Positions 1-45,800 of a stretch of DNA of 45,800 bases are shown here, in pieces. This DNA is from an uncultured Roseburia sp. (GTDB taxonomy: Bacteria > Bacillota > Clostridia > Lachnospirales > Lachnospiraceae): contig CALZGM010000026.1 in assembly GCA_945787015.1 (NCBI GenBank), positions 1 to 45,800 on the forward strand. The letters are read 5' to 3'. Within the stretch, counting starts at the first letter, position 1, and every line of letters starts with the position of its first letter. Below the pieces are notes generated by a model. It saw only the letters and a program-made list of their open reading frames with translations, searched no databases and was not told the DNA's origin. A program made the position numbers and the translations under genes.

Positions 1-49
1 CTCTTCCTCAATATACGAAACTATAAATTCAAATTTTGGACTAAATATC
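1..49 (-). repeat. Dispersed palindromic repeat, copy A (partial)
   Basis: Read on the minus strand, this begins GATATTTAGTCCAAAATTTG and continues into a GTTTCGTATATTGAGGAAG block. The same sequence, with about four differences over 47 bases, appears at 45699-45747 in the opposite orientation. The shared end GATATTTAG also marks copies at 7679 and 18867. The rest of the copy lies outside the window. Direct observation; its nature as a mobile repeat is inferred. Confidence 0.7.
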
Positions 50-172
50 TATTTCAGCGAATAATTTAGAATTTCTTAATTTGCCTTATATTTTACTAAG
101 ATTTCATAAAGGTCATTCTAATACAGAAACAAATGTGGTAAGGTTGAAAAAAAGAAGAGGTCAAGGTGCTTT

Positions 173-670
173 ATGGGAGAGACAGAATGGGTTATGCCAA
201 CGCATATCATTGCAGCGGCCGGAGTTGTTACAAATAGTAAAGATGAAGTGCTTATGGTAAAAACGCATAATAGTGGATGGGTTTTTCCGGGTGGACAGGT
301 TGAAGTGGGCGAAAATGTAATTGATGCCGTAAAAAGAGAAATCTTGGAAGAAGCCGGTATTGAAGTTGAAGTGGGAGAGGTCTTTTGTATTGCCTCAAAT
401 ACCTGCACATACCCGGGGTGGAATGGTGTAAAAGAAATACCAACAAAAATTATGCTGGATTTTATCTGTAAAGAAACCGGAGGTACCCCGAGACCTTCCG
501 AAGAAAATTCAGAAACCATGTATGTTGCAAAGGAAAAGGTGCTGGATAGGATTACTGCACCTGCCATTATCGAAAGATACAAGGCATATTTAGAGTACAC
601 GGATAGACCAATTTATATGGAGTATGTGACAAAGCCTGAGTTTGAATTAAAGCTAAAGAGGCTTATATAA
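173..670 (+). CDS. Nudix hydrolase
   Basis: A 165-residue cytoplasmic protein of the Nudix (MutT-like) family, which hydrolyses nucleoside diphosphates linked to another group. The Nudix box is complete: G41, E47, then REILEEAGI at residues 55-63, matching the Gx5Ex7REUxEExGU pattern that binds the catalytic metal. FPGGQVEVGE precedes it. The substrate cannot be told from the sequence. Start ATG 173 follows a weak GAAGAGG-like site; an in-frame ATG at 194 (before PTHIIAAAG) is an alternative. A methyltransferase gene follows after 26 bases, so the two are probably co-transcribed. Confidence 0.9.
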   Translation: MGETEWVMPTHIIAAAGVVTNSKDEVLMVKTHNSGWVFPGGQVEVGENVIDAVKREILEEAGIEVEVGEVFCIASNTCTYPGWNGVKEIPTKIMLDFICKETGGTPRPSEENSETMYVAKEKVLDRITAPAIIERYKAYLEYTDRPIYMEYVTKPEFELKLKRLI

Positions 671-696
671 GCAATCATAGAAAAAGGAGAACTGCC

Positions 697-1479
697 ATGC
701 AAAACATGAACGATGGAGAAATCGTAAAACAACAATATCAGAATGCTGACAAATTAAATATTCGTATCATGCTGCACCACAAGTATTCAACCAACAAGAC
801 TCCTTTTGGCGACTGGATTGTATCCAATTATAAAATCAAGCCGGGAAGCAGAGTGCTGGAACTAGGTTGTGGAACAGGAGATACATGGAAAGAACATCTG
901 GATTTGATAGACAACGAGGGTCTGCTCATTTTGTCAGATTTTTCGGAAGGAATGTTAAAGACTGCAAAAGAAAATCTGGGAGAACATTCTAACGTGGAAT
1001 ATCAGGTGATTGATATTCAGAATATTCCATATGAAAATGATTCTTTTGACGTTGTGGTTGCAAACATGATGTTGTACCATGTGCCGGATTTGCAGAAAGG
1101 TTTGTCAGAGGTTGCGCGGGTTTTAAAAGAGAGTGGAACATTTTATTGTGCAACTTATGGGGAAAATGGAATCATTCATTACATGGAAGGTCTGTTAAAA
1201 GAATATGGCTTAAAGGATACCACAAATAAGGCATTTACTTTGCAGAATGGTGAGGAGATTTTAGCAGGACATTTTAGAAGGGTGCGTAAATTGGAGCGTG
1301 AAGATGGTCTGGCTATTACGAACCTTGAGGATATGATGGATTATATTTTTTCCTGCACAAGCATTACAAATGTAGCCGATTTAGATAGAGATGTCTTAAG
1401 AGAGATTTTTAACAACCAGATGGTTGATGGTGTGTTACATATACCAAAAGAATATGGGATGTTTGTTTGTGAAAAGTAA
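697..1479 (+). CDS. Class I SAM-dependent methyltransferase
   Basis: A 260-residue protein with a Rossmann-type methyltransferase fold. Motif I is VLELGCGTG at about residues 53-61, followed by an acidic residue at the end of the next strand (LILSDFSEGM) and by a DVVVANMMLYHV segment typical of motif post-II in the UbiE/Methyltransf_11 group. No membrane segment. Start ATG 697 is preceded by AAAGGAG. The methyl acceptor is unknown. It is probably in one operon with the upstream Nudix gene; the IS607 element begins directly after its stop codon and may have separated it from the HD-domain gene at 3537. Confidence 0.88.
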   Translation: MQNMNDGEIVKQQYQNADKLNIRIMLHHKYSTNKTPFGDWIVSNYKIKPGSRVLELGCGTGDTWKEHLDLIDNEGLLILSDFSEGMLKTAKENLGEHSNVEYQVIDIQNIPYENDSFDVVVANMMLYHVPDLQKGLSEVARVLKESGTFYCATYGENGIIHYMEGLLKEYGLKDTTNKAFTLQNGEEILAGHFRRVRKLEREDGLAITNLEDMMDYIFSCTSITNVADLDRDVLREIFNNQMVDGVLHIPKEYGMFVCEK

Positions 1480-1554
1480 GGAGGAAATTTTAAGTAACTG
1501 AATAAGTTGCCAAATATGATAATATGTGTTTAAATATACTCATGGAGGTATACT

Positions 1555-2244
1555 ATGAATACATCAAATATCACAAATTACAAGCCAAAAGATTTTGCTG
1601 AATTGCTAGGTGTTTCCGTCAAAACGTTACAGCGTTGGGATAGAGAAGGAACTCTCAAAGCAAATCGTACTCCCACTGATAGGCGTTATTACACTTATGA
1701 CCAATATCTTCAATTCAAAGGAATAAATACAGAAAATGATAATCGTCAAACAGTTATTTATGCCAGAGTGTCTACAAGAAACCAAAAAGATGATTTACAA
1801 AACCAAGTGTCTTTTTTACGACAGTTTTGTAACGCCAAAGGCATTATTGTAGACCAATGTATTGAAGACTATGGAAGTGGTCTAAACTACAACCGCAAGA
1901 AGTGGAATGAGCTATTAGATGAAGTGATGGAACAAAAAATCAAAACGATCATAGTTACACATAAGGACAGATTTATTAGATTCGGATATGATTGGTTTGA
2001 GAAATTCTGTATGAAGTTCAATACGACCATAATGGTAGTAAACAATGAAGAACTATCATCGCAGGAAGAACTTGTACAGGATATTGTTTCAATCCTTCAT
2101 GTGTTCTCCTGTAGGTTGTACGGTCTTCGTAAGTATAAAAAACAAATAGAAAGGGACGAGGAAATTGCTAAAGAGCTTCAAGACGGAAATAAATCCAACA
2201 GAAGAGCAGAAAGTCAAGATACGCAAGACGATAGGAATTTGTAG
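1555..2244 (+). CDS. tnpA: IS607-family serine recombinase (transposase TnpA)
   Basis: A 229-residue protein. Residues about 8-55 form a MerR-like winged helix (FAELLGVSVKTLQRWDREG), and residues about 66-200 form a small serine-recombinase catalytic domain with YARVSTRNQKDDLQNQ; S73 is the expected nucleophile. This N-terminal DNA-binding plus C-terminal resolvase order is the mark of IS607 TnpA and is reversed relative to Tn3-type resolvases. Start ATG 1555 follows GGAGG at 1544-1548. The reading frame is intact. Its last 80 bases overlap the start of tnpB in another frame. Confidence 0.93.
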   Translation: MNTSNITNYKPKDFAELLGVSVKTLQRWDREGTLKANRTPTDRRYYTYDQYLQFKGINTENDNRQTVIYARVSTRNQKDDLQNQVSFLRQFCNAKGIIVDQCIEDYGSGLNYNRKKWNELLDEVMEQKIKTIIVTHKDRFIRFGYDWFEKFCMKFNTTIMVVNNEELSSQEELVQDIVSILHVFSCRLYGLRKYKKQIERDEEIAKELQDGNKSNRRAESQDTQDDRNL

Positions 2245-3325
2245 GTACATCTATAACTTATAACTTCTATCTTACTCACAATAAAGAACTTTATGATAAT
2301 GGCGAAAAGTTTATGAGTGGTAAGTCGTTTAGTGTCTGGCTTAATAACGAGTATCTTCCAAACCATCCAGAGTATTCTTGGGTTAAGGAAGTAAGTTCAA
2401 AATCTGTAAAGCATTCAATCGAATGTGGGTGTACTGCTTTTACAAGATTTTTCAAACATCAGAGTGCTTTTCCTAATTACAAAAAGAAAGATAAATCTGA
2501 TGTGAAGATGTACTTCGTTAAGAATAATCCAAAGGACTGTTTTTGCGAAAGGCATCGTATCAACATTCCAACTTTAGGCTGGTACGTATCAAAGAAAAAG
2601 GATACATTCCAACAACCAAAGATGGATATGTAATCAAAAGTGGTTCAGTTTCAATCAAAGCTGACAAATTTTATGTTTCTGTTCTTGTAGAAATTCCTGA
2701 TGCCAGGATTGCTAATAACGCTAACGAGGGAATTGGTATTGACCTTGGTTTAAAGGATTTCGCTATTGTTTCCAATGGTAAAAAGTATAAGAACATTAAC
2801 AGATCGGCAAGACTAAAGAAACTTGAAAAGCAACTGATTCGGGAACAGAGGTGTCTCTCCCGAAAGTATGAAAACTTAAAGAAAGGAGAAGTCACGGGGA
2901 GAGCAAATATACAGAAACAAAAGCTCAAAGTACAAAAACTTCATCATAAGATAGATAATATCCGTACCGATTACATAAATAAGACAATTGCAGAGATCGT
3001 GAAAACCAAACCATCTTATATAACGATTGAAGACTTAAATGTAAAAGGAATGATGAAGAACAGACATCTTTCAAAAGCCGTTGCAGCACAAAAGTTTTAC
3101 GAGTTTAGAACTAAAATTCAGGCTAAATGTAATGAAAATGGTATTGAGTTAAGGGTAGTAGATAGATTTTATCCATCTTCAAAACTATGTCACTGCTGCG
3201 GTTGTATCAGGAAAGATTTAAAACTTTCAGATAGGATTTACAAATGTAAATGTGGTTATATCGAAGACAGGGATTTCAATGCTGCACTTAATTTGAGGGA
3301 TGCTATAACTTATGAAGTTGCATAG
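2165..3325 (+). pseudogene. tnpB: TnpB (IS607 OrfB, RNA-guided nuclease family), two frameshifts
   Basis: The N-terminus reads from TTG 2165 (after a GAGG site) as LLKSFKTEINPTEEQKVKI, then stops at 2261. A tandem copy of ATAACTT (2253-2259 and 2260-2266) shifts the frame. Removing one copy joins it to YNFYLTHN and the open frame starting at 2313. A second break lies at 2580-2582, where TGG-TAC should read TGG-GTA (one G lost), after which WVRIKEKGYIPT continues in the frame ending at 3325. The repaired protein would be about 384 residues. The C-terminal part is intact: GIDLGLKDFA, TIEDLNVKGM, the zinc finger CHCCGC..CKCGY and DRDFNAALNL, the RuvC-like residues D, E and D. The C-terminal half could also be read alone from ATG 2543. 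Confidence 0.88.
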
Positions 3326-3485
3326 CTAAACGCAAACATAAGTATGTACCGAAGGCTATTTCGGGAATTAACGACTGTGGAGTGTACATAGTTGTTCCAA
3401 CATTGGAACTTGTGAGTAGTGTGTTATTTGTAACCACCAAAGCATACACGTTGAAACAGTAAGTAAAGTTCGTGAGAATTTACAT
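3230..3485 (+). ncRNA. Probable TnpB-associated guide RNA region (reRNA/omegaRNA) at the IS right end
   Basis: In IS607 and IS605 elements the 3' end of tnpB and the non-coding right end are transcribed as the guide RNA scaffold. Here about 150 non-coding bases follow the tnpB stop and hold a perfect hairpin, GTTCCAA-CA-TTGGAAC at 3394-3409, within a stretch with no coding potential. The boundaries are inferred from the element's layout and are approximate. Family knowledge suggests the call; only the hairpin and the lack of an open frame are seen directly. Confidence 0.4.
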
Positions 3486-3536
3486 TATCTCGATGTGATG
3501 AGTATATTTAATCACATTTTGAGTGGAAGGAGCAGG

Positions 3537-4142
3537 ATGCTTACACCAAAGGAAGCAGAAAAAATACTTAAGCAGGGAGTTGCACTAAATCCGGGACCTT
3601 GGGAACAGCATAGTTTTTCAGTTGCAAGGAATGCAAGGCTCATTGCAGAAAAAGTAGAAGGGATGGATGCAGATACAGCTTATACAATGGGATTACTGCA
3701 TGATATCGGGCGTCGGGCAGGTGTGACAGGTATTTTACATACTCTAGATGGTTATGATTATTTGATGAGTCTCGGGGAAACAGAGATTGCTCGAATTTGC
3801 CTCACCCATTCATTCCCGAAAAAAGACATTCACACCTTTATGGGAAAATTTGATTGCACAGACAATCAGAAAGTGTTCCTTCAGGATTATTTGAATAAAG
3901 TAGCATATACGGATTACGATATTTTAATACAGCTGTGTGATGCGATTTCTTTGCCAAATGGTGCCTGTATCATGGAAAAGCGTTTGGTGGATGTGGCAAT
4001 GAGACATGGAATTACAGACGGAATGATAGAAAAGTGGAAAGCATTTATGAATACAAAAAAGCATTTTGATCAATTATGTGGATGCAGTATTTATACCTTG
4101 CTGCCCAATGTCATGGAAAATTCTTATCAGGATTTAATTTAA
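3537..4142 (+). CDS. HD-domain phosphohydrolase
   Basis: A 201-residue protein of the HD superfamily of metal-dependent phosphohydrolases. Visible metal ligands are H in WEQHSFSVARNA and the LLHDIGRR motif that gives the family its name. A later D in YTDYDILIQLCDAIS probably completes the site. The substrate is not evident. The start is set at ATG 3537, which follows GGAAGGAG with good spacing. An upstream in-frame GTG at 3495 would extend the protein into the IS607 right end and is unlikely. A terminator follows at 4177. Confidence 0.82.
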   Translation: MLTPKEAEKILKQGVALNPGPWEQHSFSVARNARLIAEKVEGMDADTAYTMGLLHDIGRRAGVTGILHTLDGYDYLMSLGETEIARICLTHSFPKKDIHTFMGKFDCTDNQKVFLQDYLNKVAYTDYDILIQLCDAISLPNGACIMEKRLVDVAMRHGITDGMIEKWKAFMNTKKHFDQLCGCSIYTLLPNVMENSYQDLI

Positions 4143-4176
4143 CGGAGCAATGTGGGCACTTTTTTCGCCATGTGAA

Positions 4177-4207
4177 GCAATCCTACGTTACGTAGGATGC
4201 TTTTTTT
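4177..4207 (+). terminator. Rho-independent terminator after the HD gene
   Basis: The stem ATCCTACG-TTA-CGTAGGAT (4180-4198) is extended by GC pairing and is followed by seven T residues (4201-4207). Confidence 0.88.
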
Positions 4208-4255
4208 CTTTATTTCTGTTATTTTAAAGGCAGAATGAGTGAAAGGACTGTGTAC

Positions 4256-5143
4256 ATGGAAACAGAAAAAATAGCGAATTTTATAAAAATACATAGAAAA
4301 GAAAAAGGCTTGACACAACAGCAGCTAGCTGAATTGGTAGGTGTTACGGAGAAGGCAGTTTCAAAATGGGAAACAGGGAGAGGCGTACCGGACATATCCC
4401 TGCTAATTCCCATTTCAGAAGCATTAGATGTGAAAGTTTCTGAATTGCTAAATGGAGAGTGTGAAACGGTAATTAGCTATGAATTGGAAAGAAGAAAAAA
4501 TAAATATAATTGGCAGTTTAAATTAACAGTAAGTTGTTTTCTTGCATCCATTATTGTTTATTTGTTTTATTTAAAAGTTGAATATAGTCCGTATGTCGAG
4601 GTGAATTATTTTTACAGGTTGGGAATCGTAGTTTTATCGATGTTTTTTGCATGGTTAGGTGGATACATTGGTATGAATTTTTATCTTGAAAAAATTGAAG
4701 AACAAAATAATTTAAAAAAAGTATCCCTTTTCTGTATGTTTGGATATTATGCAATTATGTTATTTAACATGTCATTTTTTGCGCGATATACAAAAGTTAG
4801 TTCTTACAACCTGGCCCCGTTTCAGTCAATCATTGAGGTGATTAAAACGAATAACGTATATGATATTACAATCAATTTATTAGGGAATCTGGTGGTGTTT
4901 ATGCCAATTGTTTTCTTTCTGATTGAACTGTTTGAACGGAATAAGTTGAAAGAGATACTGGTAATAGCAGCCGGAATTTCTACTTTGACAGAAATGTTGC
5001 AATTTCTTTTTTCACTTGGAACCTTTGATGTGGACGATATCATTTTAAATGTTTGTGGAATGGTGTTATTTTATTTTGTGCATATCAATAGTAAAAAGAA
5101 ATGGAGGAAAAGGCATGCCAAAATCAATGATAAAAATAGCTAG
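4256..5143 (+). CDS. XRE-family regulator fused to a VanZ-like membrane domain
   Basis: A 295-residue protein with two parts. Residues 1-65 are a Cro/C1-type HTH (KEKGLTQQQLAELVGVTEKAVSKWE). From about residue 85 there are five or six hydrophobic segments ending in a VanZ-like region with NLLGNLVVFMPIVFF, TLTEMLQFLF and FDVDDIILNVCG. VanZ itself lowers teicoplanin susceptibility, but most family members have no known role. A membrane-tethered DNA-binding protein is inferred. Start ATG 4256 has GAAAGGA upstream; an in-frame ATG at 4235 is the alternative. The last 29 bases overlap the next gene. Confidence 0.85.
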   Translation: METEKIANFIKIHRKEKGLTQQQLAELVGVTEKAVSKWETGRGVPDISLLIPISEALDVKVSELLNGECETVISYELERRKNKYNWQFKLTVSCFLASIIVYLFYLKVEYSPYVEVNYFYRLGIVVLSMFFAWLGGYIGMNFYLEKIEEQNNLKKVSLFCMFGYYAIMLFNMSFFARYTKVSSYNLAPFQSIIEVIKTNNVYDITINLLGNLVVFMPIVFFLIELFERNKLKEILVIAAGISTLTEMLQFLFSLGTFDVDDIILNVCGMVLFYFVHINSKKKWRKRHAKINDKNS

Positions 5144-5564
5144 ACGACTGGCAATGGTGGCTTTTGGTATTTTACTAATTATAGTTATCTGTTCCATGTT
5201 AACTCCATATAAAAGGATAAGCCGCTATATTAACCGGAACCATGAAAACATGGAGCTTGCTTGTGAAGGCTATCTAGTATCCGGAGAAACAGATAAAGAG
5301 TATGATGGTATTGATATACAGGGAATCTTTGGCTCAGACAAAAAGATTGTACAATTTTATTACACTGGTTTTGGTATAGCCCCATCATCAAAATATTATG
5401 GTTTTTACTATTCACCGGAAGATATTCCGGTCTGTTACTGTAATGACAGGTTTCATTTAAGTGAAAATACAAATAAAGAATGGAGTTGGAAGGGCGACGG
5501 AGACAACGGTGGAATCATTAGGAAAATCCGGGATAAGTGGTATTATTATGAGGCCTGGTTTTGA
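5115..5564 (+). CDS. Small single-pass membrane protein of unknown function
   Basis: A 149-residue protein with a basic N-terminus and one hydrophobic segment at about residues 11-30 (LAMVAFGILLIIVICSML). A polar, aromatic-rich, probably extracellular domain follows (FYYTGFGIAP, YYGFYYSPEDIP). No known family was recognised. Start ATG 5115 sits behind GGAGGAAAAGG, inside the end of the VanZ-fusion gene, so the pair is translationally linked and probably works together. Confidence 0.75.
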   Translation: MPKSMIKIARRLAMVAFGILLIIVICSMLTPYKRISRYINRNHENMELACEGYLVSGETDKEYDGIDIQGIFGSDKKIVQFYYTGFGIAPSSKYYGFYYSPEDIPVCYCNDRFHLSENTNKEWSWKGDGDNGGIIRKIRDKWYYYEAWF

Positions 5565-5585
5565 CAAAGCACACGGGAAAATAAC

Positions 5586-5613
5586 TTGACAAATCAAAAC
5601 AACGTGCTATATT
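5586..5613 (+). promoter_or_regulatory. Sigma-A promoter for the thrS T-box leader
   Basis: TTGACA (5586-5591), a 16-base spacer, then TATATT (5608-5613). It stands about 15-20 bases before the start of the T-box structure. Confidence 0.7.
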
Positions 5614-5629
5614 TAGTTTAATTAACATA

Positions 5630-5877
5630 AGAAAAAGCGATGACGGAAAAAAGTAGCATAGTAAGGACAGCCAGAGAGAGCATCACTTGGTGGAAGATGC
5701 TTATGTAGATAGTATGTGAAAACCATTCTAGAGCTGCAATGCCGAAAGTAGACGTAAGCGTTGCCGTATATCTGCGTTAAAGGTTAGGATTTGTTGGAAT
5801 CTGAAGTGAAACTTAAGGTGGAACCGTGCAATAGAAGCACCCTTAAAGATACAGTTGTATCTTTGTGGGTGCTTTTT
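5630..5877 (+). promoter_or_regulatory. T-box leader controlling thrS
   Basis: A structured leader with the T-box sequence AAGGTGGAACCGTGC at 5815-5829. It is followed by a terminator hairpin (GCACCC..GGGTGC, 5837-5872) and a T run (5873-5877). Upstream lies a stem I with the AGAGAG and GGTGGAAGATGC elements. The sequence GTGAAAACCATTC places a threonine codon ACC at 5722-5724 in the expected specifier position, which agrees with the downstream gene. Uncharged tRNA-Thr should pair with specifier and T-box and prevent termination. The precise 5' edge is approximate. Confidence 0.92.
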
Positions 5878-5930
5878 CTTATGTTAATCAAAAAATTTGT
5901 ATTGCCGTAAAGGGCAGAATGGAGGAAAAC

Positions 5931-7679
5931 ATGAAGATTAGCATGAAGGATGGTTCCATCCGGGAAGTAACATTTGAAGAAGAACTGGGAAGAAATGCAT
6001 TTCGCCACACAAGTGCGCATATTTTGGCGCAAGCGGTGAAACGTCTATATCCGGGAACAAAATGTGCAATCGGACCGGCGATTGCAGATGGATTCTACTA
6101 TGATTTTGAATTCGATTTCGAGTTCTCTGAAGAGCGATTTAAAGAGATTGAAGCTGAAATGCAAAAAATCGTAAAAGAAAACCTGCAGCTGCGCCACTAC
6201 ACATTAAGCAGAGAAGAAGCAATCAGGCTTATGGAGGAGAAAGGTGAACCATACAAAGTAGAATTGATACGGGAATTACCGGAGGATGAAGTCTTAAGTT
6301 TCTATCAGCAGGGTGAGTATGTAGAGTTTTGTGCAGGACCGCATGTGGCATATACAAGTGCAGTAAAGGCATTCAAGCTATTGTCTGTTGCAGGAGCTTA
6401 TTGGCGAGGGGATGAAAAAAATAAAATGCTGACAAGAATCTATGGAACATCATTCCCAAGCAGGGAACTGCTGGAAGAATATTTAAACCGTATGGAGGAG
6501 GCAAAAAAGAGAGATCATAGAAAGCTTGGAAAAGAACTGGGCTTATTTACAATGATGGAGGAAGGACCGGGATTTCCATTTTTCCTTCCAAAAGGAATGG
6601 TATTAAAAAATCTTCTGATTGATTACTGGCGTAAAATCCATACAAGAGAAGGTTATGTAGAAATCTCTACACCAATGATGCTAAACAGACAGCTTTGGGA
6701 GACATCCGGACATTGGGATCATTATCGAGAAAATATGTATACAACTGTCATTGATGACACAGATTTCGCAATAAAACCAATGAACTGTCCGGGAGGCATG
6801 CTGGTATACAAAATGGAACCGCATTCCTATCGGGATTTACCAATGAGGGTAGGCGAACTGGGCTTGGTACACAGACATGAAAAATCAGGTGCACTGCATG
6901 GATTAATGCGTGTGCGCTGCTTTACGCAGGATGATGCACATATTTTTATGACGAAGGAGCAGATACCGGGAGAAATAAAAGGTGTGATTCGTCTGATTGA
7001 TGAAGTTTATTCCAAATTTGGTTTTAAATATCATGTGGAATTATCTACAAGACCGGAAAACTCTATTGGAAGTGATGAGGATTGGGAAGTTGCAACGAAT
7101 GGTTTAAAGGAGGCACTGGATGCATCCGATCTACCTTATATCATCAACGAGGGTGACGGCGCATTTTATGGACCAAAGATTGATTTCCATTTAGAGGATT
7201 CCATTGGAAGAACATGGCAATGCGGAACGATTCAGTTGGATTTCCAATTACCACAACGCTTTGAAGCAGAATATATCGGAGCAGACGGAGAAAAACACCG
7301 GCCAATTATGATACATCGTGTTGTATTTGGTTCTATCGAACGCTTCATTGGAATTTTGATTGAACATTTTGAAGGCAAGTTCCCATTGTGGCTGGCCCCG
7401 GTGCAGGTGAAAATTTTATCGATTTCAGATAAATTCAATGCTTATGCGCAGGCAGTAAAAGCCGAGCTTGCACTAGAAGGATTCCGGTGTGAAGTAGATG
7501 AACGGGCAGAAAAAATCGGCTACAAAATTAGAAGCGCCAGAATGGAACGAGTACCTTACATGATTGTGGTAGGAGAGAAAGAAGAAATAAGCGGCAACCT
7601 TTCTGTGCGAAGCAGAGAAGAAGGAGATTTAGGAAACATGTCAATGGAGATGTTTGTTGAAAAATTACGGAGGGAATAG
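5931..7679 (+). CDS. thrS: Threonyl-tRNA synthetase lacking most of the TGS domain
   Basis: A 582-residue class II synthetase that charges tRNA-Thr. The editing domain has the HTSAH and CAGPHV metal/catalytic motifs. The catalytic core has MNCPGG, RHEKSGALHGLMRVR (motif 2), DDAH and IHRVVFGSIERF (motif 3 region). An anticodon-binding domain follows (LAPVQVKILSI). Typical bacterial ThrRS is about 640 residues with an N-terminal TGS domain. Here only about 25 residues precede the HTSAH motif, so the TGS is reduced to one strand-like piece (MKISMKDGSIREV). Start ATG 5931 follows GGAGGAAAAC; an upstream in-frame ATG at 5865 lies in the T-box terminator and is rejected. It is regulated by the T-box. 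Confidence 0.95.
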   Translation: MKISMKDGSIREVTFEEELGRNAFRHTSAHILAQAVKRLYPGTKCAIGPAIADGFYYDFEFDFEFSEERFKEIEAEMQKIVKENLQLRHYTLSREEAIRLMEEKGEPYKVELIRELPEDEVLSFYQQGEYVEFCAGPHVAYTSAVKAFKLLSVAGAYWRGDEKNKMLTRIYGTSFPSRELLEEYLNRMEEAKKRDHRKLGKELGLFTMMEEGPGFPFFLPKGMVLKNLLIDYWRKIHTREGYVEISTPMMLNRQLWETSGHWDHYRENMYTTVIDDTDFAIKPMNCPGGMLVYKMEPHSYRDLPMRVGELGLVHRHEKSGALHGLMRVRCFTQDDAHIFMTKEQIPGEIKGVIRLIDEVYSKFGFKYHVELSTRPENSIGSDEDWEVATNGLKEALDASDLPYIINEGDGAFYGPKIDFHLEDSIGRTWQCGTIQLDFQLPQRFEAEYIGADGEKHRPIMIHRVVFGSIERFIGILIEHFEGKFPLWLAPVQVKILSISDKFNAYAQAVKAELALEGFRCEVDERAEKIGYKIRSARMERVPYMIVVGEKEEISGNLSVRSREEGDLGNMSMEMFVEKLRRE

Positions 7680-7854
7680 ATATTTAGTCCAAAATTTAAT
7701 TTGAATTCTTTTTCGCTTTCTCGCATTATATCTGCGGAATTTATGCCGTCAAGGTCGAGCAAAAGTGCTACGCAACCTTGACGGCATAAATTCTGCAGAT
7801 GTATTGTAGACAAGCGAAAGAAAGAATAGGTGCGCCGGCGAAAGCCGGCATCTG
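7679..7854 (+). repeat. Left arm of the island, itself a long stem-loop
   Basis: The inner stem pairs ATTTATGCCGTCAAGGT (about 7738-7754) with ACCTTGACGGCATAAAT; with flanking ATCTGC..GCAGAT it gives about 26 pairs and one mismatch. An outer stem pairs ATTCTTT..CGCTT with AAGCG..AAAGAAT. It ends in GCCGGC-GAAA-GCCGGC (7834-7849). The whole arm recurs inverted at 8742-8910. Confidence 0.85.
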
Positions 7855-8554
7855 CTCATATATAATTGCATATACTGCCTGACTTCGATTTTTGTAAGAC
7901 CAGGCAGTATTTTTTTGCCATTTTTCTAATTGCTTTCTTGCACTTTACTGCTTATATTGCCTTTTTGTTTGATGAGCAGTAATAAATCTGAAATGTTTCA
8001 ATTTCAAGTTAATATTTTACTGCTTTCATCACGGCTTTTTTAAGTAAAACAGTAAGTTGCTTGTTCTGGCATTGTTATTATTAGGATAACAGATATCCAT
8101 ATAATTGATAGATATATTAAAATTCATATTCTATTCTGTACGGATATAATATAAAATCGCCTGGGGGATTTTTCACTAAATTGAACTAGTTATCCCCCGA
8201 TTTTTGAAAAGACGGGGTACAAGTAGCTATAAATGCGTTATTATAGAAAATTTGATGCAATTCTTCAGTCAAATCCCCCATAAAAGCTCTCTTCCGGGGT
8301 AAAATTAGTCATAATAAGTGTTCTATACCCCGGAGGTCATTCTGCGGAAGATAATTCAAATAGGTTTAGTTGACATAATACTGAATAATTCAGAAAAAAT
8401 TGCAAAATGCCGGCGAAAGCCGGCATTTTTTCAACTTTATAGAGTTTGAAACATTATGTCAACCAAATCTATAAGCTATCTTTCCAAAAATATCTTTCGA
8501 GACATAGCAGCCTGTTATGTATAATTTCCTCCTCTGAGGAGTGAAATTATTGCC

Positions 8555-8709
8555 TTTTTAGGCACTGGAGATGTTCTATTGCGTTCTGTGCCGAAAAAAG
8601 CAGCTTTGTTTAAATTTTTAGGCACTGAGAGAGAATTGAAGTATTTGTTGCCTAAAAAGGAGAGTTTTTTAGGCATTAGATGAGAATAACTTCATTCTAT
8701 GCCAAAAAT
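8555..8709 (+). repeat. Three tandem hairpin units within the island
   Basis: Three units of 44-45 bases start at 8555, 8615 and 8665. Each opens with a TTTTTAGGCA-like arm and closes with its complement (TGCCGAAAAAA, TGCCTAAAAA, TGCCAAAAAT). Loops are about 24 bases and differ between units, while the stem sequences are kept with a few changes. No coding frame crosses them. Confidence 0.75.
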
Positions 8710-8741
8710 ATAATCCACAAATGTAGTTCTATGAAATAGCA

Positions 8742-8910
8742 CAGATGCCGGTTTTAACCGGTACACCCATTCTTTTTTTCGCTTGTCTACAATTTATCTG
8801 CAGAAATGAATGCCGTCAAGGTTGCGTAGCACATTGCTTGACGGCATAAATTCCGCAGATATAATTCAAGAAAGCGAAAAAGAATCAATTTAAATTCTGC
8901 ACAAAATATC
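8742..8910 (-). repeat. Right arm of the island (inverted copy)
   Basis: The reverse complement of this stretch follows the left arm through TATATCTGCGGAATTTATGC and ends in a CCGGTTAAAACCGG variant of the GCCGGC hairpin. It carries its own stem-loop: GAATGCCGTCAAG against CTTGACGGCATAAATTC. Confidence 0.85.
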
Positions 8911-10169
8911 TAATTTGTCTTCCGATTAATATACTTTGTCCGATATTTGGAATACATAATTCTCTGGCTGCTGTAAAGTCCGTAATATCCGGAAAGCATA
9001 TAGCTGAAAGCAACAGCAAGCAGGAAATAAGGCATACCGTCATAGCCAAACAATTCAAAACTGATTAGAAGTGAAGTAATCGGGCAGTTGGTAACACCGC
9101 AGAAAATAGAAGTCATACCAACAGCTGCACACAGTGATGGTGAAAATCCAATCAGGTTACCAAACAGACAACCGAAGGATGCACCGATAAAAAGAGACGG
9201 GACAATTTCACCGCCTTTATATCCGGCGCCAAGGGTTAAAGCTGTGAAGATAATCTTTAGTAAAAAGGCTTCCGGAGCAACCGTTCCTTCAATACATCTT
9301 TCAATGACATTCATTCCGCTTCCGTTGTAAGTCTGATCACCTACAAGAAGGGTTAAAATGATAATGAAACATCCACCCAGGAAAATACGCAAATAAGGAT
9401 TTTTGAAAACTTTCCTATATAAATGTTCTATCTGATGCAAAACAACACAGAAGAAAATACTGATAAATGCACACAAAACAGCGAGAATTGTGATTTTGCC
9501 CGCAGAAAAAAGGGTTAAATTCGGAACACGTTCTACCAGAAAAAGTTCCTGTGATACACCAAAGGCCTGCGCAACAGAAAAAGCGGAAAGAGAAGCAACC
9601 ACACATGGAACTAATGCGGAGTATTGCATGATACCGACACTAATAACTTCCATAGAAAAAATAGCTGCCGCCATTGGAGTGCCGAAAAGGGCAGAAAAGG
9701 CAGCACTCATACCACACATAATCATAATATGCTTGTCATTATCGTTAAAGTGAAATAAACGGCCAATACCATTTCCGATACTTCCTCCAAGCTGTAAGGC
9801 TGCACCCTCGCGTCCGGCGGAACCTCCGAACAAATGCGTGATTATGGTAGAAACAAAGATAAGTGGGGCAACTTTTAATGGAAGCTCTTCGTTTGAGTGG
9901 ATAGCAGAGAGCACAGAGTTGGTACTTAGTTCTTTATTATCTTTTACGATACGGTAGCATCTGACTATGATAAGACCGCCAAACGGAAGCAGAAAAAGAA
10001 TCCACGGATTCTTCTCACGTATCATTGTAGCAATTGTAATACCAAAATGGAACATGGTAGCAATGCTTCCCACAACCAGACCGGAGAGAAGTGCAAAAAC
10101 AACCCATTTAACAGAAGTTCCGGCATGCTTTAAAACCTGAGTGAATTTATTCTTTACAATTTCTTTCAT
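8910..10169 (-). CDS. ClC-family anion transporter, resembling the fluoride (CLC-F) clade
   Basis: A 419-residue polytopic membrane protein. Motifs are THLFGGSAGREGAALQLGG (the GREG filter and gating glutamate region) and YKGGEIVPSLFIGASFG. The Cl-selective GSGIP motif is absent; ELSTNSVLSAIH stands at that position. This is closer to the F-/H+ antiporter branch as I recall it, although GREGA differs from the usual GREGT there. Substrate is therefore uncertain between fluoride and chloride, and no fluoride riboswitch is seen upstream. A TATAAT box lies about 40 bases upstream on the minus strand. The stop codon is formed at the edge of the palindromic island. Confidence 0.85.
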   Translation of the reverse strand: MKEIVKNKFTQVLKHAGTSVKWVVFALLSGLVVGSIATMFHFGITIATMIREKNPWILFLLPFGGLIIVRCYRIVKDNKELSTNSVLSAIHSNEELPLKVAPLIFVSTIITHLFGGSAGREGAALQLGGSIGNGIGRLFHFNDNDKHIMIMCGMSAAFSALFGTPMAAAIFSMEVISVGIMQYSALVPCVVASLSAFSVAQAFGVSQELFLVERVPNLTLFSAGKITILAVLCAFISIFFCVVLHQIEHLYRKVFKNPYLRIFLGGCFIIILTLLVGDQTYNGSGMNVIERCIEGTVAPEAFLLKIIFTALTLGAGYKGGEIVPSLFIGASFGCLFGNLIGFSPSLCAAVGMTSIFCGVTNCPITSLLISFELFGYDGMPYFLLAVAFSYMLSGYYGLYSSQRIMYSKYRTKYINRKTN

Positions 10170-10323
10170 ACTGTTTCACCATTCCAAATTATTAATTCGT
10201 GTTATTATAACATATATTTACATAGATGATAGCATTTTATGTGCTGGAAAGCAATAGAAAGTGGCAAAACGCACAAAAACGACCATGAAAATATGTAAAA
10301 AACGTAGAATGTGTAAAAAACAA

Positions 10324-10351
10324 TTGAAATATTAGAAAAATAAGGTATAAT
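10324..10351 (+). promoter_or_regulatory. Sigma-A promoter of the maltodextrin-type operon
   Basis: TTGAAA (10324-10329), 16-base spacer, TATAAT (10346-10351). Transcription would start near 10358, just before the operator-like sequences at 10362-10424. Confidence 0.8.
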
Positions 10352-10361
10352 AAAATTACCA

Positions 10362-10424
10362 GCTGAAAACGTTACCGAGAACAATCCCGGAAATGTTTTC
10401 AGCATGTGTTACCCTCTAGGTAAC
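10362..10424 (+). promoter_or_regulatory. Operator and hairpin leader of the sugar ABC operon
   Basis: TGAAAACGTTACCG at 10364-10377 resembles a CcpA cre or LacI-family operator and lies just downstream of the predicted start site. The same bases form one arm of a hairpin (GCTGAAAAC 10362-10370 with GTTTTCAGC 10395-10403). A second palindrome follows, GTTACC-CTCTA-GGTAAC (10408-10424), which reuses the GTTACC half-site. Binding by the LacI-type protein encoded at 13768 or by CcpA is inferred. Confidence 0.55.
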
Positions 10425-10453
10425 AACACACATCATTAGGAGGATGGAAAAAG

Positions 10454-11794
10454 ATGAAAAGAAAAGTTTTATCACTTATGCTTGCAGCAGCTATGACAGC
10501 AACATTATTCGCTGGTTGTGGTTCAAAAGATGCAGGTAACAATGGAACAGCAGGAACAGAAGCAGCAGGAACAGAAGTAGCGGGCGGAGAAGAAAAAGGT
10601 TCAGTTTATTACTTAAACTTCAAACCTGAACAGGATGAAGCTTGGCAGAATCTTGCAAAAGCTTACACAGAAGAAACAGGAGTAGAGGTAACAGTTGTTA
10701 CAGCAGCATCCGGTTCTTACGAGACAACACTTATGGGTGAAATGGGAAAATCCGGTGCACCTACATTATTCCAGGTAAACGGACCGGTAGGTCTTGCTAA
10801 CTGGAAAGATTACTGCTATGACCTTTCAGGTTCAGACATTTATTCTCAGTTAACAAGTGAGTCCTTCGCATTAAAAGAAGGCAACACAGTATATGGTATC
10901 GCTTATGTTATCGAATCTTATGGTCTTATTACAAACAAGACTTTACTTGAAAAAGCAGGTTACTCAGTAGATGATATCAAATCCTTTGCTGATTTAAAGA
11001 AAGTTGCAGAAGATATCACAGCTCGTTCAGCTGAACTTGGATTCTCAGCATTCTCATCAGCAGGTATGGACAGCTCTTCTGACTGGAGATTCAAGACACA
11101 TTTAGCTAATTTGCCAATCTACTTTGAATATCAGGCAGATGGTATTGGAACAACAGATGCAATCAAAGGTACATACCTTGACAATTATCGCCAGATTTGG
11201 GATCTCTATATCAACAACAGCACATGTGCAGGCGCAGATTTAGCAGCTAAAACAGGTGATGACTCTCGTAATGAGTTCCTTGCTGGTAAAGCAGTATTCT
11301 TCCAGAATGGTTCTTGGGAATATGGTAACCTTGTAGGCGATGGTAAATTCACAGATGATGATTTAACAATGATTCCGATTTATGTTGGTGCAGGCGATGA
11401 AGCTAATCAGGGCTTATGTACAGGTACAGAAAACTTCTGGTGTGTAAACAAAGAAGCTGATGAAGCTGATATCAAGGCTACATTAGATTTCATTAACTGG
11501 TGTGTAACATCAGATAAAGGTACTAACGCTATGGCAAACGATATGGGATTTGTAATTCCTTTCAAAGCTGCTGTTGAATCTCCAAACTTATTCGTAAAGG
11601 TTGATAATGCATTAACAGCAGAAGGAAAGACACCAGTATCTTGGAACTTCCCAACAATGCCATCTGAAGAGTGGAAGAACGGTGTAGGTACAGCATTAAC
11701 AGCTTACGCAGCAAATCCAACAGATGACAACTGGGCAGTAGTAGTAAGCGCATTCGTTGATGGTTGGGCAGCTGAAGCAGCTCTTGCAAAATAA
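10454..11794 (+). CDS. Sugar ABC transporter substrate-binding lipoprotein (maltodextrin type)
   Basis: A 446-residue family 1 extracellular solute-binding protein. The lipoprotein signal peptide (MKRKVLSLMLAAAMTATLFAGC, lipobox LFAGC) is followed by a Gly/Ala/Glu-rich linker of about 25 residues. The mature domain shows the usual pattern of this family (YETTLMGEMGKSGAPTLFQV, NEFLAGKAVFFQNGSW). Start ATG 10454 follows AGGAGG. It is first in an operon with two permeases; the nearby LacI regulator and 4-alpha-glucanotransferase make maltose or maltodextrin the likely ligand. Codon use is strongly biased, which suggests high expression. Confidence 0.92.
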   Translation: MKRKVLSLMLAAAMTATLFAGCGSKDAGNNGTAGTEAAGTEVAGGEEKGSVYYLNFKPEQDEAWQNLAKAYTEETGVEVTVVTAASGSYETTLMGEMGKSGAPTLFQVNGPVGLANWKDYCYDLSGSDIYSQLTSESFALKEGNTVYGIAYVIESYGLITNKTLLEKAGYSVDDIKSFADLKKVAEDITARSAELGFSAFSSAGMDSSSDWRFKTHLANLPIYFEYQADGIGTTDAIKGTYLDNYRQIWDLYINNSTCAGADLAAKTGDDSRNEFLAGKAVFFQNGSWEYGNLVGDGKFTDDDLTMIPIYVGAGDEANQGLCTGTENFWCVNKEADEADIKATLDFINWCVTSDKGTNAMANDMGFVIPFKAAVESPNLFVKVDNALTAEGKTPVSWNFPTMPSEEWKNGVGTALTAYAANPTDDNWAVVVSAFVDGWAAEAALAK

Positions 11795-11825
11795 TACAAG
11801 CGAAAGTTTACAAAAAGGCTTACTT

Positions 11826-11853
11826 AGGACAGGCAGATATTCCTGCCTGTCCT
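11826..11853 (+). terminator. Intra-operon stem-loop after the binding-protein gene
   Basis: AGGACAGGCA (11826-11835) pairs with TGCCTGTCCT (11844-11853), followed by ATTTTAA. The short T run suggests partial termination or 3'-end protection, which is common after binding-protein genes and lowers permease expression. A second stem, CATAGGAAA/TTTCCTATG (11863-11908), follows without a T run. Confidence 0.6.
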
Positions 11854-11952
11854 ATTTTAACTCATAGGAAAGCAATTGTTATCATCATGAATAGCAGATT
11901 TTCCTATGCGTTAAAACGTATATAGAAAACCATGATTAAGTAGGAGGAAATT

Positions 11953-12804
11953 ATGGAAAAGGCATTAAAAAAATATGGATTTGTATTTACTATTCCGACA
12001 TTTGCAGCATTTTTCATTGGATTCATCATGCCTTTTATTCAAGGCTTGTACCTTTCATTTTGCCAGTTTACTACGGTAGATAATGCAAAGTGGAATGGTC
12101 TTGATAATTACATACGTGTATTTCAGGATGAATCATTTTTATCAGCTTTTGGATTTACGGTTTCTTTTGCAGTTGTATCTGTAGTATCCATCAATATGCT
12201 GGCATTTGGACTGGCACTTTTGCTAACCAGAGAAATAAAAGGAACTAATTTTTTCCGTACGGTATTTTTTATGCCGAACTTAATCGGGGGAATTGTATTA
12301 GGTTATATTTGGCAGATTTTAATTAACTGTGTGTTGTCGTTAGTAGAGCAGCCACTGTTAAAGTTAAATTCTACAGCAGGTTACTGGGGATTAATTATCC
12401 TTATGTGCTGGCAGCAGGTCGGATATATGATGATTATCTATATTGCAGGTTTGCAGAATATTCCGGAAGATGTATTGGAGGCTGCCAGAGTGGATGGAGC
12501 AAATTCTATCCAGACACTGATTAAGGTTAAACTTCCGATGGTGATGTCTTCCATTACGGTCTGCGTATTTTTGACATTAACAAACTCATTTAAGTTATTC
12601 GATCAAAACTTGGCACTGACAGCAGGAGAACCGGCTCATTCAACAGAAATGCTTGCACTTAATATTTATCAAACCTTCTATGCACGTGCAGGTGCACAGT
12701 GGAAGGGACTCGGTCAGGCAAAAGCAGTTATTTTCTGTATTGTGGTTATTGCAATTTCCATGTTACAGTTGAATGCAACCCGTAAGAAGGAGGTACAGAG
12801 CTAA
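11953..12804 (+). CDS. Sugar ABC transporter permease (MalF-like)
   Basis: A 283-residue inner-membrane protein with six hydrophobic segments. The EAA loop reads EAARVDGANSIQTLIKVKLP at about residues 176-195, the site that contacts the ATPase subunit. Start ATG 11953 follows TAGGAGG. It forms a heterodimer with the next gene product, whose start codon follows its stop by one base. No ATPase gene is in the window, so a shared MsmK/UgpC-type ATPase encoded elsewhere is inferred. Confidence 0.92.
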   Translation: MEKALKKYGFVFTIPTFAAFFIGFIMPFIQGLYLSFCQFTTVDNAKWNGLDNYIRVFQDESFLSAFGFTVSFAVVSVVSINMLAFGLALLLTREIKGTNFFRTVFFMPNLIGGIVLGYIWQILINCVLSLVEQPLLKLNSTAGYWGLIILMCWQQVGYMMIIYIAGLQNIPEDVLEAARVDGANSIQTLIKVKLPMVMSSITVCVFLTLTNSFKLFDQNLALTAGEPAHSTEMLALNIYQTFYARAGAQWKGLGQAKAVIFCIVVIAISMLQLNATRKKEVQS

Positions 12805-12805
12805 A

Positions 12806-13648
12806 ATGAAAAAACGTACAAGTATTTCTGATAAGATATGGTTTGTGATACTTACCATTTGTTCCATTGCATGGGTTTATCCGATATTTATGATTCTGAT
12901 AAATTCTTTTAAAGTGGATACAGCAATCAGTACCGACTCTGTATTTACACTTCCCACAACAGAGAATTTTGCCGGATTGGCAAACTATTTGAATGCAATT
13001 GATTCAAAGGGATTTTTACAGAGTTTGATTTACAGCTTGTTTATTACCGTGTCATCCGTTGTAGCAATTCTTTTCTTCTGCTCCATGTGTGCATGGTATA
13101 TTGTGAGAGTGAATACATGGTTTACAAAACTGTTGTACTTCCTGTTTGCATTTTCTATGGTAGTACCTTTCCAAATGGTAATGTTTACCTTGTCACAGAC
13201 GGCAGATAAGTTAAGTTTAAATACACCATGGAATATATGGGTCATTTATCTTGGATTTGGAGCCGGATTGGCAGTATTTATGTTCACCGGTTTTGTGAAA
13301 TCCGTTCCGGTGGAAATTGAAGAAGCTGCATTGATAGATGGATGCAATCCGTTGCAGACTTATTTCCAGATTGTATTTCCTATGCTGAAACCGACGATGG
13401 TATCGGTTGGTATATTAGAGGCAATGTGGGTTTGGAATGATTATTTGTTACCGACCTTAGTACTTGATATCAAAAAGTATAAAACAATTCCGATGCTGAT
13501 TCAGTATTTCCGTGGAAGTTATGGACGAGTAGAAATGGGACCTATGATGGCATGTATTATGCTTACGGTTATTCCGATTATTGTTGTCTATATTTTAGGG
13601 CAGAAGCATATTATCAAAGGTGTAGCGGCTGGCGCAGTAAAAGGATGA
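12806..13648 (+). CDS. Sugar ABC transporter permease (MalG-like)
   Basis: A 280-residue membrane protein with six predicted helices and the EAA loop EEAALIDGCNPLQTYFQIVF at about residues 170-190. Start ATG 12806 is chosen because AAGGAGG lies upstream, inside the end of the previous gene, and the protein begins with a typical short basic stretch (MKKRTSISDKIW). The in-frame upstream extension to 12773 has no ribosome site. It works with the MalF-like permease and the binding lipoprotein. Confidence 0.92.
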   Translation: MKKRTSISDKIWFVILTICSIAWVYPIFMILINSFKVDTAISTDSVFTLPTTENFAGLANYLNAIDSKGFLQSLIYSLFITVSSVVAILFFCSMCAWYIVRVNTWFTKLLYFLFAFSMVVPFQMVMFTLSQTADKLSLNTPWNIWVIYLGFGAGLAVFMFTGFVKSVPVEIEEAALIDGCNPLQTYFQIVFPMLKPTMVSVGILEAMWVWNDYLLPTLVLDIKKYKTIPMLIQYFRGSYGRVEMGPMMACIMLTVIPIIVVYILGQKHIIKGVAAGAVKG

Positions 13649-13722
13649 TAGAAAAATAGTCATTTTGCAAAAAAGAATGGATTTATACTTGTAGGAATGG
13701 GTACTTTTCTGTTATTATATGG

Positions 13723-13728
13723 TATAAT
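13723..13728 (+). promoter_or_regulatory. Extended -10 element for the LacI-type gene
   Basis: TATAAT preceded by TGG (TGnTATAAT, an extended -10). No clear -35 is present. It lies 40 bases before the regulator's start codon, so the regulator probably has its own promoter. Confidence 0.55.
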
Positions 13729-13767
13729 TGTAAATAACTTACACAAGACAGAAGAATAGGAAGAAAT

Positions 13768-14778
13768 ATGGTTACGATTAAGGATATTGCAAGGGAGTCT
13801 GGCTATTCCATTAGTACCGTTTCACGTGTATTAAATCATCGTAGTGATGTGAGTCCGGATGCAAAGAAAAAAATAGAAGATACAGTAAGAAAGTTCAATT
13901 TTGTTCCTAATAATAACGCAAAGCACCTAAAACAGAACAATTCAAAAGCAATTGGTGTTTTGGTAAAAGGTACTTCTAATATGCTGTTTGCCAGTATTGT
14001 AGAAGAAATCCAACGCATGATCGAAAAGACCGAGTATACTTTGGTAGTTTCTTACATAGATGAGGATGCAGACGAAGTAGAGCAAGCAGTGTTACTTTGC
14101 CGTGAAAGAAAGCCGTTAGGACTTTTGTTCCTTGGTGGTAACCCGGAACACTTTGAGCAGGGTTTTGAGGAAGTGGATGTGCCGTGTGTTCTGGTTACAA
14201 ACCGCGCAAACAAGACGCAATTTGAAAGTCTTTCCAGTGTAGCAACAGACGATATCGCAGGTGCACGTTGTGCTGTGGATGCGTTGTTTGAAGCTGGCCA
14301 TAAGAAAATCGGTATTTTGGGCGGTAATTTGGAAAAATCGCATACCAGCCGACAGCGTTTTAAAGGATGTAAAGAAAGCTTTGAGGCGCATACACAGGAG
14401 ATGAATGTGGATTTATGTTATGAAAAGTCACGATTTTCTTTTGACAGTGCATATCGGGGTATGGGACGTTTGATTGAAAAGTATCCGGAAATGACAGCTG
14501 TATTTGCAATGTCGGATGTGACAGCAATTGGGGCAATTCGTGCTTTGCGTGATCGGGGTTATCGCGTACCGGAGGATATTTCGGTAATCGGTTTTGATGG
14601 CATTGCGTTGGCAGAGTACTATAATCCAAAGCTTACGACGATTAAGCAGCAGTATCAAATTTTAGCAACCAGAAGTGTAGAAATACTTTTTGGTCAGATT
14701 GAATTAAAAATGGATCCTGTTCATGAATTGGTTCCATTTGAACTCGTAAACGGTGAAAGTATACGGGATATAAAATAA
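13768..14778 (+). CDS. LacI-family transcriptional regulator
   Basis: A 336-residue regulator. The N-terminal HTH is VTIKDIARESGYSISTVSRVLNH, followed by a hinge helix, then a periplasmic-binding-protein-like sugar domain (AIGVLVKGTSNMLFASIVEEI; VIGFDGIALAEYYNPKLTTI). Its place between the sugar permeases and malQ indicates that it controls this operon in answer to maltose or maltodextrin, probably acting at the GTTACC sites near 10364-10424. Ligand and sites are inferred. Confidence 0.92.
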   Translation: MVTIKDIARESGYSISTVSRVLNHRSDVSPDAKKKIEDTVRKFNFVPNNNAKHLKQNNSKAIGVLVKGTSNMLFASIVEEIQRMIEKTEYTLVVSYIDEDADEVEQAVLLCRERKPLGLLFLGGNPEHFEQGFEEVDVPCVLVTNRANKTQFESLSSVATDDIAGARCAVDALFEAGHKKIGILGGNLEKSHTSRQRFKGCKESFEAHTQEMNVDLCYEKSRFSFDSAYRGMGRLIEKYPEMTAVFAMSDVTAIGAIRALRDRGYRVPEDISVIGFDGIALAEYYNPKLTTIKQQYQILATRSVEILFGQIELKMDPVHELVPFELVNGESIRDIK

Positions 14779-14855
14779 TAGAAAGTACGTTTTACGAACT
14801 TTCTGTTATCATGAATAAGAATGCCGGATAAGGCGGTTTTGGAGGATAAGAAGTT

Positions 14856-16337
14856 ATGAGATGCGGAGGCATATTAATGCACATTTCATCGTTACCATCA
14901 CCATATGGTATCGGTACGATGGGAAAGGAAGCACGGAAGTTTGCAGACTTTTTGGAGAAAGCAGGCCAGAAATACTGGCAGATTTTACCGATTTGTCCAA
15001 CAAGCTATGGTGACTCACCATATCAGTCGTTTTCAAGCTTTGCAGGAAATCCATACTTTATTGATTTAGAAACATTATGTAAAGAAAAATTATTAAAGAA
15101 GTCAGAATGCGAGTCATTTCCATGGGGTGAAAATGCTCACTATGTGGATTATGGTGTAATGTATCAATCCAGATATCAATTATTAAGACTTGCATTTGAT
15201 AGATTTAAGAAAAATACTCCGGAGGAATTCTACACATTCTGTAAAAAAGAAGCAGAATGGTTAGAAGAATATACGCTGTTTATGGCGCTAAAAGATGCTC
15301 ATGGTGGTGTAGCTTGGTTTGAATGGGAGGACGAACTGAGATTACGTAAGCCTGAGGCATTAGAAGCAGCAAGAAGAGAATATGCGGATGATATTCTCTT
15401 CTATAAGATGCTTCAATACCTGTTCTATAAACAGTGGTGGAGCCTGAAAGAATATGTGAACGGAAAGGGAATTGAAATCATCGGTGATGTCCCAATTTAT
15501 GTAGCGGGCGATTCCGCCGATGTATGGGCAAATCCGTCACAGTTCTATTTAGATGAAAACTTAAATCCAATTGATGTAGCAGGATGTCCGCCGGATGCAT
15601 TTTCAGCAGATGGTCAGTTGTGGGGCAATCCGTTATTCCGTTGGGATGAGATGAAAAAGGATAATTACGAGTGGTGGACAAAGCGCATTAAAGCGGTATC
15701 TAAATTATATGATGTAGTTCGTATTGATCATTTCCGCGGCTTTGATTCTTACTATGCGATTCCGGCAAAAGATACAACCGCTAAAAACGGTGAGTGGAGA
15801 CAGGGACCGGGTATGGATTTATTTAAAACCTTAAAGCGTAGACTCGGAAAGCTTAATATTATTGTAGAAGACCTTGGATTCTTAACACCATCTGTCCTTA
15901 AATTAGTAGCGGATTCGGGTTTCCCGGGTATGAAGGTAGTGCAGTTTGCATTTGATTCCAGAGAAGGAAGCAACTATTTACCACATACCTATCCGACGAA
16001 TTGTGTTGTATATACCGGTACACATGATAATGATACGATTATGGGCTGGATGAAAACGGCTCCAAAGGCAAGTGTGAAGTTTGCAAAAGAGTATTTGAAT
16101 CTTACAAAAGAGGAAGGTTACAATTGGGGTATGATGCGCGGCGCATGGAGTTCTGTTGCGGATACGGCAATTGTAACGATGCAGGATATCATCGGTGCAG
16201 GCTCAGAAGCCCGTATGAATACACCTTCTACTTTAGGCGGCAACTGGGAATGGAGAGCAACTGCTGACCAGATTGATAATAAGCTTGCGAAACGTGTCTA
16301 TCAATATATGGAAATGTATGGTCGCTTAGAAAAATAA
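14856..16337 (+). CDS. malQ: 4-alpha-glucanotransferase (amylomaltase, GH77)
   Basis: A 493-residue cytoplasmic enzyme that transfers alpha-1,4-glucan segments between maltodextrins. The N-terminus (GGILMHISSLPSPYGIGTMG) is typical. Catalytic motifs are VVRIDHFRGF (nucleophile D), VEDLGFLTPSV (acid/base E) and YTGTHDNDTIMGW (stabilising D). The length is normal for the family. Start ATG 14856 follows GGAGGATAAGAAGTT. It completes the maltodextrin uptake and breakdown set and is followed after 13 bases by a lipid-kinase gene. Confidence 0.96.
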   Translation: MRCGGILMHISSLPSPYGIGTMGKEARKFADFLEKAGQKYWQILPICPTSYGDSPYQSFSSFAGNPYFIDLETLCKEKLLKKSECESFPWGENAHYVDYGVMYQSRYQLLRLAFDRFKKNTPEEFYTFCKKEAEWLEEYTLFMALKDAHGGVAWFEWEDELRLRKPEALEAARREYADDILFYKMLQYLFYKQWWSLKEYVNGKGIEIIGDVPIYVAGDSADVWANPSQFYLDENLNPIDVAGCPPDAFSADGQLWGNPLFRWDEMKKDNYEWWTKRIKAVSKLYDVVRIDHFRGFDSYYAIPAKDTTAKNGEWRQGPGMDLFKTLKRRLGKLNIIVEDLGFLTPSVLKLVADSGFPGMKVVQFAFDSREGSNYLPHTYPTNCVVYTGTHDNDTIMGWMKTAPKASVKFAKEYLNLTKEEGYNWGMMRGAWSSVADTAIVTMQDIIGAGSEARMNTPSTLGGNWEWRATADQIDNKLAKRVYQYMEMYGRLEK

Positions 16338-16350
16338 TGGAGAAGCAGAT

Positions 16351-17289
16351 ATGCTGTATTTTATTGCAAATGAGACAGCCAGAACCGGAAAGGGAGAAGG
16401 AGTCTGGCGCACGGTTCAGAAAGAACTTCGTGCAAGAAAAATTCCATACAAGGTGTTCATGACAAAACATAATGGACATGCAACGGAGCTTGCCAAGACG
16501 GTGAGTGAAATGAAAGAGGAAGATATCTGTCTGATTGTGGTAGGTGGTGATGGAACTCTAAATGAAGTCATCAATGGGGTGACAGATTTTGAAAGGGTTC
16601 GTATTAGTTTGATTCCGGCAGGTTCGGGTAATGATTTTGCCAGAAACCTTGGCATAACCAGAGAGCCAATTGCCCGATTAGAGCATATTTTAGCTGTGAT
16701 AGAAAAGGGCGAAGAAAATTTTGAACGAGTTGATTTGGGACAGGTAGAATGTGGAGAAAGTAAAGAAAAACGTTTATATGCAATTAGTTCCGGAGTTGGT
16801 ATGGATGCACTTGTCTGTAAAAAGATGATGACATCTAAGGTAAAGGTGCTCATGAATAAACTCGGATTGGGAAAAGTATCTTACCTAATCGTAACAATCC
16901 AATCGCTGTTTGGTATGGAGAAAGCAGATATGGCAGTAAATGCAGATGGAAATGGAACGCAAAACTTTAAAGGCGGCATCTTTGCTGCAGCCATGAATGC
17001 AAAAGCAGAGGGCGGCGGTGTACCTATGGCGCCAAAGGCAAGTGTACAGGATGGATTACTTTCAGTTTGCATAGCACATAAGTTTACAAAGGTCGGTGCA
17101 CTGTTTCGCTTGCCGTTTCTTGCAATTGGTAAGCATCAAAATTTTCACGGATTCAAGGTGTTTGATTGTAAAAACATGAAAATTAAAATAAAAAAGCCAA
17201 TGGCATTACATACCGATGGGGAGTATTTAGGTGATGTGACAGAGCTTACTTATTCCTGTCTGCCGGGAAAGATGCGATTTATGGTCTAA
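16351..17289 (+). CDS. Diacylglycerol kinase-like lipid kinase (YegS/DagK family)
   Basis: A 312-residue protein with the DAGK catalytic fold: VVGGDGTLNEVINGV at about residues 64-78 (GGDGT nucleotide loop), IPAGSGNDFARNLGI at about 89-103, and a C-terminal half with HTDGEYLGD. Members phosphorylate diacylglycerol, undecaprenol or related lipids at the membrane; which one cannot be decided here. Start ATG 16351 has GGAG upstream. It may read through from malQ, and its transcript probably ends at the hairpin before spoIVA. Confidence 0.88.
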   Translation: MLYFIANETARTGKGEGVWRTVQKELRARKIPYKVFMTKHNGHATELAKTVSEMKEEDICLIVVGGDGTLNEVINGVTDFERVRISLIPAGSGNDFARNLGITREPIARLEHILAVIEKGEENFERVDLGQVECGESKEKRLYAISSGVGMDALVCKKMMTSKVKVLMNKLGLGKVSYLIVTIQSLFGMEKADMAVNADGNGTQNFKGGIFAAAMNAKAEGGGVPMAPKASVQDGLLSVCIAHKFTKVGALFRLPFLAIGKHQNFHGFKVFDCKNMKIKIKKPMALHTDGEYLGDVTELTYSCLPGKMRFMV

Positions 17290-17298
17290 GAATTAATA

Positions 17299-17327
17299 GC
17301 ATAATGAGAGCATCCTTTTCATACAAT
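17299..17327 (+). promoter_or_regulatory. Sigma-E-like promoter for spoIVA
   Basis: GCATAAT (17299-17305), 14-base spacer, CATACAAT (17320-17327). This matches the mother-cell sigma-E pattern known from Bacillus (-35 like GCATATT, -10 CATACAAT). The start site would fall about 17334, within the loop of the terminator hairpin. Confidence 0.7.
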
Positions 17328-17355
17328 GTTTTAAGTATGGAAAGGATGTTTTTTT
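17311..17355 (+). terminator. Terminator hairpin overlapping the spoIVA promoter and ribosome site
   Basis: CATCCTTTTCATA (17311-17323) pairs with TATGGAAAGGATG (17336-17348) and is followed by seven T residues ending one base before the spoIVA ATG. The 3' arm contains the ribosome-binding sequence AAAGGATG. It would stop read-through from the upstream gene, while an RNA started at the sigma-E promoter lacks the 5' arm and leaves the ribosome site free. Confidence 0.8.
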
Positions 17356-18864
17356 ATGGACAGGAACAGCGAATATGACTTATACAAAAATATCAGAGAG
17401 CGGTGCGGTGGGGAAATCTACATAGGAGTGGTAGGACCGGTAAGAACCGGAAAATCTACCTTTATTAAGCGGTTCATGGAATGGATGGTGCTTCCGTATT
17501 TGACCGATAATGCGGCAAAGGAACGAGCAACAGACGAACTCCCACAGGCGGCTGCCGGAAAAACGATTATGACAACGGAACCAAAGTTTATTCCTCAACA
17601 GGCAGCAGAAATCAAGCTTCCCGGAAAAGACGGTTTAGATGACGGCGGTATGATCAAGGTGCGTTTAATTGACTGCGTAGGTTTTCTGGTAGATGGCGCA
17701 GTAGGGCATATGGAAGGAAACGAAAAACGTATGGTAAAGACCCCATGGTTTGATTATGAAATTCCATTTGCAGAGGCAGCGACCATTGGGACGGAAAAGG
17801 TAATAAAGGACCATGCGACCATTGGAGTTGTGGTAACAACAGATGGTTCTATTGGAGAACTGGAAAGAGAAAATTATGTTCGTGCAGAGGAGAGGACCAT
17901 ACAAGAATTAAATGAAATTGGAAAGCCGTTTATTATTCTGCTAAATACTACAAAGCCTTATAGTGAAGAAACGAAGCAGCTTGCTATAAGTTTAACTGAG
18001 AAATATAAAACCACAGTACTTCCGGTGAACTGCGAGCAGCTTCGGAAGGAAGATATGACAAAGATTTTAGAAACAGTTTTGTATGAATTCCCGATTAGGC
18101 AGATTGCATTTTATATTCCAAAATGGACAGAGCTGCTTCCGATGGAGCATGCGGTTAAAACTGAGATTATTGAACTGGCAAAAAGTGTGCTAGAGCAGAT
18201 TGGACGAATGAAGGATGTATATGCGTTAAATTGGCAAAAAGAGACAGAGAATGCATCTTTTGTGTCTAAAATGAAGCTGGATGAAGTGGATCCTGCTACC
18301 GGATGTATTCGGATTCTTATGGATGTAGCAGAAAAATATTATTATGAAAATATCAGCGAATTATCCGGGGTTTCCGTAACCGGTGAATATGAATTAATTA
18401 ACCTGATAAAAGAAATGTCAGCTAGAAAAGAAGCTTATGAAAAAGTAGCAAGTGCTTTTGAGGCGGTACAGGCAAAAGGATATGGAGTGGTGAATCCGGG
18501 CTTATCTGATATTAAGATGGAGGAACCGGTATTAATCCGCCATGGAAATAAGTTTGGCGTGAAAATTAAAGCGGTTTCCCCTTCTGTTCATATGATTCGT
18601 GCGAATATTGAAACAGAAATTGCACCGATTATCGGTAGTGAAGAGCAGGCTAACGACCTGATTCAGTACATAAAAGAAGGACAGCAGAGTAATGAAGGCG
18701 TCTGGGAAACCAATATTTTTGGAAAATCCATCGGAGAGCTGATGGAGGACGGCATCCGCAGTAAGATTGCAATGATGGATGATGAATGCCAGATGAAGCT
18801 TCAGGATACGATGCAAAAAATTGTGAATGATAATAATGGTGGGATGGTGTGCATCATTATATAA
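17356..18864 (+). CDS. spoIVA: Stage IV sporulation protein A (spore-coat ATPase)
   Basis: A 502-residue protein that polymerises on the forespore surface as the basement layer of the coat. The N-terminal nucleotide-binding domain has the Walker A GPVRTGKST (about residues 27-35) and a Walker B-like VRLIDCVGF; the middle and C-terminal regions follow the SpoIVA pattern to the end at GGMVCIII, where the C-terminus anchors the protein. The length matches the family (about 490-500). The start follows directly on a T7 run with AAAGGATG as ribosome site. Expression in the mother cell under sigma-E is supported by the promoter. Confidence 0.96.
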   Translation: MDRNSEYDLYKNIRERCGGEIYIGVVGPVRTGKSTFIKRFMEWMVLPYLTDNAAKERATDELPQAAAGKTIMTTEPKFIPQQAAEIKLPGKDGLDDGGMIKVRLIDCVGFLVDGAVGHMEGNEKRMVKTPWFDYEIPFAEAATIGTEKVIKDHATIGVVVTTDGSIGELERENYVRAEERTIQELNEIGKPFIILLNTTKPYSEETKQLAISLTEKYKTTVLPVNCEQLRKEDMTKILETVLYEFPIRQIAFYIPKWTELLPMEHAVKTEIIELAKSVLEQIGRMKDVYALNWQKETENASFVSKMKLDEVDPATGCIRILMDVAEKYYYENISELSGVSVTGEYELINLIKEMSARKEAYEKVASAFEAVQAKGYGVVNPGLSDIKMEEPVLIRHGNKFGVKIKAVSPSVHMIRANIETEIAPIIGSEEQANDLIQYIKEGQQSNEGVWETNIFGKSIGELMEDGIRSKIAMMDDECQMKLQDTMQKIVNDNNGGMVCIII

Positions 18865-18866
18865 GG

Positions 18867-19179
18867 GATATTTAGTGCAGTAATTGTTTTTATAAAAGTG
18901 TATATCAGAGAAAAAGAGATGCTTCCTATTTTCTTTCTTCGGATGTACGCGTGTAAGAAGTTCGATTATCCATATATATAATTTTTCAATTGTTTACGCG
19001 CCGCATCGTAGCGGAGTCCATTCCGCACGATGCTAAAAATGACGTCCTGTCATTTACGCGCTGTGTACTGAAATATGGATAAAGAACTTCTAACACGCTC
19101 CCAAACGAAAAAGAAAATTAGGAAGCATCTCTTTTTCTCTCATTTACACTTTGAAAAACAATTAATGTAGCTAACTACC
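18867..19179. repeat. Long palindromic repeat, copy C
   Basis: This element of 313 bases begins GATATTTAGTGCAG two bases after the spoIVA stop. Its two ends pair imperfectly. The strongest arms are 18907-18936 (AGAGAAAAAGAGATGC..TTT) and 19110-19140, complementary over about 30 bases with one extra base. Inner arms pair AGAAGTTC..ATCCATAT (18951-18975) with ATATGGAT..GAACTTCT (19072-19095). The centre has GCATCGT..ACGATGC and ATGAC-GTCCT-GTCAT stem-loops. CGGATGTACGC (18940-18950) recurs at the window end (copy D). No gene is seen here; the hairpin may also terminate spoIVA transcripts. Confidence 0.85.
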
Positions 19180-19260
19180 AGCACTTTTAAGTAGATAAAA
19201 AGCGGGAAAACGTTTATAATAATAGCAGTTATTTACAAATTGGAGATAAAAGGTTGTGTT

Positions 19261-20562
19261 ATGAAGGATGAATTACTGAACGTGGTCTCGAAAAGAATTA
19301 GCGAATTTGATCAAAAGAATAATGAAGCAAATGCAGAGTACAATATTTTTAAAGTGCTGGAAGTATCAGAAAAAGAGGTTATTTTGTGCCGTATGCTTGC
19401 TGATTTGCTGAACCCGTTTGGATATCATAAATGCGGCAGTATTTTTTTGAAAATGTTTATAGAAGATGTATTGCAAATTTATGATTTTACAGAACAAGAG
19501 TTAGTGGTTGCGGAAGTTTATAAAGAATATCTGATACCGAAAACAGATAAAAGAATTGATATTGTAATATGCATAGGAAAAAGATTCATCCCGATTGAAG
19601 TAAAGATAAATGCTTTTGATCAGGAAGCACAGTGTTATGATTATTATTACTATGCATTAGATAAGATGAATTCATCAGATGCAAAAGTATATTACCTGAC
19701 AAAATATGGAACAATGCCTTCAATTGGGAGTATGATATCAAAGGGTGACATGATGCCGCGAAATGGAGTAAAACCAATTGCATTCAGTACAGATATTTGT
19801 AGATGGATTAAAAAATGTATTTTTATTGCAAACGGAGCGATAAAAGAACTATTACAACAATATTTACAAACAATTGAAGAATTTACAGGTGTTGCAAATG
19901 AAAGGAAAATTAAAATTGTGAGAGAAACATTACTGGAGAAGAAAGAATTTTTTTCTGCAGGAATTATAATAGAAAAATCAATAATTAGTGCAAAAGAAAA
20001 ACTTCTTACAAGTGTATTTGAAGAATTTGAAGAACAAATAGAAGATGAAAAAAGTTCGTTGCCATGCAAATTGATACCATTAGGGGATTATTCATGGTAT
20101 TATTATAAACAGCAGGTGCCATTGTATTATAAACAAAAAGGTGTTTCATGGCCGGGAGTTACATATTTGATTGAAGGTGTAGATTTTGAGGACGGGAAAC
20201 AATTGTGGCTTAGAATAGAAGTAGAGGAAAATATATATGCTGGTTTATGTCTCTTTGATCCGATGGCTGATGATGGAAATGGTGCACAAGTGGATGAAAT
20301 GTCGGATGAGACGAAAGAGATGATAAAAAAGCATTTGAATGTGAACTATATTGATAACGAGTATTGGTGGGTGAAATGGTTTTATCTTCCAACAGGAACC
20401 CATGAAATAGGAACAGGGAAAAGTGCAGTCCCGAATTTTAAATATATGAATGAAATGGCCACAGAATTAGTGGATGCTTGTACGCGAAAGGCATTTGTGG
20501 AACATGCGATTAAAATGATAAAAGAACAGTTGCTTTCAGTTTTAAAGATTGAAAGTCATTGA
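19261..20562 (+). CDS. PD-(D/E)XK nuclease superfamily protein
   Basis: A 433-residue protein with a PD-(D/E)XK-type core: YLIPKTDKRIDIVI then FIPIEVKINAFDQEAQ at about residues 105-130, giving the D...ExK signature with a following Q. This pattern fits the PDDEXK_4 type of stand-alone nuclease-fold proteins, whose biological role (defence or repair) is generally unknown. The C-terminal half is not recognised. Start ATG 19261 is preferred over an upstream TTG at 19240. It follows the palindromic repeat and directly precedes a metallo-beta-lactamase-fold gene. No methyltransferase or other restriction partner is adjacent. Confidence 0.75.
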   Translation: MKDELLNVVSKRISEFDQKNNEANAEYNIFKVLEVSEKEVILCRMLADLLNPFGYHKCGSIFLKMFIEDVLQIYDFTEQELVVAEVYKEYLIPKTDKRIDIVICIGKRFIPIEVKINAFDQEAQCYDYYYYALDKMNSSDAKVYYLTKYGTMPSIGSMISKGDMMPRNGVKPIAFSTDICRWIKKCIFIANGAIKELLQQYLQTIEEFTGVANERKIKIVRETLLEKKEFFSAGIIIEKSIISAKEKLLTSVFEEFEEQIEDEKSSLPCKLIPLGDYSWYYYKQQVPLYYKQKGVSWPGVTYLIEGVDFEDGKQLWLRIEVEENIYAGLCLFDPMADDGNGAQVDEMSDETKEMIKKHLNVNYIDNEYWWVKWFYLPTGTHEIGTGKSAVPNFKYMNEMATELVDACTRKAFVEHAIKMIKEQLLSVLKIESH

Positions 20563-20575
20563 AGAGAGGAAAAAT

Positions 20576-21334
20576 ATGAAAGTCATTTTTATACATCACA
20601 GTTGCTTCGTAATAGAAGTGGATGAGAAGGTTTTTATTTTTGACTGGTTTGCAGGTGACAGAGTAAATGGATATCGGTTTTGCGGTGTGTTGCCGGAATA
20701 TGAGCCGGATACACCGGTTTATGTATTTGCCAGTCATAAGCACCAGGATCATTTTGATATGGACGTGCTTCGCTTAGCAGAAAAATATACAAATATTCAG
20801 TTTATTCTCTCAAAAGATTGCAAAATGACACCGCGCTTTTTAGAAAAGCATGGTATTAATCCGAAAGTGCGAGAGAAGATTACTTATGTTTCACCGCGGG
20901 CAAAGTATGAGATAGAAGGAGGGGTCTATGTGGAGACCCTTCGTTCAACAGATGCCGGTGTGGCATTTTATATAGAAACAAATGGAGCAGGTTTTTTCCA
21001 TGCAGGGGATTTGAATGACTGGCGTTTTGAGGGAGTAGAAGATTTGACAAGCTATAAGATGCGTAGCGAGTTTCAGAGAGAAATCAATCTGCTTTCAAGG
21101 AAAAATATCAATCTTGCATTTGTACCGGTTGACCCGAGACTTAATGCCAATCAGTGGAATGCGCTGGAATATGTATTAGAACATACAGATGCCGAGTATG
21201 TTTTTCCAATGCATATGTGGCAGGATTATTCTGGAATTACTACCTATATCAGAAGGCAGAAGAATCCATCTTATGTAGAACGAATTGTGCCGATTTCACA
21301 TGAAAATCAGGAATTTGATATTTTGGAAGAATAA
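20576..21334 (+). CDS. Metallo-beta-lactamase-fold hydrolase (UlaG-like)
   Basis: A 252-residue protein. The metal-binding motif is SHKHQDHFD at about residues 52-60 (HxHxDH), with further ligands in AGDLNDWRFEG (about 141-151) and in PMHMW near residue 212. The short N-terminal strand IHHSCFVIE resembles UlaG/YcbL-like members that act as lactonases or phosphodiesterases. The substrate is unknown. Start ATG 20576 follows AGAGAGGA; the upstream in-frame ATG 20549 lies inside the previous gene. The 13-base gap suggests co-transcription with the PD-(D/E)XK gene. Confidence 0.85.
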   Translation: MKVIFIHHSCFVIEVDEKVFIFDWFAGDRVNGYRFCGVLPEYEPDTPVYVFASHKHQDHFDMDVLRLAEKYTNIQFILSKDCKMTPRFLEKHGINPKVREKITYVSPRAKYEIEGGVYVETLRSTDAGVAFYIETNGAGFFHAGDLNDWRFEGVEDLTSYKMRSEFQREINLLSRKNINLAFVPVDPRLNANQWNALEYVLEHTDAEYVFPMHMWQDYSGITTYIRRQKNPSYVERIVPISHENQEFDILEE

Positions 21335-21345
21335 CTTGGGACTAC

Positions 21346-21375
21346 TTGACGGAGACGAAAACTTTGCGTTATAAT
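21346..21375 (+). promoter_or_regulatory. Sigma-A promoter upstream of the small protein gene and alaS
   Basis: TTGACG (21346-21351), 18-base spacer, TATAAT (21370-21375). No T-box or other structured leader is visible before alaS. Confidence 0.75.
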
Positions 21376-21405
21376 TATTTAATTGTTGAATAGGAGGAAA
21401 ATGTG

Positions 21406-21549
21406 ATGGCATTTGTAGCTTCATTTTTACAGTATTTTATTATCATGGTTCTTTTAGCGGCAATCGCAGTCGCGGGTGTTTTTGTCGGGAAAAAATTAAG
21501 AGACCGCAAGGACGCGAAAGAAGCGGCAGCAAGTGACGTAGAAAAATAG
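21406..21549 (+). CDS. Small single-pass membrane protein (47 residues)
   Basis: The sequence runs from ATG 21406 to TAG 21549 behind a strong AGGAGG site (21393-21398). The first 27 residues are hydrophobic (FIIMVLLAAIAVAGVFVG), and the remainder is a charged tail rich in K, D and A. It sits in front of alaS with a 29-base gap and shares its promoter. I know of no function; similar tiny membrane proteins occur near alaS in related genomes as far as I recall, but this was not checked. Confidence 0.8.
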   Translation: MAFVASFLQYFIIMVLLAAIAVAGVFVGKKLRDRKDAKEAAASDVEK

Positions 21550-21578
21550 AAAAAGATACAGGTTTGGAGGACGAAGTT

Positions 21579-24239
21579 GTGAAGAAATTTTACGGCGAGA
21601 ATGAATTACGTAGAATGTACCTTGAATTTTTTGAAAGCAAGGGACATTTAAAAATGAATAGCTTTTCATTGGTACCACACAATGATAACAGCTTACTTTT
21701 AATTAATGCAGGTATGGCACCGTTAAAGCCATATTTCACAGGGCAGGAGATTCCACCGCGCAGGCGTGTGACTACCTGTCAGAAATGTATCCGTACAGGT
21801 GATATTGAAAATGTAGGTAAGACAGCAAGACACCTTACCTTCTTTGAAATGCTGGGTAATTTCTCCTTTGGTGACTATTTCAAGCACGAAGCAATTGCAT
21901 GGTCATGGGAGTTTTTGACAAAAGTACTGGGCTTAGAGGAGGACAGGCTTTATCCGTCTATTTATGGAGAAGACGATGAAGCGTTCGATATCTGGACAAA
22001 GGAAGTCGGCGTACCTGCTGAGAAAATTACCAGATTTTATCGTGATCCGGTAACCGGTGAATGTGATAACTTCTGGGAGCATGGTGCAGGTCCATGCGGT
22101 CCTTGCTCTGAGATTTATTATGACCGTGGTGAAAAATACGGCTGCGGGAAACCGGATTGTAAGGTTGGCTGCGACTGTGACCGTTTCATGGAAGTATGGA
22201 ATAATGTATTTACACAGTTTAACGGTGATGGCAAGGGCGGTTATGAAGAACTCGCCAATAAGAATATCGATACCGGTATGGGATTAGAGCGTCTTGCAGT
22301 TGTAATGCAGGATGTAGATTCTGTATTTGATATTGACACCATGAAAGCAATCCGCGATAAGGTTTGCGAGTTATCCGGAAAGACCTATCAGACAGATGCA
22401 TTGGATGATGTTTCCATTCGTTTGATTACGGACCATATCCGTTCTTCTACCTTTATGGTATCCGATGGTATTATGCCGTCGAACGAAGGACGCGGTTATG
22501 TACTTCGTCGTATTATCAGACGTGCAGCACGTCATGGAAGAATGTTAGGTATTGAAGGAACCTTCCTTGCAAAATTATCTTTAACTGTCATCAATGAAAG
22601 CAAAGATGGTTATCCGGAATTAGAAGAAAAGAAAGATTTCATTTTAAAGGTTCTGACTCAGGAAGAAGAAAAGTTCAATAAGACGATTGACCAGGGACTT
22701 GCTATCTTAGAAGAGATGGAAAAGGAAATGCAGGAAAAGGGCGAAAAGGTATTGTCCGGTGAGAATGCATTCAAGCTCTATGACACTTACGGATTCCCAA
22801 TGGACTTAACGGCTGAAATCTTAGAAGAAAAAGGTTTCTCCATTGATGAAGAGGGATTTAAAAAAGCGATGGAGGTTCAGAGAACGACTGCACGTAATGC
22901 ACGTAAAGTAACAAACTATATGGGCGCAGATGCAACCGTTTATGACGAAATTGATCCGGCGATTACCACTGCTTTTGATGGATATGATAAATTAGAACTT
23001 ACTTCTAAGGTGTCTGTTCTTACAACAGAGACAGAAATTGTGGAAGCATTATCTGATGGTGATATCGGAACCATCATCGTAGATACGACACCATTTTATG
23101 CTACCATGGGTGGTCAGCAGGGTGATAAGGGTGTGATTAAGACTGCAGGAGGTACATTTAAGGTAGAAGATACCATTAAGTTAAAGGGCGGTAAGGTTGG
23201 TCACATCGGTAAGATGGTAGGCGGAATGATTAAGACCGGTGATGAGGTTACTTTAACAGTTGATGATTCTTTAAGAGAGAAGACCTGTAAAAACCATTCT
23301 GCAACACACTTATTACAGAAAGCGTTACGTGAAGTGCTTGGTACACATGTAGAGCAGGCCGGCTCTTATCAGGATTCTGAGAGAACCCGTTTTGACTTCT
23401 CGCACTTTACAGCCATGACTCCGGAAGAATTGGCAAAGGTGGAAGCAATGGTAAATGAAGAAATTGCACAGAAGCTTCCGGTTGTTACAGAAGTAATGTC
23501 AGCAGAGGATGCAAAGAAGTCCGGTGCGATGGCACTCTTTGGTGAGAAATATGGAGAAAAGGTCCGTGTCGTTTCTATGGGAGATTTTTCTAAGGAACTT
23601 TGCGGTGGTACCCATGTGAAGAATACAGGCGATATTGCTGCATTCAAGATTTTATCAGAAAGCGGTGTGGCAGCCGGTGTACGTCGTATTGAGGCATTGA
23701 CGGGCGAAAATGTATTTGCTTACTATAAGAATATCGAAACACAGTTAGAGGAAGCTGCAAAGGCTGCAAAAGCAACTCCGGCAAACCTTGTAGAGAAGAT
23801 TGAGCATATGATGGCTGAAATCAAGTCTCTTAACAGCGAAATCGAATCCTTAAAGAGCAAAGCAGCAAAAGAAGCACTTGGTGATGTTATGGACCAGGTA
23901 GTAGAAGTAAAAGGTGTAAAACTTCTTGCTACATCTGTTGAAGGTGTCGATATGAATGGCTTACGTGATTTGGGTGACCAATTAAAGACGAAGCTTGGAG
24001 AAGGCGTTATTGTACTTGCATCTGCTGCAGACGGAAAAGTAAATCTTGTTGTCATGGCTACTGACGCAGCAATGAAGCAGGGTGCACATGCAGGCAACTT
24101 AATCAAAGCAATCGCAGGAAAAGTAGGAGGTGGCGGCGGTGGACGTCCAAACATGGCGCAGGCCGGCGGCAAGAATCCGGCTGGTATTCCGGATGCAATT
24201 GCAGAGGCAAAAGTAGCATTAGAGGCACAGATTCAGTAA
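21579..24239 (+). CDS. alaS: Alanyl-tRNA synthetase
   Basis: An 886-residue class II synthetase. The catalytic domain starts KFYGENELRRMYLEFFESKG and carries INAGMAPLKPYF and RTGDIENVGKTARHLTFFEM. The editing domain has NHSATHLLQ (HxxxH) and CGGTHVKNTGDI. A coiled region (residues about 715-775) leads to a C-Ala/DHHA1 domain ending GKVGGGGGGRPNMAQAGG. The start is taken as GTG 21579, which has GGAGG eight bases upstream; the TTG at 21564 overlaps that site. There is a zinc-type cluster CGKPDCKVGCDC in the catalytic part. Confidence 0.96.
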   Translation: MKKFYGENELRRMYLEFFESKGHLKMNSFSLVPHNDNSLLLINAGMAPLKPYFTGQEIPPRRRVTTCQKCIRTGDIENVGKTARHLTFFEMLGNFSFGDYFKHEAIAWSWEFLTKVLGLEEDRLYPSIYGEDDEAFDIWTKEVGVPAEKITRFYRDPVTGECDNFWEHGAGPCGPCSEIYYDRGEKYGCGKPDCKVGCDCDRFMEVWNNVFTQFNGDGKGGYEELANKNIDTGMGLERLAVVMQDVDSVFDIDTMKAIRDKVCELSGKTYQTDALDDVSIRLITDHIRSSTFMVSDGIMPSNEGRGYVLRRIIRRAARHGRMLGIEGTFLAKLSLTVINESKDGYPELEEKKDFILKVLTQEEEKFNKTIDQGLAILEEMEKEMQEKGEKVLSGENAFKLYDTYGFPMDLTAEILEEKGFSIDEEGFKKAMEVQRTTARNARKVTNYMGADATVYDEIDPAITTAFDGYDKLELTSKVSVLTTETEIVEALSDGDIGTIIVDTTPFYATMGGQQGDKGVIKTAGGTFKVEDTIKLKGGKVGHIGKMVGGMIKTGDEVTLTVDDSLREKTCKNHSATHLLQKALREVLGTHVEQAGSYQDSERTRFDFSHFTAMTPEELAKVEAMVNEEIAQKLPVVTEVMSAEDAKKSGAMALFGEKYGEKVRVVSMGDFSKELCGGTHVKNTGDIAAFKILSESGVAAGVRRIEALTGENVFAYYKNIETQLEEAAKAAKATPANLVEKIEHMMAEIKSLNSEIESLKSKAAKEALGDVMDQVVEVKGVKLLATSVEGVDMNGLRDLGDQLKTKLGEGVIVLASAADGKVNLVVMATDAAMKQGAHAGNLIKAIAGKVGGGGGGRPNMAQAGGKNPAGIPDAIAEAKVALEAQIQ

Positions 24240-24246
24240 TTCTTTG

Positions 24247-24275
24247 GGGGAATTTCTTGAAATTCCCCTATTTTT
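24247..24275 (+). terminator. Terminator after alaS
   Basis: GGGGAATTTC (24247-24256), two-base loop region, GAAATTCCCC (24259-24268), then TATTTTTAT. Confidence 0.88.
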
Positions 24276-24289
24276 ATATAAAAAAACAG

Positions 24290-24317
24290 TTGACGTGAGA
24301 GAAATTTATGCTATAAT
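24290..24317 (+). promoter_or_regulatory. Sigma-A promoter for rpsU
   Basis: TTGACG (24290-24295), 16-base spacer, TATAAT (24312-24317), about 75 bases before the rpsU start. Confidence 0.8.
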
Positions 24318-24391
24318 ATTTTTTAGTGCAATGAATTACCTTACAGTTGATATGCACAATACGCAACTGGAGGGAGGTTAGGTGTGAGATA

Positions 24392-24568
24392 ATGTCTAGT
24401 GTAATTGTAAAAGAAAACGAGACTTTAGATAGCGCTTTACGCCGTTTCAAAAGAAACTGTGCAAAAGCAGGTATCCAGCAGGAGATTCGTAAGCGTGAGC
24501 ATTACGAGAAACCAAGCGTAAGACGTAAAAAGAAATCTGAAGCAGCAAGAAAAAGAAAATATAATTAA
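24392..24568 (+). CDS. rpsU: 30S ribosomal protein S21
   Basis: A 58-residue basic protein: [20 protein letters not shown] then a C-terminal [13 protein letters not shown] tail, the usual bS21 sequence and length. Start ATG 24392; GGAGGGAGG lies somewhat upstream (24369-24377). It has its own promoter and terminator, so it is probably monocistronic. Confidence 0.97.
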
Positions 24569-24576
24569 TGCATGTG

Positions 24577-24607
24577 AGAAGCTACCGTTTTTTGGTAGCT
24601 TCTTTTT
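24577..24607 (+). terminator. Terminator after rpsU
   Basis: AGAAGCTACC (24577-24586), T-rich loop, GGTAGCTTCT (24594-24603), followed by TTTT. Confidence 0.9.
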
Positions 24608-24633
24608 GCACCTATTGAAAGGAGATAGAAGTG

Positions 24634-25482
24634 ATGGTAAAGATTATTTCAGACAGTACCTGCGATTTATCAAAGGAATTGATAGAAAAATACGACATTG
24701 AAATTGTACCGTTGCATATTTTACTGGGGGAAGAAGAATATGAGGACGGAAAAAGTATTACACCGGATGAAATATACAAATGGTCAGACGAGCATAAAAC
24801 GACACCAAAGACTTCAGCAGCAGGCATTACGCAGGTAATTGACGCATATAAGCCATATCTGGAAGAGGGAAGAGATATTGTGTCTTTTTCTATTTCTTCC
24901 GAGATGTCTACAACAAACAATGTGATGCGTATGGCAGCGCAGGAACTTGATGCAGAAGAAAGGGTTTATGTGATTGACTCTGCAAATCTTTCTACAGGAA
25001 TCGGTTTATTGGTAATTGAAGCTGCTATTATGGCGCAGGAAGGAAAAAACGGTGCAGAAATTGTTGCGCGGATGGAAGAACTAAAACCACTTGTAAGGGC
25101 AAGTTTCGTTGTAGACACGCTCACATATCTATACAGAGGAGGAAGGTGCAGTGGTTTAGCCGCTATGGCAGGAAGTATGTTAAAACTGCATCCAAAGATT
25201 GTAGTGGAAAATGGTAAAATGAAACCGGAGGAAAAGTTTCGTGGGAAAATCGCAAAAGTAATTATGGACTATGTGAAATCCATGGAACCGGATTTGAAAA
25301 CTGCAAAAAAGGATAGAGTATTTATTACACATTCAGGATGTGATGAAGCTGTTATAGATGAAGTAAAGTCATATTTGGAAGGTATGAATCATTTTGATGA
25401 AGTTCTTGTGACAAGAGCAGGCTGTGTGATTTCCAGTCATTGCGGTCCGGGAACACTAGGGGTACTATTTATTAAAGAATAA
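24634..25482 (+). CDS. DegV family fatty acid-binding protein
   Basis: A 282-residue protein with the DegV pattern: KIISDSTCDLSKELIEKY at the start, a TSAAGI segment at about residues 56-61 and VIDSANLSTGIGLLV near 115-130. DegV/FakB-type proteins bind fatty acids and in some species present them to the kinase FakA. No fakA gene is in the window. Start ATG 24634 follows AAAGGAGATAGAAGTG; GTG 24631 is a possible alternative. It is followed by an ABC exporter gene after 14 bases. Confidence 0.9.
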   Translation: MVKIISDSTCDLSKELIEKYDIEIVPLHILLGEEEYEDGKSITPDEIYKWSDEHKTTPKTSAAGITQVIDAYKPYLEEGRDIVSFSISSEMSTTNNVMRMAAQELDAEERVYVIDSANLSTGIGLLVIEAAIMAQEGKNGAEIVARMEELKPLVRASFVVDTLTYLYRGGRCSGLAAMAGSMLKLHPKIVVENGKMKPEEKFRGKIAKVIMDYVKSMEPDLKTAKKDRVFITHSGCDEAVIDEVKSYLEGMNHFDEVLVTRAGCVISSHCGPGTLGVLFIKE

Positions 25483-25496
25483 GGATAGGATAAAAG

Positions 25497-27233
25497 ATGA
25501 ATCAGAATATAAAGAAGATGCTGTCTTATTACAAATCACATATGAGAGCGTTTTTAATGGATATGTTTTTTGCAACTCTATCTGCTGCCATTGCGCTTAC
25601 AATTCCGTTAGTAATCCGCTATGTAACATCCCAGTTGATTTATATGGATACGGATGTGATTTTGAATCGAATTGTCTATATTGCAATGATATTATTGACT
25701 TTAGTGGCTGTAGATTGCTACAGTAAATTTTACATTTCCAATCAGGGCCATGTGATGGGTGCAAAAATTGAATATGAAATGCGAGCAGAGATTTTTGACC
25801 ATTTTCAGAAATTGTCCTTTGCATTCTATGATAATCAAAAAGTTGGTCAGCTGATGAGCCGTATTACATCGGATTTATTTGATATTACGGAATTGCTTCA
25901 TCATGGGCCGGAAAATTTGATTTTGTCGATTGTGAAAATTATTGGTGCGCTGATTATTTTATTGACAATCAATCCGATACTGGCACTGGCAGCTTTTGCC
26001 GTACTTCCATTTATGTTGGCTTATGCATTTGCCCTTAATAAAAAGATGCGGCAGGCCTTTCGCCAGAACCGTGCAAAAATTGCGGAAATCAATGCACAGA
26101 TAGAGGATAATTTATCCGGAATCCGTGTGGTGAAGTCCTTTGCTAATGAGGAAATTGAAAACCGTAAATTTAAAGTGGGAAATGACGGCTTTTTGTCTGC
26201 GAAGAAAAACAGTTACTTTTATATGGGAAGCTTCCATGCGGGATTAGGATCTTTTACGACATTGATTCAAGTAAACGTGATTGTGGTCGGAACGATTTTG
26301 ATTGCAAAGGGAAGTGTGAATGTTAGTGATTTGTTGACCTTCTTGCTATATATCAGCGTATTTACCGATCCGGTCCGTACGTTGATTGATTTTATGGAGC
26401 AGTTCCAGAATGGATACAGTGGTTTTGAACGTTTCATGGAAATTATGAATATTGAGCCTGATATACAAGATACAGAAGGCGCGGTGGAACTGGCTGATGT
26501 AAAGGGGAACATTACATTTGAAGATGTCTCTTTCCAGTATGAAGAAAATACGGAAAAGGTGTTAAATCACATTAATCTGAACGTACCTGCAGGTTCTTAT
26601 ATGGCGCTGGTAGGTTCTTCAGGAGCAGGAAAGAGTACCCTATGCTCTTTAATTCCGCGATTTTATGATGTGACAGGCGGTACGATTCGAATTGATGGAA
26701 TCGATATTCGTGATGTGAAATTAAAGAGTCTAAGAAATCAAATCGGAATCGTACAGCAGGATGTCTATTTATTTGCAGGAACGATTATGGAGAACATTCG
26801 CTATGGTAAGCCGGATGCCACGGAAGAGGAAATCATTGAAGCAGCAAAGAGTGCAAATGCTCATGAGTTTATTATGTCATTCCCGGATGGCTATAGGACG
26901 GATATCGGGCAGCGTGGCATCAAACTCTCAGGTGGTCAGAAACAACGCTTATCCATTGCAAGAGTATTTTTAAAGAATCCGCCGATTTTGATCTTTGATG
27001 AAGCAACATCTGCCTTGGATAATGAGAGCGAAAAAGTAGTACAGGATTCTTTGGAAAAACTGGCAAAGAACAGAACAACCTTTGTGATTGCACACCGCCT
27101 TTCTACGATTAAGAATGCAGAGAAGATTCTGGTGCTTTCAGAGGATGGAATTGAAGAAGAAGGAACGCATGAAGAACTTTTGGCAAAGAAGGGGACTTAT
27201 GAACATTTGTATATGATGCAGTTTCAAAAATAA
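25497..27233 (+). CDS. ABC exporter, fused membrane and ATPase domains (MsbA-like half transporter)
   Basis: A 578-residue protein. The N-terminal six-helix membrane domain (about 1-310) is followed by an ATPase domain with Walker A GSSGAGKST, Q-loop GIVQQDVYLF, signature LSGGQKQRLSIARV, Walker B ILIFDEATSALD and switch AHRLS. All catalytic residues are intact, so it can act as a homodimer. The substrate (lipid or drug) is unknown. Start ATG 25497 follows AAGGATAGGA. It is probably co-transcribed with the degV-like gene. Confidence 0.9.
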   Translation: MNQNIKKMLSYYKSHMRAFLMDMFFATLSAAIALTIPLVIRYVTSQLIYMDTDVILNRIVYIAMILLTLVAVDCYSKFYISNQGHVMGAKIEYEMRAEIFDHFQKLSFAFYDNQKVGQLMSRITSDLFDITELLHHGPENLILSIVKIIGALIILLTINPILALAAFAVLPFMLAYAFALNKKMRQAFRQNRAKIAEINAQIEDNLSGIRVVKSFANEEIENRKFKVGNDGFLSAKKNSYFYMGSFHAGLGSFTTLIQVNVIVVGTILIAKGSVNVSDLLTFLLYISVFTDPVRTLIDFMEQFQNGYSGFERFMEIMNIEPDIQDTEGAVELADVKGNITFEDVSFQYEENTEKVLNHINLNVPAGSYMALVGSSGAGKSTLCSLIPRFYDVTGGTIRIDGIDIRDVKLKSLRNQIGIVQQDVYLFAGTIMENIRYGKPDATEEEIIEAAKSANAHEFIMSFPDGYRTDIGQRGIKLSGGQKQRLSIARVFLKNPPILIFDEATSALDNESEKVVQDSLEKLAKNRTTFVIAHRLSTIKNAEKILVLSEDGIEEEGTHEELLAKKGTYEHLYMMQFQK

Positions 27234-27240
27234 AATAGGT

Positions 27241-27269
27241 TTGAAATGTTATTCTGAGTTTGTTAGAAT
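27241..27269 (+). promoter_or_regulatory. Sigma-A promoter for the GGDEF gene
   Basis: TTGAAA (27241-27246), 17-base spacer, TAGAAT (27264-27269). Confidence 0.6.
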
Positions 27270-27309
27270 GAATAGAAGAAGGTAAAAAAGACGGATTGGG
27301 GTTATATTT

Positions 27310-29226
27310 ATGAAAAAAATAGCATTGCTAATGGATAGTTGGAAACGTTCCTTTACTTATGCATGGCCGGCAGGGATTTTGCAGCGTATTAAGGAAAAAG
27401 ATGAAGATATAAACCTCTACATTTTTAACAGTTCAGGTAACTGGAGTTATGATGAGGCGTATAATATTGGCGAGTATAATATTTTCCATTTGCCGGATTT
27501 AAAAGAGTTCGATGGTATTATTCTGGATTTGAATAATATTAGAAGAAGAGATGTACGTGAATATATTGTAAATGCTGCGAAAGAGACCGGAAAACCGGTG
27601 ATTTCTATAGCAAATGAGATTGATGATTTCTATTATGTGGGAATCGATAATTATTCTGCTATCCAAAATATTATCGAGCATTTATATAAGGTACATAAGG
27701 CAGAAACATTCTGGTTTGTCATGGGACCTGCAGATAATTATGAAAATAGTGTGCGGGCACAGGGATTAAAGGATTATATGAAGGAGAATCATCTGGCCTT
27801 TCAGGATAGTGATTTTTATTACGAAAGTTATGAATATCAATGTGGGGTAAACGGATTTCGTTCTTTAATGGAGACGCATAAGTGCCTGCCGGATGCAATT
27901 ATTTGTGCGAATGACAATATTGTTGTCGGTGTGTGTGAGACTGCGGCTAAGATGGGCTTTGCAGCTCCGCGGGATTTCATGGTTACCGGATTCGATGATT
28001 TTGATAAGGCAAGCTATTATTCGCCACATATTACAACTGTCAGTCATATCCGCGAAGAGGTAGGAGCGCGTTGTGTGGACATGCTTTGCCATATTTGGAA
28101 GGGAGAGCCGGTTCCACGTTTTAATTATACAGGAACCAGACCTGTTTATTCAGAAAGCTGCGGTTGTGAAGATACTGACTTTGTCGATATGAAAGAACAT
28201 TCCAAAAGCCAGATTATGTATGGAATCGAAACGGACAGCTTTGAGGAACAGATGTTAGCCTTGGAGTATGAATTGATGCGCTGCAACTCTGTTTCTGAAA
28301 TGACGAATTGTATTTTTAGGTGTATTCCATCCATGAAATGTGACGCGATGTATCTGGTTTTAGATGAACACATGAATGAATTTAAAGAAAAACAGCCTGA
28401 TTGCGGATATGCTCCGATAGAGGATGAAAAGTTTCATACGCAAGGATATCCTGAAAAAATGCTGGTTGAATTCGCTTATGAGGATGGCAGATTAATGCCG
28501 CAGAAGCAGGTTACAATTGAGCGGCTTTTTCCAATGTTTGATACAGAGGAAAGTATGGTAGATTTCCTCTTTATGCCGATTCATTTTCGAAGTGATACGG
28601 TGGGATATTTTGTCATAAAAAATGCAGTATATCTGATGGAGAAGCAGTATTTGTTTCAGGTGGTGAATGCACTTACCTCAGCAATGGAGAATTTACATCG
28701 GAAAGAGATTCTTGAATATATGAACCGTGAACTTTCGATGTTATATATTAAAGATCCGATGACTTCACTGTATAACCGTGTTGGTTATCAGAAAAAGGCA
28801 TTTGCCCTGTTTGAACGGAGAAAAAGGGAAAAACGCAACATGATCATTATGTATATAGATATGGACCGGTTGAAATATATTAATGACAAATTCGGTCATG
28901 AACATGGCGATTTTTCAATTAAAGCAATCGGAGATGCTATTTTAAAGTACGCTCCGCAGGATTCTATTGCAATTCGCCTGGGTGGAGATGAATTTGCAGT
29001 TATTATTCCGAAAGAAGATGTGAGAGTGGCTGAGGCGTTAGCCGAGGCTATTTGCAGGGAATTGCGCTCTGTTCAGGTTGAGAAAGACCTTCCATATCCG
29101 TTGTCTGTCAGCATTGGTTATGTCCGTACGGATATGTCAACCGATAAAGAACTGGATGATTATGTACGGGAGGCTGATGAAATGATGTATCAGAAGAAGG
29201 TACAGCATAAGATGAATCGATCATAA
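27310..29226 (+). CDS. Diguanylate cyclase with LacI-type ligand-binding sensor
   Basis: A 638-residue soluble protein. Residues about 1-280 resemble the sugar-binding domain of LacI/GalR regulators (IICANDNIVVGVCETAAKMG; FMVTGFDDFDKASYYSPHITTVSHI) but there is no DNA-binding HTH before it and no signal peptide. A middle region (about 290-470) is GAF-like in position but not clearly recognisable. A GGDEF domain follows with YIDMDRLKYINDKFGHEHGD and the intact active site LGGDEF near residue 558. The RxxD inhibitory site is missing (APQD at that place). It probably makes cyclic di-GMP in answer to a small ligand in the cytoplasm. Confidence 0.87.
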   Translation: MKKIALLMDSWKRSFTYAWPAGILQRIKEKDEDINLYIFNSSGNWSYDEAYNIGEYNIFHLPDLKEFDGIILDLNNIRRRDVREYIVNAAKETGKPVISIANEIDDFYYVGIDNYSAIQNIIEHLYKVHKAETFWFVMGPADNYENSVRAQGLKDYMKENHLAFQDSDFYYESYEYQCGVNGFRSLMETHKCLPDAIICANDNIVVGVCETAAKMGFAAPRDFMVTGFDDFDKASYYSPHITTVSHIREEVGARCVDMLCHIWKGEPVPRFNYTGTRPVYSESCGCEDTDFVDMKEHSKSQIMYGIETDSFEEQMLALEYELMRCNSVSEMTNCIFRCIPSMKCDAMYLVLDEHMNEFKEKQPDCGYAPIEDEKFHTQGYPEKMLVEFAYEDGRLMPQKQVTIERLFPMFDTEESMVDFLFMPIHFRSDTVGYFVIKNAVYLMEKQYLFQVVNALTSAMENLHRKEILEYMNRELSMLYIKDPMTSLYNRVGYQKKAFALFERRKREKRNMIIMYIDMDRLKYINDKFGHEHGDFSIKAIGDAILKYAPQDSIAIRLGGDEFAVIIPKEDVRVAEALAEAICRELRSVQVEKDLPYPLSVSIGYVRTDMSTDKELDDYVREADEMMYQKKVQHKMNRS

Positions 29227-29237
29227 CATAATAATAT

Positions 29238-29266
29238 TTGCAAAATGCCGTAAAAGCGAGTAAAAT
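29238..29266 (+). promoter_or_regulatory. Sigma-A promoter for the G3E GTPase pair
   Basis: TTGCAA (29238-29243), 17-base spacer, TAAAAT (29261-29266). I looked for a Zur-type palindrome here and saw none. Confidence 0.55.
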
Positions 29267-29326
29267 AGTAATGTTCGGGAAAAATGTAAAGTTGTAAGCC
29301 GTGTAAGCGACAGAATGGAGGCAATT

Positions 29327-30487
29327 ATGACAAAGATTGATATTATTTCCGGTTTCTTAGGAGCCGGTAAAACTACATTTATTAAAAAAATGCTGGATGA
29401 AGTTTTTCAGGGAGAAAAAATCGTTCTGATTGAAAATGAATTCGGCGAAGTTGGGATTGATGGTGGATTTTTAAAGAATGCCGGAATTGAGATTACTGAG
29501 ATGAACTCCGGTTGTATCTGCTGTTCTTTAGTAGGTGATTTCGGTAAAAATCTGCATGAAGTAATTGATAAATTTCATCCGGACAGAATTCTTATCGAGC
29601 CATCAGGCGTTGGTAAGTTATCAGATGTTATGAAGTCTGTCATTGATATCGAAAAAGAAGAAGATGTAAAATTAAATGGCTTGGTTACCGTTGTTAATGC
29701 GTTAAAAGCAAGCAAACAGATGAAGGCATTTGGCGAATTCTTTAACAATCAGATTGAATATGCAACAACTGTTGTCTTAAGCAGAAGCCAGAATGCAACA
29801 CCGGAACAGTTGGAATTTTGTGTAAAGCAGATTCAGGCGTTAAACCCAAAGGCTGCTATTATTACAACTGCCTGGGAGAATATTAAGGGTGAGCAGATTT
29901 TAAAGGTAATTGAGGGACAGGATTCTTTAGAGATGAAGCTTTTGGCTGAGCAGCATGCAAAGGAAGAAGCTGCGGAACATGAGCATCATCACCATCATGA
30001 CCACGACGAAGAGGAGCATGAGCATCATCATCACCATGATCACGACGAGGAGGAACATGAATATCATCACCATCATGACCATGATGAGGAGGAGCACGAG
30101 CATCACCACCATCATGACCACGACCATGAGGAACATGAACATCATCATGAACATGGCGAAAACTGTACTTGCGGCTGCCACGACCATGAGCATCATCATC
30201 ACCATGCAGATGAAGTATTTACAAGCTGGGGAAAAGAAACACCGCATAAATACACCAGGGAAAAGATTGAAGATATCTTAAAGACCTTTACAGAATCCGA
30301 TGATTATGGCGAAATCCTTCGTGCGAAGGGCATGGTAGAGGATGTGAACGGTTCATGGATTTATTTTGATATGGTTCCTGGTGAATATGAGCTGCGTGAT
30401 GGCGAACCGGATTATACAGGAAGACTCTGTGTCATTGGTGTAGGTATTGATGAGCATAGATTGGAAGAATTATTTGAATTAGTATAA
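29327..30487 (+). CDS. His-rich G3E (CobW/P47K) GTPase, probable metallochaperone
   Basis: A 386-residue protein. The P-loop is SGFLGAGKTT (residues 8-17), and the metal-binding CxCC motif of the family is GCICC (C63, C65, C66). The usual NKxD guanine motif is replaced by LSRSQN. Between about residues 215 and 295 lies a His/Asp/Glu region with four 13-residue repeats, then CTCGCHDHEHHHHH. A CobW_C-like domain closes the protein. Family members insert or allocate Zn, Ni or Co. Start ATG 29327 follows GGAGG; the upstream ATG 29315 overlaps that site. A second GTPase follows after 13 bases. Confidence 0.9.
   Translation: MTKIDIISGFLGAGKTTFIKKMLDEVFQGEKIVLIENEFGEVGIDGGFLKNAGIEITEMNSGCICCSLVGDFGKNLHEVIDKFHPDRILIEPSGVGKLSDVMKSVIDIEKEEDVKLNGLVTVVNALKASKQMKAFGEFFNNQIEYATTVVLSRSQNATPEQLEFCVKQIQALNPKAAIITTAWENIKGEQILKVIEGQDSLEMKLLAEQHAKEEAAEHEHHHHHDHDEEEHEHHHHHDHDEEEHEYHHHHDHDEEEHEHHHHHDHDHEEHEHHHEHGENCTCGCHDHEHHHHHADEVFTSWGKETPHKYTREKIEDILKTFTESDDYGEILRAKGMVEDVNGSWIYFDMVPGEYELRDGEPDYTGRLCVIGVGIDEHRLEELFELV
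29975..30130 (+). repeat. Four tandem 39-base repeats encoding the His-rich segment
   Basis: Four units of 39 bases, starting at 29975, 30014, 30053 and 30092, each encode 13 residues of the type EHEHHHHHDHDEE. The units differ mostly at third codon positions and in one His-to-Tyr change, which indicates an older duplication kept under selection for the protein sequence. The repeat number could vary between strains. Confidence 0.85.
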
Positions 30488-30500
30488 GGAGATGCATAAC

Positions 30501-31451
30501 ATGCAGGAAATACCAGTATATTTATTTACCGGTTTTATGGATAGTGGCAAGACCACGCTGGTAGAAGATACATTGTTTAACCAGGGATTTGCAGATGAGG
30601 GACGAACTCTTGTAATTTGCTGCGAAGATGGCGAAACAGAGTATGATCAGGAAAAGTTTAAGAAGAACTTTGTCAGTCTTGTTATGATTGAAAAGGAAGA
30701 AGATTTTACACCTGAGACGCTGTGCGAACTTCAGGAGAAATACAGACCGGAACAGGTTTTTATTGAGTATAACGGAACCTGGGGCATGGATACGGTTTTA
30801 GAGGCAGATTTGCCGAAATATTGGACTATTGTACAGTCTTTAGCAACCGTAGATGCAACTACTTTTGAGATGTATTTGAACAATATGCGTGCCATGATTA
30901 TGGAACAGCTATTTGCGGCAGATGTAGTCATTTTTAACCGCTGTGATGATAATACGGATAAGGGAAAATTCCGTCGTAATGTAAAAGCATTAAACCGTAA
31001 AGCTCAGCTGGTATATGAGAGGGAAGACGGTACTTTGGATGAAAGAGAAGAAGAACTTCCGTTTGATATTACAGCAGATGAATTGGAAATCAGTGATGCG
31101 GATTATGCAATCTGGTATATGGACTGTCTGGAGAACCCAAAGAAATACGAAGGTAAGAAGGTTTCCTTCCTGGCGCTTGTCTATAATCCGGATAATTTAA
31201 AGAAGGGCATCATGGTTCCGGGACGTTTTGCCATGACCTGTTGTGTAGAGGATATTACTTTCATCGGTTTTAAGACGAAATATGAGAAAGAAGACCAAAT
31301 TCCTCATAAATCTTGGATTCATATTAAGGCTGAAGTGAGAGTGGAATTTGCAAAAGAATATAAAGGAAAAGGACCTGTTCTTTATCCGATTTCTGTAGAG
31401 CCGGCAGAAAAACCGGCAACGCAGGAAGAAGAATTGGTATATTTTTCATAA
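30501..31451 (+). CDS. G3E GTPase fused to a YcgQ/DUF1980-like domain
   Basis: A 316-residue protein. Residues 1 to about 195 are a CobW-like GTPase with P-loop GFMDSGKTT (residues 11-19) and an NRCD guanine motif (VVIFNRCDDN); the CxCC motif of the family is not present. From about residue 205, WYMDCLENPKKYEGKKVSFL and PGRFAMTCCVEDITFIGF resemble the C-terminal domain of YcgQ/TIGR03943 proteins, where a RF..CC.AD..piG pattern occurs. Start ATG 30501 follows AAGGAG. The pairing with a His-rich GTPase supports a role in metal handling. The domain call rests on pattern memory. Confidence 0.75.
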   Translation: MQEIPVYLFTGFMDSGKTTLVEDTLFNQGFADEGRTLVICCEDGETEYDQEKFKKNFVSLVMIEKEEDFTPETLCELQEKYRPEQVFIEYNGTWGMDTVLEADLPKYWTIVQSLATVDATTFEMYLNNMRAMIMEQLFAADVVIFNRCDDNTDKGKFRRNVKALNRKAQLVYEREDGTLDEREEELPFDITADELEISDADYAIWYMDCLENPKKYEGKKVSFLALVYNPDNLKKGIMVPGRFAMTCCVEDITFIGFKTKYEKEDQIPHKSWIHIKAEVRVEFAKEYKGKGPVLYPISVEPAEKPATQEEELVYFS

Positions 31452-31458
31452 GAAAAGT

Positions 31459-31508
31459 GCCGGCAGTGTATGTTTGCATATTAGCAAATATTCACTACCG
31501 GCTTTTTT
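31459..31508. terminator. Terminator between convergent genes
   Basis: GCCGGCAGTG (31459-31468) pairs with CACTACCGGC (31493-31502), with an inner TTTGC..GCAAA stem, followed by six T residues on the plus strand. On the minus strand the hairpin is followed by ACTTTTCTT, so it may work in both directions. Confidence 0.85.
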
Positions 31509-31515
31509 AGAATAT

Positions 31516-31683
31516 CTAAGGCATTTCCACAATTGTCACATCAGAAGTATCCTGAATCAGCATCTCAGAAGAGAAATTGCCGGAAGCTTCTGCATCTTTG
31601 TTTGTGTCATCAGGCTTTGTACCGCAGGCGTAAAGACTGCAAAGTAAGAGTACAAGCGTTACAAAATAAATACATTTTTTCAT
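31516..31683 (-). CDS. Tiny lipoprotein (55 residues)
   Basis: The minus strand reads from ATG 31683 to TAG 31516 behind AAGGAG with eight-base spacing. The N-terminus MKKCIYFVTLVLLLCSLYAC is a lipoprotein signal with the lipobox LYAC; cleavage would leave only about 36 residues, acidic and polar (GTKPDDTNKDAEASG). No family is recognised. It lies 52 bases after the end of the heterodimeric ABC exporter genes and is probably in the same transcript. Confidence 0.75.
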   Translation of the reverse strand: MKKCIYFVTLVLLLCSLYACGTKPDDTNKDAEASGNFSSEMLIQDTSDVTIVEMP

Positions 31684-31734
31684 TTCTAAATCTCCTTATC
31701 AATATAATAAATTGGCACTGATAATAAGCTGTGC

Positions 31735-33720
31735 CTAAGCGTCTACAAGTTGTAAATCATATAATTTTTTATATAATCCATTCTGCTGTAATAATTCCTG
31801 ATGGGAACCGGATTCTTTGATTTTTCCTCTATGCATAACAATGATTTTGTCAGCATGCTGGATTGTGGAAAGTCTGTGGGCAACCATAATGGTTGTACGG
31901 CCTTCCATAAGCTTCTCTAAAGCATTTGTAATTAATGCTTCGGTTTCGGTATCAATATTTGCAGTTGCCTCGTCCAAAACTAAAATGGTCGGATGGTAGG
32001 CTAAGGTTCTTGCGAAAGAAAGTAATTGCCTTTGTCCGGCTGAAAGAGTACTTCCCCGTTCCGTTACCGGAGAATCATAACCCTGTGGCATCTTCTTAAT
32101 AAAGGAATCTGCATTTACGATTTCAGCAGCCCGCTTTACGTCTTCCAGAGAAATATTCTCGTTATTTAAGGATATATTACTCTTGATATCACCTGTAAAA
32201 ATAAATACATCCTGCTGTACCTGCCCGATGGCGCCGCGGAGTACATCCGTATCAATATCTAAAATGTTGACACCATCGATTAGAATCTCGCCTTTCTGGA
32301 TGTCGAAATAACGTCCAATCAGATTTAAAATAGTAGACTTTCCGGCACCGGTTGCACCAACGAAAGCAACTTTCTGGCCCGGTTCAATCACAAAGCTTAC
32401 ATCTTTTAAAATGTAATTGTCTTCCTCGTAAGCAAACCATACATGCTTGAATTCAATGCGTCCCTGAATGGTGACAGGAATCGGATTTGCCGGGCTTACG
32501 ATTTGCGGCTTTTCATCTAAAATAGAAAAAATCTTTTCCGCAGAAGCAAGAGAGGACTGCAGGGTACCAAATTGCTCTGCCAGTTCCTGAATCGGCTCAA
32601 AGAAGGAACTGATATAGCTGATGAAGATGAATAAGGTTCCCAAAGACAGACTTCCGTTTAATACAGAAGCACTACCGGTTCCGATTACAATCATCATTGC
32701 AATCACAGACAGCAGATAAATGGAAGGACGGAAGATTGCAAAGGTCATCACTTCACGCCAGTTTGCCCGGAATAACTCCTGGGATTTGTTTTCAAATTCT
32801 TTATATTTTTCTTTTTCTCTTGCAAAAATCTGAATCAGCTTCATACCGGAGATATGCTCAGAAAGGAACGTATTTAGTTCCGTAATTTTGTTTCTGGTAA
32901 TCTGGTAAGCTTTTCGCGACATGTAGCGGAACAAGAAGGTTAGTACTGTTACGAAAGGTAGCATGAGAAAAGACATACATGCCATCTTTATGTGGATGGA
33001 AAGCATGACAACTGCGTAACCAATGATTTTTACGATATTTTTAAACAGTTTTACCAAAATAGTGGTAAAAAGCTCGTTCACGGCTTCTGTATCATTTGAG
33101 ACACGGGTTACAAGCTTTCCGACCGGTGTATTATTAAAAAAGTTTAGGGAAAGGCTGTGAATGTGGGAAAACACTTCTTCCCGCATTTCATAAATAATCT
33201 CCTGTCCCATTTTCTGTAACAGCCAGGTGTCTAAGGTATTTAGGATAAAGCCTAAGAGCAGCATCAGTAAATAGAGGCCTGCGGCAGTTAAAATGCCTGT
33301 AAAGTCAAAATGCCGTAAGGTTTTTAACTGGTCTCTGGTAAGAAGCGTAGCATCAGCTACATAGTCCTTAAGAGTTTTTGCATCGGCTTCCAGTAAAAAT
33401 GTAGATTCCGATGCAGTTAATTGCTCTGCCATATAATACTGATTGTCATAGAGCAGTATCTGGTAGTAGACAGGTGCGTTATCGTTTATATCTTCAGAAT
33501 CGAATTCTCTCGTTAGGTAAAAGTCCTTGTAGGAAACGGCACCTTTGTCTGATATTTCGCAGAGAACATAAGGATAGTAGTAGCCGTTGATATTATTGTC
33601 AATGGCATTACCAATGATAATGGGGCGGTACAATTCTACCACAATAATTAGTAATACGAGTAGAGTAGCGGTTGCCATTACCCATTTATGAGGCTTTAAG
33701 TATGTAAGTAATCGCTTCAT
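31735..33720 (-). CDS. Heterodimeric ABC exporter subunit with extracellular insert (BmrD-like)
   Basis: A 661-residue half transporter. About 90 residues between the first and second membrane helices form a polar, probably extracellular domain (about 40-135), as in Bacillus BmrD. The ATPase domain has Walker A GATGAGKST, signature LSAGQRQLLSFART (non-canonical), Walker B ILVLDEATANID with the catalytic Glu intact, and AHRLS. Its start overlaps the previous gene's end by four bases (ATGA), so the two are translationally coupled. Drug or peptide export is likely; substrate unknown. Confidence 0.9.
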   Translation of the reverse strand: MKRLLTYLKPHKWVMATATLLVLLIIVVELYRPIIIGNAIDNNINGYYYPYVLCEISDKGAVSYKDFYLTREFDSEDINDNAPVYYQILLYDNQYYMAEQLTASESTFLLEADAKTLKDYVADATLLTRDQLKTLRHFDFTGILTAAGLYLLMLLLGFILNTLDTWLLQKMGQEIIYEMREEVFSHIHSLSLNFFNNTPVGKLVTRVSNDTEAVNELFTTILVKLFKNIVKIIGYAVVMLSIHIKMACMSFLMLPFVTVLTFLFRYMSRKAYQITRNKITELNTFLSEHISGMKLIQIFAREKEKYKEFENKSQELFRANWREVMTFAIFRPSIYLLSVIAMMIVIGTGSASVLNGSLSLGTLFIFISYISSFFEPIQELAEQFGTLQSSLASAEKIFSILDEKPQIVSPANPIPVTIQGRIEFKHVWFAYEEDNYILKDVSFVIEPGQKVAFVGATGAGKSTILNLIGRYFDIQKGEILIDGVNILDIDTDVLRGAIGQVQQDVFIFTGDIKSNISLNNENISLEDVKRAAEIVNADSFIKKMPQGYDSPVTERGSTLSAGQRQLLSFARTLAYHPTILVLDEATANIDTETEALITNALEKLMEGRTTIMVAHRLSTIQHADKIIVMHRGKIKESGSHQELLQQNGLYKKLYDLQLVDA

Positions 33721-35510
33721 GACAATTCACCTCCATCCTCGGTTTCTGCTTCAAAGGCAGCACGCTTTTCGCCTATGGCAGCTTCTAATTGTTGTTTCTC
33801 AAACATATCATAATAGATACCCTTTAATGCCATCAAACTTTCGTGATTCCCGATTTCCTTTGCTGTACTATCTTCCAATACCATAATAATATCTGCATTC
33901 TGAATGGTTGAAATACGGTGTGCGATAAGAATAGTCGTTTTACCGGCACGGTTTTCCTTTAAGTTATGCAGGATACGTTCTTCTGTATCGGTATCAACTG
34001 CAGAAAGCGCATCATCCAAAATTAAAATCGGAGCATCCTTCATGAGGGCACGGGCAATGGAACTGCGCTGCTTTTGACCGCCGGATAAGGTGACACCCCT
34101 TTCACCGACGATGGTATCATAGCCCTCCGGAAAGGAAATAATGTTGTCATGAATGCAGGCGGCTTCCGTTGCACGGGTAATGGCATCCATATCCTCCTCA
34201 TCTACACCAAAGGAAATATTGCTTTTTAGTGTATCTGAGAAAAGGAAATTATCCTGAGGAACATAAGCAATGTTTTCACGTAAGGTTTTTAATGCAATGG
34301 TATTGATGTCTTTGCCATCAATTAACAGCATGCCCGGTTTGGTATTGTATAGGTGAAGCAGAAGATTCACAAGGGTTGATTTCCCATTTCCGGTTCTGCC
34401 AATAATAGCAAGAGTAGTACCTGCAGGCACATGTAAATTAATATCATTTAAAGTAGGTTCACTATGACCGCGGTGAATAAAGGTAAGGTGTGAAAAAGTA
34501 ATGTCTCCCTTAATTTTTTCGACCGGTTTTGTCTCTTCATGATCGAATATTTCCGGCTTTTGATTAAAAATATTCTGAATTCGACCAATTGAAGCAGAAC
34601 CCTGGGAAAACATATTAATGGCATCCCCACAGGCTAACATTGGCCATACCAACATGTTGATGTATTGGTTAAAAGCGACGAAACGACCAAGTGTAATGTC
34701 GCCAACTAAAGCAAGATAACCACCGTAAACTAATGCGATTAATATAGAAATACCGATAATGACATCAAGCAATGGCATAATGATAGAAGTTAGCCTTGCA
34801 ATATCTAAATTTTTCTCTTTTGTATTGGCATTTTCCTTGGCAAAAGCGCGAAGTTCTGCGCGTTCACGGACAAAAGCTTTTATAACGCGGACTCCGGAAA
34901 TGCTTTCCTGTACAAAGTCAGTCAAATCAGAAACTGCTTCCTGACGAGCGATGTAGCGGGAATGAATAATTTTTCCATAATATAATTCGCCAAACAGAAT
35001 CAAGAGCATAGGAATAATTGCAAGCAGAGTGAGCTTTACATTAACATAAATCATCATCTGGGCAATTACCATAACTGCCATAACAGAGGCATCAAAGGCA
35101 CTGATGACAGCAGGACCAATAGACATCCGGACTGCATTCAAGTCGCTGGTAAAACGGGTCATCAGGTCACCTGTTTTGTGCTCGTTGTAGTATTCTACAT
35201 CCAGTTTTTCAAGGTGGGCAAACATATCGTCCCGCAGTTCTTTTTCAATTCTACGTGCAGCACCAAAGAGGAAAAAACGCCAAAAAAAACGGCCGATTGC
35301 CAACGTTAATCCTAAAAGACCAATACAAATTAAATTGCGAACGACACCATTCCAGTCAATTGTACGGGCGGTAAGCCCATCGGTAATGATTCCTGTAAAT
35401 TTTGGAATATAGATATTAACAAAATCAACAATAAATAGAGTAATGATACCGGCAATATATCGAAACCGATGTTTTTTAATGTACTGAAAAATAAATTGAA
35501 AGGTATTCAT
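33717..35510 (-). CDS. Heterodimeric ABC exporter subunit with degenerate site (BmrC-like)
   Basis: A 597-residue half transporter: six-helix membrane domain, then an ATPase domain with Walker A GRTGNGKST, canonical signature LSGGQKQRSSIARA, and Walker B ILILDDALSAVD in which Asp replaces the catalytic Glu. Combined with the partner's LSAGQ this gives one working site (partner Glu plus this LSGGQ) and one degenerate site, the classic arrangement of heterodimeric exporters such as BmrCD and TM287/288. A perfect palindrome at 35531-35546 lies 20 bases upstream and is a candidate operator. Confidence 0.92.
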   Translation of the reverse strand: MNTFQFIFQYIKKHRFRYIAGIITLFIVDFVNIYIPKFTGIITDGLTARTIDWNGVVRNLICIGLLGLTLAIGRFFWRFFLFGAARRIEKELRDDMFAHLEKLDVEYYNEHKTGDLMTRFTSDLNAVRMSIGPAVISAFDASVMAVMVIAQMMIYVNVKLTLLAIIPMLLILFGELYYGKIIHSRYIARQEAVSDLTDFVQESISGVRVIKAFVRERAELRAFAKENANTKEKNLDIARLTSIIMPLLDVIIGISILIALVYGGYLALVGDITLGRFVAFNQYINMLVWPMLACGDAINMFSQGSASIGRIQNIFNQKPEIFDHEETKPVEKIKGDITFSHLTFIHRGHSEPTLNDINLHVPAGTTLAIIGRTGNGKSTLVNLLLHLYNTKPGMLLIDGKDINTIALKTLRENIAYVPQDNFLFSDTLKSNISFGVDEEDMDAITRATEAACIHDNIISFPEGYDTIVGERGVTLSGGQKQRSSIARALMKDAPILILDDALSAVDTDTEERILHNLKENRAGKTTILIAHRISTIQNADIIMVLEDSTAKEIGNHESLMALKGIYYDMFEKQQLEAAIGEKRAAFEAETEDGGELS

Positions 35511-35530
35511 AACTTAACTTGCCTCATCTT

Positions 35531-35546
35531 ACGGACTTAAGTCCGT
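35531..35546. promoter_or_regulatory. Palindromic operator candidate for the ABC exporter operon
   Basis: ACGGACTTAAGTCCGT is a perfect 16-base palindrome. On the minus strand it follows a possible promoter (TTGTGT, 18 bases, GATAAA) and so would lie at the start site. A MarR- or TetR-type repressor is the natural guess, but no such gene is adjacent. Confidence 0.6.
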
Positions 35547-35580
35547 TTTATCGTGTATTTCTCTATTTTAACACAATAAA

Positions 35581-35628
35581 AAAAATGCACAAGAGAAGAT
35601 TTATAGGAATCTTCTCCAGTGCATTTTT
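35581..35628 (-). terminator. Terminator after htpG
   Basis: AAAAATGCAC (35581-35590) pairs with GTGCATTTTT (35619-35628), with an inner GAAGATT..AATCTTC stem. On the minus strand it follows the htpG stop by seven bases and ends in a T run. Confidence 0.88.
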
Positions 35629-35635
35629 ACTCTTA

Positions 35636-37741
35636 TTATTTTGCAAGTAACATCATAATTTTGTTGCTTCGTTCTACGAATTTTGTCATGGCATCTACTG
35701 ATAACTGCTGGTTTGCAATGACAGCCAAATCGTAAAGCTGTTCACAGAACATCGGAACATATTCGGAATCTTTGTTTTCAAAGATGTATTTTACAAGAGC
35801 ATTATTGGCATTAAGGGTTAAAGTCTGGTCTGCTGCAAACATACTCATATCCATGCCACCCATGCCATTCATGGCGTACATCTTCATCATATCCTGCATA
35901 CGTCTTCCTTCTTCAGAAAGAGTGATAATAGAAGAGATGTTCTCATTTTTGAGTTTTTCAACCTTAATGGTGAGCTTTTCATTGTTTAAAGCTTTTTTGA
36001 ATACTTCTGTTAAAGCATCTGTCTCTGCCTTTAATTCTTCCTCGGAAGATTCATCCTTTAAGGATTCTGTCAGGTCTGCGTCAATTCGCATGAATTTGTA
36101 ATGCTCGTTACGCTGCTCTAACTGTGAGATGAAAGAGGTATCAATGTTGTGGTCTAAGATAACAGCCTGCATATTCTGCTCTTTAAAAAGCTTAATGTAC
36201 TGTCCTTGTAATACTTTATCTGTTACATAGTATACAACTTTGCGATCGTCTTTTTCTTCCTCGGAATCTGTAGCACCGTCTGCCGGTTTGTCCTCTGCTT
36301 CGGCAGTCACTTCTTCTGTTTCTACCGGATTACCATCTGCATCTACAGCTTTTGATTCTTCTTCTTTTACGAGCAATTCCGGAAGTGTGAGGTATTCATC
36401 ATTTAAGTTTTTAAAGAGGATGTAATCATTCATCTTATCACAGAATTTACCATCTTTTAAGCAACCAAATTTGATGAATGGACTGATGTCATCCCAGTAT
36501 TTTTCATAGCTTTCTTTTTCGGTTTTGCACATGCCGATGAGCTTATCAGCAACTTTTTTTGTGATATATTCAGAAATCTTTTTCACGAAACCGTCATTCT
36601 GTAATGCAGAACGGGAAACATTAAGCGGTAAATCCGGACAATCAATGACACCCTTTAAAAGCATTAAGAATTCCGGAATGACTTCTTTGATGTTGTCAGC
36701 AATAAATACCTGATTATTATAAAGCTTGATGGTTCCTTCAATAGAATCATATTCTGTATTAATCTTAGGGAAGTAAAGAATACCCTTTAAGTTAAATGGG
36801 TAGTCCATATTTAAATGAATCCAGAATAATGGCTCCTTATAGTCTAAAAATACTTTGCGGTAAAATGCCTTGTATTCTTCATCTGTACAATCTTTTGGAT
36901 TTTTTGCCCAAAGTGGATTTGTATCGTTAAGCGGAACAGGACGTTTTACAATTTTAAGCTTTTCTTTGGCAGGAGAAACCTCTACGATTTCTTTTTCGCC
37001 GTTTTCATTTTCTTTTTCTTCAGTCTTTGCTTCTTCATGAATTTCTTCAACTACAGTATCCGTATCGAGCTTATCAGCTGCATCAATCGTTTCATACTGT
37101 GGTTCGGCATTTGCCTTTGATAAGAAGATTGGTGTCGGCATGAAAGAGCAGTATTTCTCAATAACTTCTCTTGCGCGGTATTCATTTGCAAATTCCAGAC
37201 TGTCTTCATTTAAGAATAAAGTGATTTCGGTACCAACGCCTTCTTTTGAGCCGTCAGTCATATCAAATTCAGTACCGCCATCGCAGCTCCAGTGAACAGG
37301 GGTTGCTCCTTCTTTATAGGAAAGGGTATCGATGGTTACCTGATCTGCAACCATGAATGCGGAATAAAAGCCTAAACCGAAGTGACCGATAATCTGATCG
37401 TCATTTGCTTTATCTTTGTATTTCTCGATGAAGTCAGTTGCACCGGAAAAAGCAATCTGGTTGATATATTCATCTACTTCCTCAGCTGTCATACCAAGAC
37501 CATTATCAATGAATTTTAAAGTCTTTTCTTCCGGATTTGCAATAATCTGAATCTGTGGTTTGTAATCAGCCGGAAGCGGATATTCCCCCATCATATCTAA
37601 TTTTTTTAATTTTGTAATAGCATCGCAGCCATTGCTGATTAATTCACGATAGAAAATATCGTGATCGGAATATAACCACTTCTTGATAATAGGGAAGAGG
37701 TTATCACTGTTAATTGAAAGATTTCCATGTTTTTCTGCCAT
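35636..37741 (-). CDS. htpG: Molecular chaperone HtpG (bacterial Hsp90)
   Basis: A 701-residue Hsp90. The N-terminal ATPase has ELISNGCDAITKLKKL, FIDNGLGMTAEE and GHFGLGFYSAFMVAD; the middle domain has KGVIDCPDLPLNVSRSALQ. It is longer than E. coli HtpG (624) because of two acidic insertions, one near residue 240 (EEAKTEEKENENGEKE) and one near 475 (ETEEVTAEAEDKPADG), the latter inside the middle/C-terminal part. Start ATG 37741 has AAGGAG upstream. A CIRCE site and a strong promoter precede it. Confidence 0.95.
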   Translation of the reverse strand: MAEKHGNLSINSDNLFPIIKKWLYSDHDIFYRELISNGCDAITKLKKLDMMGEYPLPADYKPQIQIIANPEEKTLKFIDNGLGMTAEEVDEYINQIAFSGATDFIEKYKDKANDDQIIGHFGLGFYSAFMVADQVTIDTLSYKEGATPVHWSCDGGTEFDMTDGSKEGVGTEITLFLNEDSLEFANEYRAREVIEKYCSFMPTPIFLSKANAEPQYETIDAADKLDTDTVVEEIHEEAKTEEKENENGEKEIVEVSPAKEKLKIVKRPVPLNDTNPLWAKNPKDCTDEEYKAFYRKVFLDYKEPLFWIHLNMDYPFNLKGILYFPKINTEYDSIEGTIKLYNNQVFIADNIKEVIPEFLMLLKGVIDCPDLPLNVSRSALQNDGFVKKISEYITKKVADKLIGMCKTEKESYEKYWDDISPFIKFGCLKDGKFCDKMNDYILFKNLNDEYLTLPELLVKEEESKAVDADGNPVETEEVTAEAEDKPADGATDSEEEKDDRKVVYYVTDKVLQGQYIKLFKEQNMQAVILDHNIDTSFISQLEQRNEHYKFMRIDADLTESLKDESSEEELKAETDALTEVFKKALNNEKLTIKVEKLKNENISSIITLSEEGRRMQDMMKMYAMNGMGGMDMSMFAADQTLTLNANNALVKYIFENKDSEYVPMFCEQLYDLAVIANQQLSVDAMTKFVERSNKIMMLLAK

Positions 37742-37812
37742 AATATAACACTCCTTTTTCGTTCATCTATATAGTGATGTAACATTTCATTCATGATTTC
37801 CTCATAAATAAG

Positions 37813-37841
37813 ATAATATAACTGTGATTTTGAAATGTCAA
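37813..37841 (-). promoter_or_regulatory. Sigma-A promoter for htpG
   Basis: On the minus strand: TTGACA (complement of 37836-37841), 17-base spacer, TATTAT (complement of 37813-37818), about 70 bases before the start codon. Confidence 0.8.
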
Positions 37842-37848
37842 TAGAAAA

Positions 37849-37875
37849 TCAGCACTCTTTTGTAGTGAGTGCTAA
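37849..37875. promoter_or_regulatory. CIRCE operator (HrcA binding site)
   Basis: TCAGCACTC (37849-37857), nine-base spacer, GAGTGCTAA (37867-37875); one mismatch from the TTAGCACTC-N9-GAGTGCTAA consensus. It lies seven bases upstream of the htpG -35 box and between two divergent genes, so it may act on htpG, on the gene at 37962, or on a second htpG promoter overlapping it. Confidence 0.88.
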
Positions 37876-37961
37876 TAATTTATAAAGATTTTATAATTGA
37901 GTGGAAAAGACCTGCCAAAAGTACTATACTTATAAGAGAATAATGTTTATGGGAGAGACGA

Positions 37962-40673
37962 ATGACTGTATTAACTGCGACACCGGATTTAAAAGCAACC
38001 TTTGATAAATTGATTGAGAATATGAATGTCCAGGTAAATTGGAATGGACTTTTTGTGGTGATTGATAACTGTATGATTTTACAGGGGGAAGTTCGTTCAC
38101 TTTTTTTTCACTTTGAAAGCCGGAAGGTAATGACAAATATCATTGATTTAGAAATCCCTGCTCAGTCTATAGTGATGATTGGAGATAATGGATATATCAA
38201 AAATGTAATCAATATGCTTTTGTATGCTTTTGGAAAATGGGGCAATATTAAGGGGCTAAAGGTAGAGAAGGATGATAACCAGCTAAATCAACTGTTTAAA
38301 AACATTCTTGGCGAAATTGATGTTGAGCCGGATTATACGAGGGAACATTTTTGGTTTTATCAGAAGGGAATGCGCATCGTATATGAAGATGTGGTGCAGT
38401 GTGCCATTGAACATAAAGAAAAGGAACTTGAGGTACCGGAGGAAGAGAGCCAGGGGCTTTGGCATAAGTTAATCTGGAAGCAGACTTATGAAAATTTTGG
38501 CGTTGAAGAAACTACGATAAAAGAACGAAATGAAAACCGTTTAGGCAATAATTTCTATCTGACAAGTTATCTTTGCCCACAGTGTAGTGGGAAGATGCAT
38601 GCAGTGGTTTATCCGATAGGAAAAGAATTTGTAATTGATACCACGGAAGGACAGGTACGGCTGGCAAGAGCTTTTACCTGCCATAATTGCTATCGTTTTT
38701 ATACACCGAGACCAAAACGCCTACTGATTGACGGTGAATGTTATCTTATGGATTTTCTGGGAGATGCGGCAGCCTATGCGGATTATCAGGAGTTGCTTGG
38801 AAAGAATGGAGATAAGGTCAGTAACTATAACTATAATGAGTATGTGAATCAGCGTTTGGAAACTGCGACAGCTACCTCAAAAAGGACTATAGAACCATTA
38901 GAATTACCTGAATTAAAGCGAGTAATAGAGGAACTTCAGAAACTATCTGACCGGGATTTTTCAGAACTTTTTGCACAAATGGAAGAGGGCTTTTATCCGG
39001 AAGAAGTGACAGAACAGGTACAAGGGGCTCTTTGGAAGGAGCAAAAAGTTCGTGAAAATAAGGCACAGAACGAGAAACAAAAGAAACAGAATGGTAAATC
39101 AGTTAACAGTAAAATCGGTTCAGAGGCAACAGAGCAAAAAGAAGTAACAGAGAAAATTGAGAAATATAAAGCCAGATTAAATCTTTTTCCACGTTTGTCA
39201 GAACGCCAGCGTACGGAATTAGTAAAACAGATTACGGTGGATTCTGTGATTTCAGAAAGTGTTCGTAGCGAACTATTGGAATCAGCAAAGTGGCTTCGAA
39301 GACAGGATAATGGTACACGATTAAAGGATAAGATAGAGGGTGCAAGAAATAAGAATCGATTGGTGATGCTTCGAATCTATGGAGAGATTGAAGCCGCCGA
39401 TTTAGAGGAACCGGAACGGGATAAACTCTTTGGAATGACGGGTATTACACGTGATGCATATGAGGAATATCGAAAAGAGAAGGAAGAACCTTTGGCTGCG
39501 AAGGAACAAAAAGCAGTCATGCAAGGAATTGATGGGCGGAAAACATCGGGAGATAAACCGGTAAGTGGTGAAGTCGTCAAGACTTCTTATGTTGAAAAAA
39601 TGGAAAGAAGAGCCAGGGAGGCAACCACACAGGAGAAAACATATATACCGGAGAAAAACGATTCAGCAGATAGAAATGTTGTGCCAGAAAAAGCAACTAT
39701 ACGGGAAAAAACAGCCTCGGGAAAGAACTATTCACAGGAAACGGGAAAGAGAGAAAATACAAGTCCGGCAAAGGATATCCGTATCATAGAAAAACGCTTA
39801 CGTAGTGCCAGAGCGACTGATAGGAATGAATTGCAGAATATATTGGACAGTCTTTTTGCAGGAGAATATGATGCCAAAGAAGCAGCACCATATGTGAAAG
39901 AAGTAAGAGAAAGACTTCAGAAGCTGGATGAGGCTTATTTAGACAGGATTCTTGGAAATATGATGCAAATGTCATCTGAAGAAGGAGAAGAAGCCTATGA
40001 GAGATTAAAGGAAGCAGATATTTTACCGGAATTGAAAGCGGACGCTTTAAAACAACTGGAGCGACGCTTGTCAAAAATAAAATCGGATGAATGTGAATTA
40101 TTGGTTCAGAAGTTAAAGAAAGAAATGGCAGAGGCAGGAATTGGAGAAAATGAGAGGCATCATTTTTATCCGGCGCGCCGTGTTATAATGAAAGAAACCA
40201 CAAAAGAGGAAACGGAAGTAATTGATTTTGCAAAAGCTTCTTACGGTGCTGGAATCGGACCGTTTGAGTATCCTATCTGGCTGGCTGACACTTCACGTAA
40301 TAAGTCCGGTGATAAGGGGATGTTTTTGACGCCGGAGCATATATTTTACAGTAACTTGACGACCTCTTATCATATTTCTGTTTTCAGTATTGATTCTATT
40401 GATGCTTCAACAGGGCTATTGAATAAGGGGCTATATGTTCACCTTAAAAATGGTGAAAGAATAAAACTCCCCTACGTCGTGGAGGTAGCAATGTTGCCAA
40501 AACTGGCAGAGGTATTGGAGTCTTTTGTGAAATATTTGCAGGAAAAGCCGTTCTCCAGAAAGGAAGTATATCTGGCGAAAGAATCCCATGAAGAAATCTG
40601 CTGTTTCCGCTGTGGATTTATCTATAAGGATTTAGAGGCCTGCCCAAAGTGCGGATATAAGGCAAACAGATAA
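37962..40673 (+). CDS. Large zinc-ribbon protein of unknown function (903 residues)
   Basis: I do not recognise this protein. Visible parts: a globular N-terminal region (1-200) with no signal or membrane segment; a zinc-ribbon-like pair C205-x2-C208 and C240-x2-C243; a long, charged, low-complexity and helical middle (about 290-760) with repeats of the type LRSARATDRNELQNILDSLF; a C-terminal domain (about 790-870) with GMFLTPEHIFYSNL and IDASTGLLNKGLYVHLKNGE that reads like a PH-type barrel; and a final zinc ribbon C-x2-C..C-x2-C (CFRCGFIYKDLEACPKCGY). Start ATG 37962 follows GGGAGAG. It is divergent from htpG across the CIRCE site. Confidence 0.8.
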   Translation: MTVLTATPDLKATFDKLIENMNVQVNWNGLFVVIDNCMILQGEVRSLFFHFESRKVMTNIIDLEIPAQSIVMIGDNGYIKNVINMLLYAFGKWGNIKGLKVEKDDNQLNQLFKNILGEIDVEPDYTREHFWFYQKGMRIVYEDVVQCAIEHKEKELEVPEEESQGLWHKLIWKQTYENFGVEETTIKERNENRLGNNFYLTSYLCPQCSGKMHAVVYPIGKEFVIDTTEGQVRLARAFTCHNCYRFYTPRPKRLLIDGECYLMDFLGDAAAYADYQELLGKNGDKVSNYNYNEYVNQRLETATATSKRTIEPLELPELKRVIEELQKLSDRDFSELFAQMEEGFYPEEVTEQVQGALWKEQKVRENKAQNEKQKKQNGKSVNSKIGSEATEQKEVTEKIEKYKARLNLFPRLSERQRTELVKQITVDSVISESVRSELLESAKWLRRQDNGTRLKDKIEGARNKNRLVMLRIYGEIEAADLEEPERDKLFGMTGITRDAYEEYRKEKEEPLAAKEQKAVMQGIDGRKTSGDKPVSGEVVKTSYVEKMERRAREATTQEKTYIPEKNDSADRNVVPEKATIREKTASGKNYSQETGKRENTSPAKDIRIIEKRLRSARATDRNELQNILDSLFAGEYDAKEAAPYVKEVRERLQKLDEAYLDRILGNMMQMSSEEGEEAYERLKEADILPELKADALKQLERRLSKIKSDECELLVQKLKKEMAEAGIGENERHHFYPARRVIMKETTKEETEVIDFAKASYGAGIGPFEYPIWLADTSRNKSGDKGMFLTPEHIFYSNLTTSYHISVFSIDSIDASTGLLNKGLYVHLKNGERIKLPYVVEVAMLPKLAEVLESFVKYLQEKPFSRKEVYLAKESHEEICCFRCGFIYKDLEACPKCGYKANR

Positions 40674-40680
40674 AAAGTAA

Positions 40681-40709
40681 TTGACAATTCGCCTCCAAAG
40701 TGCTATCCT
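40681..40709 (+). promoter_or_regulatory. Sigma-A promoter of the aspartyl-tRNA synthetase leader
   Basis: TTGACA (40681-40686), 17-base spacer, TATCCT (40704-40709). The transcript would start near 40716 and carry a leader of about 240 bases. Confidence 0.75.
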
Positions 40710-40738
40710 TTGAAAAAATTCAAACGGAGGCAGCTGTA

Positions 40739-40789
40739 ATGAATCAGTATCAACATCTTACAATGTTGAATAGGGACGACGATTTATAG
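40739..40789 (+). CDS. Leader peptide, 16 residues, ending in Asp-Asp-Asp-Leu
   Basis: ATG 40739 to TAG 40789 encodes MNQYQHLTMLNRDDDL. A strong CGGAGG ribosome site (40725-40730) is placed eight bases before the ATG. Three consecutive Asp codons (GAC GAC GAT, 40775-40783) stand two codons before the stop, and Asn codons are at positions 2 and 11. The stop codon lies inside the first arm of the RNA switch that follows, and the downstream gene is an Asp-tRNA synthetase. A ribosome-stalling leader peptide is inferred. Confidence 0.7.
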   Translation: MNQYQHLTMLNRDDDL

Positions 40790-40909
40790 CGCTTGTAGCT
40801 GTGAAATAGAATTCATAGGTACAAGCGCTATTTGTGTTGTACCTATGTGGAAGGAATATGAAGAGAGCCACATTGGTAAAGTTTATTTTACTGATGTGGC
40901 TCTCTTTTT
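40786..40909 (+). promoter_or_regulatory. Transcription attenuator with mutually exclusive hairpins
   Basis: Five segments: 1, ATAGCGCTTGTA (40786-40797); 2, CATAGGTACAAGCGCTAT (40814-40831); 3, TTGTACCTATGTGG (40837-40850); 4, AGAGAGCCACATTGGT (40862-40877); 5, ATGTGGCTCTCT (40894-40905) plus a T run. 1 pairs with 2 (12 bp); 2 pairs with 3 (CATAGGTACAA, 11 bp); 3 pairs with 4 (ACCTATGTGG with CCACATTGGT, 9 of 10); 4 pairs with 5 as a 12-bp terminator. Each pairing excludes its neighbour. The leader peptide's stop codon lies in segment 1, so ribosome position decides which set forms. Confidence 0.8.
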
Positions 40910-40955
40910 ATACATTTAAAAACGGCAAAGAAGCCAGAAGAGAGGAAAGAAAATT

Positions 40956-42254
40956 ATGAAAACAGTAGAAGCAAATGAATTGCAAAATCACATCGAAAGT
41001 GAAGTGAAAATCCACGGAAGCATTTACAAAATCCGTAAAATGCACGGCTTTGCGTTTGTGCTGCTAAGAACGAAGCGGAAAGTCGTACAGTGCATCTATT
41101 CTGAGGAACAGGCAAAATTTCCATTAGAAGAATTAGTGGAAGAAAGCTGCGTTATTTTTACAGCGCAGGTAGTGAAGGAACCACGCTCGAAAACCGGTTA
41201 TGAACTGCAGCTGAAGGAAGTGGAAATATTATCAAAGCCGGCAGAAGTATCACCGATTGTCATTAACAATAAGCTGGTAGACACTTCCATTGAAAATCTG
41301 CTTAATTTCAGACCGATTACCCTGCGTAATGAAAAACAGCGTGCAATTTTTAAAATTCAGGAAGGCATAACCTGTGGAATGCGTGAATTTTTGATGCGGG
41401 AAAACTTTACGGAAATTCATACACCGAAGATTGTGTATGCAGGGGCAGAAGGAGGTGCAAATATTTTTAAGCTGGATTATTTTGGGAAGGAAGCATATCT
41501 GGCGCAAAGTCCGCAGTTTTATAAGCAGATGATGGTTGGAGTATTTGAAAGAGTATTTGAGATTGCCCCGGTGTTTCGGGCTGAAAAACATGATACAGCC
41601 AGACATTTGAACGAATACACCGGCGTGGACCTTGAAATGGGTTATATTGAAAGCTTTGAAGAAATTATGGAGATAGAAACAAAAATGCTGCAAAATGTAA
41701 TGCGCTGCCTGAAAGAACGGTATGTGGCAGAACTGGAACTGCTTCAGGTAGAATTGCCGGAGATGGAAACGATACCCAAAATAAAATTTAGGGAAGCAAA
41801 GGAACTCATAGCAAAAGAGTATCATCGCAAAATAAAGGACTATGAAGATTTTGAACCGGAAGAAGAGAAATTTTTGTGTGAACTGATGAAACAAAAAACA
41901 GGAAGTGAATTTGTATTCGTAACACATTATCCAAGCAAAAAACGTCCTTTTTATGCGATGGAATGTGCAGAAAACCCGGATGAAACGGAAAGCTTCGACT
42001 TGTTATTCAGAGGTCTTGAGATTACGACAGGCGGTCAACGGATTCATTCTTATGAGGAACAAGTGAAAAAGATGGAGAAGCGGGGAATGAACGTAGAATT
42101 GTTTGAAAGCTATCTGATGATGCACAAATACGGTATGCCTCCACATGGCGGCTTAGGTCTTGGCCTGGAACGTTTTACGAGTAAGCTTTTAGAGCTGGAA
42201 AATGTACGATTATCTACGCTGTTTCCAAGAGATATACATCGGTTAGTGCCATAA
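40956..42254 (+). CDS. aspS: Archaeal-type aspartyl-tRNA synthetase (AspRS2), possibly non-discriminating
   Basis: A 432-residue class IIb synthetase: OB-fold anticodon domain (1-100, HGSIYKIRKMHGFAFVLLRT), then a catalytic core with YLAQSPQFYKQMMV, motif 2 FRAEKHDTARHLNEYTG, and motif 3 GGLGLGLERF; it ends FPRDIHRLVP. The size (about 430 rather than 590) and the core motifs mark the archaeal/eukaryal-type AspRS, which in bacteria is often a second enzyme forming Asp-tRNA-Asn for amidation. Specificity cannot be settled here; AsnRS is the alternative label. It is preceded by the attenuator and its leader peptide. Confidence 0.88.
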   Translation: MKTVEANELQNHIESEVKIHGSIYKIRKMHGFAFVLLRTKRKVVQCIYSEEQAKFPLEELVEESCVIFTAQVVKEPRSKTGYELQLKEVEILSKPAEVSPIVINNKLVDTSIENLLNFRPITLRNEKQRAIFKIQEGITCGMREFLMRENFTEIHTPKIVYAGAEGGANIFKLDYFGKEAYLAQSPQFYKQMMVGVFERVFEIAPVFRAEKHDTARHLNEYTGVDLEMGYIESFEEIMEIETKMLQNVMRCLKERYVAELELLQVELPEMETIPKIKFREAKELIAKEYHRKIKDYEDFEPEEEKFLCELMKQKTGSEFVFVTHYPSKKRPFYAMECAENPDETESFDLLFRGLEITTGGQRIHSYEEQVKKMEKRGMNVELFESYLMMHKYGMPPHGGLGLGLERFTSKLLELENVRLSTLFPRDIHRLVP

Positions 42255-42326
42255 TTTCTTTTGAATAGAGCAGCGTTTCCTTTCATATATTTTTATAAAA
42301 ACCAGTATAACAGAAAGTGACTGTTT

Positions 42327-43196
42327 GTGAAAATAATGGAAATGAAAAAGAAACTAAAGGGAACAATTCAAAAGGTTTTGAGTATGAAGTACACAAAATA
42401 CGTTGGCATTTATTTACTGTTTTTATTGATGTTTTTCCTGGGACGTTTTACGGCTCAGTTTAAGCAGGAATGTGTGGGTGTGTTTAGCATAGCTATGAAA
42501 ACGGAGGACTGGGGAACCGGATTTACGGATATTCCGGAGGGCGGCCAGCCGGTGGGCAATGCAACAGCAGCGGAACTAAAGAAATATGATGCCTATTATG
42601 TGGGAAGTGCAGATAAAAAAGTGATTTATCTTACATTTGACTGTGGTTATGAAAATGGCTATACGGATGCGATGTTGGATGCTTTAAAAAAGCATAATGC
42701 ACCGGCCACATTTTTTGTTGTGGGACATTATGTGGAATCCGCACCGGAACAGGTGAAACGGATGGTTGCAGACGGACATACGGTTGGCAATCATACCTAT
42801 CATCATCCCGACATGTCATCTATTTCGGATCTGGCTTCTTTTAAAAAGGAAGTGGACGATGTGGCGAATGCCTTTAAAGAACTGACAGGAACCGATATGG
42901 CGATGTATTATAGACCTCCACAGGGCAAATACAGTACCAAAAATCTGGAAATGGCAAAAGAACTTGGCTATTCCACCTTTTTCTGGAGTCTTGTACATGT
43001 AGATTGGAACGTGGATAAGCAGCCAAGTCATGAAGAAGCAATGAATAAGCTGACAAAACGTATTCATCCGGGAGCCATTGTGCTTTTACATAACACTTCG
43101 AAAACGAATAGTGAGATATTGGATGAACTGCTAACGAAGTGGGAGGAGATGGGATACAGCTTTGGAACATTAGAGGAGCTGAGGACGCAGCAGTAA
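42327..43196 (+). CDS. pdaA: Polysaccharide deacetylase, PdaA-like (spore cortex muramic delta-lactam)
   Basis: A 289-residue protein with an N-terminal membrane anchor (YVGIYLLFLLMFFLGRF, about residues 19-35) and a NodB-type carbohydrate esterase domain. LTFDCGYENGYTDAML carries the catalytic D and metal D-like position; GHTVGNHTYHHPDMS supplies the two His ligands; YYRPPQGKYS and IVLLHNTS complete the site. The DCGYENGYT wording is characteristic of PdaA, which removes N-acetyl groups from muramic acid during cortex formation. Start GTG 42327 is uncertain; ATG 42336 and 42342 are in frame. Confidence 0.88.
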   Translation: MKIMEMKKKLKGTIQKVLSMKYTKYVGIYLLFLLMFFLGRFTAQFKQECVGVFSIAMKTEDWGTGFTDIPEGGQPVGNATAAELKKYDAYYVGSADKKVIYLTFDCGYENGYTDAMLDALKKHNAPATFFVVGHYVESAPEQVKRMVADGHTVGNHTYHHPDMSSISDLASFKKEVDDVANAFKELTGTDMAMYYRPPQGKYSTKNLEMAKELGYSTFFWSLVHVDWNVDKQPSHEEAMNKLTKRIHPGAIVLLHNTSKTNSEILDELLTKWEEMGYSFGTLEELRTQQ

Positions 43197-43300
43197 ATGT
43201 AAAATATGCTGAAGTTTTTGTAGTTAATAGCCGATATATTCTGTAACGGGAAAATGGATTTTCAAAACAGATTCAGGGAGGATTTTGAAAGGGAAAATAC

Positions 43301-44020
43301 ATGATAAATTCAGTGGGTTCTATTCAAAATCAGGCGATTAATTTACTACAGGAACGTCGGACACAGATACTGGAAAAACTGAAAAATGGTGATGCAGAAG
43401 AAGCAATCATTACAGGTGGAAATGCATTTACGAAAAGTGTCTGGGATAAGATGCTGGAAGGAGTAGATAATTATCTTGATGAAGTAAAAGAAGAACAGAA
43501 AGTCCGCTTTGCGAAAATGGATGAAGAGAAGGAAGAAAAAGAGCTTTTATTAAAACGTGCTGACGAAGAAAAAATGCTGCAGGGGCAAAGTTTGAAAGAA
43601 GTATTAAGTATGAGGAACGGAGGCTCTTTAAAGGTTCCATATGGTTATCTGGCAAAGGATGGCGTTATTGAGTATAACGGAGTGATTTTTGTTTGTGATG
43701 AACAACACAATGCTATTTGTCTTGGAGATATGACAAATCCAAAAGATGTGATTACGATTCCATTAACAGAGGGCGGCACCTTAAAAGTGAATCGCGATAA
43801 CATTCACGATTTATCAAAAGCAATCAGTATGTTTTCGCCGGAGGATATACGCAGAATTATGGAAGCGATTGCTACGGATACAAAATGCCGTCAGATGCAG
43901 CAGGAGATGGATGAAACGGTAAATAGTATTACCGGAAGTACGACATACGTCTCTGAAAATAATAAGGAGGATGTAGTAACTGCAGAGCAGATTGCAGAGT
44001 TATTTAAGAACAGAGATTAA
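43301..44020 (+). CDS. Conserved-looking hypothetical protein with coiled-coil middle
   Basis: A 239-residue soluble protein of no family I recognise. The N-terminus (GSIQNQAINLLQERRTQILEK) is followed by a helical, strongly charged segment at about residues 60-95 (DEVKEEQKVRFAKMDEEKEE), then a more globular part with VPYGYLAKDGVIEYNGVIFV and a short acidic tail. No signal peptide or membrane segment. The start ATG 43301 has GAAAGGG upstream. It is monocistronic with its own terminator. Confidence 0.7.
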   Translation: MINSVGSIQNQAINLLQERRTQILEKLKNGDAEEAIITGGNAFTKSVWDKMLEGVDNYLDEVKEEQKVRFAKMDEEKEEKELLLKRADEEKMLQGQSLKEVLSMRNGGSLKVPYGYLAKDGVIEYNGVIFVCDEQHNAICLGDMTNPKDVITIPLTEGGTLKVNRDNIHDLSKAISMFSPEDIRRIMEAIATDTKCRQMQQEMDETVNSITGSTTYVSENNKEDVVTAEQIAELFKNRD

Positions 44021-44025
44021 TAAAT

Positions 44026-44076
44026 GTGCTGTCACGTAAACGATTATCAATCGGTGAAGTGACAGCACTCTTTTTT
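44026..44076 (+). terminator. Terminator after the hypothetical gene
   Basis: GTGCTGTCAC (44026-44035) pairs with GTGACAGCAC (44059-44068), followed by TCTTTTTT. Confidence 0.9.
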
Positions 44077-44118
44077 CATGGCGGTTTCCTATATCATAGT
44101 GTAGGGCTCAAGATAGCT

Positions 44119-44859
44119 CTACATAAATGGTGCAATCTGCGATAACGCATGATAGTCTTTTGCTTTCATAATCCGGTCAGCAATTTTGCGCACGGTCTCT
44201 TCTGATAGAAATGGATATAATCCGGTGAGATTCTTAATATCACAGCTTTCAAGTGACAAATATTTATCAACCAGTTGGTCCAGAGTTTCTTCTTCCAAGA
44301 AAGGTGCCAAAGCAATAAGAGTATCCAAAGAACCCTCATCTATTGTTTCTGCATATCGTAGAGCAATCCGGTTTAGCGTATCATCTTCAAGATAGGGAGC
44401 AAGACCTACCAGTTGTGATGGATGTTCTACGGAAACTTTTTCGGCAATTTCATTTAAATAGCTGTCATCTAAGTATGGTGCTAATGCAATGAGGGCATCC
44501 ATATCTATGGAGTCGTTAGTTCCTTTATTTTCTTCTAAAACTTGTTCTACTTTTTTGGGAGTAACAATAGGAGCGACCTCGGCAAGCTCTTCTAACGTGA
44601 TAGATGCATTCTCATCGGAGATGATTTTTTTTACGGTTTTGGTTGATTCACTTTCCCCAATCAGCTCGTCCAGATTCAGGTCGAGAATCCGGCATAATTC
44701 GGAAAGCTTTGAAATGTCCGGCATGGAATTTCCACGTTCCCAGTTGGAGACTGCCTGATAACTGATTCCCATCGCGTCTGCCAAATCCATTTGTGTCATA
44801 TTTTTTTCATTTCTTGTAGTTCTAATTTTCTTTCCAATTTTAGTAGTATCAAACATCAT
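44119..44859 (-). CDS. XRE-family regulator with C-terminal helical repeats
   Basis: A 246-residue protein. Residues about 7-65 are a Cro/C1-type HTH (KNMTQMDLADAMGISYQAVSNWE). From about residue 90 to the end there are about six degenerate repeats of about 33 residues, each with a core LxxLAPYLxDxxLxxIA (for example LIALAPYLDDSYLNEIA, LVGLAPYLEDDTLNRIA, LIALAPFLEEETLDQLV, LTGLYPFLSEETVRKIA). They look like a HEAT/TPR-type solenoid, probably a protein- or ligand-binding surface. Start ATG 44859 follows GCGAGGAAAAA; upstream in-frame codons to 44925 lack a ribosome site. Confidence 0.82.
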   Translation of the reverse strand: MMFDTTKIGKKIRTTRNEKNMTQMDLADAMGISYQAVSNWERGNSMPDISKLSELCRILDLNLDELIGESESTKTVKKIISDENASITLEELAEVAPIVTPKKVEQVLEENKGTNDSIDMDALIALAPYLDDSYLNEIAEKVSVEHPSQLVGLAPYLEDDTLNRIALRYAETIDEGSLDTLIALAPFLEEETLDQLVDKYLSLESCDIKNLTGLYPFLSEETVRKIADRIMKAKDYHALSQIAPFM

Positions 44860-44987
44860 TTTTTCCTCGCTATCATTTTTTCGACCGGTCAATAGTAGGA
44901 TAACATTTGAGAATAAAAAATCCAATCAAGTATTGCTTGAAAAGCGTAAAAATGTAACTCAATTAGTGATTGAGTTTGGGATTATGG

Positions 44988-45266
44988 CTAGTTTTTTTCC
45001 CGAAATCCTGTCTCATCCGCTGCCAATGCAATCTGACGTCTCGAAATCCAATCGATTCGAATATACTGATCCCGGTAAAGTTCTTGAACTACGCGGTCAA
45101 TATCTTCCGGAAAACCTTGTAATTCAGCAGAGACAGAACCATCGTATTCATTTCTGACCCAGCCGGTTACATGATAGTGCTCAGCATGCATCCTCATTTT
45201 ATAGCGAAATCCGACTTCCTGAACGCGGCCTTCAAAAGAAAGGTGTTCACGTACTTTATCATTCAT
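44988..45266 (-). CDS. acyP: Acylphosphatase
   Basis: A 92-residue protein with both family signatures: FEGRVQEVGFRYKMRMHA (catalytic R in GRVQxVGFR) and VTGWVRNEYDGSVSAELQG (catalytic N in GWVRN). It hydrolyses carboxyl-phosphate bonds such as acetyl phosphate. The start overlaps the end of the upstream Spx/ArsC-like gene by eight bases, so the two share a transcript. Confidence 0.94.
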   Translation of the reverse strand: MNDKVREHLSFEGRVQEVGFRYKMRMHAEHYHVTGWVRNEYDGSVSAELQGFPEDIDRVVQELYRDQYIRIDWISRRQIALAADETGFREKN

Positions 45267-45621
45267 TTAAAAGCTCCTTTTCCCATTCCGCTTCTTTGAA
45301 ACCGACTAATACAGCAGTATCAGTTATGATGAGAGGTCTTTTTACCAGCATGCCATCTGTGGCAAGCAGTGTATATTGTTCTTGGAGAGACATGGATGGA
45401 AGCTTGTCTTTTAATGCCATTTCTTTGTACAGCATTCCGCTGGTATTAAAGAATTTTTTGATATCTAAACCGCTTTTTTCATGCCAAAGCTTTAATTCAT
45501 CTATAGAAGGATTCTGCTCTTTGATGTGGCGGTCAGTATAAGAAAGATTGTGTGCATCCAGCCATTTTTTCGCTTTTTGACAGGTACTGCATTTCGGGTA
45601 TTCTAAAAATAAAATATTCAT
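45259..45621 (-). CDS. ArsC/Spx-family thioredoxin-fold protein
   Basis: A 120-residue protein. The N-terminal YPKCSTCQKAKKWLD has the CxxC redox pair (C10, C13) of the ArsC/Spx/MgsR family, and the later LVKRPLIITDTAVLVGF matches the conserved RPL..d..vlVGf segment. These proteins are either arsenate-reductase relatives or RNA-polymerase-binding stress regulators; no ars genes are nearby, so the Spx/MgsR or uncharacterised YffB-like type is more likely. It has its own promoter at 45666-45693. Confidence 0.88.
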   Translation of the reverse strand: MNILFLEYPKCSTCQKAKKWLDAHNLSYTDRHIKEQNPSIDELKLWHEKSGLDIKKFFNTSGMLYKEMALKDKLPSMSLQEQYTLLATDGMLVKRPLIITDTAVLVGFKEAEWEKELLNE

Positions 45622-45665
45622 GTGGGTAGTCCTCCGCTTTCTAATTTTTGTAGGAATTTATTTTT

Positions 45666-45693
45666 AGTATATCATTTTCTGCTTGCGGTGCAA
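45666..45693 (-). promoter_or_regulatory. Sigma-A promoter for the ArsC/Spx-like gene
   Basis: On the minus strand: TTGCAC (complement of 45688-45693), 16-base spacer, TATACT (complement of 45666-45671), about 45 bases before the start codon. Confidence 0.7.
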
Positions 45694-45698
45694 TAGGG

Positions 45699-45800
45699 GT
45701 ATTTAGTCCAAAATTTGGATTTATTGTTTCGTATATTGAGGAAGCGAGAAAGAGACTGACTTTTTTCTATTCGGATGTACGCATATAAGAAGTTCTATTA
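45699..45800 (+). repeat. Dispersed palindromic repeat, copy D (partial)
   Basis: It begins GGTATTTAGTCCAAAATTTG and matches copy A (inverted, positions 1-49) through GTTTCGTATATTGAGGAAG. It then joins sequence shared with copy C: CGGATGTACGC (45772-45782) followed by a TAAGAAGTTC..ATTA block. The copy is cut by the window end. Confidence 0.8.

Follow-up and report, generated by a model that had tools for sequence, protein, structure and literature searches.

T-boxes are the expected sensors for the synthetase genes of Firmicutes, and the 45,800-nucleotide stretch of DNA analysed here (the window; contig 26 of the 3.3 Mb genome of an uncultured Roseburia sp.) carries one: as claimed in the initial annotation, a T-box (RF00230, 108 bits; 5631-5847, + strand) lies directly upstream of thrS (5865-7679). 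What, then, controls the aspartyl-tRNA synthetase (AspRS) gene of the same window, which is preceded by a short leader ORF containing three Asp codons and by a terminator? The evidence set out below indicates that the element at 40681-40955 is very probably a ribosome-mediated transcription attenuator, with charged tRNA(Asp) as the signal sensed and a second, inducible AspRS as its target.

Every part that the initial annotation had described, i.e. promoter, GGAGG, leader frame, mutually exclusive pairings and terminator ahead of an AspRS gene, was located in the sequence (Table 1). The leader reads ATG AAT CAG TAT CAA CAT CTT ACA ATG TTG AAT AGG GAC GAC GAT TTA TAG, with a single Leu codon separating the Asp codons from the stop. 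The scan yielded two terminator-like sites, where shuffles lead one to expect 0.6, and the terminator hairpin is one of them. The promoter match alone is no evidence, since three promoter-like sites were seen where shuffles lead one to expect 2.2; a loose TTGAYN-15..19-NANNNT pattern is present upstream in 63 of the 77 parsed loci described below (a raw count, with no shuffled control). The downstream gene does encode an AspRS, but not the housekeeping enzyme: its 432-residue product, AspS2, scores 566 bits (cutoff 353) with the archaeal-type model NF003483, 'aspartate--tRNA(Asn) ligase', and a bacterial-type AspS is encoded separately in the genome.

Table 1. Features of the aspS2 leader region and the evidence for each (positions in the window)
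Feature	Position	Strand	Basis
Putative promoter, TTGACA-17-TATCCT, extended -10 (TG)	40681-40709	+	promoter scan
Shine-Dalgarno sequence of the leader, GGAGG	40726-40730	+	sequence; 8 nt before the ATG at 40739
Leader ORF, MNQYQHLTMLNRDDDL and stop, 16 codons	40739-40789	+	sequence; relatives keep the end (L)(N/H)RDDD
Asp codons of the leader	40775-40783	+	sequence
Segment 0, AATAGGGACGACG, pairs with segment 3	40769-40781	+	fold, alignment, tree, duplex energy
Segment 1, ATAGCGCTTGTA, pairs with segment 2	40786-40797	+	alignment, duplex energy
Segment 2, CATAGGTACAAGCGCTAT, partner 1 or 3	40814-40831	+	alignments, duplex energy
Segment 3, TGTTGTACCTATGTGG, partner 0, 2 or 4	40835-40850	+	alignments, ribosome calculation, duplex energy
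Segment 4, 5' arm of the terminator, partner 3 (predicted antiterminator) or 5	40860-40881	+	terminator script, ribosome calculation, duplex energy
Segment 5 and U-tract, 3' arm of the intrinsic terminator	40887-40909	+	terminator scan, duplex energy
aspS2, archaeal-type aspartyl-tRNA synthetase, the genome's second AspRS	40956-42254	+	protein model, alignment, genome search

No family of Rfam 15 exceeds its gathering score at the leader, either in the window or in 20 related loci (16 of the leader type); this score misses real elements, however, since the four loci of the T-box type also fall below it. RF00230 is absent from the 16 matches up to E 5 in 40500-41100, and the weak matches at the terminator (mir-46 and others) were dismissed as generic hairpins. 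No similarity to the leader DNA was detected in plasmid or phage records at E 1e-5.

To follow the element in related genomes, we used 83 loci: the window, two genus-mates and the best 80 of 552 AspS2 relatives (named records), these 80 being mostly Lachnospiraceae according to the record titles. A leader with Asp codons is present in 78 of the 83 loci, i.e. in 78 of the 79 whose sequence covers the place of the leader, a count free of the parsing pattern mentioned below. As to the other five, two lie at a contig end and show no more than the 3' portion of the element (L004 and L070), two are cut off before the leader (L064 and L079, with 250 and 1 bases) and one has a T-box core instead (L083). 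An RDDD-type leader was parsed in 77 loci, including L073 (Asp-Asn-Asp), which was placed by hand; L045, whose leader has GAT GAT GAT, stands outside these 77. Because the pattern used for parsing requires most of the Asp codons and limits which codon may precede them, codon counts over the 77 parsed loci are partly set by construction. In these loci, the leader peptide has a variable N-terminus and a conserved end, (L)(N/H)RDDD. The Asp codons read GAC GAC GAT in 72 of the 77, versus 6.9 expected from the Asp codon use of each gene, which shows that the RNA is constrained beyond the peptide. The initial annotation had proposed looking in related genomes for a conserved leader frame, conserved stems and conserved Asp and Asn codons. 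Frame and stems are kept, and so are the Asp codons; the Asn codon fares less well, the second position before the first Asp codon being Asn in 58 parsed loci, His in 15 and another residue in 4. The idea of an Asn codon as the conserved sensor was rejected on these counts.

The RNA structure was described initially as a chain of five segments and four pairings. All four pairings are seen, with duplex energies of -17.4 (1:2), -15.4 (2:3), -12.8 (3:4) and -31.6 kcal/mol (4:5), but the segments number six, a pairing between the leader codons and segment 3 having been missed. Indeed, the minimum-energy fold pairs the Asn-Arg-Asp-Asp codons at 40770-40780 (AAUAGGGACGACG) with 40836-40846 in segment 3: in this 0:3 duplex (-11.7 kcal/mol), AAU AGG GAC GAC G is paired around hairpin 1:2.

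Covariation was assessed in an alignment, A1, of 58 of the 77 parsed loci (19 were left out: nine with an unparsed or irregular segment 3, nine with long hairpin loops and one duplicate of another). The cells paired amount to 94.8% for 2:3, 89.8% for 1:2 and 85.2% for 0:3. For 2:3 and for 0:3, none of 500 shuffles reached the observed value of cells paired, of cells changed on both sides or of the covariation score; for 1:2 the corresponding numbers are 4, 1 and 0, related rows of the alignments not being independent. Two other measures weigh little because shuffles often reach them, namely 'pairs changed on both sides' (97, 8 and 26 of 500 for 0:3, 1:2 and 2:3, respectively) and 'further types' (118, 147 and 182). 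The covariation of 0:3 stems mainly from one variable pair (columns 3/83: UA 30, CG 21, UG 6, other 1), the rest of 0:3 being near-invariant. The variable base is the third base of the codon before AGG; it and its partner in segment 3 combine as T/A in 32, C/G in 23, T/G in 5 and C/A in 1 of the 61 loci, out of 77, that were parsed for this purpose; T and C are synonymous at this position for both Asn and His. On the AspS2 tree, there are 8 changes at the segment 0 site and 11 at the segment 3 site. Five branches are common to both, all pair-preserving (hypergeometric P = 4e-5), leaving 3 and 6 changes unshared. An intrinsic terminator was found by script in 66 of the 77 loci, and the variable pair of 3:4, parsed in 47 of these 66, shows compensatory combinations (A/T 26, G/C 16, G/T 5, A/C 0); in one subgroup (e.g. 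L051) the 3:4 helix is swapped for CCGUGGUCC with GGACCAUGG. The covariation that had been proposed as a check is therefore present: 1:2, 2:3 and 0:3 exceed the shuffles, and 3:4 has its compensatory base combinations. We discarded a hairpin just 5' of segment 0 that had seemed real in the window and its close relatives, since it abuts that segment in 45 of 77 loci versus 32.6 when shuffled.

We then calculated, for successive ribosome positions, the number of 3:4 pairs to be expected immediately ahead of the synthesis of segment 5, after removal of all RNA on the 5' side of the ribosome edge. In line with the approximate footprint assumed for a ribosome, the first free base was set 13 nt past the first base of the A-site codon. 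The calculation covers 60 of the 66 loci with a script-found terminator; in the other six (L014, L019, L021, L050, L053 and L068), the hairpin picked is not the one starting in segment 4. The mean number of 3:4 pairs is 2.8 without a ribosome, 10.1, 8.6 and 6.3 with the ribosome at the first, second and third Asp codon, and 2.5 with the ribosome at the stop; at least five such pairs are expected in 14, 57, 49, 36 and 9 of the 60 loci, respectively. The corresponding values for the window are 3.2, then 9.8, 9.7 and 9.6, and finally 0.7. Judged from the calculated means, an untranslated or fully translated leader would mostly lead to termination and a stall at the Asp codons to read-through; the prediction of an antiterminator fails at the first Asp codon in 3 of the 60 loci. 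When the ribosome edge is slid along the leader, the mean climbs from 4.3 to 9.0 as the A site moves from 25 to 14 nt before the first Asp codon; it then stays near 10, drops past the second Asp codon and rises again about 24 nt past the first Asp codon. The ON state would thus reopen from 24 nt past the first Asp codon onwards, where segment 2 becomes covered.

The direction of control put forward initially, i.e. read-through upon a stall at the first Asp codon and termination once the stop is reached, is supported by the calculation together with the conservation and the covariation. The reservation that a stall at the last Asp codon could act in the opposite way would apply to part of the loci: 36 of 60 are predicted to keep the antiterminator in this case, the window included. 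Note that the calculation describes an equilibrium on truncated RNA and ignores kinetics. Read-through must depend on kinetics, since the antiterminator is far weaker than the terminator (see the duplex energies above); known attenuators likewise have a terminator much stronger than the antiterminator.

The conservation, the covariation and the ribosome-position calculation over the 60 loci support an attenuator that would work as follows, with the segments in the order 0-1-2-3-4-5. With no ribosome on the leader, 0:3 would form around 1:2 and leave segment 4 to segment 5, resulting in termination; because segment 0 pairs with segment 3, the prediction for a leader without translation is termination in 46 of the 60 loci. 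A ribosome finishing the leader would cover segments 0 and 1, so that 2:3 forms and 4:5 terminates. A ribosome waiting at the first or second Asp codon would cover segment 0 and not segment 1: 1:2 would form, and the free segment 3 would pair with segment 4 (CCUAUGUGG with CCACAUUGG), allowing transcription into aspS2. Halting the ribosome up to roughly four codons further upstream likewise gives read-through in the calculation. Four features of attenuators of the trp/his type are found here: a short leader ORF with a ribosome-binding site, exclusive pairings ending in an intrinsic terminator, tandem cognate codons (three Asp codons before an AspRS gene, with exceptions in the genome G109 and the genus g362, see below) and, according to the calculation, a placement of these codons by which stalling promotes the antiterminator (first Asp codon, 57 of 60 loci; stop, 9 of 60). 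We infer that the leader is translated, that the ribosome footprint and the kinetics are as the scheme implies, and that the element responds to a shortage of Asp-tRNA.

Which genes lie behind this scaffold was examined in two genome surveys. In the family, the model matched 28 of 397 genomes: 20 matches precede AspS2-type genes, two an additional bacterial-type AspS (G311 and G393) and one the probable MTA/SAH nucleosidase gene mtnN (G109; L132 and L144; named by eye from the protein), while five weak matches (G067, G088, G165, G209 and G398) amount to bare hairpins and were left out of the leader count. In the leader of G109, Asn-Asn-Asn (AAC AAT AAT) replaces Asp-Asp-Asp and the 0:3 pairing is largely kept. 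The aspS2 gene behind the intact leader of G225 (L115) looks split by a frameshift (two tblastn pieces), which could reflect either an assembly error or decay. In the class, 6 of 391 genomes matched: that of the window, G088 with its bare hairpin, G489, which has an AspS2 with an Arg-Asp-Asp-Asp leader, and three species of the genus g362 (L148-L150). In the latter, the leader (...KLNNGYNI) contains no Asp codons and is followed by a T-box and an additional AspS; the scaffold may be either a re-coded sensor or a relic. The two g362 enzymes compared are 85% identical, over about 350 residues, to the T-box-controlled AspS of G409. The latter genome has a leader-controlled AspS2 and, on its contig 15 (L147), this additional AspS, which is of the bacterial type and lies behind a T-box (RF00230, 83 bits).

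We also looked for the other synthetases in 29 scaffold genomes (13, 12 and 4). A separate bacterial-type AspS exceeds the family cutoff in 28 of them; none was found in G091 (86% complete), and G106 contains part of the gene only. The gene behind the scaffold encodes an AspRS in 28 of the 29, G109 being the exception. These two counts together give a second AspRS in 27 of the 29 genomes. AsnRS is present in 24 of 25 leader genomes and in all four genomes of another scaffold set.

The alternative that survives best, unlikely as it is, holds that the element senses slow translation in general, or Arg together with Asp, and is not specific for Asp. The predicted ON window is indeed wider than the Asp codons: in the calculation, the antiterminator results from a stall anywhere between the second Asp codon and a point some four codons ahead of the first. 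Asp is not the sole conserved codon in this interval either, since the adjoining Arg codon is kept in 73 of the 77 parsed loci (72 AGG, 1 AGA). However, the two codons further upstream vary (mostly Lys 28, Gln 11 and Met 8 at -4, and Leu 52, Met 7 and Glu 6 at -3), and Arg gives way to Gly or Lys in four loci that keep Asp (among rows selected by the Asp pattern). Moreover, the conservation of AGG is accounted for by its pairing with segment 3, and the controlled genes are AspRS genes of two types.

Sensing of Asn, or of Asp and Asn together, comes next, and we consider it improbable. This explanation supposes that the enzyme is non-discriminating and makes Asp-tRNA(Asn). It draws on the NCBIfam name of the enzyme family, on the position of the Asn codon, at which a stall falls inside the predicted ON window, and on the Asn codons of the two outlying scaffolds. 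Against it, Asn is replaced by His or another residue in 19 of 77 loci while Asp is kept (again in rows chosen by the Asp pattern), and the near-general presence of AsnRS in the leader genomes (see above) speaks in the same direction. The enzymes themselves also argue against it. As a specificity signature, we used two alignment columns, those of W26 and K85 in the Thermococcus enzyme, which we take to decide the tRNA specificity of archaeal-type AspRS, H/P being presumably non-discriminating. Among 81 readable leader-class enzymes, the K85 column holds K or R in 76 and P in none; the window enzyme has Y and K in the two columns, not H and P. By contrast, the 27 paralogues in the genus and the enzyme of L083 all have H and P, as does the non-discriminating Deinococcus enzyme.

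Less probable again is a structured RNA whose ligand would be a protein (AspRS itself) or a small molecule, the reading frame being a by-product of the conserved RNA. The near-invariance of GGGACGACGAU at the nucleotide level is in keeping with this possibility, but the 0:3 pairing explains most of the constraint, save that on the last two bases of the third Asp codon. The frame itself has features of a coding sequence: in 63 of the 77 loci, a script detected a Shine-Dalgarno sequence and an ATG followed by a frame that stays open into the Asp codons, with variable peptides (the zeros obtained in the other frames are not a fair control, as the motif holds off-frame stops). Furthermore, four of the five departures from GAC GAC GAT are synonymous, the fifth changing the second Asp to Asn (L073), although the pattern admitted few others, and the leader stop begins at six different distances, from 9 to 36 nt past the start of the first Asp codon. 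Finally, chance hairpins before an ordinary gene, in favour of which nothing was found, can be dismissed in view of the stability of the fold (40700-40930, z = -12.2, 0 of 200 shuffles as stable) and of the conservation and covariation in dozens of loci.

With an attenuator responding to tRNA(Asp) as the preferred reading, the control of the paralogues deserves attention. Of the 27 genus paralogues, 26 have upstream a T-box core pattern, which is absent at the window leader. In one of these T-boxes, the loop of stem I, GGAACAC, fits an AAC (Asn) specifier and contains no Asp codon, as judged by eye. The presence of the leader also follows the AspS2 score: all 18 scored family genomes with an AspS2 of at least 570 bits have it, and the next three by score (G381, G180 and G094) have a T-box core and H/P, a few top candidates having been scored in each genome. 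Judging by their sequences, paralogues within a single enzyme family thus appear to use two kinds of sensor, an Asp leader and an Asn T-box.

In many relatives, a second mini-ORF lies between the terminator and aspS2 (L010-L082, e.g. L024): it was found in 51 of the 83 loci with one pattern and in 62 with a looser one, and it is absent from the window. It is preceded by a long Shine-Dalgarno stretch, typically AAGGNNGTGATC, and its codons read M-x-H-x-D-D/Y-V/A-x-x-D. Asp occupies positions 5 and 10 in 51 of 51 cases and is encoded by GAC as well as by GAT, although the search pattern itself partly dictates position 5. The mini-ORF occurs once per genome and only beside aspS2, in 13 of 25 genomes, and a control with the reversed pattern gave zero. 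These observations allow a broader and tentative proposal, which we regard as possible without favouring it: a re-codable attenuator family of Lachnospiraceae and their neighbours would share the control of duplicate AspRS genes with T-boxes, the two being sorted by tRNA, and in most relatives the Asp-rich mini-ORF would add a second sensing step. In this proposal, Asp codons would go with tRNA(Asp)-specific enzymes, and Asn sensors (the T-boxes and possibly the g362 scaffold) with enzymes for tRNA(Asn).

The logic of the element resembles that of the his attenuator of enteric bacteria (segments A-F), in which a stall gives B:C and D:E, completed translation gives C:D and E:F, and the absence of translation leads to termination. 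Common to both are regulatory codons within the 5' segment, alternative chains of pairings and six segments. The differences are that the first segment pairs here with the fourth, around 1:2, and in his with the second, and that his concerns His and a biosynthetic operon whereas the present element concerns Asp and a synthetase gene in a Firmicute. Control of a synthetase by a leader peptide is known from the pheST attenuator of Escherichia coli, which concerns Phe and a housekeeping enzyme; here, it is Asp and a second AspRS. The T-boxes of the paralogous AspS2 genes have in common with the leader the gene family, the bacterial family and a synthetase made when the tRNA is uncharged, and differ from it by binding the tRNA directly.

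Leader-peptide attenuators before synthetase genes in Firmicutes were called new in 2010 (PMC2965389). In the bacilli described there, a His leader peptide precedes hisS* and hisZ and, as here, replaces the T-box of a duplicated synthetase; the case differs from ours in amino acid, gene and lineage, and section 10 of that article describes no alternative pairings. The uORFC-8-2 motif before cysS of Rhodobacterales, as described in PMC8632094, also has tandem cognate codons before a synthetase gene (Cys codons in a uORF, with attenuation proposed), in Alphaproteobacteria. For aspS of Shewanella, PMC2659441 lists a predicted upstream element, complete with terminator, under the name 'tRNA synthetase leader'; this description, which concerns Gammaproteobacteria and names neither a leader peptide nor Asp codons, is the nearest case found in the articles consulted. 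The same article describes, for Shewanella leuA, an anti-antiterminator stem formed by the leader-coding sequence, which is the principle of segment 0; codons serving as a switching strand are therefore not new. In Clostridium acetobutylicum, a T-box is reported on one of three aspS genes (PMC2494555). The searches of the open literature yielded no Asp leader peptide before an AspRS gene, and none was found by term look-up in the main texts of the articles cited here and of PMC8040213, PMC11109978, PMC6429828 and PMC2864571.

A second AspRS has been called rare in bacteria (PMC4206432); the Asp leader is kept across many genera before just such a gene, in genomes that also have a bacterial-type AspS and AsnRS. 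Why a spare, apparently inducible AspRS is retained, for instance against AspRS inhibition or a shortage of Asp-tRNA, thereby becomes a testable question, and the paralogues, with their different specificity signatures under different kinds of sensor, constitute a natural experiment. As to the surroundings of the element, an ORF of 903 residues just upstream (37962-40673, + strand) has no Pfam or NCBIfam match at E 0.001 and contains zinc-ribbon-like Cys pairs in its first third and at its C-terminus. Elsewhere in the window, a TwoAYGGAY RNA motif (RF01731) lies at 18942-19105 on the - strand, with 94 bits for a gathering score of 43.
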